From contig JAGAJK010000074.1 of assembly GCA_017626145.1 (NCBI GenBank), forward strand, positions 1 through 64,000: a DNA stretch of 64,000 bases, given 5' to 3'. How positions within the stretch are numbered: the stretch's first letter is position 1; every line of letters starts with the position of its first letter. The notes beneath the pieces were generated by a model that saw only the letters and a list, made by a program, of their open reading frames with translations, made no database searches and was not told where the DNA came from. This DNA comes from Clostridia bacterium. Its GTDB lineage: Bacteria; Bacillota; Clostridia; RGIG6154. Shown one piece after another: positions 1-64,000 of the stretch. The position numbers and the translations under genes were made by a program.

Positions 1-977
1 ACTTTTGCTGCCATATGCAAAACAGCACTTAAAGTTTCGCCCATATCGTCCGTTAAATATCTGCTGTCGGTTCTTGGATATGTGATTAGTTTCTTCTCGT
101 ATAGGGACTGAGCATAATCAAGTGTTTGTTTTGCGGTGTATCCTAAAACTTTATTTGCTTCTCTTTGCAGTGAAGTCAAGTCAAACAACTTCGGGACTGC
201 TACCGATTTACGTTCTGAGAGAACGGAATTACAGATAACCGGATAGTTTCTACAGGATGAAAGAATGTTGTTTGCTGCCGTTTCATCGTTAATTCTATCC
301 GTGGATGCAGTTGCACCACCGATATGAACATTAACTTTATAAAACTTTTCTTCTTTGAAAAAAGATATTTGGTCGTGTCTTCGAGTCAGCATCGCAAGTG
401 TCGGTGTTTGAACTCGTCCGATATTTAATGTTTTTCTATAAAGCAGAGAAAAGAGTCTTGTGGCATTGATGCCAACAATCCAATCCGCCCACATTCTGCA
501 CAGTGCAGAATAATATAAATTATCAAACTCACTTCGGGTTTTAAGATTTGCCATCCCTTCACGGATTGCAGAGTCTTCCATAGATGAAATCCAAAGTCGG
601 CTAAAGGGCTTGTCACAACCTGCTTGCATATATACAAGCCTGAAGATAAGTTCACCTTCGCGCCCGGCATCGCATCCGTTCACAATCTCGGTTACATCCT
701 TGCGATTCATAAGCCATTTAACAACCTTGAACTGTTTTTCTTTATCTTTGGAAATCTGATACTTGAAGTTAGGTGGAAGGATGGGTAAATCATCATAGTT
801 CCACTTTTTATATTTTTCATCATAAACCGATGGGTCAGAAAGTGTTATCAAATGCCCCACACACCAAGTAATGATAAATTCATTACTCTCCATATATCCG
901 TCTTTTTTGCCTTTAACACCAAGAGCTTTTGCATATGCAAAGGCCTGTGACGGTTTTTCAGAAATTATAAGTTTCAC
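1..977 (-). CDS. topB: DNA topoisomerase III, N-terminal part (runs off the window)
   Basis: Type IA topoisomerase of the TopB kind carried by conjugative elements, probably relaxing or decatenating DNA during transfer. Translation gives a TOPRIM start KLIISEKPSQA, an NGCDAGREGELIF metal-binding motif, IGRVQTPTLAML and the active-site tyrosine motif ITYPRTDSRYL. About 325 residues are visible, roughly half of the usual length, and the frame stays open to position 1. The start is GTG at 977-975, with GGAGG nine bases upstream; no ATG fits. It follows the DUF4366 gene after 66 bases that contain a hairpin. Confidence 0.93.
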   Translation of the reverse strand, partial: MKLIISEKPSQAFAYAKALGVKGKKDGYMESNEFIITWCVGHLITLSDPSVYDEKYKKWNYDDLPILPPNFKYQISKDKEKQFKVVKWLMNRKDVTEIVNGCDAGREGELIFRLVYMQAGCDKPFSRLWISSMEDSAIREGMANLKTRSEFDNLYYSALCRMWADWIVGINATRLFSLLYRKTLNIGRVQTPTLAMLTRRHDQISFFKEEKFYKVNVHIGGATASTDRINDETAANNILSSCRNYPVICNSVLSERKSVAVPKLFDLTSLQREANKVLGYTAKQTLDYAQSLYEKKLITYPRTDSRYLTDDMGETLSAVLHMAAK

Positions 978-1005
978 TTTTGTAGTCCTCCGTTCTTATA
1001 ATACA

Positions 1006-1032
1006 GATAGCACCCCATAAAGAGGTGCTATC
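1006..1032. other. Perfect 9-bp hairpin between DUF4366 gene and topB
   Basis: Arms GATAGCACC (1006-1014) and GGTGCTATC (1024-1032) pair perfectly around a nine-base loop. No T-run follows on either strand, so it is not a standard intrinsic terminator. It sits in the topB leader just upstream of the Shine-Dalgarno sequence and could be an mRNA-stabilising or processing element. Confidence 0.5.
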
Positions 1033-1043
1033 CGCAATAAAAA

Positions 1044-1652
1044 TTATTCAGTTTCTTCATCATCGGTGTCGTAAACTTCTTCAGCTTCCTTGACATCTTC
1101 ATCAAGTTCATCGTCTTCGTCACCGAAATCAAAGTCTTCAATGTCATCTGCATCCTTCAGTTTCTTCTTAGGAAGAATAACCTTGTAGTAATAGCCTCCG
1201 ATACCTGCCGCTACAGCAATCACAAGTATTACGATTAGTCCTATGTTATTACCTTCAGATTCTTTTGGTTCAACATCTTCGATAGGCTCAAGGTCTTCAT
1301 CCGGTTTTTCAACTTCAGGTTCGGGAATAGGTTCTTCAGGAACTTCGGTTTCCTCTTTTTCGATAAGTGCATTTAAGTCTGCTTCATCAACGACATTAAG
1401 AAAATATACATTTTCACTTTCTGCGCCGTGGTCGATTACAAAATAAAATACATTTCCGTCACGTGCCGTAACAGTGATGAACTGAAGATTTTCATTGTCC
1501 GTTACATCATCTAAAAGCTGTGCGTTTCCGGTAGGGGTAAGTGTACGGTTGTCCTCAAGAACAACCTCGTTACTTTGAGCAAATGCCGATGTTGAAAACG
1601 CAAAAACAAGTGCGATAATTAAACATAATTTACACAAAAATTTATTTCGCAT
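1044..1652 (-). CDS. DUF4366 (CD1107-family) mobile element membrane protein
   Basis: Envelope protein found in Tn1549-like elements, with a presumed but unproven role in the transfer apparatus. The sequence shows an N-terminal signal peptide (LCLIIALVFAFSTSAFA), a short extracytoplasmic domain, a Pro/Glu-rich stretch, one membrane helix (NIGLIVILVIAVAAGIGGYYY) and a strongly acidic C-terminal tail. The ATG at 1652 was chosen because GGAGG lies eight bases upstream; a longer frame to 1676 has no such site. It overlaps the end of the DUF4315 gene by 11 bases, suggesting translational coupling. Confidence 0.85.
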   Translation of the reverse strand: MRNKFLCKLCLIIALVFAFSTSAFAQSNEVVLEDNRTLTPTGNAQLLDDVTDNENLQFITVTARDGNVFYFVIDHGAESENVYFLNVVDEADLNALIEKEETEVPEEPIPEPEVEKPDEDLEPIEDVEPKESEGNNIGLIVILVIAVAAGIGGYYYKVILPKKKLKDADDIEDFDFGDEDDELDEDVKEAEEVYDTDDEETE

Positions 1653-1935
1653 TTTTCTTATCCTCCATCTTTTCAATCTCCTTCAGGTATTCTTCGGGGA
1701 TAGTAATGTCACCCTTTGCGTATGCCTTTAGGAAAGCAGTCAACTTCTTGTTGTCAAGATTTACGGTTTTAACCATCTTGACAATATTCATATTTTCTTC
1801 TTCCAAAAGTTGGGCTTCGAGAGCCTTGTTTTTCTTCTGAATCTCAGCCACCTGTTCTTTGGCTTTCTTTTGGATTTCCTTAATCCTTGCGTTGTTTTTT
1901 TCAATATCCTTTTTGATTTTATCAATAGTTGCCAT
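1642..1935 (-). CDS. DUF4315 family protein
   Basis: A 97-residue, lysine/glutamate-rich protein. The first 50 residues are predicted coiled coil (repeated I-K-K-D-I-E-K and A-Q-L-L-E-E-E patterns), followed by a small C-terminal segment, NLDNKKLTAFLKAYAKGD. This matches the DUF4315 family that always accompanies NlpC/P60 and DUF4366 genes in conjugative elements. The molecular role is unknown; a structural or chaperone role next to the T4SS hydrolase is an inference. It overlaps the downstream DUF4366 start and lies 32 bases after the NlpC/P60 gene. Confidence 0.85.
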   Translation of the reverse strand: MATIDKIKKDIEKNNARIKEIQKKAKEQVAEIQKKNKALEAQLLEEENMNIVKMVKTVNLDNKKLTAFLKAYAKGDITIPEEYLKEIEKMEDKKNAK

Positions 1936-1967
1936 TTTAAAAACCTCCGATTACTTTAATAAAAATT

Positions 1968-4343
1968 TTAATTGTCATTTCCAATTCTGCCGTAAGCATA
2001 GAAGTGTGAACTCCAATAACTACTGTTGACATTTGCATACTGAATTGGGTTTCCGCAATGTATCATCATACCGTTTCCAACATAAATACCAACGTGAGAT
2101 ACAGGACATCCGCTGTTGTATGTACCTGTGAAGAAAATAATATCTCCCGGTTTGGCTTCAGACGGTCTTACAGGTGAACATTGGTTAAATATACCCTGTG
2201 CCGTTGTTCTTGAAAGCGGATATACACCGGAATTTTTATAAACCCAACATACAAATCCCGAACAGTCAAAAGAAGTAGAAGGACTGCTGCCACCCCATAC
2301 ATATGGATAACCTAAATACTTTTCGGCTTCCGTTATAAGTCTTCTGAAGGTTGCATCATTGAGAGCTTCGCCCGGAATGGTGTAATCCTCATATGGACTC
2401 TGTGTAATGTTTGAGTAAATATCATCTGCAAAGAGGTAATCACGATTACCTTTACTTGCAAGATAAATGTCGTACAACTCTCGTTGGTCTGCGTTCATGC
2501 TCGTTGTAAAACCACTATTTGTAAGAGTTACATTGAGTATTTTATATGTGTAAGTATTACCTTCGCTGTCCGTCCTTTGTTCACTTGTCTGCGTTATTCT
2601 CAGATGGTATTGTTCATTAAAAAGTGAGTCAAGAGCAGATTTGATGTCATTAAACGTAAAATCATAATGTACTGCCGTAAGATATGATATAAGCTCGTAT
2701 GGGTTATGACCTATACCTGCTACATTGTAGTTATATTCATCGTATCCCGAATACTCACTTTCAATGTTGTTAATGCGATTCTGAAGATTTTGCTCAAGAC
2801 CAACATAATAATCCTCTGCCGCATAAATATCATCATCGTCAGCAAAGTATGAAGAAACCATAAGAGAGTTTGCACCTGTAGTTCCCATAATGGAACAGGA
2901 AGAAAACAAATTCATAACCAAAAACAGTAACAAACCTATAAGCAGAATTACTATAATAACACCTTTGTTTCTCCAAACAAAAGATGCTATACGAGCTGTA
3001 GTCCTTTTTGCTTCTTGAACAGCCTTTTTAGTCTTCTTGGCTCGTTGTTCGGCTTGCTTTGCCTTTTGGTATTGTTTCTTGATTTTTCGCTTCTGATATG
3101 CCTTGTTGATAGCAGACTTTTTCTTCATTTCGGGATTTTCAGCATAAAACTTTTTCACATATGCTTTAGCTTCCAACTTATTCGCTTTATGTTGCAGTTT
3201 TTCAACCTTTTGGTATGGAGAATACTTCTTGTGCATTTTGTAACTGTGTGCCGTTTGCAAAGCAAAATTTTCTACAGCATTTTCAACCTTGTGAGTAGCT
3301 TCAACTGCTGAGTTATCTTTTTCTACAGATGAAATCTTACTATGCAGTTTGTTTGATGCTTCATAACCTAAGAAAGAGATTGGTTTTTCTGCAAACTGAA
3401 GTCTGCTGCTCTCCGGTTGTCTTTTTGCTTGTTTTTCAAAAACAAGTTTAGTCTTTGGTTTTTGCTTTTCTTCATCATAAATGCGTTTCTTTTTGAGCTT
3501 TCGTTTATGAGGAAGATTGTCTTTTGCTTTTTGAACTTTTTCCTTCGCTTTGTCGGCTTTGGACTGTGCCTTTTCATACTTGTAAAATTCCTTTGATGAA
3601 CCCTTGGGACTTTCTGCTTTTTCATCACTGTCTGTTGACTTAGAGGAAGCATCAGATTTTTTTGCATTATCGTATGCAGTTTTTTTCTTGATTTTTTCCT
3701 TTTGTCCCTTTGACTCAGACTTGTCTTCAGTCTTTTCTTCGGGACTATCTGATGAAAATTCATAATCTTTTCTCACAAAAGAACCATCTTCATCAGCACT
3801 ACTAAATTCATAATTGTCATTTCGGGGAGAGTGTGAACCACTATCAATATTTGTTTTGTGTTCAGGCTCCGGTTTCACCTCGGTTTTATCATTTGTATCC
3901 GTTGGTTTATGAATCTCTGTAGGTTCTTCAACTGTAGGAATATCGGATTTTGGTACATCTGTTTTTTGATAATGTTTCCGATAGTAATGACTTTTTTGAG
4001 ATGTGGATTTCGGCTGAGAAGTCTTTGTGTCATATGGTTTGACACTCTCTGAAAACGACTCGGAATTTTCCATAAATTCCTCTTGAATTTCTTCTTGCTG
4101 CTGATTTTCACCAATAGTATATGGTGTGCCTTTTTCTTCAGGTGTAGCATCGGGAGAAGAAGTTTTATTTCCAAACTCTTCATTTTGCTGTTGGAAGGCT
4201 TGATATTTACGATTTTTTTGCGAGTGGGATGTGGGTTCAGACTTTGGATGTTCGGTATGATGGCCTAACTGTCTGTCCGTTTTCTTTTCCTTGTCAAAAG
4301 TTGCATCTTGTCTTTTTTTAGAAAATTCTTTATCCTTTGCCAA
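1968..4343 (-). CDS. Membrane-anchored NlpC/P60 peptidoglycan hydrolase (CD1108 family)
   Basis: VirB1-like cell-wall hydrolase thought to open peptidoglycan for the transfer channel. The protein has 791 residues. Positions 1-455 are a very charged, Lys/Glu/Ser-rich cytoplasmic region with coiled-coil stretches, one membrane helix lies at about 461-481 (KGVIIVILLIGLLLFLVMNLF), and an extracellular linker leads to a C-terminal NlpC/P60 domain. The catalytic set is visible as Cys694 in SFDCSGF, His750 in SHVGIYVG and a third polar residue at His762. The start is TTG at 4343-4341 with GAGGTG seven bases upstream. The low-complexity N-terminus is unusually long and could be a scaffold for other T4SS proteins (inference). 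Confidence 0.92.
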   Translation of the reverse strand: MAKDKEFSKKRQDATFDKEKKTDRQLGHHTEHPKSEPTSHSQKNRKYQAFQQQNEEFGNKTSSPDATPEEKGTPYTIGENQQQEEIQEEFMENSESFSESVKPYDTKTSQPKSTSQKSHYYRKHYQKTDVPKSDIPTVEEPTEIHKPTDTNDKTEVKPEPEHKTNIDSGSHSPRNDNYEFSSADEDGSFVRKDYEFSSDSPEEKTEDKSESKGQKEKIKKKTAYDNAKKSDASSKSTDSDEKAESPKGSSKEFYKYEKAQSKADKAKEKVQKAKDNLPHKRKLKKKRIYDEEKQKPKTKLVFEKQAKRQPESSRLQFAEKPISFLGYEASNKLHSKISSVEKDNSAVEATHKVENAVENFALQTAHSYKMHKKYSPYQKVEKLQHKANKLEAKAYVKKFYAENPEMKKKSAINKAYQKRKIKKQYQKAKQAEQRAKKTKKAVQEAKRTTARIASFVWRNKGVIIVILLIGLLLFLVMNLFSSCSIMGTTGANSLMVSSYFADDDDIYAAEDYYVGLEQNLQNRINNIESEYSGYDEYNYNVAGIGHNPYELISYLTAVHYDFTFNDIKSALDSLFNEQYHLRITQTSEQRTDSEGNTYTYKILNVTLTNSGFTTSMNADQRELYDIYLASKGNRDYLFADDIYSNITQSPYEDYTIPGEALNDATFRRLITEAEKYLGYPYVWGGSSPSTSFDCSGFVCWVYKNSGVYPLSRTTAQGIFNQCSPVRPSEAKPGDIIFFTGTYNSGCPVSHVGIYVGNGMMIHCGNPIQYANVNSSYWSSHFYAYGRIGNDN

Positions 4344-4357
4344 AGTTAATCACCTCA

Positions 4358-5116
4358 TTACTCAATCTGAGCTTCACTGCGTTTATGAGAAGGTGTATTT
4401 TTCGGCTCGGATTTTATCTGAGTTTTCAAATCCTTCAGTTTATCCCGAACCGATGTTTTTTCTTCACGTTCTTTTGCTATGTCACTTACCTTAACATACC
4501 CCGGAAGAAGGTGTCCGTGTAGAGTAAAAGGTCTTAACAGTTCATCGGGGATTGGCGGTGATATTTCTGTAAAAAGATGTGAATATGCTTTTATACGTCC
4601 TTCTATATATTTATCCATTTCATCTTTTGTCTTAAAACTTCTTTCAGCTTGAGCAATAATCGGATTTGCACCTTCGACTGGGCTATTTGTACTCAAATAC
4701 CATTTAGTTTCCCAACGTTTGGATGTAGTTCTCCAACTGCTGTATTCGTGATAAAAAATGTGCATATGATAAACCTTATTACTTATATCTTTATGCGTAT
4801 TATCTCTGTTGACCCATTGGTTTGAACTATGCTTAACTTCGGGTGTGTTTTGATATTCAATAGCTCTTTCAATCAGCCTTGTCGCCATCGCTTTAGGCTC
4901 CCATCCATAGGAAGCAGATATAACTTTTTGATATGCTTTTTCTTCGGCATCCAACGCTTTATCCAACATTGCCGATAACTCTTTAGGACTCTTTGATATA
5001 AGTTCCGTTAAATCACTTTGAACAGCATAAACGGTATGTTCGAGTTTGATTTGACTTCCTGCCGTGTGATAATCAGACTCATAAACGTCATAATTCTCAT
5101 ATTTTCTCGTGCCCAC
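4358..5116 (-). CDS. Hypothetical ICE protein, 252 aa
   Basis: I do not recognise a family. The protein is soluble-looking, with no signal peptide or membrane helix, and rich in Lys, Glu and aromatic residues. A central His-rich stretch (VYHMHIFYHEYSSW) follows an N-terminal helical region, and a basic C-terminal tail (about 210-252) resembles the tail of the element's PcfB protein (both contain a V/IR-x-KLK-x-x-x-x-QIK pattern). The start is GTG at 5116 with AGGTG six bases upstream. It lies between the methyltransferase block and the NlpC/P60 gene with gaps of 10 and 14 bases, so it is co-transcribed with the transfer genes. Confidence 0.75.
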   Translation of the reverse strand: MGTRKYENYDVYESDYHTAGSQIKLEHTVYAVQSDLTELISKSPKELSAMLDKALDAEEKAYQKVISASYGWEPKAMATRLIERAIEYQNTPEVKHSSNQWVNRDNTHKDISNKVYHMHIFYHEYSSWRTTSKRWETKWYLSTNSPVEGANPIIAQAERSFKTKDEMDKYIEGRIKAYSHLFTEISPPIPDELLRPFTLHGHLLPGYVKVSDIAKEREEKTSVRDKLKDLKTQIKSEPKNTPSHKRSEAQIE

Positions 5117-5126
5117 TCAAAACACC

Positions 5127-5309
5127 TCACTTTCCATCATCTGTGATTTCTTTTATGTTAATTTGACCTGTTATAATGTAACCGTGACTCAGTGCGAGTG
5201 CCTTAATTTCGGCAATTAGTTTTCTTCGTTCTTCACGTCTTACATTTTGTACAGCTTCAAATGCAGTCATATCCTTATATCCACTTTGGTTGTATTTTTC
5301 TTTATCCAT
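5127..5309 (-). CDS. Small hypothetical ICE protein, about 60 aa
   Basis: Begins MDKEKYNQSGYKDMTAFEAV and continues as a basic, helical protein with no membrane segment. An in-frame extension to 5411 exists, but the ATG at 5309 fits better: it overlaps the methyltransferase stop codon by eight bases and has GGTGG eight bases upstream. Function unknown. Similar small helical proteins sit after VirB4 in related elements, but I cannot name the family. Confidence 0.65.
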   Translation of the reverse strand: MDKEKYNQSGYKDMTAFEAVQNVRREERRKLIAEIKALALSHGYIITGQINIKEITDDGK

Positions 5310-6330
5310 AACATTCGCCACCGCAAAGAACACAGTTATTTGCACATGCTCCTGTTTCAATATCGGCAATATATTTGAGTAAAGGAAATACCTGTTGGGG
5401 ACATACTGCATTACCTAAGACTTTTAGACGATGGGCTCTGTCTTTGGTATGCTCGGTTACTCTTGGAATATCTTTTGGTTCTTCTTTCCATATTAAGTGA
5501 CCGTCCATCCCTTTGGGAATCCCATCAGCCATTCGACCCAATCGGGGTTGATTGCTGCTGTGTCGCTCACCGGAAGTTCCTGTTTGATTATCTGCGATGC
5601 AAGGTTGGCTCCGTCCTTCGACAAAAGCATCGTTTCCGGTTTCAGTGTTGACCGAAATCCGTCCGATGCTATTGGTGTGAGATAAAACACCGCTGCCGAG
5701 AGAGGAAGACTCCATACATTTCCATTTGGGTTTTTCTTCCGAAGAAATCCCTGTTCGGACAAATACACATTCAGACGGAGAGCATCTTTTATGTTGTTTG
5801 TGCTGTCTGATGCAAGAGGTGTTGGAAACATCATGGCCGATGATAAAAGTTCGTTCGCGCTGATGCCACGCGCCGACGCCACAAGCTGGATATACAAATG
5901 ATTGAACGTTGTAGCCTTCACGTTCCAAGTCAAAAATCGTTTTGTCGAGCCCCACATTGATGAACCCAGCAACATTTTCACCAAGCACCCAAGTGGGGTG
6001 TAATTCTCCAATAACTCTTGCCATTTCAGGCCACAAGTAGCGAACATCGGAGAAACCTTTTCTCGTTCCTGCTGCACTGAAGGGTTGACAGGGAAATCCG
6101 CCACTGATGAGGGTGACTTTTTCTTGTCCTGTTGCATTTATAAATTCCTCCTTTGTCAAGTCCCTTATGTCACGAAATCGGGGAACATTTTTCCAATGTT
6201 TCTCTAAAACTTTTATTGGATAATCAGCATTTTCGCATTGAGCAACAGTTTCAAAACCTGCTGCTTCTGCTGCCAAATCAATTCCACCAATTCCTGTAAA
6301 TAAACTAAGATGTGTAAGTCTTTTACTCAT
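5302..6330 (-). CDS. DNA (cytosine-5-)-methyltransferase
   Basis: Methylates cytosine at C5, probably protecting the element from host restriction during transfer. Motifs are in family order: motif I LSLFTGIGGIDLAAEAAGF, motif IV SGGFPCQPFS with the catalytic Cys, motif VI GENVAGF, motif VIII QRERTFIIG, and motif IX/X LKVLGNAVCPQQVFPLL. The region between VIII and IX, the target recognition domain, contains NTSCIRQ, HTNSIGRI and LGRMADGIPKGMDG as in phage and ICE relatives. The ATG at 6330 overlaps the VirB4 stop by eight bases; an upstream in-frame start at 6348 is less likely. No restriction enzyme gene lies nearby, so it looks like an orphan. A second ORF overlaps it in the +1 frame. Confidence 0.93.
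   Translation of the reverse strand: MSKRLTHLSLFTGIGGIDLAAEAAGFETVAQCENADYPIKVLEKHWKNVPRFRDIRDLTKEEFINATGQEKVTLISGGFPCQPFSAAGTRKGFSDVRYLWPEMARVIGELHPTWVLGENVAGFINVGLDKTIFDLEREGYNVQSFVYPACGVGAWHQRERTFIIGHDVSNTSCIRQHKQHKRCSPSECVFVRTGISSEEKPKWKCMESSSLGSGVLSHTNSIGRISVNTETGNDAFVEGRSQPCIADNQTGTSGERHSSNQPRLGRMADGIPKGMDGHLIWKEEPKDIPRVTEHTKDRAHRLKVLGNAVCPQQVFPLLKYIADIETGACANNCVLCGGECYG
5493..6137 (-). CDS. Overprinted ORF inside the C5-methyltransferase gene, 214 aa
   Basis: Lies wholly within the methyltransferase gene in the +1 frame. It begins at an ATG with AAAGGAGG nine bases upstream and stays open for 214 codons. Its product reads like a family I recall beside phage and ICE methylases: a middle segment SLTW-like (STKRFLTWNVKATTFNHLYIQL), MMFPTPLASDS, and a C-terminal INPDWVEWLMGFPKGWT motif. 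The methyltransferase frame over the same bases is also family-like, so both readings appear constrained. Function unknown; it may assist or modulate the methyltransferase. The alternative is that the second frame is only a conserved by-product of codon use in the target recognition domain. Confidence 0.6.
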   Translation of the reverse strand: MQQDKKKSPSSVADFPVNPSVQQEREKVSPMFATCGLKWQELLENYTPLGCLVKMLLGSSMWGSTKRFLTWNVKATTFNHLYIQLVASARGISANELLSSAMMFPTPLASDSTNNIKDALRLNVYLSEQGFLRKKNPNGNVWSLPLSAAVFYLTPIASDGFRSTLKPETMLLSKDGANLASQIIKQELPVSDTAAINPDWVEWLMGFPKGWTVT

Positions 6331-8743
6331 TTTGCACCACTTCTTCAAGTCGTGTTGTCATAAGTTTATAAAGCTCTGTATCTTTCGGGAATCTGTCTTC
6401 AAATGGAATAATTGTGTTACCACAGTAAAGAAGACCGCATCCCGGCGGAGAGTCCTTAATGCAACTTAATTCTTCAGGAGAAATACTTAATTTTTTACCG
6501 AGAAGTTCACGGTCTTCAGGCCCTTGATTAAGCATACAGATATAGTCTGAATTTTCAAAAATATTTTCAACATCATTTGCCTTTAAAAAATCCTTGACAT
6601 TCTGAGTAATACCTGTAGGGATGCCGCCCCATTTACGAAATCTTTTCCAAATTTCAACACTGTATTCTGCGGTTTGCTTTTCTTTAAGAAGAAGATGGAA
6701 CTCGTCAATGTAATATCTTGTATGTTTACCTGTGTTACGGTTCAGTGTTAGTTTATTCCATACTGCATCCTGTACCGTAAGCATACTTATCTTTTTAAGC
6801 TGACTACCAAGTTCTTTTATGTCGAAGCAAACAATTCTGTTGTTAATATCAACATTAGTACGGTAATTGAACTGATTAAGATTACCTGTTACGTACATTT
6901 CAAGTGCTCTTGCAATATGCTGTGCTTCGGGGTCTGGCTGACTTTTTATTACTTCATACAAATCACCAAGAATAGGCATATTCTCCGGTATCGGATTTTG
7001 CATATAATCTTGATATACAATACGAACAGACCTGTCGATAACACTTCGTTCTCCCGGACTTAAACCTTCTCGTCCTGCAAGAATAAGTTCACAGAGCGAA
7101 AGGATAAAATCACTCTTTAAGGCAAGCGGATTTTCACCTTCAGAGTAGTTAAGGTTAATATCCATCGGATTGATGTGGTCTGGTGAATTGGGTGAAAGTT
7201 TTACAACCTGTCCCTTTAGTGCCTGTACCAACGGTGCGTATTCTGCTTCGGGGTCACAGATGAAAATATCATCACCTGTAACAAGATAAACATTTGTCAT
7301 TTCTCTCTTAGCAAAAAAAGACTTACCACTGCCCGGAGAACCTAATATAAGTCCGTTGGGACATCGTAAATCTTTTCTATCAACCATTATGATATTGTGA
7401 GAAATTGCATTTAATCCGCAGTATAGAGCTTCATCACTATCAGAGAACATTTCCTGTGTTAAAAACGGAATAAATATTCCAAGACCTCTTGTTGACATCA
7501 CACGTTCAATCTCTACAGGATTTATACCTATAGGAACACTTGCCATAAGGCCACCTTCCTGTTGGAAGTCAAGTCTTCTTAGAGGATAGTTTCTTTGCTG
7601 ACCTATACTCTGAACAGAGAAGACATCCAACTCAAGCTGCTTCTTCGTAGGTGCAGTATTCATAATAAAAACAGTGATTTTAAAGAGTCTTTCACTATGG
7701 GACTGTAATGCTTCCAAAAGTCCAAGAGCATCATCACCGAAAGAGTTAATATCCGGTGGAAGTATATCCATATCATAACCGGAGCGAACTGCTTTCTTTT
7801 GTTCCTCAATCTTCATCTTGTTAATATCCGTAAGTTTCCTTTTTATCATTTTGATAGCTTCCGTTTGGTCTATTGGTTGGAAGTGGATATTTACAGCAAT
7901 ATTTTTATCAAAATCAAGAAATTCCTTTAAGACTGTATCCCAAATTTCTGTTGTGATTATCTCCATTACGGTTACTGCACCGAAAGTAGAACCCATTTTG
8001 AAAATCTGAGCATTGTCCCTTGGGAAGTAGAAGGATGATGGTGCGATGAAATCCTTTGATGAAAGTCCTGTCTGTGCAATCATATTCCAATTAAAGTTAA
8101 ATTTATTATTATCATACTGATTGAAGCATCTGTGCAATAGTTCCAAACGTTCCAAGCCGTTAAGAACATATGAACGGACTCCAAAGACTTTGAATTTGTT
8201 CATAATATCGTGCTCAATAGTTTCAAGTTTATGCTTTGCCATTTTAATGTCATCAGCATAAATTCCAAAAGTAACAAATTTGCGTTTCTCAATGCCGTTG
8301 TTTCCTTTGGCAAGCTGATTTTCAAGCATTTGATTATATTCGACACGTATATAGTCAAAGTCATCGTTCTGAAGCGGAATACGAATTGCTTTTTCATATT
8401 TCTTAACATCCATCTGCAAATTCAAAAAAGAAAGCTGAATGTGGATAGATTTATCAAAGTGATTTAAGAATTTGCAATAACTACCGTAAATAGAGTCTTT
8501 ATCGCTATCTGAAGCATACTTATAGTTGATGTCAAAAAAGTGTATTGTTTTCGTGTAAAAATTGTTTGTAACAACACAAATTCCATCGGGACGCATTTCT
8601 TTATACGCAATAGTATCTTGTGCCGACATCGCAATTTTACCTTGCATTTTTGCCTTTTTTACCGCATCTGCTAACTGTCTTTTTTGTTTTAGGGACAGTG
8701 GCTTGTTTTTGGGGATGCGGATTTTTGTATTCTGAGCCGACAA
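6323..8743 (-). CDS. VirB4/TraE-type conjugation ATPase (CD1110 family)
   Basis: Hexameric ATPase that powers assembly of the type IV secretion channel at the inner face of the membrane. About 806 residues, usual for the family. Walker A is GSPGSGKS near residue 465 and Walker B is YYIDEFHLLL near 683; the N-terminal half carries the VirB4 interaction domain (YTKTIHFFDINYKY). The start is taken as TTG at 8743 because AAAAGGAGG sits nine bases upstream, whereas an earlier TTG at 8752 directly abuts that site. The gene overlaps prgI by 107 bases and ends inside the methyltransferase start, so the block is tightly coupled. Confidence 0.95.
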   Translation of the reverse strand: MSAQNTKIRIPKNKPLSLKQKRQLADAVKKAKMQGKIAMSAQDTIAYKEMRPDGICVVTNNFYTKTIHFFDINYKYASDSDKDSIYGSYCKFLNHFDKSIHIQLSFLNLQMDVKKYEKAIRIPLQNDDFDYIRVEYNQMLENQLAKGNNGIEKRKFVTFGIYADDIKMAKHKLETIEHDIMNKFKVFGVRSYVLNGLERLELLHRCFNQYDNNKFNFNWNMIAQTGLSSKDFIAPSSFYFPRDNAQIFKMGSTFGAVTVMEIITTEIWDTVLKEFLDFDKNIAVNIHFQPIDQTEAIKMIKRKLTDINKMKIEEQKKAVRSGYDMDILPPDINSFGDDALGLLEALQSHSERLFKITVFIMNTAPTKKQLELDVFSVQSIGQQRNYPLRRLDFQQEGGLMASVPIGINPVEIERVMSTRGLGIFIPFLTQEMFSDSDEALYCGLNAISHNIIMVDRKDLRCPNGLILGSPGSGKSFFAKREMTNVYLVTGDDIFICDPEAEYAPLVQALKGQVVKLSPNSPDHINPMDINLNYSEGENPLALKSDFILSLCELILAGREGLSPGERSVIDRSVRIVYQDYMQNPIPENMPILGDLYEVIKSQPDPEAQHIARALEMYVTGNLNQFNYRTNVDINNRIVCFDIKELGSQLKKISMLTVQDAVWNKLTLNRNTGKHTRYYIDEFHLLLKEKQTAEYSVEIWKRFRKWGGIPTGITQNVKDFLKANDVENIFENSDYICMLNQGPEDRELLGKKLSISPEELSCIKDSPPGCGLLYCGNTIIPFEDRFPKDTELYKLMTTRLEEVVQNE

Positions 8744-9095
8744 TTCTCTCAACCTCCTTTTCTAATTCGATTTGTTTTTCTATAGCTGAGTATAGATTGT
8801 TGGTTCGGTAAGGTCTTATATCCGGTTTCTTAAATCTGAAAATTATATAATTTTTTATGATTTTTTCTAAAGGTTGTCCGTTTTTTTCATACATTGCAAA
8901 GAAGAAGCAAGGCATAGAAGTCACAAGCAGACATAACACCGCGCCTGTAGAACCAAACACATTTCTTGTGAGCAAGTATGTGGGAATACCTATGGCCCCG
9001 GCTAAGCCGAAACAGATAAGTTGCCTTTTTGTAAGATTAAATGCAACTTTTGTTTTAATTTTCGCTAAATCCTTCGGGATTCGTACATATGGCAT
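8637..9095 (-). CDS. PrgI family (VirB3-like) conjugation membrane protein
   Basis: Small T4SS subunit that partners VirB4. The 152 residues start with the family signature MPYVRIPKDL, have two adjacent membrane helices (about 27-45 and 49-68), and continue with a cytoplasmic segment (KPDIRPYRTNNLYSAIEKQ) and a Lys-rich tail. The last 107 bases also encode the N-terminus of VirB4 in another frame; both ends look real because the VirB4 Shine-Dalgarno lies inside prgI. Confidence 0.9.
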   Translation of the reverse strand: MPYVRIPKDLAKIKTKVAFNLTKRQLICFGLAGAIGIPTYLLTRNVFGSTGAVLCLLVTSMPCFFFAMYEKNGQPLEKIIKNYIIFRFKKPDIRPYRTNNLYSAIEKQIELEKEVERIVGSEYKNPHPQKQATVPKTKKTVSRCGKKGKNAR

Positions 9096-9111
9096 CTATA
9101 ACACTCCTTCC

Positions 9112-9981
9112 TTAATGTGCGTTGAATATGGACTTGGAAATCGTTCCTGTTTTAAACAGAGTAAAGCAAAGAACAACCGTATATGCTGCCACAGAGAAAA
9201 TCGTGGAATGAATATTGGATGTTGCTGTGAAACTGTTCACAAGTGCCGCATAAATTCCTACACACACCATAATGAAAAATCCTTGAAAACCTAACGCAAC
9301 AAGACCTCTTAAATAGTTGCTGCCGACCTGACCCCATTCACGGTTCATCATAGTCGCAAAAGGTATTGCACCTACAGAACTGTACAAGTAAATTTCTATC
9401 ATTCTGCCGAAAATGACGACGGTTATACATATCGACAAAATTTTCATACACAGACTAACAAGTGCTGTTTCAAGCATCAATGCAAATAATTCGCCTGTAC
9501 CCATCGCTTCCAAGGTGGTTCGTATATCGGTTAGTGCCGATGATATGTCGATGTGAGTATTCGAGGCTATGACAGATGAACTGTTCTGTACAATGTGCTG
9601 TCCCACATCAAATACTGCCATTATAATATCAAAAGTATTTGTTACAATTACAATAGCAACACACGCCTTGAAAAAATACTTAAAGAACATAAAAGTATCT
9701 ACATCGTGCATATTGTTTTTTTCCATAATCATAGATATAAGTTCATAACAAAGCACGAAAGTAATAATGAGGCCGGCTATGGGTACAATTACCGTTTCCG
9801 ATAGGTTTTGAATTATCGAAAACACACTTGAGTTCCATTGTTGTGGTGTCTGACCGACCTCATTTGCGATAGTGCCGACTTTATCATTTACATCATCAAA
9901 CATAGTGCTTAAATTGCTTTCTATAATTGACATTAAAAAGTCGTTGATGGCCTGTGTAATTTTATCAAAAATACTATCCAT
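9112..9981 (-). CDS. VirB6/TrbL-like conjugation channel protein
   Basis: Polytopic inner-membrane channel component of Gram-positive T4SSs. The 289 residues comprise an N-terminal amphipathic region (MDSIFDKITQAINDFLMSII) and about five to six membrane helices, for example TVIVPIAGLIITFVLCYEL, FKACVAIVIVTNTFDIIM, ALVSLCMKILSICITVVIF and ALGFQGFFIMVCVGIYAALV. The conserved stretch SVGAIPFATMMNREWGQVG is typical of the ICE VirB6 family. It lies directly after Maff2 and before prgI, as in Tn1549-type elements. Confidence 0.88.
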   Translation of the reverse strand: MDSIFDKITQAINDFLMSIIESNLSTMFDDVNDKVGTIANEVGQTPQQWNSSVFSIIQNLSETVIVPIAGLIITFVLCYELISMIMEKNNMHDVDTFMFFKYFFKACVAIVIVTNTFDIIMAVFDVGQHIVQNSSSVIASNTHIDISSALTDIRTTLEAMGTGELFALMLETALVSLCMKILSICITVVIFGRMIEIYLYSSVGAIPFATMMNREWGQVGSNYLRGLVALGFQGFFIMVCVGIYAALVNSFTATSNIHSTIFSVAAYTVVLCFTLFKTGTISKSIFNAH

Positions 9982-9984
9982 CTA

Positions 9985-10197
9985 TTAGAAGAGTCCTGAT
10001 AGTAATGGAATAAGGGAAGTTCCAATTAAAACGACACCGCCGCCTGCCATTAACTGTTTAATTCCCTGAGATTTTGCACCCGGATTATCATTACCGTATC
10101 CTTCCAAGAGGTTTACAACACCCCAAACTGCAAGACCTGCTCCAAGTGCTATTACAAGTGTCTGTAATACGTTGATTGCTTCAGTAAAAAATTGCAT
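9985..10197 (-). CDS. Maff2 family membrane protein
   Basis: A 70-residue protein with two membrane helices (LQTLVIALGAGLAVWGVVNLL and MAGGGVVLIGTSLIPLLSGLF) joined by a short polar loop, YGNDNPGAKSQGIKQ, which is the Maff2 family signature. In position and topology it resembles a VirB2-like pilin or channel subunit, but that role is inference. It sits four bases from the VirB6-like gene and 31 bases after virD4. Confidence 0.9.
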   Translation of the reverse strand: MQFFTEAINVLQTLVIALGAGLAVWGVVNLLEGYGNDNPGAKSQGIKQLMAGGGVVLIGTSLIPLLSGLF

Positions 10198-10228
10198 AAA
10201 ATAATCCTCCTTTGGTTAAAATAATAGG

Positions 10229-12025
10229 TTAAGGTTCTGGACGTTCTGTGGGAAGTTGAAGGTTTTCCATATTGATGGTAAACACTTGAACTTTTTCTTC
10301 GGGATTGAGTTTTGGTTTGCGTGATTTCTGATATTTCTGAATGTCAAATGCGTTCTTTTTGTCAAAATCCGATAAGTACTTATAGTTCGGATGCTTCGTT
10401 ATATCAAATTTATCTGACAAAAACGGTCTGCATCCTTTAAGTTGCAAAATACATTTCTTACCCTTCATAACAGCAATTTCATCTTCACTCATAAGGGATT
10501 TACCAAGTTTTTGGTAGTTCATGCCGTATGAGTTCTGATTACTTCGAGTTTCCGATGTGTTGTAAATATCAATAGTTTCCTTACCCAAAGTTTCAGCCAA
10601 ATCTTTCAAAGTACTTTGCTCACGGCCACCTAAGAAAAGTACACTATCACAGTTACCGAAGATGGTATCTGCATTTTCTTTATAAATTGCCTTGAGCTGA
10701 CTCTTGGCCTGAATTACAAGTGCTGCCGAAATCTCACGACTTCGGATAACACTCAATATTCGATGTAGGTTGGGAATGGTGATGTTTGCAACCTCGTCAA
10801 GAAGACATCTTACGTGGATTGGAAGTCTGCCGTTGTACACATCATCAGCTTTAGTACAAAGGATGTTAAAAAGCTGTGAAACAACAAATGCCGTGACAAA
10901 ATCAAAAGTACTATCAGTATCACTTGTTATGATAAATAAAGCGGTTTTCGTATCTCCCAATGTGTCAAGTTCCAATTCGTCATATTCCATAAGTTCACGG
11001 AGTTCCCTTATATCAAAAGGGGCGAGTCTTGCACCGCAACTTACTAAGATTGACTTAGCAGTTTTTCCGGCACTTAACTTGAACTTTGTGTATTGACGGA
11101 CTGCATAATGGTCGGGGTCACGTTCTGCCAATTCATCAAATATTCTGTCAACGGCATTTTTAAAGTTTTCATCATCTTCACGGACTTCAAAGGAATTTAT
11201 CATATCCAAAAGCAATGTGAAATTCTTTTCTTCCTCAGGAGCTTCATACCAAATATATCCGATTAGGGCATTGTACAAAAGTCGTTCTGCTTTCACCCAA
11301 AAATCTTCACTGTTTTTTTCTCCTTCACCTTTGGTATTCTGAATAAGAGTATTTGTTAATTTCATAATATCTTTTTCATCGTGAATATACTCAAAGGGAT
11401 TATAATGTAATGATTTTTTGAAGTTAATGGTGTTAAGCACCTTGATTTTATAACCACCCTTTACAAGCATTTTCCCACATTCGATAAGAATAGTACCCTT
11501 GGGGTCTGTTATCACATATGAACTGTTCATCTGCATCAGGTTCGGTTTTACAAAAAACCTTGTTTTACCTGAACCTGAACCACCAATTACCAACACATTT
11601 TTATTTGTGTTATAATCGGGGTTTGCCATACGGCTATTCATAGACAAACGCTCAGTTTGGGTTAGGATAATATTGTTATAAAAGTTTTCGTCAATGTAGG
11701 GAGCAACATCATCTGCGTTACCCCAACGTGCAGAACCATATTCGATTCCTTGACGAAATTTCTTCGCATTTTTTCCTTTGATGATGATAAACCACTTCAT
11801 TGCTATTGCAACCAAAATACCAATTAAAATATCGGTGATATTGAAAGAAAACAACGGTGGTTTGAACATCTTTGAAATCCCATCGACTATCCCAAGTAAG
11901 AAGTTGCTGCTGTGCCGACAGGAGTATGAGATTTTATCTCCAATCCATATAAAAAAAGCGAATGGAAGATTTTTTAAGATAAGTTTTTTGTTGAGCTTAG
12001 ACTTGAGTTTTGATTTTAAATTCAT
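10229..12025 (-). CDS. VirD4/TraG type IV coupling protein (CD1115 family)
   Basis: ATPase that recruits the relaxase-DNA complex to the secretion channel. 598 residues with two N-terminal hydrophobic segments (about 22-37 and 64-84), Walker A GGSGSGKTRFF near residue 150, Walker B CLLDEVANI near 411 and the downstream TraG motifs (LGGREQSTLKDLAETLG). The start ATG overlaps the pcfB stop by four bases, which implies translational coupling. It is the first core T4SS gene after pcfB. Confidence 0.96.
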   Translation of the reverse strand: MNLKSKLKSKLNKKLILKNLPFAFFIWIGDKISYSCRHSSNFLLGIVDGISKMFKPPLFSFNITDILIGILVAIAMKWFIIIKGKNAKKFRQGIEYGSARWGNADDVAPYIDENFYNNIILTQTERLSMNSRMANPDYNTNKNVLVIGGSGSGKTRFFVKPNLMQMNSSYVITDPKGTILIECGKMLVKGGYKIKVLNTINFKKSLHYNPFEYIHDEKDIMKLTNTLIQNTKGEGEKNSEDFWVKAERLLYNALIGYIWYEAPEEEKNFTLLLDMINSFEVREDDENFKNAVDRIFDELAERDPDHYAVRQYTKFKLSAGKTAKSILVSCGARLAPFDIRELRELMEYDELELDTLGDTKTALFIITSDTDSTFDFVTAFVVSQLFNILCTKADDVYNGRLPIHVRCLLDEVANITIPNLHRILSVIRSREISAALVIQAKSQLKAIYKENADTIFGNCDSVLFLGGREQSTLKDLAETLGKETIDIYNTSETRSNQNSYGMNYQKLGKSLMSEDEIAVMKGKKCILQLKGCRPFLSDKFDITKHPNYKYLSDFDKKNAFDIQKYQKSRKPKLNPEEKVQVFTINMENLQLPTERPEP

Positions 12026-12495
12026 AGCTCAATATCTCTGCTTCTATGCTTATCTCTATCTGCCGTTCGCTCGTTCTTGATTTGCTCTCTGAAGTTCTTC
12101 AGTTTTTGCCGAATAGAAGGTTTTTCCTTGTGTTTTAACACCTTTGCTGTGTACTCTCGGAAAGCATACTCGAAAGCATCTTTGTTATTGGACTGAAAGA
12201 AGACATAGTATGTTGGTGGGTCTTGTGTTTTATCCTTCTCAATGCCGTACATAATCTTATGTTTTTTTGCGACTTTATCAAAGGATTTGATATTCTTTTT
12301 GCTTATTTCAACACTTGAGTACGACCCACCATGCCTCATCAGTTCCTTTAGGGAGTGTTTGCCACTTTTCAGTTCAGTTGGCTTATTATGTTTATGCCTT
12401 AAATATTCACGCATAGCCATAGCCAAAACTCGGCCCGAAAGTTTTGCACCTTTTATTGCAAGAACAATAGTTTTTTCATTGATTTCATCTTGCAT
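12022..12495 (-). CDS. PcfB family protein (DUF3801)
   Basis: Accessory protein of conjugative plasmids and ICEs. PcfB of pCF10 is part of the substrate-processing set, and a role with the coupling protein is inferred here from the four-base overlap with virD4. 157 residues with an N-terminal helical region (VLAIKGAKLSGRVLAMAMREY), the family core SGKHSLKELMRHGGS and FDKVAKKHKIMYGIEKD, and a basic tail. GGGGGTG lies seven bases upstream of the ATG. A 28-base gap separates it from the S-layer-domain gene. Confidence 0.88.
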   Translation of the reverse strand: MQDEINEKTIVLAIKGAKLSGRVLAMAMREYLRHKHNKPTELKSGKHSLKELMRHGGSYSSVEISKKNIKSFDKVAKKHKIMYGIEKDKTQDPPTYYVFFQSNNKDAFEYAFREYTAKVLKHKEKPSIRQKLKNFREQIKNERTADRDKHRSRDIEL

Positions 12496-12523
12496 TTTGC
12501 ATCACCCCCAACATAAGAGATTT

Positions 12524-15500
12524 TTATTTAGTCCAAGTTTCACCTTCAGAAGTTGTAATGCCGATATGTTCATTTGCTGCTTCGTTCACGTCCGCAAAAT
12601 ACCATTTGCTACTGTCGTTTACATCAGTGAATCTATTGAGCTTAGTGAAGTTTTTATTGATATAATCAATGTCTGCACTTCTGCCTGTAGCTCTGTTTAC
12701 AACTGCAACAACTTCGGCACGAGTGATGTTGTTATCACCACGGAATGTACCATCTGCATAACCGTTAAGCCATCCTGTGTTCTTTGCATATGCGATTTCT
12801 TTTACCGCCCAATAACTGCTCGGAACATCTGTATATTTTACGGTTGTAGCAGTGAAAGATACATCGTTAAACAGGTCATAATATCTTACTGTCATTGCAA
12901 TAAATTCTGCTCTTGATACAAAATCATCGGGACGGAATGTTTTATCCGAATATCCCTTGATAATTTCATATTTTTCAAGATAAGAAATATAGTTAATGTA
13001 CCATTCGTTTTTAGATACATCCTTGAAAGAAGTGGATGTACCGGAAATCTTTTCGCCCTTTGCTTCAGAGATAAGTCTTGCAAAAATGGCTGCCGCTTCA
13101 GCACGTGACATATTACCTTCAGGTCTGAATGTGCTATCAGGGTATCCAAAGATATACGCAGTGTGCTTTTTACCCGGTAACATTACAACACCGTTTGCAT
13201 CGGTTTTACCTTTAACTTCGTTACCACTTCTGTCCTTTAAAACAACTTCATAATCGGCTTTAACTTTTCCTGAAGATTTTACTGTGATAGTATAATAATT
13301 ATCATCAGTGAGTTTCTTGCCTGTAGGTAATGTCAAAGTTGCCTTTGTTGTTGATGTGGATTTTGAAACGGATACGTTCTTATTATCCTTATCAACTACA
13401 GTGATTGTAGTAGAAGAATAAGAACCACCGCCACCACCGCCGCCGGAGTATGAACTACCACCTGAAGAACCACCACTTGAGGTTTTAACAGGAAGAGTTA
13501 CTTTACCGTTGCTGTTAGTAGTTCCGGTTTTTGAAGTATTGGTTTTATCTGTCATAGTTACAGAAACATTTGCAACAGGTTTGTTTTCACCGTCTGTAAC
13601 AGTTGCCGTAATCTGATTTGATGTTGTCAAAGTGTGTGTATCGGGAATAGTGATATAAACTTTGCCATCCTCAATTTTTACTAAGGCATTTGGAATGTTA
13701 CCCTTTGTATCTGCCAATGCAACATTATAAGTTGTTGTGATAACTTCGCCGGGCTTGTCTTCAGTTCCGTCACCGTTTGTATCTTCACCCGGTTTTTCTT
13801 CCTTATTGGTTACATCGGAGTTACCATCGCCATCGGTAATGTCTTCAGAAAGCGGAGGAACAATAACCTTACCGTTTTCATCTGTCTTACCATTTGCGGT
13901 TTTGGGTTCTGCTGCCTGTGTATCATCTTCGGCTTTTGGAGCTTCAGAAACAGTTACAGAAATATCTTTTACAGGTTTTTTTTCTGTTTTATTTACAACA
14001 GTTACAGTAATTCTGTTCGTGTGAACAATCTTACTTTCTGTCGGAAGAAGAACTGTGATAGAACCGTCTTCATTTAATGTTAAGGAAACATTTTCTAAAG
14101 GCTTGGTTTCATCGACAACAGTGATGGAATATTCATTCAATTCGCCATAACCGTTCTTATCGGTAATATCGAAGGTTGTCGGAGGAACAACGGCCTTACC
14201 GTCCTTATCTGTGAGATTGCTTTCGGTTCGTCCCGCTTTGTCTTTTACAACTACATTCATATCTTTGATGGGGTTATCTTCGCTATCGGTGACAGTTACA
14301 GTAATTCTATTATCTACTGTAATTTCTTTACCTTCAGGAAGCTCAACACTCAATTTATCGTCCTCGTATTTGATAAAAGCACCCGGAATAACACCGTTTT
14401 CATCTTCAACAGTAATTTTGTTTCCATTTACAACAGCTTTACCTTCGCTGTCAGTAATATCCTCTGAAAGAGGGGGTACGGTCATAACACCGTTTTCATC
14501 AGTGATGCCACTGCACTCATTTTCGGAAGTATCTTTAACTGTAACACTCATATCCTTAACTGCCACACCGTCTTTGTCAAGAACGGTTACACGGATTCTG
14601 TTGTTATAGTCAATAAGAGTTTCAGTCGGAAGAACAACAGAAATTGTATTGTCTTCGTTGTATGTCACATAAGCATTTTCGATTTTCTTTGTTTCGTCTT
14701 CAACGATAACATTAAATCCGTTAATGTGAACTTTTCCGTCTTTATCTGTATAACCGCTGTTTACAGGGGGAACGGTTAATTTACCATATCTATCAGTAAC
14801 ACCTTTTTCGATGTAGTCCTTATCTGCAATAACAATTACAGAAACATCTTTCTGAGGATTACCATTATGGTCTTTTATTGTAACAATAACAGGGCTTTCC
14901 TTTGTGAGAATTAAACCATCAGGAAGGTCGATAACAACATTGTTGCTTTCGCCAATCTTGATTTCGCAGTTCAGGATTGTCACATTATATTTATCGGTTA
15001 CGGATACAACATAAGTATTTTTCTTATCTTCAATCTCGTTGCCGATTGTACCGTTATCGTCACCTGTGCTACTCTGATTGTTCGGAACTTTAAGCTGTCC
15101 GTTAGCATCGGTTGTACCTGTAGCATTGTTTCCGTTTAAATCTTCAATAAAGATATTCAGACCCGATGCAGGCTTCTGATTTTCAGTATAAAATGCAGTG
15201 ATGGTTGTTTGGTCTGCAAAGTCCAAAAGTCTTCCGTTTGGAAGTTTTATTGTCACCATATCATTTACATCAATAATGATTTCAGAATTAAATACAGGAA
15301 CACCATTTTTATCTGTTAAAATGATGCTGAAAGCTCCGATTTCTGCTTTACCGTCTTCATCAGTACGGTCACTATCTACAAGCTGTGCAATGTCGGCTGT
15401 CTGCAATTTTTCACCACAAACAGTACATTCAATATGTTTGCTGCCGCCACCTGTGATAGTTGCCGGAGTATCTATTATCCATTCAGAAGGGGTATGTCCT

Positions 15501-17851
15501 GTAGGCTCAAGATAATCTACTTTTACAGTGTCACCACATTCAGTACAGGTCTTGGTTGTATAACCCAAAGTTGTACAAGAGGGTGCAGTGATTACGGACT
15601 CGTAATTGTGAGGAAGTTTATCTACATAATTTCCAATGTAACTTTCGCCACATTCACAAGTGAAAGTCGAATATCCCATTTCAGTACAGGTTGCCGGAGT
15701 TTTAACTTCCACATAAGAATGTTCTTTATTTTCTGTATATTCTCCTATGTAAGAAGCTCCGCAGTCGGGACACTCAAAAACAGAATATCCGTGTTCTTCA
15801 CAAGTAGGTTCAATAACCTTTTTGTTGTAATTATGCTCTAATTTATCAGTATAGTCACCGATGTAAGAATCACCGCAAGAACAGGTGTATTTTGTATGAC
15901 CGAACTCTGAGCAAGTCGGATTTTTTACTTCTGTAGTATAGTCGTGAGGAAGTTTGTCAATGAAATTTCCAATGTATTCTGCATCACAGTTTTTACACGA
16001 AAATTCAGTATGACCCATTCCTGTGCAAGTGGGAGCAACAATTTTTTCTGCAAAATCGTGGTCGATTTTATCAACGAAATCTGTTGTATATGTATCTCCG
16101 CAATCGCAAATATATGTTGAAAATCCCATTGCCGTACAAGTTGGCTCTGTGATTTCTACAGTATGATTATGTCCGAGAGGAAGAACTAAAACCGTTTCAC
16201 AAACTGTACAAATTTGCGGCTCGGTGCAAGTTGCTTCAGCGCCCGGTGTGTGACCTGTAGCACTGTCGGAAATAATCATTTTTTCATCGCAGTTTTTACA
16301 TAAATGTTCTATAACACCTTCAGATGTACAGGTAGAAGATGTAACGGAAGTTCCTTCATCCCAATCGTGACCTAATGGGTCTGTATGATTTGAAACATAA
16401 CTGCTTCCGCACATTGTACAGGTGCTTGTGGTATAACCACCGTCAACACAAGTCGGCTCCTTCGTCACATGCTCGTAAGAGTGAGAGATTAAAGGAGTCA
16501 TATCAGTGATGTAATTGTCACCGCAAACCGAACAGATATGTTCTGTAAATCCTACACTTCTGCAAGTAGCATTGTGTTTATGCGGTTCATATTTATGTTC
16601 ACCTTTTGCTGTGGTTGTCTGATGGAAGTCACCACAGTTTTTACATAAGGTAAGTTTCAACCCGCCCTGTTTGCAAGTTGCTTCTCTAATAATAACATCT
16701 TCATAATCGTGACCTACTGCCGGAGTATAATTCATCTTATGAAGTTCTCCGCAACCATCACACTGCCATCTTTCATAACCAAGGTTCTCACAAGACGGAG
16801 CAACCGTTTCTAAGTATCTGTAGTCGTGCTCGTGTGAAGGCGGAACTACAATAATGGTGTCACCGCCATTATCTTCATTTTCTTCAAGAAGCCAAACATA
16901 GCTCACACCGTTTTCAGTCATTTCTTCTCCGGCATATGAATATGTAATTTTATAATAAATCGGATAGTAACCTGCTTCGGTGTAGTTGGGGGCGCTTGTT
17001 CTGTTACAGTTTTCAGCAGTAGTTCCGTAACGGATAGATGTTCTAACACCACTTTCCGAAAGGTCACTTACTGTAACTGTGTGTGCATCACCGTCTTCAT
17101 TACCGTAATAGGATGAAATAACGGATTTTGCAGTCACATATTCACTTGACTCATAACCGCAATCAGAACATTTTTCTGTTGTATAAAAGCGGTTATTACT
17201 AAGCTGTGCATCAACACTTTCTGTAAAGTCGTGATATTCAAGGCCTGTTGTAGCTCGTGCCGTTGTACCTTTGCAGTACTGACAATACTTACCACGCTTC
17301 AAAGAAGTAATATGATAATCTTCATCGTATTGATTGTATGTTGTTGCATCAAAGTCGATAAAGAAGTTATAGTCACAGGCGTGAAGACTATATACATTAT
17401 TATTAAAGTCATACGCACCATAACCGTTTACCGAGTTGATTGTTCCACAGAGCTGACAGACACTTTTGGTATAGTGATGTCCGGTATAGTAAGCATCAAT
17501 TCCCGGAGAACCACTGTCGGTATTACCTGTACTTTCACCATCTATCTTCGTACCATCTGAATACTTCACATCACGGTTAAGTGCTGTTTCACCACTTCGG
17601 GTATATTCAGGTACACGGTAGGTTAAAACTGTCGTGTTTTTATCGCATACGCAACAATACTGAGTTTCGTATGTTGTGGTTGCATTTACATCAAGTTCGT
17701 TGGTTCTGCCGTTGGAGTTAAGCCAATTATCAGCAGGGTCAACGTATTCGTTGCTTTGTGCCGCAAATGTTGTCATCGGAACAACACTAATAAGCATCGC
17801 AACCGAAAGCAATAAAGAAATAACTGATTTTAAATTAGTTTTATGTTTCAT
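12524..17851 (-). CDS. Giant secreted cysteine-repeat / Ig-like-repeat protein with S-layer homology domains
   Basis: Surface protein of 1,775 residues, by far the largest cargo of the element. A signal peptide (SVISLLLSVAMLISVVPMTTFA) is followed by an N-terminal region with several CxxC pairs, then about 13 cysteine repeats (residues about 337-813), six to seven Ig-like or carboxypeptidase-regulatory-like modules of about 105 residues (about 820-1,455), a Gly/Ser linker and three C-terminal SLH domains (YIFGYPDSTFRPEGNMSRAE, IIKGYSDKTFRPDDFVSRAE, WLNGYADGTFRGDNNITRAE). SLH domains bind secondary cell-wall polymer, so the protein probably decorates the cell surface and may act as an adhesin or mating-aggregation factor (inference). 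AAGGAGG precedes the ATG by 11 bases. Confidence 0.88.
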   Translation of the reverse strand: MKHKTNLKSVISLLLSVAMLISVVPMTTFAAQSNEYVDPADNWLNSNGRTNELDVNATTTYETQYCCVCDKNTTVLTYRVPEYTRSGETALNRDVKYSDGTKIDGESTGNTDSGSPGIDAYYTGHHYTKSVCQLCGTINSVNGYGAYDFNNNVYSLHACDYNFFIDFDATTYNQYDEDYHITSLKRGKYCQYCKGTTARATTGLEYHDFTESVDAQLSNNRFYTTEKCSDCGYESSEYVTAKSVISSYYGNEDGDAHTVTVSDLSESGVRTSIRYGTTAENCNRTSAPNYTEAGYYPIYYKITYSYAGEEMTENGVSYVWLLEENEDNGGDTIIVVPPSHEHDYRYLETVAPSCENLGYERWQCDGCGELHKMNYTPAVGHDYEDVIIREATCKQGGLKLTLCKNCGDFHQTTTAKGEHKYEPHKHNATCRSVGFTEHICSVCGDNYITDMTPLISHSYEHVTKEPTCVDGGYTTSTCTMCGSSYVSNHTDPLGHDWDEGTSVTSSTCTSEGVIEHLCKNCDEKMIISDSATGHTPGAEATCTEPQICTVCETVLVLPLGHNHTVEITEPTCTAMGFSTYICDCGDTYTTDFVDKIDHDFAEKIVAPTCTGMGHTEFSCKNCDAEYIGNFIDKLPHDYTTEVKNPTCSEFGHTKYTCSCGDSYIGDYTDKLEHNYNKKVIEPTCEEHGYSVFECPDCGASYIGEYTENKEHSYVEVKTPATCTEMGYSTFTCECGESYIGNYVDKLPHNYESVITAPSCTTLGYTTKTCTECGDTVKVDYLEPTGHTPSEWIIDTPATITGGGSKHIECTVCGEKLQTADIAQLVDSDRTDEDGKAEIGAFSIILTDKNGVPVFNSEIIIDVNDMVTIKLPNGRLLDFADQTTITAFYTENQKPASGLNIFIEDLNGNNATGTTDANGQLKVPNNQSSTGDDNGTIGNEIEDKKNTYVVSVTDKYNVTILNCEIKIGESNNVVIDLPDGLILTKESPVIVTIKDHNGNPQKDVSVIVIADKDYIEKGVTDRYGKLTVPPVNSGYTDKDGKVHINGFNVIVEDETKKIENAYVTYNEDNTISVVLPTETLIDYNNRIRVTVLDKDGVAVKDMSVTVKDTSENECSGITDENGVMTVPPLSEDITDSEGKAVVNGNKITVEDENGVIPGAFIKYEDDKLSVELPEGKEITVDNRITVTVTDSEDNPIKDMNVVVKDKAGRTESNLTDKDGKAVVPPTTFDITDKNGYGELNEYSITVVDETKPLENVSLTLNEDGSITVLLPTESKIVHTNRITVTVVNKTEKKPVKDISVTVSEAPKAEDDTQAAEPKTANGKTDENGKVIVPPLSEDITDGDGNSDVTNKEEKPGEDTNGDGTEDKPGEVITTTYNVALADTKGNIPNALVKIEDGKVYITIPDTHTLTTSNQITATVTDGENKPVANVSVTMTDKTNTSKTGTTNSNGKVTLPVKTSSGGSSGGSSYSGGGGGGGSYSSTTITVVDKDNKNVSVSKSTSTTKATLTLPTGKKLTDDNYYTITVKSSGKVKADYEVVLKDRSGNEVKGKTDANGVVMLPGKKHTAYIFGYPDSTFRPEGNMSRAEAAAIFARLISEAKGEKISGTSTSFKDVSKNEWYINYISYLEKYEIIKGYSDKTFRPDDFVSRAEFIAMTVRYYDLFNDVSFTATTVKYTDVPSSYWAVKEIAYAKNTGWLNGYADGTFRGDNNITRAEVVAVVNRATGRSADIDYINKNFTKLNRFTDVNDSSKWYFADVNEAANEHIGITTSEGETWTK
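13480..15390 (-). repeat. Coding repeats: Ig-like / regulatory-domain modules
   Basis: Six to seven copies of a module built from TDKDGKAxV, xxITVxDE, a beta hairpin ending in LPxGxxI, then RITVTVTDxxxxPxKDMxVxVKD and TDxNGKxxVPP. The SED/SGY linker between copies is also repeated. These resemble carboxypeptidase-regulatory-like or SpaA-like beta-sandwich stalk domains that extend a surface protein from the wall. Confidence 0.75.
15410..16840 (-). repeat. Coding tandem repeats: about 13 cysteine-pair units
   Basis: Units of roughly 33-38 residues follow the pattern P-T-C-(5)-G-(4)-C-x-x-C-G-(8-12)-H-x-Y. Twelve keep the cysteines and the last (TPATITGGGSKHIECTVCG) has lost the first one. The spacing suggests small zinc-ribbon or disulfide-knuckle domains. 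Several units share near-identical wording (SYIGNYVDKLPHNY, EYIGNFIDKLPHDY), pointing to recent duplication. Confidence 0.85.
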
Positions 17852-17952
17852 TTAATATTTATCCTCCTTAAAAATTATTTGGTCTTTTGTTGATAGGAAC
17901 GAGGTTCTTATCTTAGGGTGGTCGTAACTTTTTATAAATAGATTTTCTCATA

Positions 17953-18828
17953 TCAGCCACCATACATATCGTGATTTACCTGTGTGGTATAATAACTATC
18001 CATCGTGGACGGAGCATTAAATAATACCGCAAGTAAATACTTTTTGATATTCCTTACGTCAGTTGTATTTTTCTTCATACAGTCAATGACATATTCGATA
18101 TGTCCTGCATCAAGTTTTAAGAACTTTGATTTAACCAATGCTGCCGGATATTCGTCACCTGCTATGGTTAAGTAATCTTTTGCTGTGCATACGGTTTCGG
18201 TAAGAAGGTCAACAATTTCATCGAGCATTGAAATGTCGTGTTTTAAGTTGATAGCCAAAATCTCATAGTCGATATTTTCTTTGATAATTTCTCTGTATGT
18301 TTCGACCTCATCTAATCCAATCTTTTCCTTATTATATTTAGGAATTGATTGGATAGGATTTGATGTATTTATAATTGATAAATTATTACTTGATTCTTTT
18401 TTATTTAAAGAATTAGTATTTAATTGTGTTGGATTATCCGATGCCGAATTTTCCGATGTCGGTTTTACCGTTATCGGATTTTCCAATATCGGTTTCTCCG
18501 TTGTTGGATTTTCCAATATCGGTGATGGAACTTCTTGGGGATATTCGTAAATAATGTACTCAGTTTTTGACATTCGACCATTAGAGTCACGAGTCTGTCT
18601 TCGAGTTATATATCCGAATTTTTCAAGCTCCCAAATTGCGGTTCGGATTGCATCAACTTTTTCACGATTTATCTTGGCAAGTCCCGCCAATGTATAATCC
18701 CAATTATCCGGTAGGGAAAGCATCTGAGAGAGAAGACCTTTCGACTTTAATGAAAGCTCACGATTTTTCAGATGGTGATTTGACATTACCGTATAATTTT
18801 GATTTTTCTCAACTCTGAATACGGCCAT
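17953..18828 (-). CDS. DUF6017 helix-turn-helix protein (replication-initiator-like)
   Basis: Regulator or replication-associated protein found at the head of many Tn1549-like elements. Residues 1-95 form a winged-helix replication-initiator-like domain (NYTVMSNHHLKNRELSLKSKG, then YTLAGLAKINREKVDAIRTA). Residues 95-150 are a low-complexity repeat linker, and the C-terminus is DUF6017 (AGDEYPAALVKSKFLKLDAGHIEYV and YLLAVLFNAPSTMDSYY). Whether it starts replication of the excised circle or controls transcription is not established. AAGGAG precedes the ATG. About 100 bases separate it from the large surface protein. Confidence 0.87.
   Translation of the reverse strand: MAVFRVEKNQNYTVMSNHHLKNRELSLKSKGLLSQMLSLPDNWDYTLAGLAKINREKVDAIRTAIWELEKFGYITRRQTRDSNGRMSKTEYIIYEYPQEVPSPILENPTTEKPILENPITVKPTSENSASDNPTQLNTNSLNKKESSNNLSIINTSNPIQSIPKYNKEKIGLDEVETYREIIKENIDYEILAINLKHDISMLDEIVDLLTETVCTAKDYLTIAGDEYPAALVKSKFLKLDAGHIEYVIDCMKKNTTDVRNIKKYLLAVLFNAPSTMDSYYTTQVNHDMYGG
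18476..18523. repeat. 30-bp-period repeat inside the DUF6017 gene linker
   Basis: The 18-base string GGATTTTCCAATATCGGT occurs at 18476-18493 and again at 18506-18523, within a run encoding ten-residue units of the type PILENPTTEK. Such Asn-Pro-Thr-Glu linkers probably change length by slippage between element copies. Confidence 0.75.
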
Positions 18829-18860
18829 TGCATCAACTCCTTCCGTTTAAAAATTTATAT

Positions 18861-18892
18861 AAAAAAAGACACTAACTTTTTTTGTCAGTGTC
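18861..18892 (-). terminator. Intrinsic terminator after the zinc-ribbon gene
   Basis: Read on the minus strand: GACACTGAC, an A7 loop, GTTAGTGTC (one mismatch), then T7. The stop codon of the zinc-ribbon gene lies inside the descending arm, so translation to the end would disturb the hairpin. It separates that gene from the DUF6017 gene. Confidence 0.8.
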
Positions 18893-19042
18893 AGGTTGGG
18901 ATTTATTTATTTTTTGATACATCTTGCAGCTCGTCCCATTATGGAAATGCAAGTAGGGACAGAAGGGGTTTCTTTCATCAAGAAGATAAGAGTCCTTTCC
19001 GGTCTTGCAAGTGGGACAGAGTTTTTCAGTTTCTACACTCAT
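18872..19042 (-). CDS. Small zinc-ribbon protein, 56 aa
   Basis: Begins MSVETEKLCPTCKTGKDSYL and contains CPTC followed by FCPYLHFHNGTSC, a Cys4-like zinc-binding pattern, then a basic tail. Similar very small zinc-finger proteins occur next to the replication region of Tn1549-like elements; function unknown. The ATG at 19042 is preferred over an upstream start at 19135 because the extension is AT-rich noise. AAGGAGAG lies about 12 bases upstream, longer than ideal. Confidence 0.7.
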   Translation of the reverse strand: MSVETEKLCPTCKTGKDSYLLDERNPFCPYLHFHNGTSCKMYQKINKSQPDTDKKS

Positions 19043-19185
19043 ATATAAAATCACTCTCCTTGAAAATTTTACTATACGAAAATTTGTGTTTTTGAAAAAA
19101 ATATAGTATAATAAAAGCCGGATTGAAAATGGCATAACGAAAAGAGTCGGTGCAACCCTCTTGTAAAGTTACTAAACTTTTATAT

Positions 19186-19220
19186 AAAAAAAGAACATTC
19201 AGTTGTTTAACCAAATGTTC
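19186..19220 (-). terminator. Strong intrinsic terminator, minus strand
   Basis: Arms 19193-19204 and 19209-19220 form a 12-bp stem on the minus-strand RNA, with two G-U pairs, an AAAC loop and a T7 tract. On the plus strand the two wobble positions become mismatches, so it is directional. It would end the spore-protein transcript before it enters the element. Confidence 0.8.
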
Positions 19221-19242
19221 TTGAAATATATTAAATTGTTTT

Positions 19243-19278
19243 ACCCATCAAGATACCCACCAAGATACCCACCAAGAT
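19243..19278. repeat. Three tandem 12-bp repeats (candidate integrase arm sites)
   Basis: ACCCATCAAGAT (19243-19254) is followed by two copies of ACCCACCAAGAT (19255-19266, 19267-19278), head to tail without spacers. They are non-coding and lie next to the presumed ICE end. Tandem direct repeats of this size near element ends are typical arm-binding sites for tyrosine recombinases; the assignment is inference. Confidence 0.55.
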
Positions 19279-19303
19279 ATTTCGTGGATTTATTGGGTTT
19301 TTG

Positions 19304-19558
19304 CTATAGTCCTGCAACCATCGAAAGGGTAATATGTGTGCAGTGTCCGTATGCGTTTCGGTTAATTCTTTGGAACTTCCATTGTTGTTCTGGCATCATC
19401 AGATTAACCATCTGACCGCCTACTGAACCTGCCTGCTTTGAAGTAAGGTCACCGTTATAACCCTGCTTTAAGTTTACGCCTACTTCAGAAGCAGCTTCCA
19501 TTTTGAATCTGTCAAGAGCTTCTCTTGCTTCAGGTACTACTACTTTACTTTTAGCCAT
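19304..19558 (-). CDS. Alpha/beta-type small acid-soluble spore protein with atypical C-terminus
   Basis: DNA-binding protein that saturates and protects the forespore chromosome. Residues 1-50 match the family closely: VPEAREALDRFKMEAASEVGV, the GPR-cleavage region, GYNGDLTSKQAGSVGGQMV. After that the usual MIEAAE-type ending is replaced by MMPEQQWKFQRINRNAYGHC and a further 11 residues ending in MVAGL, unlike any SASP tail I know. The gene abuts the presumed ICE end, so the tail may have been supplied by insertion of the element. The ATG at 19558 has AGGAG 11 bases upstream; an in-frame start at 19600 adds a non-family leader. Confidence 0.85.
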   Translation of the reverse strand: MAKSKVVVPEAREALDRFKMEAASEVGVNLKQGYNGDLTSKQAGSVGGQMVNLMMPEQQWKFQRINRNAYGHCTHITLSMVAGL

Positions 19559-19709
19559 TTTAAAAAACACTCCTTGTATATATTTAGTGACTAAGTACAA
19601 AAATATTTTAAGAAAAAATGTTTTTGCCCTGAATCACAATAATATTTTAAACATTCAAAAAGGTTATATACAGTTATGTTTTTCTTATTGCGACAAAATT
19701 TGTAAAAAT

Positions 19710-20351
19710 TCAGACGGATTGCATTTCAGCTGTTTCCTTATGGACAATTTCCATTTTGGTAACCGAAACCTCGTAGGCTGTTTTTTCAATATACTCTTCT
19801 TCTGTAACTCTTTTTTTATAGTTACGGCTTTGGATTCTTCCCCAGATTTTCATATTGGTTCCTACCTCAAGACCGCCTGTAAACTTTGCATTTCTTCCCC
19901 ACGTAATACAGGGAATATAATCGGATTTGCCGTACTGACGGTTAACAGCAATTAAAACATCACATATTTCTCTGCCAAATGGTGTTGTTCGGTATACAGG
20001 CTCCTTACAAATATATCCATTCAGGTATATAGAATTTGGTTCATCATTTATATCTTCGCATTGCTCAATGCTTTTTGCAAAAACAGTAAGTACAAGTTTA
20101 TTTCCTGTATCGGTATAATTATTGTATGAACGGAACTGACCTTCAATTCTGATATTTTCTCCAACACCTATGTTTAAAGTATCTGTAAGTCTTTCTGAAG
20201 CAGTTATTATAACCTCATCATAATTTTCGCTGAGGCGAGGAACTCTCAGAACAAATTTATTAAAAGTTTCAGAATAAATTTCATGACTATATTCAATTTC
20301 GCTTACAACAGTTCCTTTCAGCATAACCTCATTATTAAGTAAAATTTCCAT
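19710..20351 (-). CDS. Tandem-OB-fold single-stranded DNA-binding-like protein
   Basis: Two SSB/OB-fold units in one chain of 213 residues. The first (about 1-100) begins MLKGTVVSEIEYSHE; the second (about 108-185) is closer to classical SSB, with IYLNGYICKEPVYRTTPFGR, FGREICDVLIAVNRQYGKSDYIPCITWGRNA and a WGRIQSRNY ending. It lacks the acidic DDxIPF-type tail of housekeeping SSB, so it is probably a specialised paralogue rather than the replication SSB. GGGGG lies six bases before the ATG. A bidirectional terminator separates it from polC. Confidence 0.8.
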   Translation of the reverse strand: MEILLNNEVMLKGTVVSEIEYSHEIYSETFNKFVLRVPRLSENYDEVIITASERLTDTLNIGVGENIRIEGQFRSYNNYTDTGNKLVLTVFAKSIEQCEDINDEPNSIYLNGYICKEPVYRTTPFGREICDVLIAVNRQYGKSDYIPCITWGRNAKFTGGLEVGTNMKIWGRIQSRNYKKRVTEEEYIEKTAYEVSVTKMEIVHKETAEMQSV

Positions 20352-20412
20352 ATTTATCCCCCTGAATTATTTTATATTAATATGTTTATGCAAAAAATAT
20401 CCAAAATATACT

Positions 20413-20453
20413 AAAAAAGGCAAGGTAACTTTAAAATTACCTTGCTTTTTTTT
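20413..20453. terminator. Bidirectional intrinsic terminator at the polC end
   Basis: Perfect 9-bp stem GCAAGGTAA / TTACCTTGC (20420-20428, 20437-20445) flanked by A6 on the left and T8 on the right. On the minus strand it ends the polC transcript just after the stop codon at 20452; it also works for plus-strand transcripts. Confidence 0.9.
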
Positions 20454-23400
20454 AAAATGTAAAGAATTGAATCTGATCAGATTCCTCCATACCGTCAAGA
20501 CAGCCTTCCTGACGAAGAACCTCGAGTGCGGTTTTATTAATACCGCTTCTAAGTCTTAAATCCTCGATAGAGAGAAACTCACCGTTCTTTCTTGCCTCGG
20601 CTATAGCGATAGCAGCATTTTCACCAAGTCCTGCCATTGCATTAAGAGGTGGAAGAATGGAACCGTCCTTTTCAAGAAATACCTTCGCATCTGATTCATA
20701 TAAATCAACAGGAAGAAATTTATAACCACGTGTGTACATTTCATTAACAACCTCAAGAATAGTTAAAATACTCTGGTTAGTTGCTGAAAGCTTTTCATCA
20801 CTGTTTCTGAGCTTTCTTATTTCATCACGGGTTCTTTCTATACCTTTAGTCATAATAGTTGAATCGAAAAGATCAGCACGCACTGTAAAATAGGTCTGAT
20901 AAAAAGCTATCGGTTTATAGACTTTAAACCAGGCTATTCTGAATGCCATTGTAACGTAAGCAGCAGCATGAGCCTTAGGGAACATATAGCTGATTTTAAG
21001 ACACGAATCAATGTACCATTGAGGAACATTTGATTCCTCCATTTTAGGTATTAAATCCTTGTGCTGTTTGAATTTACCTTTTCTGGTGAATTCCATAATA
21101 TCAAAAGCATCCTTTGACTCCATACCCATATGCATTAAGTTAACCATAATATCGTCACGGGTACATATTACCTCTTTTAACGTTGCAGTTCCGGCTTTTA
21201 CAAGCTCCTGAGCATTTCCGAGCCATACATTAGTTCCGTGAGAAAGACCTGAAATACGTATCAGTTCACTGAAAGTGGAGGGCTGTGTGTCTATCAGCAT
21301 CTGACGCACGAATGTAGTACCAAATTCAGGAATTGCATAGGTTCCCACCACATCGATAAATGTCTCACCTTCCATATACTCCGGAAGATAATTCAGAGCT
21401 TCGTTTGAATGGAACAGACTCATAACCTTTTTATCATCAAGAGGGATTTTCTGAACATCAACACCAGTTATATCACCAAGCATTCTTAAGGATGTAGGAT
21501 CATCGTGTCCAAGTTCGTCAAGCTTTAAAAGTGTACCTTTCATTTTGCTGTAATCGAAATGCGTTGTTATAAAGTCTGCATCATCTTTGTCAGCAGGTCT
21601 GTGAATAGGACAAAAGTCGTAAATATCCATATCAGACGGAACAACTACCATACCGCCCGGATGCTGTCCTGTAGTTTTTTTAACACCTGCACACCCAAGA
21701 GTTAATCTGTTTTTTTCTGCATTTGTTGCAACAATTTCTCTTTCCTGAAGATATTTTACTACATATCCATATGCTGTTTTATCAGCAAGTGTAGAAATTG
21801 TTCCGGCTTTAAATACAAAACCCTCACCAAAAAGCTCTTCTGTGTACTTATGAATTTTTGACTGATATTCACCTGAAAAATTAAGGTCGATATCAGGGTC
21901 CTTTTCACCATGGAAGCCGAGGAAGGTTTCAAACGGTATATCGTGACCGTCCTTATACAGAGGTGTTCCGCATTCGGGACATAATTTGTCCGGCAAGTCA
22001 ATTCCGCAGGCAATTTCACCATTACGGAAAAATTCATTATACTTGCATTTTGGACAAACGTAGTGAGGACACAATGAATTAACCTCAGTAATTTTCATAA
22101 GAAATGCAACAAAGGATGAACCTACCGAGCCTCGTGAGCCTACAAGATAACCGTCTGCTACAGATTTCCAAACCAGCTTCTGAGCAATAACATACATAAC
22201 AGAAAAACCGTTATTTATGATAGAATTCAATTCCTTTTCAATTCTGTCAATAACGAACTGAGGCATTCTGTCTCCGTAAATTTCGTGAGCCGTATTATAT
22301 GTTATATTTCTTACATCATCTTCAGCTCCTTCAATACGTGGAGCATACTGCTTTTTAGGAATTGGTTGAAGATCAGCTTCAATCATATCGGCGATAAGAT
22401 TTGTATTTGTTACAACTGCATTATATGCGGTTTCCTCATCTAAATAATCGAATTCCTTAAGCATTTGTGTTGTGCTTCTGAAATAAAGTGGTGCTTGTCT
22501 GTCGGCATCGTCATATCCTTGGCCTGCCTGAATTATCGCCCTGTAAATTTTATCTTCAGGGTCAAGAAAATGTGCATCACAGGTTGCAACATAAAGCTTG
22601 TCCTGTTCCTTTGCAAGATCTACAATCATCTTATTGAAGCCCTTGATTTCTTCCATAGAGCTTACAGTTCCGTTATCAATCATAAAACGGTTATTACCGA
22701 GGGGTTGAATTTCAAGATAGTCGTAGTATGATGCAATTTCCAAAAGCTTATCGTGACTTGCACCTGAAATAACAGCATTATAAAGCTCACCTGCTTCGCA
22801 GGCAGAGCCTACAATAAGTCCTTCACGATACATATCAAGAATTCTTTTCGGAACTCTTGGTCTTTTATAAAAATAATTAAGATGTGATTCGGAAATTATT
22901 TTATATAAATTCTTCATACCAGCCTGGTTTTTAACAAGAATTACTGCATGGTATGAATTAACTTTTTTGTAATCGTTCTTTGTATACTTTACATTAAAAT
23001 CAGAAAGCTTTGTATAGCCCTCATTTTTCATTTCCTCTGCAACCTTTATGAAAATCATACCGCAGGTGTTTGCATCGTCAGTTGCTCTGTGATGGGATCC
23101 CATATTAATATTAAGGTGCTTTGCGATGGTATCAAGCTTAAATTTCTTCAGACCGTCAAAAGCAAGCTTTGAAAGCTCAAGGGTATCTACATACACATTA
23201 TTAAGAGAATAACCAAGCTTTTCGCATTCATACTGAACAAAATTATAGTCAAAATTCGCATTATGGGCAATTAAAGGAGCATCCCCTATGAACTTAAGAA
23301 AATCAAGCATAACTTCAGCAATTTTACGTTTGCCCACCAACATATCGTTAGTAATACCCGTAAGATTTGTAGTTGTTTCTCCTATTGCTTTTCCCGGGTC

Positions 23401-24366
23401 AACAAGCTCACTAAAGCTTTCAATAATCTGCCCGTCTTTAATCTTTACTGCACCGAATTCAATTATCGTACCTGTAAGAGGGCTGAGACTTGTTGTTTCA
23501 ATATCTATAGCTACCAAGGTATCACTGAAGCTTGCATCGGTATCCTTACTTAAAATTTTCACAGAGTCATCTATCAGATAGCATTCTACACCGTAAAGTA
23601 TTTTTACGCCGTATTTCTTGCCGGCATCAAGTGCATCAGGGAAAGACTGAACTACACCGTGGTCTGTAATTGCTATCGCTTTTTGTCCCCACTGTGCAGC
23701 ACGTTCAATTACCTTATCGGTTTCAATAACGCTGTCCATAGCACTCATTTTGGTATGTAGATGCAGCTCAACTCTGGCTTTTTCAACATCATCCTTATAA
23801 ACGGGTGGATTTGCCTTCATAATAGCATCGGCAAAAATACCTACTTCGTTATCGTACCTGTCGTACCCGGCTTCACCCTGAAGAGTTATATATTTACCAC
23901 TCTTAAGGTTAGGTAAAACTCTTTCTGCTTCTTCTTTTGTAAGAATAAGCTTACAGGTAATAGATGATGATTTGTCCGTTACGTCAAATTTAAAAAGAAT
24001 CTTTCCTCTTTTTGTTTCTCTTTCATCTGTATTTATAATCTGACCTTCTATAGTTACCTTACCGTAATATTGATCTATATTACTGATTTTTTCTATAACC
24101 GGATCTTTAATAGCACGTCCGTAAATTACAGGACTTTCCTTTTTTTCAAGAGACTTTACCTTATATTCAACCTTTACGGTAACGCCTCCGTAAGCTTTTG
24201 AAATAGCATCAGCAACATCTGCCTTTTCTGAATCGGTAAATTCATAAGGCACTTCAAGCTGTACTATCATTGTATTTGTATTAGGTTTCAGACTAACGTG
24301 CAGCACTTCTGCCAAAAGCATAACAGGGGTTGCCTGCGCTTCTCTGAAAACTTCCAGAAATTTCAT
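20452..24366 (-). CDS. polC: DNA polymerase III PolC-type alpha subunit
   Basis: Main replicative polymerase of low-GC Gram-positives, acting at the replication fork. About 1,304 residues: N-terminal domain, OB fold, PHP motif (HLHTKMSAMDS near 200), inserted DnaQ-like 3'-5' exonuclease (LVAIDIETTSLSPL near 282), a Cys4 zinc site (CPHYVCPKCKY then CPECG), and palm motif PDIDLNFSGEYQ near 820. The ATG at 24366 is chosen because GGAGG lies five bases upstream; the ATG at 24378 would overlap that site. It is followed by a terminator and separated from ispG by about 70 bases. Confidence 0.97.
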   Translation of the reverse strand: MKFLEVFREAQATPVMLLAEVLHVSLKPNTNTMIVQLEVPYEFTDSEKADVADAISKAYGGVTVKVEYKVKSLEKKESPVIYGRAIKDPVIEKISNIDQYYGKVTIEGQIINTDERETKRGKILFKFDVTDKSSSITCKLILTKEEAERVLPNLKSGKYITLQGEAGYDRYDNEVGIFADAIMKANPPVYKDDVEKARVELHLHTKMSAMDSVIETDKVIERAAQWGQKAIAITDHGVVQSFPDALDAGKKYGVKILYGVECYLIDDSVKILSKDTDASFSDTLVAIDIETTSLSPLTGTIIEFGAVKIKDGQIIESFSELVDPGKAIGETTTNLTGITNDMLVGKRKIAEVMLDFLKFIGDAPLIAHNANFDYNFVQYECEKLGYSLNNVYVDTLELSKLAFDGLKKFKLDTIAKHLNINMGSHHRATDDANTCGMIFIKVAEEMKNEGYTKLSDFNVKYTKNDYKKVNSYHAVILVKNQAGMKNLYKIISESHLNYFYKRPRVPKRILDMYREGLIVGSACEAGELYNAVISGASHDKLLEIASYYDYLEIQPLGNNRFMIDNGTVSSMEEIKGFNKMIVDLAKEQDKLYVATCDAHFLDPEDKIYRAIIQAGQGYDDADRQAPLYFRSTTQMLKEFDYLDEETAYNAVVTNTNLIADMIEADLQPIPKKQYAPRIEGAEDDVRNITYNTAHEIYGDRMPQFVIDRIEKELNSIINNGFSVMYVIAQKLVWKSVADGYLVGSRGSVGSSFVAFLMKITEVNSLCPHYVCPKCKYNEFFRNGEIACGIDLPDKLCPECGTPLYKDGHDIPFETFLGFHGEKDPDIDLNFSGEYQSKIHKYTEELFGEGFVFKAGTISTLADKTAYGYVVKYLQEREIVATNAEKNRLTLGCAGVKKTTGQHPGGMVVVPSDMDIYDFCPIHRPADKDDADFITTHFDYSKMKGTLLKLDELGHDDPTSLRMLGDITGVDVQKIPLDDKKVMSLFHSNEALNYLPEYMEGETFIDVVGTYAIPEFGTTFVRQMLIDTQPSTFSELIRISGLSHGTNVWLGNAQELVKAGTATLKEVICTRDDIMVNLMHMGMESKDAFDIMEFTRKGKFKQHKDLIPKMEESNVPQWYIDSCLKISYMFPKAHAAAYVTMAFRIAWFKVYKPIAFYQTYFTVRADLFDSTIMTKGIERTRDEIRKLRNSDEKLSATNQSILTILEVVNEMYTRGYKFLPVDLYESDAKVFLEKDGSILPPLNAMAGLGENAAIAIAEARKNGEFLSIEDLRLRSGINKTALEVLRQEGCLDGMEESDQIQFFTF

Positions 24367-24439
24367 TGGTACCTCCATTTATATTTCGTGTCTGTACATT
24401 TAATTTTAACAGACAATATGTACTAAAAACCGTACATCT

Positions 24440-25492
24440 CTAATAATTTTCAATTTCCTTCATTATTTCTTCCACTACATTATCAAAAGGTATTTTTCTC
24501 TGCATAACACCTTTTTTAAAAAATACACATTCATTAAGACCGCCGGCAACGCCCATATCTGCGTCCTTAGCTTCACCCGGACCGTTAACAACACAGCCCA
24601 TAACAGCGACCTTAACTTCTTTATTAATATTTCTTACTCTTTTTTCAAGTTCATTTACAATAGGTATTAAATTATAATTACAACGTCCGCAAGTAGGACA
24701 TGAAACTATACTTACACCCTTCTTTACCAGTCCGCAGGATTTTAAAATTTCCTGTGCAGCATAAATTTCCTTCACGGGATCTGCTGTTAAAGAAACGCGA
24801 ATTGTGTCTCCGATACCGTCAAGCAAAAGACTGCCTATTCCGACTGAAGATTTAACAAGACCTGAATATTCACTTCCCGCTTCAGTTACACCTACATGGA
24901 GAGGATAGTTGCATTTTCGAGAAATTAATCGGTAAGCTTCAACAGTTCTTTTAACATCCGATGCCTTTAAAGATAAAACAATATTATCAAAGTCATACTT
25001 TTCGAGACATGCAATTTCTTTTAAAGCACTTTCTACCATAGCTTCGGCACTTGCTTCACCGTATTTTGCCATAATATCCTTATCCAGCGAACCACCGTTA
25101 ACCCCGATTCTGATTGGTATATTTTTCTGTTTTGCTGCCTGAGCTACAGCCTTAACCCTGCTTTCATCACCAATATTACCGGGATTTATTCTTACCTTAT
25201 CAATTCCTCTGTCTATACATTCAAGTGCCGCCCTGTAATCAAAATGGATATCGGCAACCAGAGGAATTGAAATTCGCTCTTTTATTTTATCTATTACTTT
25301 AGCGGTTTCAATGTCAGGTACTGTTACTCTTATTATTTCACAGCCTGCAATTTCAAGCTCTTTAATCTGATTTACTGTTGCCTGTACGTCTCCTGTTTTT
25401 GTATTAGTCATTGACTGTACGGCAACCTTGTTTGTTCCGCCAATTTTTATATTTCCAATTTTAACTTCTTTTTTCATTTTCTTCACCGTCAT
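24440..25492 (-). CDS. ispG: 4-hydroxy-3-methylbut-2-enyl diphosphate synthase (flavodoxin)
   Basis: Iron-sulfur enzyme of the non-mevalonate (MEP) pathway that converts MEcPP to HMBPP. The 350 residues contain the [4Fe-4S] ligands CPTCGRC (about 262-268) and the later Cys in VMGCVVNGPGEA, plus the barrel motif VADIHFDYRAAL. Usual length for the short bacterial form. The ATG overlaps the rseP stop by one base; AAGG lies eight bases upstream. With dxr in the same operon it provides isoprenoids for the undecaprenyl carrier made by UppS. Confidence 0.97.
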   Translation of the reverse strand: MTVKKMKKEVKIGNIKIGGTNKVAVQSMTNTKTGDVQATVNQIKELEIAGCEIIRVTVPDIETAKVIDKIKERISIPLVADIHFDYRAALECIDRGIDKVRINPGNIGDESRVKAVAQAAKQKNIPIRIGVNGGSLDKDIMAKYGEASAEAMVESALKEIACLEKYDFDNIVLSLKASDVKRTVEAYRLISRKCNYPLHVGVTEAGSEYSGLVKSSVGIGSLLLDGIGDTIRVSLTADPVKEIYAAQEILKSCGLVKKGVSIVSCPTCGRCNYNLIPIVNELEKRVRNINKEVKVAVMGCVVNGPGEAKDADMGVAGGLNECVFFKKGVMQRKIPFDNVVEEIMKEIENY

Positions 25493-26508
25493 TATAATAA
25501 CCTTAAAACATCGTTATAGGTTACAAATACCATCAAAGCAAGAAGTGCTAACATACCAATTCCGTGAACATAGCCTTCAACTTTTCCGGATACTTTTTTT
25601 CCTGTTATTAATTCAATAAGTGCAAAAACAACTCTTCCACCGTCAAGTGCCGGTAACGGAATAAGATTAAACATTCCGAGATTAATAGTTATAAGTGCAG
25701 TTATATTCAGAATGTTAAGGAGCATATACATATCAACCGCACCCGTTGCAGCCTGACCGATTGCAGTTACGATTCCTACAGGTCCGGATGTTTCTTTAAA
25801 GGAAACTGCACCGGTTATAAGCATACCAAGTGTCATAAGCACGGTGCTGCATATAGAAATCATATATCTGAACGAAAAGCTTATCAGTCTGAAAAAATTG
25901 TTATCCTCCTGCAAAAGAGTGATACCTATCATTCGTGACTCATTATTTAAATATGGAGTTACAGTTATTTCCTGCCTTGTTCCATTTCTTTCTACAGTTA
26001 ACGTTATATCATCGTTTTTGCTGAAGTAAAGCTGTGTGTCGATATCGGTTTTCACAAAAATTCTTTTTCCGTTTACCTTGAGAATTTTGTCTCCCGGTTT
26101 TAACCCCTGAGTATAGGCAGGAGCATCCTCAAGAACACTGTCAATTACAGTAGTCGGAAGTGTATCCAAAAAGGAAAACATTATACAAAGTGCGAGAAAA
26201 CCAAGTAATATATTCATCAGTGCACCGGAAACAAGAATTATGATTTTCTTTAAAGGGTGCTTATTGCAAAAGGCTTTAGGAGATTCTGATTCTCCGTCCT
26301 CCCCTTCCATATTACAAAATCCTCCGATAGGAATAAGTCTTAAGGAATACAAGGTTTCTCCTTTTTTAAAGGAAAACAGCTTAGGCCCCATTCCTATAGA
26401 AAATTCATGAACAAGCACACCGCATTTTTTAGCCGAAATTAAGTGACCTGCTTCGTGGACACCGATAAGTAACCCGAATATTAATACCGAAAAAACAAGT
26501 GTTAGCAT
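25492..26508 (-). CDS. rseP: RIP metalloprotease RseP/RasP (site-2 protease)
   Basis: Membrane-embedded zinc protease that cleaves anti-sigma factors or signal-peptide remnants within the membrane. Shows HEAGH near residue 18 as the HExxH zinc site, a single PDZ domain (about 105-185, with PGDKILKVNGKRI), the NPDG/LDG-type motif LIPLPALDGGRV and four membrane helices. At 338 residues it has one PDZ domain, like Gram-positive RasP. It overlaps dxr and ispG by one base each, in the conserved cdsA-dxr-rseP-ispG order. Confidence 0.96.
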   Translation of the reverse strand: MLTLVFSVLIFGLLIGVHEAGHLISAKKCGVLVHEFSIGMGPKLFSFKKGETLYSLRLIPIGGFCNMEGEDGESESPKAFCNKHPLKKIIILVSGALMNILLGFLALCIMFSFLDTLPTTVIDSVLEDAPAYTQGLKPGDKILKVNGKRIFVKTDIDTQLYFSKNDDITLTVERNGTRQEITVTPYLNNESRMIGITLLQEDNNFFRLISFSFRYMISICSTVLMTLGMLITGAVSFKETSGPVGIVTAIGQAATGAVDMYMLLNILNITALITINLGMFNLIPLPALDGGRVVFALIELITGKKVSGKVEGYVHGIGMLALLALMVFVTYNDVLRLL

Positions 26509-27662
26509 TATTTGCCTCCAATAAGAGAATTTACAGAATTTCTTGCAGTTATATCAGCATTTGTAATATCTTCAAGACAATAGTTATAAACAGGAGTATA
26601 CCCATTCATTGCTTCTTCTATTAAATCTCCTATTTCATTAAATTTGATTTCACCGTTAAGGAATTTTTCGACTACAACCTCATTTGCACCGTTTAAAAAT
26701 GCCGGCATTGTACCACCCGTTCTGATTGCTTCCTTTGCAAGATAAAGACATTTAAAGGTCTTTTCATCAGGATGCTCAAATGTAAGAGAAGGACAATCAA
26801 AAAAGTTAATTCCGTTTTCATCAACCTTTTCTCTTTCCGGATAATTAAGAGCATAGCTTATAGGAACTTTCATATCCGGAAGTCCAAGCTGTGCTATTAC
26901 AGAATTATCGGAAAAATGAACCATGGAGTGAATAATACTCTGACGGTGAACAATAACCTCGATGTCTTCCACATCAACGTCAAACAGCCATTTAGCTTCT
27001 ATAATTTCAAAACCCTTATTCATAAGAGTTGAACTGTCTATTGTTATTTTGCTTCCCATACTCCAGTTAGGGTGCTTCAACGCATCCTTTGCTGTCATAT
27101 TTGTAAGCTCTTCTCTTTTTTTGCCGAAGAAAGGACCGCCTGAACACGTAAGCAAAATTTTCTTTATGAACTTTTCAGCACCCCGTGCATCAAGACATTG
27201 GAAAATAGCACTATGTTCGCTGTCAACGGGAAGAATTTTTACATTATATTCTTTTATTTTATTCATAAAAAATTCTCCGGCAGTAACAAGGGTTTCTTTA
27301 TTTGCCAGAGCAATTTCTTTTCCGTTTTCAACTGCCGCCAATGTAGGTTTTAGCCCCGAAATTCCTACAAGAGCCGAAACCACCGTTTCGACGTCGTCCA
27401 TTGACGCAATTTCCAGAAGTCCATCTTCACCGCAAAGTATTTTTGTTTCTGTATCAGAAACGTTATTTTTTAATTCATTATACAGTGATTTATCTGCTAC
27501 AGCCGCTTTTTCAGGTCTGAACTGACGTATCTGTTGCTCTAAGAGCTTTATGTTTTTATTAGCTGTAATTCCGCAGACCTTCAAATTTTTACTTCTTCTT
27601 ACTACATCAAGAGTCTGTGTTCCTATTGAGCCTGTTGAACCTAAAATACTTATGTTTTTCAT
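26508..27662 (-). CDS. dxr: 1-deoxy-D-xylulose-5-phosphate reductoisomerase
   Basis: First committed enzyme of the MEP isoprenoid pathway, NADPH-dependent. Rossmann motif GSTGSIGTQTLDVV at the N-terminus, substrate and metal region PVDSEHSAIFQCL, and SCSGGPF-type loop (LTCSGGPFFGKK) with DHPNWSMG-like sequence (KHPNWSMGSKITIDSSTLMNKG). 384 residues, usual length. GGAGAG precedes the ATG. It sits between cdsA and rseP, with 15 bases to cdsA and a one-base overlap with rseP. Confidence 0.97.
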   Translation of the reverse strand: MKNISILGSTGSIGTQTLDVVRRSKNLKVCGITANKNIKLLEQQIRQFRPEKAAVADKSLYNELKNNVSDTETKILCGEDGLLEIASMDDVETVVSALVGISGLKPTLAAVENGKEIALANKETLVTAGEFFMNKIKEYNVKILPVDSEHSAIFQCLDARGAEKFIKKILLTCSGGPFFGKKREELTNMTAKDALKHPNWSMGSKITIDSSTLMNKGFEIIEAKWLFDVDVEDIEVIVHRQSIIHSMVHFSDNSVIAQLGLPDMKVPISYALNYPEREKVDENGINFFDCPSLTFEHPDEKTFKCLYLAKEAIRTGGTMPAFLNGANEVVVEKFLNGEIKFNEIGDLIEEAMNGYTPVYNYCLEDITNADITARNSVNSLIGGK

Positions 27663-27677
27663 AAATTCTCTCCTGAG

Positions 27678-28481
27678 TTAAAAAAATACGGGAAATTCGG
27701 TAATAAAATAAAATACCAAAGGTGCTACAACACTTATACTGTCTACTCTGTCCATAATCCCACCGTGACCCGGTAACAGATTACCGAAATCCTTTATGCC
27801 GAATTGTCTCTTTATAACCGAGGCAATCAAATCACCAATTTCTGAAACAAGGGCACATAAAAACGCCAGAACACATAAAAGAGCATAATTTACGTTAACA
27901 CCTGCATAACGGTTTAAAATAATACCATAAATAACAAATACTGCTACTGCTCCGATAATGCCGCCTATTGCACCTTCAACAGTCTTCTTAGGGCTCATTA
28001 CAGGGCAAAGCTTATGCTTACCTATGGTTACACCTGTAAAATATGCAAATGTATCTGTAGCGATGGCCCCAAAAAGAATCAATATTACATAAAAAATACC
28101 AAATCTCAGTTTAGATATAAGCGGAATATGAACAAGCATAAATAAAACATAAATCATAGAAACGCAAGCAAGCGCAACAAGACTGAATTTTATTCTTCCA
28201 TTTGAAAAAACCATAGAAGAAAGAATGGTTATCGCATACAAATATAACATTAAGTAAGTATATTCCGGTTTGTAAAGCATAATACCATAAAAAAGCATCG
28301 CAAAAATAAGATTTATGATACATAATGCTTTTTCTTTTCTGACTTCTACAGAACTCATCAGTTCATACATTGCCATAAGAATAACTGCTAAAACTGCAAT
28401 TGAAACAGCAACTTCACCTAACATAAGTATTGCAATTAAAGCAATTACGCCAAGTAACCCCGTTATAATTCTCTGCTTCAT
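27678..28481 (-). CDS. cdsA: Phosphatidate cytidylyltransferase
   Basis: Makes CDP-diacylglycerol, precursor of membrane phospholipids. Seven to eight membrane helices; the C-terminal family signature KRQFGIKDFGNLLPGHGGIMDRVDS is intact, as is SPKKTVEGAIGG. The ATG at 28481 is chosen because GGAGG is five bases upstream; the ATG at 28493 overlaps that site and adds only four residues. It follows uppS after a 62-base gap that contains a perfect hairpin. Confidence 0.95.
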   Translation of the reverse strand: MKQRIITGLLGVIALIAILMLGEVAVSIAVLAVILMAMYELMSSVEVRKEKALCIINLIFAMLFYGIMLYKPEYTYLMLYLYAITILSSMVFSNGRIKFSLVALACVSMIYVLFMLVHIPLISKLRFGIFYVILILFGAIATDTFAYFTGVTIGKHKLCPVMSPKKTVEGAIGGIIGAVAVFVIYGIILNRYAGVNVNYALLCVLAFLCALVSEIGDLIASVIKRQFGIKDFGNLLPGHGGIMDRVDSISVVAPLVFYFITEFPVFF

Positions 28482-28501
28482 ATTTTCCTCCATAGTATCT
28501 A

Positions 28502-28523
28502 CGCCTTATCAAATGATAAGGCG
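28502..28523. other. Perfect hairpin between uppS and cdsA
   Basis: CGCCTTATC-AAAT-GATAAGGCG: a 9-bp perfect stem with a four-base loop and no T-run on either strand. Inside an otherwise tight operon this suggests an RNA processing or stability element, or a weak attenuator, rather than a terminator. Confidence 0.55.
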
Positions 28524-28543
28524 CAGTAAATAATCTGTAATAA

Positions 28544-29263
28544 TTATAATCCGCCAAAACGACGATGCTTTGACTGATAATATGCTACAGCCTCAAGTAA
28601 GTTTTCTTTTGTAAAATCGGGCCATAATGTATCTGTAAAATAAAATTCAGAATAGGCACTTTGCCACACAAGAAAATTACTTATTCTTACTTCCCCACCG
28701 GGACGTATAATCAAATCCGGATCGGGAATATCAGAAGTGTAAAGATATTTTGAAAATACATCTTCATTTACTTCATCAAGCTTAAGCTTATCGGATTTAT
28801 AATCCTCCGCCATCTTTTTGGCGGCTGATATAATCTCATTTCTGCCACCGTAGCCAAGAGCTATATTAAGTGTAAGCTCTGTTTCTTTTTTGGTGCTGTT
28901 TTCAACAAATTCTATCATTTTTTTCAAGACAGGATCAAAATCCGATATATCTCCGATTACACGGATACGCACATGACGCCCACCGATATATTTGTCCCAG
29001 TCTTTAAGATATTTATATAACAGCTTCATTATTCCGGAAACCTCATCTTTAGGTCTTTTCCAGTTTTCAGTAGAAAAAGCATACACAGTAAGATATTTTA
29101 TACCAATATCCGCCGCATCTATAGCTATACGTCTTAAGGTTTCAGCACCTGCTTTGTGACCTTCGGAACGGGCAAGACCTTTAGCTGTAGCAAATCTGCC
29201 GTTACCGTCCATTATTATGCCGACATGAACAGGTACGTTATCCAAATCAATATCAAACTTCAA
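28544..29263 (-). CDS. uppS: Isoprenyl (undecaprenyl) diphosphate synthase
   Basis: cis-Prenyltransferase making the C55 lipid carrier for peptidoglycan and other wall polymers. Shows the MDGNGRFA catalytic Asp motif near residue 19 and the signature [23 protein letters not shown] near the C-terminus. 239 residues, usual. The start is a TTG that overlaps the frr stop by 11 bases, with AAGGAA about ten bases upstream inside frr, so translation is coupled. Confidence 0.97.
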
Positions 29264-29807
29264 GAATTTCAGCTTCCTTTTTCTTTATAATCTCATCGAT
29301 ATTCTTGATGCTTTTATCTGTTAAATCCTGAATATCCTTTTCAATATCCTTAAGATCATCCTCTGTAATTTCAGATGACTTCTGCTGCTTTTTATATCCT
29401 TCCAAAGCATCACGTCTTATTGAACGGATTGCAACCTTTGATTCTTCTCCTTCTTTGTGAACCTGCTTTACAATTTCTTTTCTTCTTTCTTCTGTAAGAG
29501 GCGGAAAGTTAAGTCTTATAACTTTACCGTCATTTGCCGGGTTAATTCCAAGGTCGGAAGCATTGATTGCTTTTTCGATATCACCGAGAATTGACGCATC
29601 CCATGGCTGAATTATAATTGTTCTTGCTTCAGGAACTGAGATGTTACCAACCTGCTGAATCGGTGTTGCTACACCGTAATAATCAACTGAAATTTTGTCA
29701 AGAACTGCAGGGTTTGCTCTTCCTGCTCTGATTGTTGCTAAATTTGATGTTAAAACACTTATTGTTTTATCCATTTTTGTTGTTACTGCACTATAATCTC
29801 TTTTCAT
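29253..29807 (-). CDS. frr: Ribosome recycling factor
   Basis: Releases ribosomes from mRNA after termination together with EF-G. The 184 residues have family landmarks: [32 protein letters not shown] and the C-terminal long helices ([20 protein letters not shown]). GAGG lies about seven bases before the ATG. It is in the conserved pyrH-frr-uppS-cdsA order. Confidence 0.98.
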
Positions 29808-29823
29808 AAATTTACCTCACTTT

Positions 29824-30540
29824 TTATTTATTTGAATCAACCATTGTACCGATTTTTTCACCCTTGATAGCTCTTATAACGTTCTGTGGGTCATTAATGC
29901 CAAACACCAAAATAGGAATATTGTTATCCATACAAAGTGATGTTGCTGTTGAATCCATAACACCAAGTCTGCTGTTTAAAATACTGATATAATCAAGTGT
30001 ATCGTATTTTACTGCATTCGGATTGATATTCGGGTCACTATCGTAAACGGCATCAACATTTTTAGCTAAAAGAATAATATCTGCTCCGATTTCAGCAGCT
30101 CTTAATGCGGCTGCTGTATCTGTTGAGAAGAATGGATTACCTGAACCACAAGCAAATACAACAACTCTTCCCTTTTCAAGGTGACGTACTGCTTTGCCTC
30201 TTATGTAAGGTTCAGCAATCTGACGCATTTCAATACCTGTCTGAACTCTTGTAGGAACACCTTTTGCTTCAAGTGAATCAGCAATTGCAAGGGCGTTTAT
30301 TGTTGTTGCAAGCATACCCATATGGTCGGCTCTTGTTCTGTCCATATCCTTGCCGCTTCGTCCACGCCAGAAATTACCGCCACCAACAACGATACCGATT
30401 TCGGCACCCATATCACGGCATTCCTTGATAATATCACATATACCGTCAATAATTGGTTGATTAAGACCGAATTTCTGCTCACCGGCAAGTGCTTCACCGC
30501 TGATTTTAAGTATTACTCTTTTGTACTTTGGTTTATCCAT
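29824..30540 (-). CDS. pyrH: UMP kinase
   Basis: Phosphorylates UMP to UDP, feeding pyrimidine nucleotides and wall precursors. Shows the amino-acid-kinase fold: [43 protein letters not shown]-like sequence and [13 protein letters not shown]. 238 residues, normal. A weak Shine-Dalgarno precedes the ATG. 16 bases separate it from frr. Confidence 0.98.
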
Positions 30541-30587
30541 TGTAATAACACAGCCTTTCCGACCTCAGGGGTCTGTTAAATTTATAT

Positions 30588-31520
30588 TCAATTCTCCTGT
30601 CTGAGTCTGTTTAAAATATCAATAATTTCATCGGCAGACTCACAGGTGTTGATTATGTCCTTTATTTTAGCCGCACCGTGCATACCTTTAACGTACCACG
30701 CAAGGTGCTTTCTTGCTTCTCTTATACCGACGTATTCGCCTTTGTAGTCAATTAATGCATTATAATGACGAATTGCCGTATCAATTAATTCTTCCCTTGA
30801 CGGCTTTTTCCCCGAAAATACAAAAGGATTTCCCAAGGCTCCTCTTGAAATCATTACACCGTCACAGCCTGTATATGCCTTCATTCTGTCGGCATCTTCC
30901 AGACTTTTAACATCCCCGTTCCCTATAACGGGAATAGTTACACTTTCCTTTACTCTTTTTATAATATCCCAATCAGCCTCTCCGGAATAAAACTCACTTC
31001 TTGTTCTTCCGTGAACGGTGATTGCCTTCGCCCCTGCCTTTTCTGCCATAATTGCAAATTCAACGGCATTAACACTATCCTTATCCCAGCCCTTACGAAA
31101 TTTAACAGTAACAGGAATTGGAACAGCGTTGACGGTCTCTTCTATAACCTGACGAGCAAGAGGAATGTTTTTCATCAAAGCACTACCGTCGCCGTTATTT
31201 ACTATTTTTGGAGCAGGACACCCCATATTTATATCTATTATATCGGTTATATGCATATCGTAAATTTTCTTAGCGGCAAATGCCATTATTTCAGGTTCTG
31301 ACCCGAAAATCTGAACCGCCATAGGCTCTTGGCCGTCTGTTTCAAGCAGTCGCTTTGTTTTTTTATCATCGTAATACAAAGCTTTTGCAGAAACCATTTC
31401 ACAATATACCAAACCACACCCTTGCCTTACACATTCTTTACGGAAAGGCAAGTCGGTAACTCCTGCCATCGGTCCTAAAACTATGTCAGGAGTTACGATT
31501 TTTTCACCTATTTTAAGCAT
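30588..31520 (-). CDS. dusB: tRNA-dihydrouridine synthase (DusB type)
   Basis: FMN enzyme that reduces specific uridines in tRNA. TIM-barrel protein of 310 residues with [12 protein letters not shown], the catalytic-cysteine motif [12 protein letters not shown], the [10 protein letters not shown] loop and a short C-terminal helical tRNA-binding domain. The start ATG overlaps the DUF1858 stop by one base (TAATG). Confidence 0.93.
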
Positions 31521-31726
31521 TATTTACCTTTTGACGCAAGGTATTCGTTAATCTGATTTACAAGTGTATCGCAGTCAACACCGTGAACCATACAAGCCTG
31601 TTCGATTGATTCACCACTTGCTGAAGGGCAACCGAGACAGTGCATACCAATGTTCAAGAAGAAAGGTGCAGTACCTTCATCAATCTTTAATACATCCATA
31701 ATAATAGTATCTTTTGTTACAGCCAT
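31520..31726 (-). CDS. DUF1858 domain protein, 68 aa
   Basis: Small protein with the DUF1858 signature: [33 protein letters not shown]. The conserved CxxC pair (CLGC) suggests metal or redox binding. It is often found near hybrid-cluster or ScdA-like proteins, but the function is unknown. GGAGA precedes the ATG. Its place between a fumarase beta subunit and dusB gives no clear functional hint. Confidence 0.88.
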
Positions 31727-31740
31727 TTTTACATTCTCCT

Positions 31741-32250
31741 TTACTTAATTAATACTATAACAGGAAAGTTTTCCACATACAACTTTCTGAGAGCTTCAGC
31801 ACCCAAATCCTCATACGCAATTATTTCCTGAGATTTTATGCATTTCGCAAGCAGTGCACCTGCACCGCCTGTCGCTCCGAAGTAAACAGCCTTATTCTTG
31901 CGGATAGATTCTGTTACTTCTTCGTTTCTTTCACCTTTACCTATCATTCCTTTAAGTCCACGGTCAAGCAAAAACGGAGAATAAGCATCCATACGATAGC
32001 TTGTAGTAGGACCGCAGGAACCGATAACGGCTCCGGGCTTTGCAGGACAAGGTCCTGCAAAGTAGATAATCTGATTTTCTATATCAAAAGGAAATTTCTC
32101 TCCCCTTCTGACAGCTTCAACCATTCTTTTGTGTGCTGCATCACGAGCCATATACACCGTTCCGGTGATGTAACACCTTTGTCCTTCTTGTAATGCTGAC
32201 GTTACTTCCCCGGTGAGTGGTGTATTTATATACATTGGTTCCAGACTCAA
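31741..32250 (-). CDS. Class I fumarate hydratase-type beta subunit (FumB-like)
   Basis: Beta subunit of an iron-sulfur fumarate/tartrate hydro-lyase. Shows YINTPLTGEVTSALQEGQ, TGTVYMARDAAHKRM and GPTTSYRMDAY, with GATGGAGALLA near the C-terminus. About 170 residues. The start is probably the TTG at 32250, with a Shine-Dalgarno (AGGTGA) overlapping the ileS stop codon; the ATG at 32235 is an alternative. The alpha subunit, which holds the cluster and is normally adjacent, is absent here; the upstream gene is ileS. Confidence 0.85.
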   Translation of the reverse strand: MSLEPMYINTPLTGEVTSALQEGQRCYITGTVYMARDAAHKRMVEAVRRGEKFPFDIENQIIYFAGPCPAKPGAVIGSCGPTTSYRMDAYSPFLLDRGLKGMIGKGERNEEVTESIRKNKAVYFGATGGAGALLAKCIKSQEIIAYEDLGAEALRKLYVENFPVIVLIK

Positions 32251-32258
32251 AATATCAC

Positions 32259-35200
32259 CTACAGTCTTTCTACAGAAAGTGTAATATTTTCTCCGTTTAC
32301 GTTCCACTCTTTTGTATAGCCGCTTTCGCCGTTTTCAATAGCATCAGCGAGTGTCTCGCTCATAATGATTTCTTTGTTTGTTTCAATGATATCTGCAAGC
32401 TTATCATTACCCTTGTAGCTGATTTTTATGTGGTTCTGAACCTCAAAATCTGCTTCTTTTCTCATTGTCTGAACTTTACTGATAATTTCTCTTACAAAGC
32501 CTTCGTTAATAAGTTCATCGGTAAAATTTGTATCAAGAACAACGGTAACTGTTTTCTCAGTCTGTGAAACAAGTCCTTCCTTCTGAGTTGTTTCAATAAG
32601 AAGGTCATCTTTTGCAAGGCTTACCTTTTCTCCGTCGATTTCAAATTCGAAAACTCCTTTTGAATCAAGGTCTGCCATAGCTGCAGTTGTATCACAGGAT
32701 GAAAGATATGCTCCGATTTTACCTAAAAGCTTACCGTATTTAGGACCGAGTGTTCTCAGTTGTGGTTTGAACTTATAACCAACAAAGCCCGATACATCAT
32801 CTGTAAATTCAAGCTCCTTAACATTAAGCTCTTCAAGAACAATATCGTAGTACGCTTTATCTATTTCATGGTCAGCTTTTGCATAGATTTTGCAAAGTGG
32901 CTGTCTGTTCTTAACATTAGCTGTGTTTCTTGCAGCTCTGCCTGCTACAACGATATCAAGTATTACTTCCATATCTGAAACTAACTTTTCATCTTCCCAT
33001 TCAGCTCTTGCAACAGGGTAGTCACAATAATGAATGCTTTCAGGAGCAGTCTTGTCGTTTGTACGTACAAGATTCTGATAAATTTCTTCTGTCATAAACG
33101 GAACGTATGGAGCACAGAGCTTTGAAAATTCGTAAAGAACTGTATAAAGTGTCATATACGCATTTACTTTATCCTGCGGCATATCCTTCTGCCAGAAACG
33201 TTCACGGCAACGGCGAACATACCAGTTTGAAAGTTCATCTGCAAAATCCTGAATACTTCTTGAGGATTCTGTGATTCTGTAGTTTTCAAGGTCCTCATCA
33301 ACGCTCTTTATAAGCTTGTTAAGCTTAGCTAAAATCCATTTATCCATTACAGCAAGCTTGTCATATTCGAGCTTGTACTGTGTCGGGTCAAAGTTATCGA
33401 TATCGGCATAAAGAATGTAAAATGCATAAGTATTCCAGAGTGTACCCATAAACTTACGCTGACATTCGTTTACTGCATCAGCATGGAATCTGTTAGGAAT
33501 CCAAGGTGCACTTGTTGAGTAGAAATACCATCTTACAGCATCTGCACCCTGATTGTTAAGTACATCCCAAGGGTCAACAACGTTACCTTTGTGCTTACTC
33601 ATCTTCTGACCGTCTTTATCCTGAACGTGACCTAATACGATAACATTCTTATAAGGAGATTTGCCGAAAATAAGTGTTGAAATTGCCATAAGAGTATAGA
33701 ACCAACCTCTTGTCTGGTCAATTGCTTCACTGATAAAGTCAGCAGGGAAATTCTCATCAAAAATATCTTTATTTTCAAACGGATAGTGCCACTGTGCAAA
33801 AGGCATTGAACCTGAGTCAAACCAGCAGTCAATAACTTCAGGTACTCTTGTCATAGACTTACCGCACTTATCACACTTAATGTTAACTGCATCGATATAT
33901 GGCTTGTGAAGCTCGATATTATCAGGGCAGTTATCACTCATTGATTTTAATTCTTCAATGCTTCCGATTGCGTGTCTGTGACCGCAGGAGCATTCCCAGA
34001 TAGGAAGCGGTGTTCCCCAGTATCTTTCTCTTGAAAGACCCCAGTCAATAACGTTATCGAGGAAGTTACCGAATCTGCCGTCTTTAATATTATCAGGCAT
34101 CCAGTTAACTGTTGCGTTATTCTTAAGTAATTCCTCACGTACCTTTGTCATACTGATAAACCAGGATTCACGTGCATAGTAAATAAGTGGTGTATCACAA
34201 CGCCAGCAAAATGGATATGAGTGTGTAAACTTAAGAGGTCTGAATAAAAGTCCTCTCTGTTTTAAATCTTCTAAAACAACAGGGTCTGCGTCTTTAATGA
34301 ATAAGCCTTCAAGCTCACCAGTTCCGGCAACAAACTTACCTTCTGTGTTAACCATCTGAACGAAAGGCAGATTATTATCACGACCTACTCTTGCGTCATC
34401 TTCACCGAATGCAGGTGCAATATGAACAACACCTGTACCGTCGGTTGTGGTTACATAACCGTCGGCAATAACAAACCAGCATTTTTTGTCAGGTTTTGCA
34501 TAATCGAATAACGGTTCGTATTCGATACCAACCATATCTGTTCCCTTCATTGAATCAATAATCTCAGCAGATTCATCAAGAACAGATGAAATCAGATCCT
34601 CTGCCATTATATATGTTTTACCGTCAAACTTAACTCTTACATATGTTACATCAGGATTAACTGCCAGAGCAACGTTTGAAGGGAGAGTCCATGGTGTGGT
34701 TGTCCATGCTAAAATATATTCGTCCTTATCTTTAACCTTAAAGTTAACGATTGCAGATGTATCTTCTACATCCTTATAACCCTGTGCAACTTCGTGGCTG
34801 GAAAGTGCAGTTCCGCATCTTGGACAATAAGGAACAATTTTATAACCCTTATAAAGTAAATCCTTATCCCATATCTGCTTTAATGCCCACCATACTGACT
34901 CAATATAATCGTTATGGTATGTAACGTATGGATTTTCCATATCAGCCCAGAAACCAACTCTTTCGCTCATTTCCTTCCAGAGGCTTTCATATTTCCAAAC
35001 GCTTTCCTTACATTTTTCTACAAAGGGTTCTACACCGTATTTTTCAATCTGAGGCTTACCGTCGATGCCTAAAAGCTTTTCAACTTCAAGCTCAACAGGA
35101 AGACCGTGTGTATCCCAACCGGCTTTTCTTAAAACCTTATAACCTTTCATTGTTTTATATCTCGGAATAATATCCTTCATAACTCTTGTAAGGATATGAC

Positions 35201-35363
35201 CGATATGCGGCTTACCGTTTGCTGTAGGTGGGCCGTCAAAAAATGTAAAAACAGGACCTTCTTTTCTTGTACTGTTTTCAAAAACTTTATTTTGATTCCA
35301 AAAATCAATTACTTCAAGTTCTCTCTCCTTAAAATTGAGATCCGTAGGAACTTTTCTGTACAT
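32259..35363 (-). CDS. ileS: Isoleucyl-tRNA synthetase, eukaryote-like (IleS2) form
   Basis: Charges tRNA-Ile. About 1,034 residues: class I signature PPTANGKPHIGH, editing CP1 domain (WTTTPWTLPSN), KMSKHKGN loop, anticodon-binding domain and long C-terminus. The HIGH-region wording and KMSKH are those of the IleS2 type, which is generally associated with low mupirocin sensitivity. The ATG at 35363 has GGGAGG eight bases upstream; the 25-residue extension to 35438 lacks family similarity. No T-box leader is visible in the 64-base gap after the upstream gene. Confidence 0.95.
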   Translation of the reverse strand: MYRKVPTDLNFKERELEVIDFWNQNKVFENSTRKEGPVFTFFDGPPTANGKPHIGHILTRVMKDIIPRYKTMKGYKVLRKAGWDTHGLPVELEVEKLLGIDGKPQIEKYGVEPFVEKCKESVWKYESLWKEMSERVGFWADMENPYVTYHNDYIESVWWALKQIWDKDLLYKGYKIVPYCPRCGTALSSHEVAQGYKDVEDTSAIVNFKVKDKDEYILAWTTTPWTLPSNVALAVNPDVTYVRVKFDGKTYIMAEDLISSVLDESAEIIDSMKGTDMVGIEYEPLFDYAKPDKKCWFVIADGYVTTTDGTGVVHIAPAFGEDDARVGRDNNLPFVQMVNTEGKFVAGTGELEGLFIKDADPVVLEDLKQRGLLFRPLKFTHSYPFCWRCDTPLIYYARESWFISMTKVREELLKNNATVNWMPDNIKDGRFGNFLDNVIDWGLSRERYWGTPLPIWECSCGHRHAIGSIEELKSMSDNCPDNIELHKPYIDAVNIKCDKCGKSMTRVPEVIDCWFDSGSMPFAQWHYPFENKDIFDENFPADFISEAIDQTRGWFYTLMAISTLIFGKSPYKNVIVLGHVQDKDGQKMSKHKGNVVDPWDVLNNQGADAVRWYFYSTSAPWIPNRFHADAVNECQRKFMGTLWNTYAFYILYADIDNFDPTQYKLEYDKLAVMDKWILAKLNKLIKSVDEDLENYRITESSRSIQDFADELSNWYVRRCRERFWQKDMPQDKVNAYMTLYTVLYEFSKLCAPYVPFMTEEIYQNLVRTNDKTAPESIHYCDYPVARAEWEDEKLVSDMEVILDIVVAGRAARNTANVKNRQPLCKIYAKADHEIDKAYYDIVLEELNVKELEFTDDVSGFVGYKFKPQLRTLGPKYGKLLGKIGAYLSSCDTTAAMADLDSKGVFEFEIDGEKVSLAKDDLLIETTQKEGLVSQTEKTVTVVLDTNFTDELINEGFVREIISKVQTMRKEADFEVQNHIKISYKGNDKLADIIETNKEIIMSETLADAIENGESGYTKEWNVNGENITLSVERL

Positions 35364-35427
35364 TTCATTTTCCTCCCGTATAAGTCTTTCATTATATTTT
35401 ACAATAAATTTTGTTATTTGTAAAGGT

Positions 35428-36096
35428 TTAACTATCAATTTTTGTCATATTATCTTTAAAAAGTCCGAGTCTTGTTATTGTATATTCCTCCAAATCAAAA
35501 TCAGGAACATATTTAACAAATGCGTCAAAGACAGAATTAACCTTAAGATTAAAGTTTCCGCCTACAGATAAAACCATATCAAATTCAAAATTATAGCCAT
35601 CTGCATCAGTAAGGTCAAGCTTATATATCCACGGCTTGATATCAACATTCGAAATGGACCGTTTTGTTTTCTTTGCAACTACAATATCATCCTTAACCTT
35701 AAGAGCCTGAATGTATTCGCCTAAATTCGGCAGTTCTTTTTTAACCTTAATAGTTACTTTGTAATGTGCTTTATTAATTAAGTTCATTGATTCCACAGGT
35801 TCCCACACATTGAGAATTTTGAAATCAACAGGAAGCACTGCATTCAGTCTGTCTTTAATTTCGGTTACAGACATATTTTCGTCTTTCAGAGAAAAGTCCA
35901 TATACTCTTCCATTCCGACTACACCTGTAGGAACAGGATTACCTATTGACATTATAGGATGTGGATTAAAGCCTTGTGAAAACGCCATTTCAATGCCTGC
36001 TATTCTGAAAACACGCTGAAACATTCTCATCAAATCAAGGTGAGAAACAAACTTCGCATAGCCTGTTTTAGAAAAGCTTAGTCTTAATTTATACAC
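35428..36096 (-). CDS. TIGR03936 family radical-SAM-linked protein (DUF2344)
   Basis: Conserved Clostridia protein of unknown function that always follows a TIGR03960 radical SAM gene; it may be that enzyme's partner. Shows the family start YKLRLSFSKTGYAKFVSHLDLMR and EMAFSQGFNPHP. GTG at 36096 is chosen because GGAGG lies eight bases upstream and the N-terminus then aligns with the family. It overlaps the radical SAM gene by eight bases. In relatives, rng (RNase G) and rplU follow; here ileS follows. Confidence 0.9.
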   Translation of the reverse strand: MYKLRLSFSKTGYAKFVSHLDLMRMFQRVFRIAGIEMAFSQGFNPHPIMSIGNPVPTGVVGMEEYMDFSLKDENMSVTEIKDRLNAVLPVDFKILNVWEPVESMNLINKAHYKVTIKVKKELPNLGEYIQALKVKDDIVVAKKTKRSISNVDIKPWIYKLDLTDADGYNFEFDMVLSVGGNFNLKVNSVFDAFVKYVPDFDLEEYTITRLGLFKDNMTKIDS

Positions 36097-37924
36097 AGTC
36101 TCCACCTCCTAAAACAGTTGCTCCGCAGCCGGTACAGCCCTCACGGCAATCGCGGGTTGTTATCCCCTGCTCTGCCTTATTTCTCTCACTTATAAGATAT
36201 TTTTCACTAATACCTACATCAATATGTGACCACGGAAGAACTTCTTCAAATTCTCTTTTTCTTGTTGCATAGAAGTGTGGGTCAATTCCACATTCATCAA
36301 ACACCTGCATCCATACATCGTAATCGAAAAATTCATCCCAGCTGTCAAACCGGCATCCTTTTTCGTGAGCTTTTAAAAGTACGTTGCAAAGTCTTCTGTC
36401 GCCACGAGCAAAAACAGCTTCCAAAAAGCTAACCTTGCTTTCGTGCCAGTTATATGTGATTTGCTTACGTTTTATGGTTTGTTTTAATTCATTCTGCTTT
36501 TCTATAACAGTTTCTTCGAAATCCTGTGCATCCCACTGGAAAGGCGTAAACGGTTTGGGAACAAATGTCGAGGTGCTAACGGTAACCTTAAGACCTTTGT
36601 TTTTACCCTTATGTTCGCATTTATTATAAACATCAACAACCTTTGATGCCATATCTGCAATACCTCTTACGTCATCCATAGTTTCAAGGGGAAGACCTAT
36701 CATATAGTAAAGCTTAATTGTGCTCCAGCCGTTAGAAAATGCAATATTTACAGTATTTAAAAGCTGTTCTTCTGTTACGTTTTTATTTATGATATCACGA
36801 AGTCTTTGCGTACCTGCTTCGGGAGCAAAGGTAAGACCGCTTTTACGAACCTTCTGAATTCTTTTCATAAGGTCAACAGAGAAATTGTCAACTCTGAGTG
36901 ACGGTAATGCAAGGTTAACCATTTTAGGCTCAGTTATTTCAAGAAGCTCATCTGCAAGACGGTTAAACTCAGAATAATCGCTTGAGCTGAGAGAAGTCAA
37001 TGAAATTTCTTCGTAACCTGTATTCTCAATGAGCTTTATAGCCTGTTCTTTTAATTTTTCGACACTTTTTTCTCTTACCGGTCTGTATATAAAACCTGCC
37101 TGGCAGAATCTACAGCCACGAGTGCAACCACGAAATATTTCCAAGGGAATACGGTCATGTACAATTTCGGAAAAAGGAATAACCAAACGATCGGGAAAAT
37201 ATACCGAATCCATATCCTTGATTATTCTTTTTCTTGGTTTTTCTGCAGCATTTTCGTTATTTCTTTTAATTTCTTTTACGGTGTTATCTTCGTTGTATAT
37301 TACATCATAAAAAGAAGGTACGTATATTCCTTCAAGACGGGCAATTTCTTCTAAAAACTCAAGTCTGCTGCCGCCTCTTTTTTTCCACTCTATGTATTTA
37401 TCCTTTACTTCAACAAATACTTCTTCGCCTGCACCAAGCATTACAAAGTCGGCAAAGTCAGCCAAAGGTTCACAATTGTATGAACAAGGTCCGCCGAAGC
37501 AAACAAATGTTGTATCAGTTCTGTCCTTTGCAAGAAGCGGTACACCTGCAAGCTCAAGCATATTTAAAATATTTGTATAAGACATTTCATACTGAAGTGT
37601 GAAGCCTATTAAATCAAATTCTTTAACAGGTGTTTTGGTTTCAAGAGAATACAACGGTATATCATATTCTCTCATCTTTTCTTCCATATCTGACCACGGT
37701 GCAAACACTCGTTCACATAAGCAGTCATTTTCGTTATTTAACATATGGTAAAGTATTTTCATTCCCAGATGTGACATACCGATATCGTACACATCGGGAA
37801 AACAGAATGCAACACGGCAAGGAGTTTTTGCAAAATCCTTTGCAATACTGTTTATTTCTCCACCTATATAACGGGCAGGCTTCTGAATTTCATTCAAAGC
37901 CTTATTAAGCATTTCAATTCCCAT
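36089..37924 (-). CDS. TIGR03960 family B12-binding-domain radical SAM protein
   Basis: Predicted radical SAM enzyme; its substrate is unknown, and tRNA or rRNA modification has been suggested by context only. 611 residues: an N-terminal B12-binding-like domain (CFPDVYDIGMSHLGMKILYH), the radical SAM motif FRGCTRGCRFCQAGF near 265, and C-terminal Cys-rich tail REGCTGCGA that may bind a second cluster. GGAGG lies seven bases upstream of the ATG at 37924. It abuts the M50 protease gene with one base between. Confidence 0.92.
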   Translation of the reverse strand: MGIEMLNKALNEIQKPARYIGGEINSIAKDFAKTPCRVAFCFPDVYDIGMSHLGMKILYHMLNNENDCLCERVFAPWSDMEEKMREYDIPLYSLETKTPVKEFDLIGFTLQYEMSYTNILNMLELAGVPLLAKDRTDTTFVCFGGPCSYNCEPLADFADFVMLGAGEEVFVEVKDKYIEWKKRGGSRLEFLEEIARLEGIYVPSFYDVIYNEDNTVKEIKRNNENAAEKPRKRIIKDMDSVYFPDRLVIPFSEIVHDRIPLEIFRGCTRGCRFCQAGFIYRPVREKSVEKLKEQAIKLIENTGYEEISLTSLSSSDYSEFNRLADELLEITEPKMVNLALPSLRVDNFSVDLMKRIQKVRKSGLTFAPEAGTQRLRDIINKNVTEEQLLNTVNIAFSNGWSTIKLYYMIGLPLETMDDVRGIADMASKVVDVYNKCEHKGKNKGLKVTVSTSTFVPKPFTPFQWDAQDFEETVIEKQNELKQTIKRKQITYNWHESKVSFLEAVFARGDRRLCNVLLKAHEKGCRFDSWDEFFDYDVWMQVFDECGIDPHFYATRKREFEEVLPWSHIDVGISEKYLISERNKAEQGITTRDCREGCTGCGATVLGGGDCV

Positions 37925-38743
37925 TTAAAATCCTCCGTCAGTATTTTCTTTCATAATTGACATAACGTCATCATCATATCTGTTTTCCATTGCAGCTTTT
38001 CTTAAATCATCTTCTGTAACACAGCCTAAAATTCTTCCACCATCTTTAACAAAAATCAATGTATTTCGACTAACTCCTGTTTTAAGTATAATTTCACTCA
38101 CCCTGCTGTTTTGTAAGCAACTGAAAACCTTCAGCTTTTTAACAGAAGATACTGTCTCATTATTGCTGATTTCAGCATTTTTTAAAGAAATGTTTGATAT
38201 CATATACAATGCGGCAATAAAAAGACTTATTCTCCCCTTAAAGCTGAAAATGCAAATAACTCCAAGTATTAAAATCGCAAATGTAACTACCAACGATATA
38301 TAATGCATAATTTTATATGCACGTTTAATCTGCATTTCATTTTTTAAAAATGCATAAACCACTCTTCCTCCATCAAGAGGATAGACCGGCAATAAATTAA
38401 TTACAAGCATATAAATATTAATTTTCGCAACAGTCACTACTGTATTAAAACCAAAAGGTAAAAAAGCAGCAACAAACGCAATCACCAAATTAACTGCCGG
38501 TCCTGACAAAGCCACAATTATTTCGTGCGAAAAAGGCGGTTTGTCAAAGCCTTTGAAGCTTGCGGAAAAACCACAGGGTAAAACAGATACTTTATTTAAT
38601 GTGTATCTAAAAAGCTTCGCAGTGCATATATGAGAAAGCTCATGAATTAATGCAGATAAATAAGCAATCGCCGCCGCTTCAGAATTACCGGTAATACAGT
38701 AAATAAAAATAAGAATCACAAAACCGGGAGAGACATCAATCAT
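37925..38743 (-). CDS. SpoIVFB-like M50 intramembrane metalloprotease
   Basis: Site-2-type protease; SpoIVFB of Bacillus activates pro-sigma-K during sporulation. Zinc motif HELSH near residue 35, third ligand motif LLPVYPLDGGRVVY, five to six membrane helices and a C-terminal CBS-like region (about 215-260). The ATG at 38743 (AGGTG six bases upstream) is preferred to GTG at 38752. It overlaps the small upstream gene by eight bases. Its substrate cannot be inferred here, as no sigma factor gene is nearby. Confidence 0.87.
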   Translation of the reverse strand: MIDVSPGFVILIFIYCITGNSEAAAIAYLSALIHELSHICTAKLFRYTLNKVSVLPCGFSASFKGFDKPPFSHEIIVALSGPAVNLVIAFVAAFLPFGFNTVVTVAKINIYMLVINLLPVYPLDGGRVVYAFLKNEMQIKRAYKIMHYISLVVTFAILILGVICIFSFKGRISLFIAALYMISNISLKNAEISNNETVSSVKKLKVFSCLQNSRVSEIILKTGVSRNTLIFVKDGGRILGCVTEDDLRKAAMENRYDDDVMSIMKENTDGGF

Positions 38744-39029
38744 CGCTGACACCTATGTTATTAATAACAGGTATTATTTCGTCATCTATAATATTATTTA
38801 CTTTGTTATATACGCTTACAGCTGTTTTCTTTATATCAATGCTTTCGTTAAGCTGTTTTTTAACAAAAATATTAACCTTTGATTCTCTGCCACCTGCTTT
38901 TACTGCTATTACAACTACAATTCCAATTATCAGTGAAACCAATGACTGAACTAACGTTTTTCTGAAAAAGTCAGTCCCAACCTTCTGGTTTGTTTTTTTA
39001 TTTTTCTGTTTTTTTATTCTCTCTGACAT
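38736..39029 (-). CDS. Small single-pass membrane protein in the SpoIVFA position
   Basis: 97 residues: a basic N-terminus (SERIKKQKNKKTNQK), one membrane helix (TLVQSLVSLIIGIVVVIAVKA) and an outward segment of about 50 residues. In related Clostridia this slot, between minD and the M50 protease, holds an M23-domain protein like SpoIVFA. Here the peptidase domain is absent. It may be a minimal inhibitor or scaffold for the protease (inference from position and topology). Overlap with the protease gene suggests a matched pair. Confidence 0.75.
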   Translation of the reverse strand: MSERIKKQKNKKTNQKVGTDFFRKTLVQSLVSLIIGIVVVIAVKAGGRESKVNIFVKKQLNESIDIKKTAVSVYNKVNNIIDDEIIPVINNIGVSDD

Positions 39030-39075
39030 AACTTTTCCCTCCGCTTAATTATACGAAAGGAAAATATGTATTATT

Positions 39076-39840
39076 CTATTTGAAAAAACGTTTTTTTCGT
39101 ATTTCCTTTATAGGAATATTACTTCCATCTATTCTCTGCGCAATTTCTGTAAATACTTTTTTCTGCTTATTTTTACTGTCCATTACCACAGGAATTCCCA
39201 TTATTGAACACTCAACAAATTTTTCGTCCTCATAAACCACACCAAGCAATCTTACTGCAAGTGTTTCCATTATCGAACGTATATCCGGCATTACACCTTT
39301 AAAAATCATATTTTTACGCATACGGTTTATGATAAGACGTATATCAGTTACACCTGTTTCCTCCATAATATACGCAAGCTTGTCCGCATCTCGCAATGAA
39401 TACGGGTCAGGATTTGCCACAATAATTGCCATATCGGATATTTTAATAATACCTTTAACCATATCCCCTATGCCTGCAGGACAATCTACTACTACATAAT
39501 CGTATTTATCCTTAAGCTCAAAAAACAGCTTTTCATATTTAGAAAACTCAACAGATATATCATCCTTAAACTGAGAAGCGGGCATAAATGCGAGTTTTCC
39601 GTACTTTTCATCCTTTATAATTGCTTCACGCACACGGCAATTTTCCAAAGCGGCATCCACGATATCGTAAATAACCGAGTTTTCAAGACCAAGTGCAAGG
39701 TCAAGGTTTCTGAGACCAAGGTCTGTATCTACGGCTACAACACTATTTCCTTCCGCTGCGAGAGCTATGCTTATATTAGCAGTTACGGTTGTTTTTCCGA
39801 CACCGCCCTTTCCTGAAGCTACAACTATTATCTTTCCCAT
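39076..39840 (-). CDS. minD: Septum-site determining ATPase MinD
   Basis: Membrane-associated ATPase that positions the division septum. Deviant Walker A KGGVGKTT near residue 12, switch region VDTDLGLRNLDLALGL and DCPAGIG. 254 residues, slightly short: the C-terminal amphipathic membrane-targeting helix is reduced to IKEIRKKRFFK. MinC and MinE are not in the cluster, although minC normally precedes minD here. AAGGAG precedes the ATG. Confidence 0.95.
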   Translation of the reverse strand: MGKIIVVASGKGGVGKTTVTANISIALAAEGNSVVAVDTDLGLRNLDLALGLENSVIYDIVDAALENCRVREAIIKDEKYGKLAFMPASQFKDDISVEFSKYEKLFFELKDKYDYVVVDCPAGIGDMVKGIIKISDMAIIVANPDPYSLRDADKLAYIMEETGVTDIRLIINRMRKNMIFKGVMPDIRSIMETLAVRLLGVVYEDEKFVECSIMGIPVVMDSKNKQKKVFTEIAQRIDGSNIPIKEIRKKRFFK

Positions 39841-39859
39841 AAAACACTCCTTAAAATGT

Positions 39860-41890
39860 TTATTTGTTCAACTGCTTCACGGTATAGTAATCATTTATAC
39901 CTTCGCCGTCAAAATATTCCTCGAATACAGCCTTTGCAACAGGTGCAGCAAGATATCCGGCTGTACCGTGTTCTATAACAATTGCAATAGCTATCTGAGG
40001 ATTATCGTACGGTGCAAATGCTACAAACACACCTGTGTTAGAACCCTTGTTTACTTCAGCTGTTCCGGTCTTACCTGCTATATCTATAAAGAAGTCCTTA
40101 AACACTCCGCTTGCCGTACCTTCCTGCGTTACCTTGTTCATACCTTTTTTAACAGCACTTAAGGTTCCTTCACTTATGTTAATCTGTTCCACAATTTCGC
40201 TCTTTTTATCGAGAATAATTTCTCCCGTGCTGTAATTTTTTACAGTTTTCACAAGATGCGGACGGTATCTTGTTCCGCCGTTGGCTATTGTTGCAACGTA
40301 ATTTGCAAGCTGAAGCGGAGTAATTAAATTATCAGACTGACCGATAGACGCCTGAAGTGTATCACCGGGATTCCACACCATATCCCTTTTTTTACGGTTT
40401 TCAGGACTTGCTACAGTTCCTGCTACCTCTCCGCCTATTTCGATATCTGCTATCTGACCAAAGCCGAATTTATTTTCATATTCAACCAGTTTATCTATAC
40501 CAAGTCGTCTTCCTACATCGAAGAAATAGTAATTACAAGACTCCTGCAATGCTTTCACAACATCCACATATCCGTGAGTCTTTCTATACTTCCATTCCAT
40601 ACACTGAGGCTGATAATCCTTGTAATATTTATATACACCCTGATCAAGAACTGTATCGTACGGACCTATCACACCTTCTTCTATTGCAGCAATTGCAGTC
40701 ACCATTTTAAAGGTTGAACCCGGTTCATATGCACCGCCGATTGCTCTGTTCCACACAGGATTTCCCGGATCCTTTATAAGCTCATCATATTTTTTGTTAT
40801 ATTCAGAAGGATGGTATGTCGGATATGATGCCATCGCAAGAATTTCACCGTTATTTACATCAATACAAACAGCACTTCCTGCGTTACAGTCAGGTACGGA
40901 TTTACTGAGGTTAGTTATCACATTTGCAAGCTCGTTCTCCATAACTCTCTGAAGATTTGCATCGATTGTTAAGAATACATTATCACCCTGAACCGGTGCC
41001 ACAGTAGTTACTACATCACTAAGTCCGTCCAATGTCTGATTGAAGCCCTGTATTCCGTCTTCGCCCTTTAAGTAATCCTCCATCGCAAGCTCTATCCCCT
41101 GCTTACCGATGATTGCATCCATACTGTAATTTTTACCCTTTAATTTTTCATATTCATCCTGATATATTACACCTACATTACCTAAGAGATGTGCCGCCAA
41201 AGTTTCGTTAGGATACACACGAATAGGTGTTTCTGTTACTGTTACTCCTTCAAGAAGTGAACTGTTTTCTTTTACTATAGCAATAATTTCAGCGTCTATA
41301 TCCTCGGCAAGAACATACGGATTGTAAATACTAAAGCCTCTTTGCTTCATATCGTACATTATGCCAACTACTTTTCGCTTCATATTGTAGTCGTACTTTG
41401 AATCTATATCATATTTATCACAAAAGGCATTAATTACTTCTTTTGGGTTATTGGTTTGTTCAATGCCGTATTCATCTTCCCACTCATAAAGCTTTACGGC
41501 TGCAGTCTGCTTCTTATCATCTGTAAAAGTAAATTCAAAAGGCTCTTCTTCACTTACAGGAAATTGGTCGTTTATTACTACATCCTTACCATTAAGAAGC
41601 TTCATAAGATTTTTAATTGTCACGGAAAGCTCCGCTTGGGACATATCTGTTTTCTGTATTCTTATACTGTAACCCTGCTTATTGGTTGCAAGTACATTTC
41701 CGTATCTGTCAAGAATATTACCTCGCGGTGCTTTTAATGACATAGACATATAAAGCTTATCTTCTGATACCTGCCTTAAGCTTTCGCCATTTACAATCTG
41801 AAGATTTATAAGTCTTATGAGACACAAAGAAAACATAACCGTTACGATTATGCACATGACAAATAATCTCATTGTCTTATTGTATCTCAT
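39860..41890 (-). CDS. mrdA: Penicillin-binding protein 2 (elongasome transpeptidase)
   Basis: Class B transpeptidase that cross-links side-wall peptidoglycan with the Mre proteins. Membrane anchor at residues 9-27, dimerisation (pedestal) domain, then transpeptidase motifs EPGSTFKMV (SxxK), the SxN-type triad SCNYYFFD and KTGTAEV. 676 residues. GGAGG lies five bases upstream of the ATG. It follows mreD after two bases; RodA, its usual glycosyltransferase partner, is not encoded nearby. Confidence 0.95.
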   Translation of the reverse strand: MRYNKTMRLFVMCIIVTVMFSLCLIRLINLQIVNGESLRQVSEDKLYMSMSLKAPRGNILDRYGNVLATNKQGYSIRIQKTDMSQAELSVTIKNLMKLLNGKDVVINDQFPVSEEEPFEFTFTDDKKQTAAVKLYEWEDEYGIEQTNNPKEVINAFCDKYDIDSKYDYNMKRKVVGIMYDMKQRGFSIYNPYVLAEDIDAEIIAIVKENSSLLEGVTVTETPIRVYPNETLAAHLLGNVGVIYQDEYEKLKGKNYSMDAIIGKQGIELAMEDYLKGEDGIQGFNQTLDGLSDVVTTVAPVQGDNVFLTIDANLQRVMENELANVITNLSKSVPDCNAGSAVCIDVNNGEILAMASYPTYHPSEYNKKYDELIKDPGNPVWNRAIGGAYEPGSTFKMVTAIAAIEEGVIGPYDTVLDQGVYKYYKDYQPQCMEWKYRKTHGYVDVVKALQESCNYYFFDVGRRLGIDKLVEYENKFGFGQIADIEIGGEVAGTVASPENRKKRDMVWNPGDTLQASIGQSDNLITPLQLANYVATIANGGTRYRPHLVKTVKNYSTGEIILDKKSEIVEQINISEGTLSAVKKGMNKVTQEGTASGVFKDFFIDIAGKTGTAEVNKGSNTGVFVAFAPYDNPQIAIAIVIEHGTAGYLAAPVAKAVFEEYFDGEGINDYYTVKQLNK

Positions 41891-41892
41891 AG

Positions 41893-42405
41893 CTACCTCC
41901 TGCGATTTTTAAGATCAAGCTTTTTTATCAGCCACAGATAAAACCAGAACAAAAACACTGCAGACGCTGTATTAATAAGTGCCTGCGGCATTATTATCTT
42001 GGTAAGTACAAACGAATTGTACTCTATTCCTTTAACGACAAAATGTGTCCAGTAAGTTATTATTTCAGTAAGAAATGTGGTAACGAAAACAATAACAAGA
42101 CCTGTTATAAAACCGTATCTGTTAACCATTTTTGAAAACAGCTTTATAATAAGAGCAATTCCCATAAACAATAATGTGTAATATCCCATATATCTGTATG
42201 CAAGTATATCAAACCAGAAGCCGATTACAAAGCCGTTAACGATAAACAATGCGTCGTCTGTAAAAAGTGCTGTGAAAATTACACTTATTAAAGCTAAATT
42301 AATATTAATCCATCCAATTTTAAATCCGGGAAAAATAGTAACCTGAAGCAAAAGCAACAAAATATTTATTATAACGAAAATGACTTTTCTGAAATTTATA
42401 TCCAT
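41893..42405 (-). CDS. mreD: Rod shape-determining protein MreD
   Basis: Polytopic elongasome membrane protein with five to six helices, e.g. VIFVIINILLLLLQVTIFPGF and FITGLVIVFVTTFLTEIITYW. The ATG at 42405 is preferred; an upstream TTG at 42432 overlaps the mreC stop and adds a basic nine-residue leader. It lies between mreC and mrdA as in most rod-shaped Firmicutes. Confidence 0.88.
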   Translation of the reverse strand: MDINFRKVIFVIINILLLLLQVTIFPGFKIGWININLALISVIFTALFTDDALFIVNGFVIGFWFDILAYRYMGYYTLLFMGIALIIKLFSKMVNRYGFITGLVIVFVTTFLTEIITYWTHFVVKGIEYNSFVLTKIIMPQALINTASAVFLFWFYLWLIKKLDLKNRRR

Positions 42406-42428
42406 TTTAAATCTCTGCCTTTCCTTTA

Positions 42429-43250
42429 TCAAGCACCCGTATCAAGCAGAATAAGAACATCTCTTATATGAGCAAAATCAACACCCGGAGATATGATTGC
42501 ATAATTACCGGTACCTTCTGTATTGTTTTTAAAGGACTGGACTTTACCTATATAAATTCCTTCCGGATAAATTCCACCTACGCCTGAGGTAACAACAGTA
42601 TCTCCGATAAGAACATCTGCATTTTCGGTTATTACAGACATTTTGCAAAGTCCGCTTTTCATAAGCTGAAGATCTCCGTCAATCTGAACCAAATCGCCTG
42701 TACGTACTACAGTTCCGCTGACAGAATGATCCTCATCCACAAGAGAAATAACCTTACACCAGTTATTACCTACCTCGCACACTCTTCCTACAATTCCCTC
42801 AGGAATAATTACAACACAATTTTCCTTTACGCCGTCCTTCTCACCTTTGTTGAGGGTAAATACATTAAACCAGTTACCGGCATCCTTACCTATAACAGTT
42901 GCTCCTGTAGTTTTATATTGTGTGTAATCACCTTTTAATTCAAGAAGTCTGTTAAGCTCCTCAATTTCATCCTTATATCTTGAAAGGTTTCTGTTTTCCT
43001 CTTTGAGCTTTTGGTTTTCCTGCTTAAGTGAAGCGTTCTCTTTATCTACATTCTTAACCCTTCCCCAATAAGCGAAAGTACCTCCGAAAAAGTCGCCAAC
43101 TTTGGTAAAGCCCGACTGAACAGGCGCGGTTATGCTTCCGAACACAGATGCAACACCCTTTAAAAATGGTGTAAATATACATATTACAGCAAAAATTGCC
43201 ACTAAAGCAACCACTATAATATTTCTTTTAAAATTACCTCTTCTTCTCAA
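42429..43250 (-). CDS. mreC: Rod shape-determining protein MreC
   Basis: Bitopic scaffold that activates PBP2. One N-terminal membrane helix (IIVVALVAIFAVICIFTPF), a coiled coil (about 70-105, ENASLKQENQKLKEENRNL), then the two beta-barrel lobes with GKDAGNWFNVFTLNKGEKDG and GSGLIYPEG-like VTSGVGGIYPEGI. 273 residues. The start is TTG at 43250. mreB, usually directly upstream, is absent from the window. Confidence 0.95.
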   Translation of the reverse strand: MRRRGNFKRNIIVVALVAIFAVICIFTPFLKGVASVFGSITAPVQSGFTKVGDFFGGTFAYWGRVKNVDKENASLKQENQKLKEENRNLSRYKDEIEELNRLLELKGDYTQYKTTGATVIGKDAGNWFNVFTLNKGEKDGVKENCVVIIPEGIVGRVCEVGNNWCKVISLVDEDHSVSGTVVRTGDLVQIDGDLQLMKSGLCKMSVITENADVLIGDTVVTSGVGGIYPEGIYIGKVQSFKNNTEGTGNYAIISPGVDFAHIRDVLILLDTGA

Positions 43251-43251
43251 T

Positions 43252-43761
43252 TTATTTTACAACACCTTTATTTATAATAATCTGGACTACCGCTCCCGTA
43301 ACCGCACCGGTAAGTGCAGAAAGCAAGAGATAATAACTAAGATAATACAACGGAGCAATAGTTTTTAATATAAGTATCGCCGCAAGAAGCTGCCCGATAT
43401 TAAACACGGCACTTCCCACAACACTTATTCCTATTGAAGTTATTTTTGAATTAATATATACTTTCTTCAACGCAGTCATAGCAAGCACAGAAAAAATTGT
43501 TCCTGTAACAGAATAAAAACACGAAGTTATTCCGGAAAAAAGAAGTCCGTTAACAACCGATTTTATTAAACCTACACAAAAAGCATCTCTTTTTCTTAAG
43601 GTAATTACAGAATAAAGAACTACTGCATTGGAAATTCCGAGCTTAATTCCCGGAAAAAGCAAGTCCGGAATCAGTAGTGTTTCAACATATCCTAAAAGTA
43701 TTCCAAGGCAGGACAGTAATGCACAAATTATAACAGACCTGTCAGTACGAAAGTGCGTCAA
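43252..43761 (-). CDS. Gx transporter / heptaprenyl diphosphate synthase component I family
   Basis: Membrane protein with about five helices and glycine-rich loops (LFPGIKLGISNAVVLY and FNIGQLLAAILI), matching the Hpre_diP_synt_I family. Despite the old name it resembles a small-molecule transporter; the substrate is unknown. The start is TTG at 43761 with GGAGG eight bases upstream. It overlaps the NusG-II gene by 20 bases; the two are paired in many Clostridia. Confidence 0.85.
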   Translation of the reverse strand: MTHFRTDRSVIICALLSCLGILLGYVETLLIPDLLFPGIKLGISNAVVLYSVITLRKRDAFCVGLIKSVVNGLLFSGITSCFYSVTGTIFSVLAMTALKKVYINSKITSIGISVVGSAVFNIGQLLAAILILKTIAPLYYLSYYLLLSALTGAVTGAVVQIIINKGVVK

Positions 43762-44101
43762 CAGACTCGCCTCCTTTTACAGTTACAATAAGTCTGTTTG
43801 GCAGACATATTATGCTTTGTCCCGGTCTGGATATTTTTCCCTGAGAAACATCAAGCTTGTCCTTGCAGGAAGCATCCGACACCCAGACTTCTCTGTTTGA
43901 TATTTTTACAGTATTTTGTCCGTATTCGGACTCAATAACAATTGTCTTTTCTTCACTTAAAGAATATTCTCCGTAGAGCTTGCCGTTTGAGAAAATTTCA
44001 ACATATGAACCACTTTGACCGTAGAAAAACATTCCGGACAAAATACCTGCCGCAATAACCACAATCAAAGCAATAACGTCCCCTGCTTTTAAAAGCTTCA
44101 T
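43742..44101 (-). CDS. NusG domain II-containing protein
   Basis: Bitopic protein of 119 residues: a membrane helix (GDVIALIVVIAAGILSGMFFY) followed by an extracytoplasmic NusG domain II fold (VEIFSNGKLYGEYSL, then ISNREVWVSDASCKDKLDVSQGKI and ICLPNRLIVTV). The conserved SDASCKDK-type loop may bind a metal or redox centre. Unknown role, always next to the Gx transporter gene, suggesting a shared system. The ATG overlaps the dut stop by four bases. Confidence 0.88.
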   Translation of the reverse strand: MKLLKAGDVIALIVVIAAGILSGMFFYGQSGSYVEIFSNGKLYGEYSLSEEKTIVIESEYGQNTVKISNREVWVSDASCKDKLDVSQGKISRPGQSIICLPNRLIVTVKGGESVDALSY

Positions 44102-44547
44102 ACTCCTGTAGAACCGAATCCGCCTGCACCACGTTCGGTATCGTCAAGAGTTTCGCATTCTTCAATATCGGCAATTGCAACCGGAGCAATTACAAGCTGA
44201 GCTATACGGTCACCGTGATTTACTGTAAAATCCTCACTGCCGAGATTGATAAGACCGCATTTAATTTCTCCCCGGTAGTCGCTGTCAACCACACCAACAG
44301 AATTTGCAAGACATATACCCTTTTTACAAGCAAGTCCGCTTCTGGCGTAGATATATGCAACGTATTCATTTGACGGCAAGGAAATTGCAATACCCGTAGG
44401 AATCATTTTAATCTCGCCTTTTTTTATTACAACAGTCTCATCAAGGCAAGCGGACAAATCCATACCCGCACTTCCCGTTGTTGCATAAAACGGTTTATTT
44501 ACAGTCTCGCCTTTAGAATTAGGTATGTACTTAATTTTCAGTTTCAT
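44098..44547 (-). CDS. dut: Deoxyuridine 5'-triphosphate nucleotidohydrolase
   Basis: Hydrolyses dUTP to dUMP and keeps uracil out of DNA; it supplies dUMP for ThyX. Five trimeric dUTPase motifs are visible: AGMDLSA, RSGLA, NSVGVVDSDYRGEI, GDRIAQLV and the C-terminal RGAGGFGSTG. The ATG at 44547 has GGGTGG eight bases upstream; an earlier start at 44559 overlaps zapA by 11 bases and lacks a site. Confidence 0.96.
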   Translation of the reverse strand: MKLKIKYIPNSKGETVNKPFYATTGSAGMDLSACLDETVVIKKGEIKMIPTGIAISLPSNEYVAYIYARSGLACKKGICLANSVGVVDSDYRGEIKCGLINLGSEDFTVNHGDRIAQLVIAPVAIADIEECETLDDTERGAGGFGSTGV

Positions 44548-44548
44548 T

Positions 44549-44869
44549 TTATATACCACCCTTTTTTAGCTTTTCGTTTTCTTTTGTTAATTTTTCTATA
44601 GTTTCATTTAATTTTTTTATTTCATCATTGGCTATTTTATTCTTTTTTGAAAGCTCAAGATTATCGTCACTGATTATAAGAAAATCTTCAGCTATATTTA
44701 CAGCTGTCAGCACCGCTGTCATATTGGTATTTAAAAATCCGTTTCTGAGAGAAACCTCTTTGAATTTGCCGTCAACGTACAGACAGACTCTCTGCATATG
44801 CTCCTCACCGGCATCACTTACTATGTTATATTCCTGACCCATCAGACGGACAGTAGTTTTATTTTTCAT
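44549..44869 (-). CDS. zapA: Cell division protein ZapA
   Basis: Stabilises the FtsZ ring. Contains the ZapA core NKTTVRLMGQEYNIVSDAGEEHM followed by VAxYVDxK-type CLYVDGKFKEV and a long C-terminal coiled coil (about 65-105). About 106 residues. ATG at 44869 is preferred over a TTG at 44887 that overlaps the Nudix stop; AAAGGA lies about ten bases upstream. Confidence 0.88.
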   Translation of the reverse strand: MKNKTTVRLMGQEYNIVSDAGEEHMQRVCLYVDGKFKEVSLRNGFLNTNMTAVLTAVNIAEDFLIISDDNLELSKKNKIANDEIKKLNETIEKLTKENEKLKKGGI

Positions 44870-44883
44870 TTGTTTTAATCCTT

Positions 44884-45414
44884 TCAAATGTACTTTTCGG
44901 CAATGAGAACCGCAATTATGGTTTTAGCATCCGTTATCTTGTTTTCGGCAACCATTTTCTTCAATTCTTCAATCGGAACAGCTACAGTTTCAATAAACTC
45001 ATCCTCATCGGGATTCGGATTCCCTCTGTATAATTCCTTTGCCACGTACAGATATATTTTTTCTTCGGTATAGGCAGGTGAAAGAAATATTTCGTGTGCT
45101 TTTATAAATGTTTCGGCACAAAAGCCTGTTTCTTCTTCAAGCTCACGCCTTCCGCACAACTCAATATTTTCACCCTTTTCAAGCTTCCCTGCAGGAATTT
45201 CAAGCAAAACATCCTTAACCCCTGCCCTGTACTGCTTTACAAGGATTAACTCCTTATTTTCAGTAATTGCGGCAATACATACACCACCAGGGTGCTCAAC
45301 AACTTCACGAAGAGCAGTATTGCCATCAGGCAAAGCCACCGTTTCCTTCTTTAAATTAATGACGGCTCCTTTGTAAATATATTCACCGGATATTACGGTT
45401 TCTTTAAGCTCCAT
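44884..45414 (-). CDS. Nudix hydrolase, ADP-ribose pyrophosphatase type
   Basis: Probably hydrolyses ADP-ribose or similar nucleoside diphosphate sugars. Nudix box AGKLEKGENIELCGRRELEEETGF is complete, with the YRAGVKDVLLEIPAG region typical of ADPR pyrophosphatases (NudF/YqkG). 176 residues. It is the first gene after a strong promoter and starts the nudix-zapA-dut part of the operon. Confidence 0.9.
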   Translation of the reverse strand: MELKETVISGEYIYKGAVINLKKETVALPDGNTALREVVEHPGGVCIAAITENKELILVKQYRAGVKDVLLEIPAGKLEKGENIELCGRRELEEETGFCAETFIKAHEIFLSPAYTEEKIYLYVAKELYRGNPNPDEDEFIETVAVPIEELKKMVAENKITDAKTIIAVLIAEKYI

Positions 45415-45467
45415 TTTTTATCATTCTTTCCTTTTGTTTTAATACTAAACACAATAACACAACTTAT

Positions 45468-45496
45468 ATTATACAATACTTTTTTGTTTTTTACAA
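45468..45496 (-). promoter_or_regulatory. Sigma-A promoter for the nudix-zapA-dut-mre-minD operon
   Basis: On the minus strand, TTGTAA (45496-45491), a 17-base spacer and TATAAT (45473-45468). The predicted start point is about 45 bases before the Nudix ATG. It is the only near-consensus promoter visible ahead of this long shape and division operon. Confidence 0.75.
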
Positions 45497-45550
45497 GCGA
45501 AAACCGTCATAAAATTTAAAGTTATATAAATTTCAGAATTTTATCACTTT

Positions 45551-47185
45551 TTATCTGCTTACAGACAAAATTTTTTCTCCTATTTCCTTGAATACAGGAC
45601 AGGCTGATTCACTTCCGGATTTACCGTTTTCAACAAATATACAAAGTGCAAATTGGGGATTATCTATAGGAAAAAAACCGGTATACCATCCGTGCTGATA
45701 TAATTCTCCGTCAACATTCCACCCCGTTTGTGCGCTCCCTGTTTTTCCACCGCTCCCGTAATAATCTATAAATCCTGTTGTACCGGTTCCTTTTGTATTT
45801 GTTTCCACCATCATATCAAAAACCTTTTTTGCTGTTTCCTTGGAAATAATTCTTTCCTTTCCGTCTACTCTTATCCTTTCAATCAATTCACCTTTTTCAT
45901 TTATTATGCAATCTACTATATTGACATTTCTTTTAACGCCGCCGTTTGCTATAACCGCACTCAACACCGCCCCCTGAAGAACATTCCCGTTAAGAGTGCC
46001 CTGTCCTATTGAAAAATTTGCCTCATCTATTGAGTTATATTTTCTTTTATCAGGTAAAGTTCCTGTTGACTGTACAAATTCCTGAGGATACATTATCCTG
46101 CTGCCAAACCCGAACTTTTCTGCCATAGAAAGTATGTTAAGATATTCTGTTCTTTTTCCGATATCGATAAATGCCGGATTACAGGACTGCATAAAGGCAT
46201 TTTTCATATCCACCCAACCATGACCTGACAGATTGTGGCACTTAATTTCCTTCCCCGATACTGTTTTTACTCCGTTACAATAGTAAATTTCACTTTCATC
46301 AACGCTGTTGGTTTCCAAAGCTGCACAAGCAACAACTATTTTAAAAATTGACCCTAAATCGTAGTTCATCAAACACCGGTTCGAAAGATTCCCATCACTG
46401 CTTGAAAGATAATCACCTATATTGTTCTGGTCAAAGCCGGGACTGCTTACCATTGCAAGTACATCAAAGGTTTCTACATCAAGCAGAACTGCACCACCTT
46501 TAACACCTGCTTTATTTAAAGCATCGTAGCATATACGTGAATATTCAAGGTCAAGAGTTGTCTTTACAAATTTACGTTGGGAAGAATTATACAGATTTAT
46601 TTCTCCTCCGGGAATATGCGTCATTTTAGCATCAGCCATACCTCTTACCTTTAAATCGGTATCAGAAAGAACATCCTCGTACAGCTTTTCGAGTCCGCTT
46701 ACGCCTTTTGAATCTGACAGGTACCCTACAACAGCACATAAAGGACTATTTGCACTGTAACGTGTATTAAGGCTTATAACTTTAACATTACTGTAGGTAT
46801 TTGCTTTTTCAAGTGCCTCACTGTTACTTACAAGCACATAAACCTTTCCGAATTTTCTTAAATCATTATATAATGAATACTCATCAACCTTCGTAAATTC
46901 TGAGATAAACTTACAGCAATTAAAATCATTTTCATTATTTCCGCTTGAAAATATTACCGCATACTTTGACAGATTAACTCCTGTAAGCTTACGCATATGT
47001 CGGTCACAAATATCATTTCGGTCAGTAGTTACCGATAAAGAAATTGTATTGGTTTCCTCGGCAAGCCTTGATATTTCTTCGTGATTTAACACCATCAGGC
47101 TGTAAAGCTTAAGACACAGCATTAAAAGAAGTGAATAACACACAAGCTTAACCGAATAAAGCTTTTTTAAAAAAGTTCTGTTCAT
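45551..47185 (-). CDS. Class B penicillin-binding protein (FtsI/SpoVD/PbpA-like)
   Basis: D,D-transpeptidase. A single N-terminal membrane helix (VCYSLLLMLCLKLYSLMV), a short linker with RNDICDRHMRKLTG, a dimerisation domain and the transpeptidase domain: LGSIFKIV (SxxK), SCN in MQSCNPAFID, and GGKTGSAQTG. 544 residues, without PASTA domains, so smaller than FtsI or SpoVD. Either a sporulation or a divisome PBP. The ATG lies inside a stable hairpin (see separate entry), so expression may be controlled at initiation. Confidence 0.88.
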   Translation of the reverse strand: MNRTFLKKLYSVKLVCYSLLLMLCLKLYSLMVLNHEEISRLAEETNTISLSVTTDRNDICDRHMRKLTGVNLSKYAVIFSSGNNENDFNCCKFISEFTKVDEYSLYNDLRKFGKVYVLVSNSEALEKANTYSNVKVISLNTRYSANSPLCAVVGYLSDSKGVSGLEKLYEDVLSDTDLKVRGMADAKMTHIPGGEINLYNSSQRKFVKTTLDLEYSRICYDALNKAGVKGGAVLLDVETFDVLAMVSSPGFDQNNIGDYLSSSDGNLSNRCLMNYDLGSIFKIVVACAALETNSVDESEIYYCNGVKTVSGKEIKCHNLSGHGWVDMKNAFMQSCNPAFIDIGKRTEYLNILSMAEKFGFGSRIMYPQEFVQSTGTLPDKRKYNSIDEANFSIGQGTLNGNVLQGAVLSAVIANGGVKRNVNIVDCIINEKGELIERIRVDGKERIISKETAKKVFDMMVETNTKGTGTTGFIDYYGSGGKTGSAQTGWNVDGELYQHGWYTGFFPIDNPQFALCIFVENGKSGSESACPVFKEIGEKILSVSR

Positions 47186-47214
47186 ATAATCACCTTGATT
47201 ATTTTGAACAGAAC
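47169..47214 (-). promoter_or_regulatory. Hairpin with T-tract overlapping the PBP start codon
   Basis: Arms GTTCTGTTCA / TGAACAGAAC (47205-47214, 47175-47184) form a perfect 10-bp stem. A second 6-bp stem (TAATCA/TGATTA) stacks on top with a three-base loop. The Shine-Dalgarno (AAGGTG) lies at the loop, the ATG at 47185-47183 is in the descending arm, and six Ts follow immediately. It could act as an attenuator or a translation-control element between trhP and the PBP gene. Confidence 0.65.
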
Positions 47215-47235
47215 TTTAAATTTATATTATTAAAT

Positions 47236-48453
47236 TCATAATCTTGCTTTTCTTAAAAAGCTATCCTTAGGAAACTCTGTTTCAGATGGAATGAAAATTT
47301 TCATAGTTGCGTGGGGACAATCGCTTATCTCCTCACCCTTTTCGTTATACATCTTTTCAACCTTCATTGTTTTAAAGGGGCCTTCAGGTGTCAAAACCTC
47401 AATTTCATCACCTGTGAAAAATTTGTTTCTCTGAGATACCTCCAGCATTTTCTTTTCCGGATCATATCCTGTAACAAGACCTACTAAATCGTAATTACGC
47501 ACGTAAGAGCTTGATGTGTAAATCTGCTGACCTCCGTCCGGCTTTCCAAAGAAAAATCCGGTTGTATACTCTCTGTGGCTTACCTTGAAAATTTCATCCC
47601 ATACGCTTGTATCAGGCTCTCTGTTTTCAAAATATGCATCAATGGCATCGCGGTAAGCTTTAGTTATAACCGAAACATAATATTCACTTTTAACTCTTCC
47701 TTCGATTTTAAAGCTTGATATACCTGCATCAATAAGCTCAGGCACATATTTAAGCATACACAAATCCTTGGAATTAAAAATAAACGTACCTCTTTCGTTT
47801 TCAATAACAGGCAGGTATTCACCCGGTCTTTGTTCCTCGACAAGATGATACTTCCAGCGACATGGATGAGAACAAGCTCCTAAATTACTGTCACGAGCTG
47901 TCATATAGTTTGAAAGCAAGCATCTTCCTGAATAGGATATACACATCGCTCCGTGAACAAAACACTCTGTTTCAAGTTCAGATGGAATGTTTTCTTTGAT
48001 TTCTTTCATTTCTGAAAGTGAAAGCTCTCGGGCAAGGATTATTCTGCTTGCACCAATTTTATGCCACATATTTGCAGATGCGTAGTTTACATTGTTTGCC
48101 TGAGTGCTTATATGGACAGGTAAATCAGTTGCTACGGTCCTTGCTATATCAAAAAGACCAAGATCACTGATAATTATAGCATCAGCACCCATTTCGTAAA
48201 CGTCCCTTACATATTGTTCAAAATCCTTTAAATCCTCGTTGTGCGGAAGAATATTTGCTGTTATATACACCTTTTTACCTAAGTTATGTGCGTATTTTAT
48301 ACCTTCTGCAATATCCTCCATAGAAAAATTTTCTGCCGCTTCACGAAGTGAAAAGGATTCTCCGCCTATATACACCGCATCCGCACCGTACTTAAAAGCA
48401 AATTTAAGCTTGTTAAGGCTTCCGGCAGGTGCAAGAAGTTCAGGTTTTTTCAA
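47236..48453 (-). CDS. trhP: Peptidase U32-family tRNA hydroxylation protein (TrhP-like)
   Basis: U32 family member, probably one of the proteins that make 5-hydroxyuridine at tRNA position 34 (YrrN/YrrO-TrhP in Bacillus). Shows KPELLAPAGS, ADAVYIGG, the Cys-rich FVHGAMCISYSGRCLLSNYM and GACSHPCRW, and C-terminal RNKFFTGDEIEV. About 405 residues. TTG at 48453 has GGAGG nine bases upstream and begins two bases after the trmR stop; the longer frame to 48495 overlaps trmR. The context mltG-trmR-trhP equals yrrL-yrrM-yrrN/O. Confidence 0.85.
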   Translation of the reverse strand: MKKPELLAPAGSLNKLKFAFKYGADAVYIGGESFSLREAAENFSMEDIAEGIKYAHNLGKKVYITANILPHNEDLKDFEQYVRDVYEMGADAIIISDLGLFDIARTVATDLPVHISTQANNVNYASANMWHKIGASRIILARELSLSEMKEIKENIPSELETECFVHGAMCISYSGRCLLSNYMTARDSNLGACSHPCRWKYHLVEEQRPGEYLPVIENERGTFIFNSKDLCMLKYVPELIDAGISSFKIEGRVKSEYYVSVITKAYRDAIDAYFENREPDTSVWDEIFKVSHREYTTGFFFGKPDGGQQIYTSSSYVRNYDLVGLVTGYDPEKKMLEVSQRNKFFTGDEIEVLTPEGPFKTMKVEKMYNEKGEEISDCPHATMKIFIPSETEFPKDSFLRKARL

Positions 48454-48454
48454 A

Positions 48455-49114
48455 TTAATCAGCCTCCTTATAATATGATACAGATACACCGTCACCTATA
48501 GGTATAATTGAAGTTGAAAGCTTGGGGTGATTACATATCATTTCAAGAAATTCACGCATTCTTACAACTATTGTTTTCTGACGGTGTCTTGTAAGAAGCT
48601 CATCAGTTGCCGTCATTCCTTTATATAATACGTTATCGCATATTATAAGTCCGTTATCATTTATCAGATTTATACATCTGTCAAAAAATTCATTATAATA
48701 TCCTTTTGCGGCATCAATAAAAATCATATCAAATTTTGAACTCAGCGAATCTAAAACAACAACTCCATCATCCTCGATAAGTCTTATATTGTCGGCTTTT
48801 GCTTTTCTGAAATTTTCAAGTGCTTTCGTACTCATAACAGGGTCTCTTTCTACTGTTGTGATACTTACATCACCATTAAGCGCATTATTCATAACAAGTG
48901 CTGAATATCCGATTGCAGTACCTATTTCAAGTATTCTTGCAGGTCTATGTATCTTACACAAGACATCAAGCATACTTCTGACTTCGGGATAAATTACAGG
49001 AACCTGATTTTCCTTTGCAAAAATTTCAAGCTCTTTAAGGATGCCTTTGCTTTCAGGAAGCACCTGAGAAAGATATTCAGTTATATAATCAAGATTAATT
49101 TTTTCACCACGCAA
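48455..49114 (-). CDS. trmR: O-methyltransferase, probable tRNA 5-hydroxyuridine methyltransferase
   Basis: SAM-dependent class I methyltransferase of 219 residues. Motif I ARILEIGTAIGYSAL, DMIFIDAAKGYY, and IICDNVLYKG; the fold and neighbourhood match Bacillus TrmR (YrrM), which methylates the 5-hydroxyuridine made by TrhP to give 5-methoxyuridine. The start is TTG at 49114 with AGGA eight bases upstream, two bases after the mltG stop. A catechol-type O-methyltransferase is an alternative, but the context favours TrmR. Confidence 0.82.
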   Translation of the reverse strand: MRGEKINLDYITEYLSQVLPESKGILKELEIFAKENQVPVIYPEVRSMLDVLCKIHRPARILEIGTAIGYSALVMNNALNGDVSITTVERDPVMSTKALENFRKAKADNIRLIEDDGVVVLDSLSSKFDMIFIDAAKGYYNEFFDRCINLINDNGLIICDNVLYKGMTATDELLTRHRQKTIVVRMREFLEMICNHPKLSTSIIPIGDGVSVSYYKEAD

Positions 49115-49116
49115 AA

Positions 49117-50139
49117 TTACAGTCCTGCTTTCTTTGTGTTCTCAAGATGTGTCTGATAGTCTTTGGCAAAATAATGTCTTCCGTTACCGTCAGCTACAAA
49201 ATACAAATAATCTGTATTTTCCGGATAGATTGCCGCTTTTATTGCTTTAAGTCCCGGTGAGGCAATCGGTCCTGCCGGCAAGCCGGGATATTTGTAGGTG
49301 TTGTAAGGTGAATCTATCTGCGTATCAGCAACTGAAAGAACATTTTTCCGTTCTTTTAGAATGTACTGAACTGTTGCACACGATTCAAGATACCCATTGG
49401 ATTCTCCTACAAAATTCAGACGGTTATAAAAAACTCCCGCCACCTTTGGAAATTCGTTATGGTCTGCCGCTTCTCTTTCGATTATTGAAGCAAGAGTTAT
49501 TATCTCATCAAACGACAATTCCGAGTTTTGAGCACTTTGCCTCATCTCCGGAGTTATACGTCTGTCAAAATTAGAAAGCATCATATCGATGATACGATGA
49601 GCACTTTCAATTCCTGAAATGGTGTAAGTATCAGGAAAAAGATATCCCTCCAACGCTTCTTCCCTTTCAGGAATACCTTCTAAAAACCAATAATCGTAAT
49701 CCGATGGGTTGGCTGCTGCATAAAAGCTTTCGGTTGAAACAATACCTTCCTCTGCCAGCAAATTCGCAATTTCCTTCATTTCATAGCCTTCGGGGATTGT
49801 GATATTTACCGAAACAACATTGCCGTCATTACATAAAGCCTCGGTTATTCCCGTATAGCTTTTGGAATCAACCTTGTGCATTCCGTGTCTGAAGCCGGGT
49901 CTTGTAAGTCTCGCATATAAATAATACCCCTGTTTAGAGCCTATTAACCCTTTTTCCTCAAGAATTGCAGCAATATCGTAAGCTGTTGCACCTTCGGGAA
50001 CAGCAATATTTACTTCTTTGCCGTCTCTTGTGAAGCCGTAAAATTCCGAACATACCAAAAATGCCGCAATCAGAACAACAATGGCAATTACGCAAAACAT
50101 TGTTATTATTAAATTTTTAGTTTGTTTTTTTCTTTTCAT
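49117..50139 (-). CDS. mltG: Endolytic transglycosylase MltG (YceG-like)
   Basis: Membrane-anchored enzyme that trims nascent glycan strands. N-terminal membrane helix (LIITMFCVIAIVVLIAAFLVC), LysM-like domain, then the catalytic domain with the key Glu in ASIIEREA and FYNRLNF, QIDSPYNTYKYPGLPAGPI. 340 residues. It overlaps the DJ-1 gene by four bases. Confidence 0.96.
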   Translation of the reverse strand: MKRKKQTKNLIITMFCVIAIVVLIAAFLVCSEFYGFTRDGKEVNIAVPEGATAYDIAAILEEKGLIGSKQGYYLYARLTRPGFRHGMHKVDSKSYTGITEALCNDGNVVSVNITIPEGYEMKEIANLLAEEGIVSTESFYAAANPSDYDYWFLEGIPEREEALEGYLFPDTYTISGIESAHRIIDMMLSNFDRRITPEMRQSAQNSELSFDEIITLASIIEREAADHNEFPKVAGVFYNRLNFVGESNGYLESCATVQYILKERKNVLSVADTQIDSPYNTYKYPGLPAGPIASPGLKAIKAAIYPENTDYLYFVADGNGRHYFAKDYQTHLENTKKAGL

Positions 50140-50672
50140 CTGTTATCAATAATTCCCTTTTTAATTTCAGAAGCTGTCGCTTCATCTTTAAGTATCGAAA
50201 TAATCTTATATGAAAACTCCAATGCAGTTCCTGCCCCTCTTGAGGTTATAACGTTACCATCTACGCAAACGTTATCGTAAAGAGGGGTTCCACCTTCAAA
50301 ATATTCTTCAAATCCCGGATAACACACAGCTTTTCTGTCTTTTAGAATTCCAAGCTTACCAAGAATCATCGGAGCTGCACATATTGCAGCTACATACTTA
50401 TTTTCACCGTTATGTGCGATAAGCTTTTCCCTGAGTGGTTCACAGGCATAAAGATTTGTTACTCCCGGCATTCCTCCCGGAAGAAATATCATTTCACACA
50501 CAGGTTCATTACCTAATAATACATCTGCCTCAACTTTAATATTGTGAGCTCCTGTTACTGTTTTTTCTCCTATAGAAACTGTTGTAACCTCAATCTGTGC
50601 TCTTCTGAGCATATCAATTACTGTAATCGCTTCTACCTCTTCAAAGCCTTCTGCAAGGTATACATTTACCAT
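50136..50672 (-). CDS. DJ-1/PfpI family protein
   Basis: Class I glutamine amidotransferase-like protein; DJ-1 relatives act as glyoxalase, deglycase or redox-stress proteins. Nucleophile elbow AAICAAPMIL with the conserved Cys near residue 101 and early Glu in AEGFEEVEA. 178 residues. GGAG lies eight bases before the ATG. Nothing in the operon specifies its substrate. Confidence 0.9.
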   Translation of the reverse strand: MVNVYLAEGFEEVEAITVIDMLRRAQIEVTTVSIGEKTVTGAHNIKVEADVLLGNEPVCEMIFLPGGMPGVTNLYACEPLREKLIAHNGENKYVAAICAAPMILGKLGILKDRKAVCYPGFEEYFEGGTPLYDNVCVDGNVITSRGAGTALEFSYKIISILKDEATASEIKKGIIDNR

Positions 50673-50683
50673 ATGTTCATCTC

Positions 50684-51382
50684 CTATTTCGTATGTACCT
50701 TCTTTTTAAATACGTCTCTTTTTATCATTGTCATTATCTCTTCATTTATGTCCTCTATTGTACGGACATTTCCTTCTTCAACACAAAATATATGACCCCA
50801 TTCAAATCTTTTTGCAACGTAAAGAGCGTTTTCGTAGCTTTTATGAAGATGATTTTTGTCACGCTCGTGAATATCCTTAGCTTCCTGTCCGGTTATTTTA
50901 TTCATCCTTTCCGCCATAAGCATTTGCGAATACTCAGGTGGCATATCAAGGAATATTACTTTGTTTGGTGCAGGCAATTTCATCAGCTTATATTCATAAT
51001 CAAAAAGCCAGTCCAGATACAAATTTTTTGCTCTTACTCCCTCTATTTTGGATGCCTGATGAATCATATTTGATGTTGTATATCTGTCTGCTACAATTAC
51101 TCCGCCTTCAAGATAAAACTTTTCCCAGTTTCTTTTAAAGGATGCATATCTGTCAACAGCATAAAAGCTTGATGCTGCATACGGATTAATTTCATCAGCA
51201 TTGTCGGAAAGCTCTCCGTTTAAATACATTTTAACCAAAGCGGATGAATTACTTTCATAATCAGGAAAAGAAACCTGCATAACCTTGTAATTCATTTCCC
51301 TTAATTTTTCAACCACTAATTTAGTCTGAGTTGCTTTTCCGCTTGCGTCAAGCCCCTCTATAACTATAAGTTTACCTTTCAA
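50684..51382 (-). CDS. tmk: Thymidylate kinase-like protein
   Basis: P-loop kinase phosphorylating dTMP to dTDP. Motif VIEGLDASGKATQT, DRYTTSN in place of the usual DRY motif, and a lid-like RMNKITGQEAKDIHERD. The TTG at 51382 is chosen because GGGAG lies nine bases upstream; an earlier TTG directly abuts that site. It follows thyX after five bases, grouping dTMP synthesis and phosphorylation. It is somewhat longer than E. coli Tmk, of the larger Clostridia type. Confidence 0.88.
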   Translation of the reverse strand: MKGKLIVIEGLDASGKATQTKLVVEKLREMNYKVMQVSFPDYESNSSALVKMYLNGELSDNADEINPYAASSFYAVDRYASFKRNWEKFYLEGGVIVADRYTTSNMIHQASKIEGVRAKNLYLDWLFDYEYKLMKLPAPNKVIFLDMPPEYSQMLMAERMNKITGQEAKDIHERDKNHLHKSYENALYVAKRFEWGHIFCVEEGNVRTIEDINEEIMTMIKRDVFKKKVHTK

Positions 51383-51387
51383 TATAC

Positions 51388-52146
51388 TCAACTCCCAAGA
51401 TATTCATTTCTTTTTTCTGACATTTTACCGCAACTCATTTTCCCTTCGGGACAAGTGCCCTTCAGACACGGAGGTCCGCTCTTTTTAAACAGCACAGGTG
51501 CAACCTCTTTGACAAGAGAAAGCATAATATTTGCCATTTCTCTTATTTCCCATTGAGCTCTCTCGCAACAACGGTGCTCAAAGAAGTTATAAAGGCTTCT
51601 TGTATTAAATGTCATCATCAAGGTTGTTGAACAGGAGTTAGGCAACACATAGCGTGCATCTTCGATAGCTTTTTTCTCAGCCATACTCTGAGCTTTTTTC
51701 TCATCCTTACCTTCGGCTATAAAGGTTTCATAGTGCTTCTTCTGAAGTATATCTGTAAGCTCATTATAAGCTTTCTGCTCCATCTCCATTGTTTTTATAT
51801 ATATTTCTTTTGCCTTTTCATCGTTTTCAATTTCAGGAGGTGTCACGTATTCAAACTGTCCTTCTTTTACATATCTTTGAGATTTAACTGTGTAGCTTGC
51901 TATTCTGTGTCTTGTAAGTTGAGCAAGTAAGCTTCTGCTTACACCCTCAACAGCAAATGTGAAGGTTGCATGCTCAACAGGGCTTTCGTGCCCCATAGAC
52001 AGCAACATATTAAGAAATTTTTCAGTTCCTTCTCTGTCAAGATTCTCACTGATTGCATCTATCCCTGCACTGGAATAGCATAGTTTAGCACCCGAAGCTA
52101 TTAATTTTTCACAGTCGGGTGTATATTGTACAAGTTTAACACGCAT
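51388..52146 (-). CDS. thyX: Flavin-dependent thymidylate synthase
   Basis: FAD enzyme making dTMP from dUMP with methylenetetrahydrofolate. Signature [14 protein letters not shown] present near residue 78, followed by the [20 protein letters not shown] segment that binds dUMP. The C-terminal Cys-rich tail ([15 protein letters not shown]) is an extension seen in Clostridia. GGGAG is nine bases upstream. Overlaps tagA by 11 bases. Confidence 0.96.
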
Positions 52147-52867
52147 TATTTCTTTCTCCCTTCAGAATTACATCGATTAAAAATAACGGTAATTTTATCA
52201 TTCTTTTTATTCGTGACGGCTGTTTTATAAGTCTGTATAACCACTCAAGTCCGTGTTTTGTGAAAAACTCAGGTGCTCGTTTTGCCTGCCCCGCAAGCAC
52301 ATCTATTGAACCGCCTGCACCTATAAGAATTCCTGCATTAAGCTTTCCTTTATTTTCATAGATCCATTTTTCCTGCTTTGGAGCACCAAGGCAAACCAAT
52401 AATAAATCGGGTTCTGCCTGCGAAATTGAGGAAATTATTTCAGTATCATCTTTAAAATATCCGTCCTGTGTTCCACATATCACAAGATTTTTATATTCCT
52501 TTTTCAGGTTTTCTGCAGCCGCTTCGGCAACAGTTGGCTTACCTCCGAAAAGATACACCGAACCTGCTCTTTCATTAAGCTTTTCAATTATCCCCTTCGC
52601 TATATCAAAGCCCGGTGCACGATATTTAATATTACCCTTAAGAATTCTTGAAGCGTATACTATTCCAATACCGTCCGGAGTTACAATATCTGCTGAATTC
52701 AGTATACCTGCAAAGTCTTTATCCTTCTTGGTAACATTAACAATTTCAGGATTTGGAGTATAAATAACAAAGCCTTTTTTATTTTCGAGAGATTCTATAC
52801 TCTTATTTATTGCTTCCTCTACAGTATAATTATCAAACTGTACTCCTAAAATATTTGTTTTCATCAT
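52136..52867 (-). CDS. WecG/TagA/CpsF family glycosyltransferase
   Basis: GT26-type enzyme, e.g. N-acetylmannosaminyltransferase of teichoic acid synthesis; the acceptor is not determinable here. Family motifs [37 protein letters not shown] and [11 protein letters not shown]-like [19 protein letters not shown]. 243 residues. Start at 52867 or the next ATG (52864); the second has better spacing (seven bases) to GGGAG. The ATG overlaps the deacetylase stop. Confidence 0.93.
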
Positions 52868-53640
52868 TCAACTCCCATATTCTGACCTATGTTATAAATC
52901 AAATCCTCACCGCTCATTGTTCCGAAAGCTGTTATTCTTTTAAGCTCATACATATCCTCATCTTTACGGTTCACACCGGGTAAACCAAGCTTAATTTGCA
53001 CACAAGCCTTGTAACCCGCTTCTTTTGCCGCTTCCTTTACTCTATCGTTAAAATTTCCGTAAGGATAAGCAAGTATGTCCGATTTCTTTCCAAGATATTT
53101 ATAAATCATAAATCTTGATTTTCTCAATTCGAAAATTAAATCTTCATCTGAAATTGCACTTAAATCATTATGATAAACGGTATGGCTTTGTATATCAATA
53201 ATACCTGAGCTTTCCATTTCCTTTGCCTGCTCCCAGGTAAAATGAGGATATGTTACACCGCCCTGCATACCCATTCTTCCTGTTACAACAAATATAGTAG
53301 CTTTCATATTCATTTCCTTTAGAAGAGGAAATGCATTGGTGTAATTATTCAAATATCCATCATCGAAAGTAAGCAAAATCGGCTTTTCCGGTAAAACGCC
53401 CTCTCCGTTACAATAATTTATATATTCGGTAAAGGTTATTGTTTTATATCCGGCGTCATTTATAGCCTGCATATGCTCTTTAAAAGCAGCATTAGAAATT
53501 TCAATATTGCTGTTTTCAACATTGTAATTATCATTAATATTATGATACATAAGAACCGGAACTGCTTTTTCTTCTGCAAATACACTTATACCGCAGGTAA
53601 GTATAACTATTAAGATTATAGATGATAATATTCTTTTCAT
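52864..53640 (-). CDS. Secreted polysaccharide deacetylase (NodB fold)
   Basis: Carbohydrate esterase family 4; probably deacetylates peptidoglycan or another wall glycan. Signal peptide (ILSSIILIVILTCGISVFA), catalytic LTFDDGYLNNY, zinc ligands HTVYH in QSHTVYHNDL, and LAYPYGNFN. 258 residues. GGAGG lies five bases before the ATG. It is the head gene of the run to tagA, thyX, tmk. Confidence 0.93.
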   Translation of the reverse strand: MKRILSSIILIVILTCGISVFAEEKAVPVLMYHNINDNYNVENSNIEISNAAFKEHMQAINDAGYKTITFTEYINYCNGEGVLPEKPILLTFDDGYLNNYTNAFPLLKEMNMKATIFVVTGRMGMQGGVTYPHFTWEQAKEMESSGIIDIQSHTVYHNDLSAISDEDLIFELRKSRFMIYKYLGKKSDILAYPYGNFNDRVKEAAKEAGYKACVQIKLGLPGVNRKDEDMYELKRITAFGTMSGEDLIYNIGQNMGVE

Positions 53641-53758
53641 TTATTCCTCCGTAAAACCTTATTGATACACTCATATTTGATTGCAAGGTTCTGTAAAGCT
53701 GAACTTGTTTTACTATGCATTCAGGCAATATTGCCGGCCTGATTAATTTTACAATCTA
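53641..53758. other. 118-base intergenic spacer
   Basis: AT-rich spacer between the copper-amine-oxidase-like gene and the deacetylase gene. It contains a small imperfect hairpin around CAGGCAATATTGCCGGCCTG without a T-tract. I see no clear promoter or terminator. Confidence 0.4.
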
Positions 53759-55453
53759 TTAATAGTTGTAGGTTATTGTAACTGAATTTTCTTTTTCATT
53801 CCACTCAACGGTTGTATGGTCTAATGCTTCAGCCACAAATCTTACAGGAAGCATAGTTCTTGAATTAATCGTCTGTGGCGCAACATCTATTTTTTCCGGA
53901 ATGTTGTTCCATGTCATATCTTTAGAACCGATCTGGAATCTGATATCCTTATTGAAAATTTTAATCTGAACTCTTTGTTCTTTTTCTTCCCAGAAAATTT
54001 TTCCGCCTAAAGCCTCTACAATTGCACGAATCGGAAGTAATGTTCTTCCTTCAACAATTAAAGGCTTTGTTCCTCTTCCCGGGTCAACCTCACATTTTTC
54101 ACCGTTAACAGTCATATATTCGTTGCCAATTTCAAGCTTTATAATTTTCTGTCTGGGGTTAGTTTTAATTTCGAGCTCTTTTGTTATTCCAAGCTCATAT
54201 TTCTTAATTTCTTCCTCAGTAAAAGGCTTTGTTTCTTCAACTTTATATTCTTCTGTAGGCTCATAGTTTTCATCAAATACAGTAACCTTAAGGTCCTCAT
54301 TTTTATGTTCATCGCCAACCCATATATCCCACGTAACTTCTTTTCCGTCTTTACTTTTTTCACTTTTAGCAAGATTTTTTTCTTCCTGGTCAACTGCGTT
54401 GTATTTTTCACCGTCCGGAAATTCAATTACAATTGTTTTTACTGATACAGGAGCAGTTATGGTTAAAAAGTGTTCTTCTTTACAACAGCTGCCACCTGTC
54501 TCAGAGCCGTTTTTTTCATCTGAATCATTGGGATTTTCACCCTTTCCTTCAGCATTGTTATCTGTCTCAAGGTCAGAATTGCCGTTTCCTCCATTCTGAA
54601 CTCCGTCCTCGTTTCCGGTTGCATTGAGGTCATCCCCTGATGAAAAACCTTCGCCAATTCCCGGCTGTGTGCCGGAACCTGCAGCTCCGCCTTGATGCTG
54701 ATATTCGTCCCATTTTTCGTCTGCAATAACGGTGTAATTTACAGTTATCTTCTTACCTTCACGGTAACCGTAGTCATTTACCGCCTGGAAGGTAAAGCTT
54801 CTTTCACCGACTATCGGACTTATAAAATAAAACTTAAAGTATTTTATGCCATCTATAATATCACAGCTTCCACGACTATAGCAGAAATTAACTACATCTT
54901 CTATAACCTCGCCCAACTCGTTTACAGCTACAAAATTTCTTACGTTAAGATTAGTTGCAACTGTAAGCTCAAGCATTTCAACCGTGTCGTGCCCTGCTAC
55001 AACCTCTTTAATAACAGTTCTTTCAGCATCAACGGAAAGAAGCGTAAGACCTTCGTTAGTCCTGTCATAACATTCAAGTATAATCTCTTTATCGTAAGGA
55101 GTTATGCTTCCGTCATAGCCTACTGCCTTAAATGTAAAAACTCTTGTACCGATAGTTCCGCTTACTATAGGGTTGGTGGTTTCTAAACCTACCGTGGTAT
55201 CTTTACCAAGGTTTCCGTAAGGATTTGTAAGAAGAACCGAGTCACCGTTTCCGCCATTCAATAAAATCTCTTTAGTGTCGCCTGTTGCAGTAAATGTGAA
55301 CTTAAAGGTTTCGTCAATCATATTATACCCCAGTGGATATAATACACCGTGTTTATTACATTCTGCAGTCAGTATTTCGGCACCAAGCACAGTACTGCAC
55401 AAAAGCAATGTAACAGCTATAAACATAAGTGATGTAAAAAATATTTTTTTCAT
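53759..55453 (-). CDS. Secreted protein with C-terminal copper amine oxidase N-domain
   Basis: Exported protein of about 564 residues: signal peptide (ITSLMFIAVTLLLCSTVLGA-like), a beta-rich N-terminal half resembling two Ig-like domains (about 25-240), an acidic low-complexity Gly/Asn/Glu linker (about 250-330), a Cys pair (GGSCCKEEH), a third domain and a C-terminal CuAO_N1-type fold (VEGRTLLPIRAIVEALGG, then NSRTMLPVRFVAEALDH). That fold is a common wall-associated stalk in Clostridia and does not itself imply oxidase activity. ATG at 55453 has GGAG six bases upstream. Confidence 0.82.
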   Translation of the reverse strand: MKKIFFTSLMFIAVTLLLCSTVLGAEILTAECNKHGVLYPLGYNMIDETFKFTFTATGDTKEILLNGGNGDSVLLTNPYGNLGKDTTVGLETTNPIVSGTIGTRVFTFKAVGYDGSITPYDKEIILECYDRTNEGLTLLSVDAERTVIKEVVAGHDTVEMLELTVATNLNVRNFVAVNELGEVIEDVVNFCYSRGSCDIIDGIKYFKFYFISPIVGERSFTFQAVNDYGYREGKKITVNYTVIADEKWDEYQHQGGAAGSGTQPGIGEGFSSGDDLNATGNEDGVQNGGNGNSDLETDNNAEGKGENPNDSDEKNGSETGGSCCKEEHFLTITAPVSVKTIVIEFPDGEKYNAVDQEEKNLAKSEKSKDGKEVTWDIWVGDEHKNEDLKVTVFDENYEPTEEYKVEETKPFTEEEIKKYELGITKELEIKTNPRQKIIKLEIGNEYMTVNGEKCEVDPGRGTKPLIVEGRTLLPIRAIVEALGGKIFWEEKEQRVQIKIFNKDIRFQIGSKDMTWNNIPEKIDVAPQTINSRTMLPVRFVAEALDHTTVEWNEKENSVTITYNY

Positions 55454-55539
55454 TTTAATCTCCATTCTGCCGCCAAGATGCTGCCACAAATCAAAGTAAA
55501 TAAGTAAGCTTAGTCAGCAAATTAAACTCTATCTATTCT

Positions 55540-55568
55540 ATTATAACATAAGGCTTGATATTTTACAA
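55540..55568 (-). promoter_or_regulatory. Sigma-A promoter for the copper-amine-oxidase-fold gene
   Basis: On the minus strand: TTGTAA (55568-55563), 17-base spacer, TATAAT (55545-55540). It lies about 87 bases before the ATG and just downstream of the abrB terminator. Confidence 0.75.
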
Positions 55569-55603
55569 ATATTTTTTATGATTTTGTCGAATAAAGTGAA
55601 CGT

Positions 55604-55638
55604 AAAAAGAGCTGAAAAAAATCATAGATTTTTTCAGC
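55604..55638. terminator. Intrinsic terminator after abrB
   Basis: Stem GCTGAAAAAAATC / GATTTTTTCAGC (55611-55623, 55627-55638) with a three-base loop, and T-rich tracts on both sides. It lies 11 bases beyond the abrB stop and would serve both directions. Confidence 0.8.
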
Positions 55639-55648
55639 CATTTTTATT

Positions 55649-55888
55649 TTATTTTTGATTTAATTTTTCAATACATTTTCTGCATACATATCTTCCTTCG
55701 TATTTAACAAGTTCTTTTTTATCTTCACAGAAAATGCAATACTCAACATCTTGTTTTCTGAGTATTATGTCGTCACCTTCAACCAAAATTTCAAAAGCCT
55801 TGAAGCCCATAGTTTTTCTTAATGTATTCGGTATCTGAAAGCGTCCAAGATTGTCAACCTCTTTAATTATCTTTGTACTTTGTTTCAT
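55649..55888 (-). CDS. AbrB-type transcription regulator with C-terminal zinc ribbon
   Basis: SpoVT/AbrB swapped-hairpin DNA-binding domain (residues 5-45: KEVDNLGRFQIPNTLRKTMGF) joined to a CxxC...CxxC zinc ribbon (CIFCEDKKELVKYEGRYVCRKC). About 79 residues, a form common in Clostridia, where such proteins are transition-state or carbon regulators. ATG at 55888 has AGGTGG five bases upstream. It has its own promoter and terminator, so it is monocistronic. Confidence 0.88.
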   Translation of the reverse strand: MKQSTKIIKEVDNLGRFQIPNTLRKTMGFKAFEILVEGDDIILRKQDVEYCIFCEDKKELVKYEGRYVCRKCIEKLNQK

Positions 55889-55906
55889 ACCAACCACCTC
55901 GATTGT

Positions 55907-55935
55907 ATTTTAGCACCTTTGTAAAAAAATGTCAA
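55907..55935 (-). promoter_or_regulatory. Consensus sigma-A promoter for abrB
   Basis: Minus strand TTGACA (55935-55930), 17-base spacer, TAAAAT (55912-55907). The predicted start point is only about 12 bases before the ATG. A palindromic ACAATTGT overlaps the -35 side and could be an operator, possibly for autoregulation. Confidence 0.75.
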
Positions 55936-55941
55936 CAATTG

Positions 55942-57342
55942 TCATTCAAGCTCTCCGTTAAGAGACCATGTTCTTACTTCTGAAATCTTTATATTAATTA
56001 TTTTGCCTATAAGTGAGCTGTCACCTTTAAAGTTAACAATTTTATTTTCAGGAGTTCTTCCCTGCAATGTTTCAGGGTCATTTTTAGAATATCCGTCAAC
56101 AAATATCTCCACAGTTTTACCTGCATATGTTTCATTAATTTCCCTGGAAATTTTGTTCTGTACTTCAAGCAATTCATCAAAATTCTTCTGAATCTGTTCT
56201 TCTGAAAGAACAAAATCCATAGTCGCAGCTTTGGTGCCTCTTCTTCTTGAATAGATGAAGGTAAACATAGAGTCGTATCTTACCTCTTTAACAAGGGATA
56301 CAGTTTCCTTAAAATCTTCAACTGTTTCTGTGGGAAAGCCTACAATTATATCAGTTGAAAGAGCAATATTGGGGATTTTTTCTCTGACCTTCTTTATTGT
56401 TTCAAGATACTTTTCACGGGTATATGAACGGTTCATATCCTTTAAAACCTTATTACTTCCTGCCTGAACAGGTAAATGCAACTGAGGACAAACCTTTTTG
56501 CATTCAGCCATAGCATCTATAAGTTCATCGGATATATCTTTAGGATGTGAAGTGGCAAAGCGGATTCGCTCTATGCCGTCTATTTCGTTAACTGCTCTTA
56601 AAAGCTGTGCAAACGTCTTTCCGTCTTCAAGGTCTTTTCCGTAAGAATTTACATTCTGACCGAGAAGAGTTACCTCTTTATAGCCATCTTCAGCAAGCCG
56701 AGTTATTTCAGCAATAACATTTTCAAAGGTTCTGCTTCGTTCTCTGCCACGCACATAAGGCACAACACAGTAAGTACAGAAATTATTACATCCGTACATA
56801 ACACTTACCCACGCCTTATATTTATCATCGTGGCGAACGGGAATATCCTCAACAATATAGCCATCGCAATCTTCAACATCCATTACTGATGATTTTTTTG
56901 CCTCGAGAAGCAACTGAGGAAATTTATAAATTGCATGTGTTCCGAAAATAAGCTCAACATGACGAAATTTTGAATGGAGTATTTCGGCTACTTCTTTTTG
57001 TTGTACCATACATCCGCACACGCCTATTATAACATCTTTTCTTTTTGCTTTAAGATACTTAAGAGCACCTACATTTCCTTTCAGCTTCATTTCTGCATTT
57101 TCACGGACGGCACAGGTGTTGAATATAATTACATCACATTCTTCCCTTGTTTCAGAAAGCTCATAACCCATACTGCACAGCATACCTTTAATTCTTTCTG
57201 AATCGTTTTCGTTCTGCTGACAACCGTATGTTATAACACACGCTTTTGGCATTTGCTTCTTTGCAGAATTTAATTTTCTGATTTTTTCAATACATTCCTT
57301 CTGAAATGCAAGTTCTTTAGGATCAACTGCTGTATTTCTCAT
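55942..57342 (-). CDS. miaB: tRNA-2-methylthio-N6-dimethylallyladenosine synthase
   Basis: Radical SAM methylthiotransferase modifying A37 of tRNAs. N-terminal UPF0004 domain with YGCQQNENDSERI and CGCMVQQ, radical SAM motif MYGCNNFCTYCVVPYVRGRERSR near residue 190, and a C-terminal TRAM domain. 466 residues. GGAG lies about seven bases upstream of the ATG. It follows pncB after 12 bases. Confidence 0.97.
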   Translation of the reverse strand: MRNTAVDPKELAFQKECIEKIRKLNSAKKQMPKACVITYGCQQNENDSERIKGMLCSMGYELSETREECDVIIFNTCAVRENAEMKLKGNVGALKYLKAKRKDVIIGVCGCMVQQKEVAEILHSKFRHVELIFGTHAIYKFPQLLLEAKKSSVMDVEDCDGYIVEDIPVRHDDKYKAWVSVMYGCNNFCTYCVVPYVRGRERSRTFENVIAEITRLAEDGYKEVTLLGQNVNSYGKDLEDGKTFAQLLRAVNEIDGIERIRFATSHPKDISDELIDAMAECKKVCPQLHLPVQAGSNKVLKDMNRSYTREKYLETIKKVREKIPNIALSTDIIVGFPTETVEDFKETVSLVKEVRYDSMFTFIYSRRRGTKAATMDFVLSEEQIQKNFDELLEVQNKISREINETYAGKTVEIFVDGYSKNDPETLQGRTPENKIVNFKGDSSLIGKIINIKISEVRTWSLNGELE

Positions 57343-57354
57343 TAATCTGCTCCT

Positions 57355-58800
57355 TTAATTTTCTTCCAAAAGTTTGTTCTTGAGTTCCCACAAATCCTTA
57401 GAAAGATCAACATAATAAGTATGCGGGTTTTCAAAACGTTTAACCTCATCCCACAGAGTATCAAGCTGCTCCATACAATAATCACGTATTTGAGATAACG
57501 GAGGATTATTATACACACATACACCTTTATCAAAAATCTTAACAAGAAGTTTTTTTGCCGTGAAATCAGTTACTGTTTTCTTTTTCCATGTATTCTGCGG
57601 GTCAAAAATTACATATTCTTTTGAATCATCTATAGTTTCATCGTGAAGTGTTACTACGTCAGCAATGGCTTTTCCTGTATCGTTTGCAAAAAGTCTGTAA
57701 AGATTTTTAAATCCGGGAGTTGTGATTTTTGCAACATTTTCACTCTTCTTTATTTTAGATACAAGCTTGCCCGCCTTTTCAACAGCAACAAGCTTATAAA
57801 CACCTCCGAAAACAGGTTCTGACTTAGAAGTTATAAGTCTTTCACCAACACCAAAGGTATCAATACACGCTCCCTGATTCAAGGTGCCGCGTATAATATA
57901 TTCATCCAATGAATTAGATGCCATAATTGCACAATCACTATAACCTGCATCGTCCAGCATTTTTCTTACCTTCTTTGAAAGATACGTTATATCACCGCTG
58001 TCGATTCTTACTCCTGCAGGGCGGAATCCCTTGGGCTTTAAAACTTCATCAAATACTCTTATCGCATTAACTATACCTGACTTTAAAACATTGTAGGTAT
58101 CTATGAGCAGAACACATTTCGACGGATATGTTTCTGCATAAGCACGAAAAGCTTCGTATTCACTGTCAAAGGATTGAATCCAGCTGTGAGCCATTGTTCC
58201 TACGGCAGGTATGCCGAACATTCGTTCTGCTATGGTGCAGGCTGTACCGTGACATCCGCCAATATATGCGGCACGTGCTCCCATAATTGCGCCTACAGCA
58301 CCCTGAGCTCTTCTTGAACCAAACTCAAAAACCTTACGACCGTCGGCTGCCCTTACTATACGGCTTGCTTTTGTTGCTATAAGACTTTGATGATTAACGG
58401 TAAGAAGCACCATTGTTTCAATAAACTGTGCCTGAATAATGGGCCCTCTTACTGTAATAATCGGTTCATGAGGAAAAATCGGAGTGCCTTCGGGTATTGC
58501 CCATATATCACAGGTGAATTTAAAGTTTTTAAGATAATCAATAAAATCATCCGAAAACATATTCTTATTTTTCAGATACTCAACATCATCGTCGGTAAAC
58601 CTTATGTTCTGAATATATTCACATAACTGCTGAATACCTGCCATTACTGCATAACCGCCGTCATCCGGCACTTTTCTGAAAAACATATCAAAGCAGGCAA
58701 TTTCATCTGCCTTCCCTTTAAGAAAATAACCGTTAGACATTGTAAGCTCATAAAAATCTGCAAGCAATGTAAGGTTAAGCCCATTTGAAAGAGAATTCAT
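57355..58800 (-). CDS. pncB: Nicotinate phosphoribosyltransferase
   Basis: Converts nicotinate to nicotinate mononucleotide in NAD salvage. Begins LTLLADFYELTMSNGYF and contains FEFGSRRAQG, GTMAHSWIQSF and RIDSGDITYLSKKVR. About 481 residues. ATG at 58800 has GGAGG seven bases upstream; the in-frame extension to 58851 is translated terminator sequence. Confidence 0.97.
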   Translation of the reverse strand: MNSLSNGLNLTLLADFYELTMSNGYFLKGKADEIACFDMFFRKVPDDGGYAVMAGIQQLCEYIQNIRFTDDDVEYLKNKNMFSDDFIDYLKNFKFTCDIWAIPEGTPIFPHEPIITVRGPIIQAQFIETMVLLTVNHQSLIATKASRIVRAADGRKVFEFGSRRAQGAVGAIMGARAAYIGGCHGTACTIAERMFGIPAVGTMAHSWIQSFDSEYEAFRAYAETYPSKCVLLIDTYNVLKSGIVNAIRVFDEVLKPKGFRPAGVRIDSGDITYLSKKVRKMLDDAGYSDCAIMASNSLDEYIIRGTLNQGACIDTFGVGERLITSKSEPVFGGVYKLVAVEKAGKLVSKIKKSENVAKITTPGFKNLYRLFANDTGKAIADVVTLHDETIDDSKEYVIFDPQNTWKKKTVTDFTAKKLLVKIFDKGVCVYNNPPLSQIRDYCMEQLDTLWDEVKRFENPHTYYVDLSKDLWELKNKLLEEN

Positions 58801-58821
58801 TTTAAACCTCCGTTTATATCG

Positions 58822-58845
58822 AAAAAAGCGGCAATTGCCGCTTTT
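58822..58845 (-). terminator. Intrinsic terminator between the membrane-protein gene and pncB
   Basis: Palindromic AAAAGCGGC-AATT-GCCGCTTTT; on the minus strand the stem is followed by six Ts. It lies between the stop at 58858 and the pncB Shine-Dalgarno, leaving almost no room for a separate pncB promoter, so read-through is likely. Confidence 0.75.
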
Positions 58846-58857
58846 ATTCATCTGTAT

Positions 58858-59277
58858 TTATTTGCTTCTTACGTTAAGTGCATAATATACACATTCGTAA
58901 ACATATAAAGCTGTAATAATTACCGCACTTCCTGCGTACGGTACATAAGACCTTGTTAAAATATTTGCAATCCTGCCATCCATTCTTGTGTAAACTTCAG
59001 TAATAACAGGCCAGTAAAAATGCAGTAAAGCCAGACAAATTGCCAATGCAACGGACATAACTGCATAATACACATTTTTTCTTACTACCGCTACAATTAA
59101 TCCAATAACGCAAACTGCAATAAGCCACAGGAACATATTCCCTTCAAAAATAAGCTTCCAGCCTGTTAACGACTGCGAAAATTTGTAAATTCCGTAAATA
59201 GCAAACAAGCCTACTATATAATAAAGTGATGATAACAAAAATCTGTTAACAACTGCTTCGTTTTCTTTCTTATTCAT
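58858..59277 (-). CDS. Hypothetical four-helix membrane protein
   Basis: 139 residues with four predicted membrane helices (about 15-30, 45-65, 68-87, 112-132), including FLWLIAVCVIGLIVAVV and YAVMSVALAICLALLHFYW. No enzyme motif is visible and I do not recognise a family. AGGTG precedes the ATG. It follows rsmE after 20 bases, so it is the second gene of that transcript, which ends at the terminator before pncB. Confidence 0.7.
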   Translation of the reverse strand: MNKKENEAVVNRFLLSSLYYIVGLFAIYGIYKFSQSLTGWKLIFEGNMFLWLIAVCVIGLIVAVVRKNVYYAVMSVALAICLALLHFYWPVITEVYTRMDGRIANILTRSYVPYAGSAVIITALYVYECVYYALNVRSK

Positions 59278-59297
59278 TAGTCTAACACCTTTCTATA

Positions 59298-60038
59298 TCA
59301 GTTACTCATTTCGTCAAGCTCATACATAACAATACTAAGCACAGAAATTGCTGCAGTTTCCATACGGAGTATACGCTTTCCTAACGTAACTGTCTTTACA
59401 TTATTCTTTTTGAGCAGGGTTACTTCTTCATCAGAAAAACCGCCTTCAGGGCCTATGATGAAGCCTGCTTTCCCTTTCAGCAGTTCTTTATCTTCAAAGA
59501 CTGACTTTACCGGCACTTGTGTCTCACCTTCGTAAGGAACAAACGCAAGGTCAAAAGTATTAAGCTGTTTTACTGCTTCCGAAAAATCGACCGGCTCAGA
59601 CACAAACGGGACTTTGCTTCTTTTACACTGCTTTGTTGCTTCCATTGCAATGCGTCGGAATCGCTGGGTCTTTTTGTCATCATCCTTAATCTTTACAACA
59701 GAACGCTCCATTATAACAGGAATAATATTATTTACACCCAATTCAACCGCTTTTTGTATGACAAGCTCCAATTTTGCACTTTTGGTAAGTCCTATGAAAA
59801 GTGATACGTCAACATCCGGCTCTCCTGTACAAGCAAGCTCATCAGAAACAAGAACATCTATACTTTTCTTATCTACGCTTTTGATCTCAGCTTTAAAAAC
59901 TCTGCCGTTACCTGATGTAATTTCTATAAAATCACCCTCACCAAGACGGAGCACTCTTGCAATATGAATTGCTTCATCACCTTCTACAGTAATGATACTG
60001 CCGTAGGAAATATCAGCTTCATAAAAACATCTGTGCAT
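59298..60038 (-). CDS. rsmE: 16S rRNA (uracil-1498-N3)-methyltransferase
   Basis: SPOUT-family methyltransferase of the small ribosomal subunit. Shows GDEAIHIARVLRLGEGD at the N-terminal PUA-like domain and the SPOUT knot motifs IGPEGGFSDEEV and TLGKRILRMETA. 246 residues. AGGTGG precedes the ATG by seven bases, and a consensus promoter lies about 40 bases upstream. Confidence 0.96.
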   Translation of the reverse strand: MHRCFYEADISYGSIITVEGDEAIHIARVLRLGEGDFIEITSGNGRVFKAEIKSVDKKSIDVLVSDELACTGEPDVDVSLFIGLTKSAKLELVIQKAVELGVNNIIPVIMERSVVKIKDDDKKTQRFRRIAMEATKQCKRSKVPFVSEPVDFSEAVKQLNTFDLAFVPYEGETQVPVKSVFEDKELLKGKAGFIIGPEGGFSDEEVTLLKKNNVKTVTLGKRILRMETAAISVLSIVMYELDEMSN

Positions 60039-60079
60039 CAGTTCACCACCTTGATATGAGAAATAATCTCACTTTAATA

Positions 60080-60108
60080 ATTTTACTATTTTAAAGAGTT
60101 TTTGTCAA
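60080..60108 (-). promoter_or_regulatory. Consensus sigma-A promoter for rsmE
   Basis: Minus strand TTGACA (60108-60103), 17-base spacer, TAAAAT (60085-60080). It occupies the divergent region shared with the plus-strand bofC-like gene. Confidence 0.75.
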
Positions 60109-60199
60109 TAGTTTTTAAAAAATATGTAGTTAATTTTGTTTTGTTGTAAAATTAGTATATTTTTCTATTTATCCGTTAAAACTAACTGCGGTGATAAAA

Positions 60200-60676
60200 T
60201 TGAAAAATAAAGCTATAGCTGTAATTAGTATTATTATGCTTAGTGTTGCAGTAATTTTTTTGTTCCCTTTCATCAGAAATGTAAAATCAAAAGACAATAA
60301 AATTGAAGCTATTCTTACCTTTGAACACACTTTTGAAAAATGCGGACACACAGAGACATATACTCCAGACAACACAGAAACGTTTGAAGACATCAGTGAA
60401 ATAACTCTTCTTTATCCATCCTGGCAAATAAAAACTGCCGATGAAGGCAGAATTTATCTTATTAAAACCTCAGAGGGGTATTGCAAAAATCACTACAAAG
60501 CTCATCTTCGCGGTAACAAAATCACCGTAACACGACTTAACGATAATACTGTTTACAAGGAATTTTACATTTCTTTAAAATACCTGACCGAAGATGATAT
60601 AAATGAACTAAAGAACGGCAAAGCAATCAATTCACGTCAGGAACTTACTGAGTTTACAGAAGATTTCACAAGCTGA
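60200..60676 (+). CDS. BofC-like forespore regulator family protein
   Basis: Exported or membrane-anchored protein; Bacillus BofC inhibits SpoIVB and so times sigma-K activation. N-terminal helix (IAVISIIMLSVAVIFLFPFI), then KCGHTETY, the BofC_C-like core ISEITLLYPSWQIKTADEG, YCKNHYKAHL and C-terminal ELKNGKAINSRQELTEF. Around 158 residues. TTG at 60200 is preferred (GGTGAT five bases upstream) over GTG at 60191. It is the only plus-strand gene in the window and ends two bases from the convergent ribU stop. Assignment is by pattern memory; no Bacillus-type BofC N-domain is visible. Confidence 0.65.
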   Translation: MKNKAIAVISIIMLSVAVIFLFPFIRNVKSKDNKIEAILTFEHTFEKCGHTETYTPDNTETFEDISEITLLYPSWQIKTADEGRIYLIKTSEGYCKNHYKAHLRGNKITVTRLNDNTVYKEFYISLKYLTEDDINELKNGKAINSRQELTEFTEDFTS

Positions 60677-60678
60677 TT

Positions 60679-61269
60679 TTATTTTAATATTCTTCTTAGC
60701 GGTTTATAAATTAGTGCAGTTATAAGTGAAACTATAACGCATTTTAACGCATTAAAGGGTGCAACACACAAAAGAACAAGCTTCCACAGACTGTCTATCG
60801 AAGAGTGTATTGCACTACCCATACCCACAAAAGCTTCCATAGGTATGCCTAAAGCACTACCATAAGCAGGTATCAGTAAAAATGCATTAACAAAAACTCC
60901 TGCAATAACCATTATCACGGTTCCTGCAAGCATACCGATTACTGCCTGTATTTTTGTTTTCTTTTGCTTATATATAATACCTGCAGGTAAAACAAAACAA
61001 GCACCTACAAGAAAATTTGCAAATTCACCTACGCCACCTGTAATTGTCCCGTTTACCAACAAATTCAGTAACACTTTAATAAATTCGATAACCACACCTG
61101 CTAAAGGCCCGAGAGCAAATGTACCTATAAGCACCGGAACTTCGCTGAAATCAAGCTCATAAAAAGGCGGTGCAATAAAAGGCAGAGGAAATTCAAAAAG
61201 CATAAGAACCACCGAAACTGCCGAAAGCATTCCAACCTTAACCATCCATTTTGTGTTAATTTTTGTCAT
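60679..61269 (-). CDS. ribU: Riboflavin ECF transporter S component
   Basis: Substrate-binding subunit of an energy-coupling factor riboflavin importer. Six membrane helices with the RibU hallmark FEFPLPFIAPPFYELDFSEVPVLIGTFALGPLAGVVIE. 196 residues. The upstream FMN riboswitch directly supports the substrate. The ECF ATPases and T subunit are not in the window. GGA precedes the ATG. Confidence 0.95.
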   Translation of the reverse strand: MTKINTKWMVKVGMLSAVSVVLMLFEFPLPFIAPPFYELDFSEVPVLIGTFALGPLAGVVIEFIKVLLNLLVNGTITGGVGEFANFLVGACFVLPAGIIYKQKKTKIQAVIGMLAGTVIMVIAGVFVNAFLLIPAYGSALGIPMEAFVGMGSAIHSSIDSLWKLVLLCVAPFNALKCVIVSLITALIYKPLRRILK

Positions 61270-61286
61270 TTAAATCATATCCTTTC

Positions 61287-61321
61287 AAAATAAAACAGCC
61301 ACGCCGTTCAGGGTGACTGTT
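61287..61321 (-). terminator. Riboswitch-controlled terminator upstream of ribU
   Basis: On the minus strand AACAGTCAC and GTGGCTGTT (61313-61321, 61294-61302) form a 9-bp stem with one G-U pair and a ten-base loop, followed by TTATTTT. It directly follows the FMN aptamer, so FMN binding would favour termination. The loop sequence CCCTGAA is complementary to TTCAGGG at the 5' start of the aptamer, a plausible antiterminator. Confidence 0.85.
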
Positions 61322-61322
61322 T

Positions 61323-61440
61323 AATAGTTTCTTTCATCCGGACTTTAACCGTCGGCTTTGGAATTTCACCAAATCAACACATTTCTTGTGCTCGCGGGCT
61401 TTACCGCCGGTGGAGAATTTCACTCCGCCCTGAAAAATAT
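61323..61440 (-). promoter_or_regulatory. FMN riboswitch (RFN element)
   Basis: Minus-strand sequence contains the RFN core in order: AGGGCGGAGTGAAATTCTCC, ACCGGCGGTAAAGCCCGCGAGC, TTGGTGAAATTCCAAAGCC and GACGGTTAAAGTCCGGATGAAAG. It lies immediately upstream of ribU and downstream of the DUF4330 stop, so ribU is shut off at high FMN. Confidence 0.96.
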
Positions 61441-61455
61441 TTAATTTTTAGGATT

Positions 61456-61929
61456 TTACTTCTTTATAATGTCCATTTTGGAAACTTTTCCCTGGAACGA
61501 AATGTTTCCTGCTTCAACAAAAATTCCTGAGCCTACACCATAGCTTTTTTTACCCTCAAAGAAGAAGCCTTCGGTTTTCTGCACACCGGAAACTGTGACC
61601 TTTACGGTTACATCGTATTTATTATCATTTTCAACAATATCGTAAGTACCGTCCTCTGTTTGCAGAAGAATTTCTGCATTTCTCATTTCTTTCCCCATAA
61701 TAGTTCCAAGGTGTACTCCCGTATCATCGTAAATTTCACCGTTTTCAGGTATTGCTTCAGCTGTTACGGCTTTGATATCACGAACTAAAATTTCATATTC
61801 CGCTATATCACCCTCACCTGCTTTAAACTTATCGATTGATGTAAAACGCACAGCAAGAAACGATATAAGGCATACTACAAATAATATTATGAATACATCA
61901 AGAACATTGAACTTTCTTTTATTTTTCAT
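61456..61929 (-). CDS. DUF4330 family membrane protein (downstream copy)
   Basis: 157 residues with an N-terminal basic stretch, one membrane helix (FNVLDVFIILFVVCLISFLAVRF) and an extracytoplasmic beta-rich domain with the DUF4330 landmarks EYEILVRDIKAVTAEAIPENGEIYDD and GGxxSYGVGSGIFVEAG. The function is unknown; such pairs often accompany polysaccharide or glycosyltransferase genes. GGAGG is 11 bases upstream. It follows its paralogue after one base. Confidence 0.87.
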   Translation of the reverse strand: MKNKRKFNVLDVFIILFVVCLISFLAVRFTSIDKFKAGEGDIAEYEILVRDIKAVTAEAIPENGEIYDDTGVHLGTIMGKEMRNAEILLQTEDGTYDIVENDNKYDVTVKVTVSGVQKTEGFFFEGKKSYGVGSGIFVEAGNISFQGKVSKMDIIKK

Positions 61930-61930
61930 A

Positions 61931-62398
61931 TTATTTTCCGCCTCCTATTTCCCAGGCAATTGCTTCTGTAGCAAAATTTGAGCCCTTGATATACATTTTT
62001 TTACCTACCGTAAGTTCATAACCGTTAACAACAGTTCCGCTCTCGTCAGTTTTTCCGTTACCTTCAACGGTAATGAGAATATCTATTCTTTCAGGAACGG
62101 TAACAGTTTTAAATACATTGTTTACTTCATCATAAACACTTTCAGTTGCATCTGTTACAACTATTTCCTTTACCTCTCCGATTTCAAAATTTTTAACGGA
62201 ATCAAATATTTTATCTCCGACCTGAATTTCATCAGCCACATTCTGCTCTGTTTTCAGAATATTAATCTTATAGGTGACTGTTCCTTCAGCAACTTTATTT
62301 CCTGCAGACAAATACTGCCATGCCACAAAAACAACACCGATAATTACAACTATTATCAGTAAGTCAATTAGATTAAAACGTTTTTTATTCTCAGACAT
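61931..62398 (-). CDS. DUF4330 family membrane protein (upstream copy)
   Basis: 155 residues with the same architecture as its neighbour: membrane helix (FNLIDLLIIVVIIGVVFVAWQYL) and DUF4330 domain (VTYKINILKTEQNVADEIQVGDKIFD, then YELTVGKKMYIKGSNF). The two are divergent tandem paralogues. GGAGG lies eight bases upstream of the ATG; it overlaps the glycosyltransferase gene by eight bases. Confidence 0.87.
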   Translation of the reverse strand: MSENKKRFNLIDLLIIVVIIGVVFVAWQYLSAGNKVAEGTVTYKINILKTEQNVADEIQVGDKIFDSVKNFEIGEVKEIVVTDATESVYDEVNNVFKTVTVPERIDILITVEGNGKTDESGTVVNGYELTVGKKMYIKGSNFATEAIAWEIGGGK

Positions 62399-63512
62399 TT
62401 TTTCTGCCTCCTATCGTTTGTAAATAAACATTTTCAATGTTCTCAGCATTTATACGTGCAGTATACTTTTCATTATATAGCTTTTCCGCACCTTTTGAAA
62501 GTGTATCGTAAAGCTCTTTGTTTTCTATTATCTCAAGCATTTTTTCTGCAAGCTCTGAAGAGTTTTTCGTTTCAAAGAGCATACCGTTTACACCGTCAAT
62601 TACCAATTCAGGGTTACCACCGTAACATGATGCGATTATCGGCTTACCGAGGCTCATTCCCTCAAGAAGAGAAAGACTGGTAGCTTCTGTTCCGTATGAG
62701 GCGTTTACATTAACATCAATCACATTCATAACACTTGTTACGTCCTTGATATATCCTGTAAACAAAACCTTTTCATTTAATCCCAGCTCATCTGATTTCT
62801 TTTGAAGCTCTTCCAAATATGCGCCCGTTCCGCAAATCATAAACTTAACATTTTCGTGCTTTTTCAAAACAATTTTAGCCGCTTCAAGAAAATACATATG
62901 ACCTTTTATTGCTTCGACACGGGCAATCATAGCAAAAACAAATTCATCTTTAAGTCCGTAAAAATTCTTAGCCTGTACAAGTTCCCCGGTACTATATTTT
63001 TCTACTTGTTTTACACCGTTTTTTATAACGATGATTTTCTTATCCTTAACCCCTATTTCGGTTAAATTGTCCTTTGCAGCCTGCGCAACTGCTATAATTC
63101 TGTCTGAAGTTAAATTATTAACTGTTCCTGCTATAAGTTTTCCGAGGCCTTTAGTGTGTGAAGGTTTATTTGGGAAAACGCTATGTCTTGTGCTTACCAC
63201 CGGAATTTTACACATTTTTGCCGCAATTCTTGCTGAAAGACAGGCATGGGCATGAATTAAATCAGGTTTCTCTTCTTTAAAGATTCTTTTCAGATTTTTA
63301 ACAGCCTCCTTTGAGTAAGACTGATCTGTCATTCCACCGGTTTCAATACACTTGGTATCTGTTGCATTTATATACGGTATAAGTGCACTTCCTTCGGGAA
63401 GAACAACTTTAATGTCGAACTTTTCTCTGTCGTAATGTTCAAGAAAGGTCAGTATACATCTGCCTGCACCACCTATATTATGGTCGCTGGTAATATTTAA
63501 AACTTTAATCAA
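62391..63512 (-). CDS. Glycosyltransferase family 4 protein
   Basis: Retaining GT-B glycosyltransferase of 373 residues, probably acting on a surface polysaccharide. N-terminal acceptor motif SDHNIGGAGRCIL, and the C-terminal donor site LLEGMSLGKPIIASCYGGNPELV (EX7E type). The start is TTG at 63512 with GGAG eight bases upstream and a four-base overlap with the ligase gene. Confidence 0.93.
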   Translation of the reverse strand: MIKVLNITSDHNIGGAGRCILTFLEHYDREKFDIKVVLPEGSALIPYINATDTKCIETGGMTDQSYSKEAVKNLKRIFKEEKPDLIHAHACLSARIAAKMCKIPVVSTRHSVFPNKPSHTKGLGKLIAGTVNNLTSDRIIAVAQAAKDNLTEIGVKDKKIIVIKNGVKQVEKYSTGELVQAKNFYGLKDEFVFAMIARVEAIKGHMYFLEAAKIVLKKHENVKFMICGTGAYLEELQKKSDELGLNEKVLFTGYIKDVTSVMNVIDVNVNASYGTEATSLSLLEGMSLGKPIIASCYGGNPELVIDGVNGMLFETKNSSELAEKMLEIIENKELYDTLSKGAEKLYNEKYTARINAENIENVYLQTIGGRKNV

Positions 63513-64000
63513 TTGGATTTCTCCTTTCTGTACACATTATAAACAGATGCTCCTACAGCAACAAAAATCCAGAAAAGCAGAAACACTCTGTAATTATACC
63601 ACACATTGTCAAACATTCCCTGCACAAGAAAACCGGTAATTGCACTTCCTACTGCTGCCGCAATTATTTTAAGTTTTTTGTTTTCGGTATGCTTTATTAC
63701 ATGTAAAAGCTTGTTAAACAGAACAAGTATTACAGCTATAAGAACCAAAATTCCTATAATACCTGTTTCAGACAATACCAACAAATATAAATTATGAGGA
63801 TGGGGTGCTGTTATTGCAGAATATGCGTATCTTGGGTATATTGCATTGAATGCATCTGAACCAACCCCGATTCCGGTCATCCAGAAATCTTTAAGCATTT
63901 CAACAGTTCCGTTCCATATAAATACACGATACGAGGTGGAACTGTCGGACAGATTTCCGACACTTGCTATTCTTGTTATAATAGATTCAGGCAGGAAGAA
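63509..64000 (-). CDS. O-antigen ligase / Wzy family membrane protein, C-terminal part
   Basis: The frame is open from the window edge (upstream residues FFLPESIITRIASVGNLS are readable) to 63509, so the gene is cut by the window. Visible parts include the conserved H-containing loop YAYSAITAPHPHNLYLLVLSETG and three C-terminal membrane helices. The family polymerises or ligates surface polysaccharides. With the downstream glycosyltransferase it suggests a capsule or wall-polymer locus. Confidence 0.85.
   Translation of the reverse strand, partial: FFLPESIITRIASVGNLSDSSTSYRVFIWNGTVEMLKDFWMTGIGVGSDAFNAIYPRYAYSAITAPHPHNLYLLVLSETGIIGILVLIAVILVLFNKLLHVIKHTENKKLKIIAAAVGSAITGFLVQGMFDNVWYNYRVFLLFWIFVAVGASVYNVYRKEKSN

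Follow-up and report, generated by a model that had tools for sequence, protein, structure and literature searches.

A giant SLH-domain protein family in conjugative modules of Clostridia, with a candidate role in mating contact

The stretch of DNA analysed here (the window, 64,000 nucleotides) carries a gene for a giant protein with three SLH domains, which lies among transfer genes and has relatives on about five different element backbones. We regard the giant as very probably a component of conjugative modules. Judged from its sequence and surroundings, it would be a conjugation-dedicated mating adhesin on the donor surface, serving SLH-anchored envelopes (probability of roughly 55%). This reading draws on the position of the gene in a transfer operon, its recurrence on and exchange between several backbones, its near-restriction to SLH-rich hosts and the low dN/dS of its N-terminal head. 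The presence of close relatives in several unrelated transfer systems of SLH-anchoring gut bacteria suggests that the giant is probably a standard part of donor-recipient contact and not random cargo. Only for very few Gram-positive conjugative elements is such contact understood in detail, and an SLH-anchored family shared by several unrelated elements in gut Clostridia provides a direct handle on mating in bacteria with S-layer-type anchoring.

Architecture and constraint of the giant protein

The open reading frame has an ATG start and no internal stops. The features of the protein and of the neighbouring genes are collected in the table. In the predicted signal peptide region, A30, A31 and Q32 are invariant in alignment A1. 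The repeat region is built of units of approximately C-x9-C-x(1,2)-C-x13-H; in total, the protein has 17 CxxC/CxC motifs, 13 of them in this region and the other four in the head. Pfam recovers four Big_1 stretches in the stalk (E 5.2e-18), where seven Ig-type TDxxGxxxVP turns can be counted, and three SLH stretches at the C-terminus (E 7.8e-35). These numbers agree with the initial annotation, which had described a 5.3-kb gene with 13 cysteine knuckles, six to seven Ig-like modules and three SLH domains. Searches of Pfam, NCBIfam and PHROGs with the head gave no match, and a PDB profile search returned a single one at chance level (E 0.9). By eye, the end of the head resembles what we take to be a YDG-type Ig segment. 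Structure prediction from the window sequence only gave pLDDT values of 30.3 and 35.9 for the head and part of the repeat array.

Features of the giant gene, its neighbours and the TED-SpaA counterparts (window positions unless a locus is named)
Feature	Position	Strand	Basis
VirB4-like ATPase (presumed)	6323..8752	-	sequence, position, order kept in relatives
PrgI-family protein	8637..9095	-	Pfam
TrbL_2/VirB6-like protein	9112..9981	-	Pfam
VirD4/TraG coupling protein	10229..12025	-	Pfam
DUF3801 (PcfB-like) protein	12022..12495	-	Pfam
SLH giant gene, 1775 aa	12524..17851	-	ORF and homologs
Conserved C-terminal tail (EAAN.H...ETW.K)	12527..12634	-	C-termini of complete homologs
Three SLH domains (12710-12838, 12899-13030, 13091-13153)	12710..13153	-	SLH search
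Ig-like (Big_1-type) stalk, aa 830-1560, seven turns	13172..15364	-	Pfam and turn count
Cys/His repeat array, aa 340-815, 13 knuckles	15407..16834	-	motif count
N-terminal head, aa 30-330	16862..17764	-	alignment and dN/dS
Signal peptide, aa 1-30, mature start near AQSNEYVDPAD	17762..17851	-	by eye
DUF6017/HTH_36 replication-initiator-like protein	17953..18828	-	Pfam
Probable right end: conserved hairpin, then divergent flank	19178..19240	.	DNA comparison
TED-SpaA protein	L035 11170-16176		Pfam
TED-SpaA protein	L046 13507-18447		profile
TED-SpaA protein	L130 8370-12020		Pfam

In an alignment of 16 full-length homologs, 49 of the giant's 51 cysteines are 88-100% conserved, and one histidine per repeat is conserved as well. 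The giant thus displays a conserved pattern of three cysteines and one histidine per repeat, which would suit a metal site better than paired disulfides. The number of repeats varies from 6 to 21 in complete genes (strict pattern), while the head, the SLH part and the tail are constant. The dN/dS of the giant gene is 0.081 in comparison with locus L096 and 0.054 in comparison with L103, and that of the head alone is 0.044; both the giant and its head are below RepA (0.138 and 0.089), and the head is the most constrained of the parts tested. The giant is under strong purifying selection. The conservation of cysteines in the 16 homologs and a dN/dS of 0.05-0.08 against two close homologs indicate that the observation is more than chance.

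Genomic setting in the window and beyond

The giant, the DUF6017/HTH gene and the DUF3801-VirD4 pair lie on one strand. The gaps flanking the giant measure 101 bp on the DUF6017 side and 28 bp on the DUF3801 side, and neither contains a terminator-like site on the minus strand. In the window, the genes follow in the order DUF6017 Rep, DUF3801, VirD4, TrbL, PrgI and VirB4, the last of which we name from its sequence and position. The slot between a regulator and a coupling-protein operon was correctly recognised in the initial annotation, and its proposal that a conjugative element here encodes a surface protein anchored by SLH domains is supported. The window's own element is a putative ICE, of which neither the relaxase nor the integrase was found; its contig starts at window base 1. 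The element extends past this contig start, and its other end is therefore out of view. From its gene order, which is kept in relatives, we regard the element as putatively Tn1549-like. The host genome (2.78 Mb in 98 contigs with 94 SLH matches; the window is bases 1-64000 of contig 46) has four relaxase loci elsewhere, among ParM, MobC and recombinase genes, none of which could be linked to the window element. The gene after VirB4 (window 5302-6348), presumably for a DNA methylase-like product judging from its sequence, has a 61% identical counterpart at L119 6642-7661, likewise after VirB4. Near-identical VirD4 and C-terminal giant pieces occur in deer gut MAGs (L029, L030).

Loci L105, L103 and L096, from three other families, are 98%, 93% and 89% similar to the window at the DNA level. 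The similarity runs from the giant through RepA to ∼19.07-19.08 kb and returns in a hairpin block at 19.17-19.24 kb; the right end of the element is probably at about 19.18-19.24 kb. Extra DNA at the element end (∼107 and 55 bp within window 19070-19300) is absent from all three loci, and part of it is a short tandem repeat. In genomes G000, G358 and G326, representing three families, the right end (window 19178-19600) lies just 3' of an alpha/beta SASP gene, and a 47-bp stretch inside this gene is identical in the three genomes; G172 has another flank. The 3' end of the SASP gene may be the integration site. The 47-bp stretch has one copy in each of three of the four genomes, and the second end of the window element was not located through this stretch or through the relaxase loci.

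A search of 391 genomes of the class with the N-terminal 884 amino acids (E<=0.001) found matches in 89 genomes, mostly to the repeats only. By our reading of the resulting table, the family proper is present in 24 of the 391, the weakest cases counted being G341 (38%) and G362, which has a piece of 63 aa at a contig edge. A C-terminal piece of a giant (78%) was found in G002. The flanks were read at 36 family loci, some of them contig-edge fragments. The divergent outlier in G341 (L109, head 31% identical) was set apart from these loci and from the pair statistics and kept in the tree. Replication, mobilisation or T4SS genes adjoin the giant in 35 loci, and the 36th (L107) is a 7.6-kb contig, too short to tell. 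Chromosomal copies in relatives without the element, named in the initial annotation as contrary evidence, were not seen among these loci.

The 35 loci fall into five backbones. In backbone A (20 loci) the giant adjoins a DUF6017 Rep and/or DUF3801-VirD4, and in backbone B (11 loci) it follows MobC-relaxase-PcfB. Backbone C (two loci) has a VirD4 of 26-27% identity and an S1-domain neighbour; backbone D (one locus) has a relaxase, a flavodoxin and a VirD4 of 24% identity; backbone E (one locus) has a VirB4-like protein of 25% identity, ArdA and T2SSE. At some B loci, the stretch read contains no transfer genes other than those for a relaxase and a coupling protein, and so these elements may be mobilisable and not self-transmissible. 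Monoglobus pectinilyticus TSDC17.2-1.2 (NZ_OY725736) carries a relative in the order MobC-relaxase-PcfB-giant-PIN-VirD4-recombinase. Its giant (L114 15980-21777) is split into two overlapping frames, and may be a broken copy, a two-gene version or a sequencing error. No relatives were recovered from IMG/VR, whether by the protein or by the head alignment, and phage records gave two short matches, to repeats only. A match in a Butyrivibrio plasmid was discounted (26% of the query covered, 33% identity).

When 398 genomes of the phylum were queried with the head only, six matched: the genome of the window and five others, all from a single genus of another class. The heads of this second class are ∼50% identical, with one of the five genomes (G737) matching only weakly. 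Four of eight second-class loci adjoin VirB4, PrgI and TrbL, and their giants sit beside DUF4366-like and topoisomerase-like genes, a different slot from that in the window; the other four have a topoisomerase, ParA/ParB, actin-like (ParM-type) or ParB_N gene alongside. The SLH anchor is present in both second-class giants run in Pfam, and all five genomes are SLH-bearing (27-78 matches). The idea that these hosts (f180) are diderm was dropped, with LpxC absent in 5/5.

Exchange between backbones and near-restriction to SLH-rich hosts

Across the approximately five backbones, VirD4 is 24-73% identical to that of the window, and the heads are 57-75% identical to the window's (57-71% in 12 diverged alignment rows). 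We built a tree of 31 heads with IQ-TREE and counted changes of the backbone label on it. The A label changes seven times, at least six of these being forced by well-supported branches, and the B label changes 10 times, at least seven being forced. The six or more forced changes of the A label indicate that the gene moves between unrelated elements. The heads of L104 (backbone A, G274) and L064 (backbone B, G021) are 95% alike, and A and B elements residing in the same genome have close heads in G014 (84%), G236 (79%) and G079 (85%). The mean head identity of same-genome pairs across backbones is 75% (n=9) vs 68% for different-genome pairs (n=246; permutation 0.0007, the pairs being not independent).

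The likeness of co-resident heads is more in keeping with a ligand matched to host or partner than with head-specific exclusion, and bears on an alternative that we consider unlikely, namely that the giant is a surface or entry exclusion factor, coating its host and blocking redundant transfer from like elements. In its favour are the place of the gene in the transfer operon and the probable exposure of the product at the surface; moreover, one element with a relaxase and a short coupling protein, and no T4SS genes in the stretch read, keeps the giant, and exclusion could still pay there. However, giants coexist within genomes, G081 and G079 each having no fewer than three loci and G581 four, and the greater-than-average likeness of co-resident heads on different backbones is the reverse of the prediction.

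Copies in other families (G326, G172, G358) are 94-99% identical, which shows recent movement across families, assuming correct binning of the MAG contigs. Genomes G013 and G196, from different families, share 4.86 kb at 99.98% identity, and the flank beyond differs.

Among 78 DUF3801-positive genomes, the giant is present in 13 of the 27 with at least 50 SLH candidates vs none of the 51 with fewer (Fisher 9e-8, from a table tallied by hand with first-look SLH candidate numbers and relatedness uncorrected). Because hosts and elements are related, both this and the permutation value overstate independence. At the locus level, we examined 57 DUF3801 rows, of which L053 and L112 were unscorable in that view; 40 of 107 further DUF3801 matches were read, favouring the best and the SLH-rich. 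The giant sits beside DUF3801 in 17 of the 57 rows, and in none of the 18 rows from SLH-free hosts. Another 20 rows come from SLH-bearing hosts and have no adjoining giant (at least one of them, L119, is cut by a contig edge); they include two further elements of G052, itself a giant carrier. Together, the locus survey and the 78-genome tally indicate that SLH anchoring looks nearly necessary for persistence of the gene, and not sufficient. The exception is G013, a carrier with only three SLH matches; its copy is at a contig edge, and its 4.86-kb stretch is the one matching SLH-rich G196. Both G013 and the 20 rows count against the mating-adhesin reading, the latter meaning that the giant is not needed by every element.

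The near-restriction to SLH-rich hosts and the linkage, on several backbones, to genes for coupling proteins and the T4SS would also be expected of a part for remodelling of the envelope or S-layer, which lines or opens the SLH-anchored layer for the T4SS channel and binds no cells. We find this improbable: at some loci (such as L114) the giant is seen beside relaxase and coupling-protein genes only, other elements in the same SLH-rich genomes do without it, and the conserved distal head is left unexplained. The least likely alternative is fitness cargo: the giant would serve its host cell in gut adhesion, nutrient binding or shielding against phages, and the element would be no more than its vehicle. 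One can point here to the many SLH proteins of these hosts (such as those of the window's genome) and to similar Cys/His repeats in other large clostridial proteins, but the head occurs on several backbones, lies within or next to transfer genes at every locus with readable flanks, and was not found in chromosomal loci. The label of cargo given by the initial annotation is accordingly replaced by that of a recurring component of several backbones, placed in the transfer operon and under strong purifying selection. Of the three functions proposed there, mating contact fits best, ahead of adhesion and phage sensitivity.

A model of mating contact and its known counterparts

As a mating adhesin, the giant would be made together with the coupling-protein operon, exported by its signal peptide and anchored to the secondary cell-wall polymer through the SLH domains at its C-terminus. 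With the Ig stalk and the Cys/His rod as spacers, the conserved head would stand away from the envelope, where it might contact a common feature of recipient cells and bring mating partners together. We only tentatively extend this to a portable mating-contact module, a single head family joined to an SLH anchor and swapped, within hosts that they share, among about five backbones in two classes, in which SLH anchoring, and not the type of T4SS, would decide the adhesin and the Cys/His rod would be a zinc-stiffened extracellular stalk. If so, the choice of adhesin would help to set the host range of an element, and such a stalk would be previously undescribed. The exchange between backbones points to adhesion as an interchangeable module, one that can broaden or restrict gene flow in the gut.

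Possible counterparts occur on related elements. Loci L035, L046 and L130, in hosts without the giant, have a VirD4 of 62-65% identity and encode long TED and SpaA proteins with sortase-type C-termini; L035 and L130 match the thioester domain PF08341. The giant itself has no Pfam match to PF08341 or CnaB/SpaA at E<=1. The TED-SpaA proteins share the architecture of TIEpLS20 (p34), and thereby favour the mating-adhesin reading. According to the accessible part of PMC8092201, TIEpLS20 is a TED adhesin of the pLS20 conjugation operon needed in the donor for efficient conjugation. Like the giant, it is secreted, has an N-terminal head and an Ig-type stalk, and is encoded in a conjugation operon; in the giant's case the gene order is kept in relatives. 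In contrast to the giant with its SLH domains and Cys/His rod, TIEpLS20 has no SLH module in that description. PrgB of pCF10 promotes mating aggregates and, produced along with conjugation genes, similarly has its head on an Ig-like stalk, but it contains a polymer adhesin domain and is anchored by sortase, where the giant has an SLH C-terminus (PMC10588982, in part); neither a polymer adhesin domain nor an LPXTG anchor was matched in the giant by Pfam or NCBIfam.

Stalked surface proteins also recur on conjugative transposons of other Clostridia. CTn1 and CTn7 of C. difficile carry the CnaB LPXTG proteins CD0386 and CD3392, which differ from the giant in being sortase-anchored, with two Cna B repeats and no identifiable head, and are treated as accessory genes in the portion of PMC3158075 available. 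In 023_CTn3 of C. difficile, insertion into a CnaB sortase-substrate gene still gave filter transfer near 1e-7, so such proteins can be dispensable, which argues against the mating-adhesin reading (PMC6814731, in part). SLH is unmentioned in the accessible text of a review of polymer adhesin domains on mobile elements (PMC7726212), and we found no paper in open-licence PMC text on an SLH protein as a conjugation component. With its signal peptide (by eye) and three C-terminal SLH domains, the giant resembles the SLH surface proteins of Firmicutes (PF00395), but its family is found only in mobile contexts and has a specific shared head and tail. Its anchor, rod and head are undescribed for conjugation adhesins in open-licence PMC text, and the giant represents a new family of a known kind.
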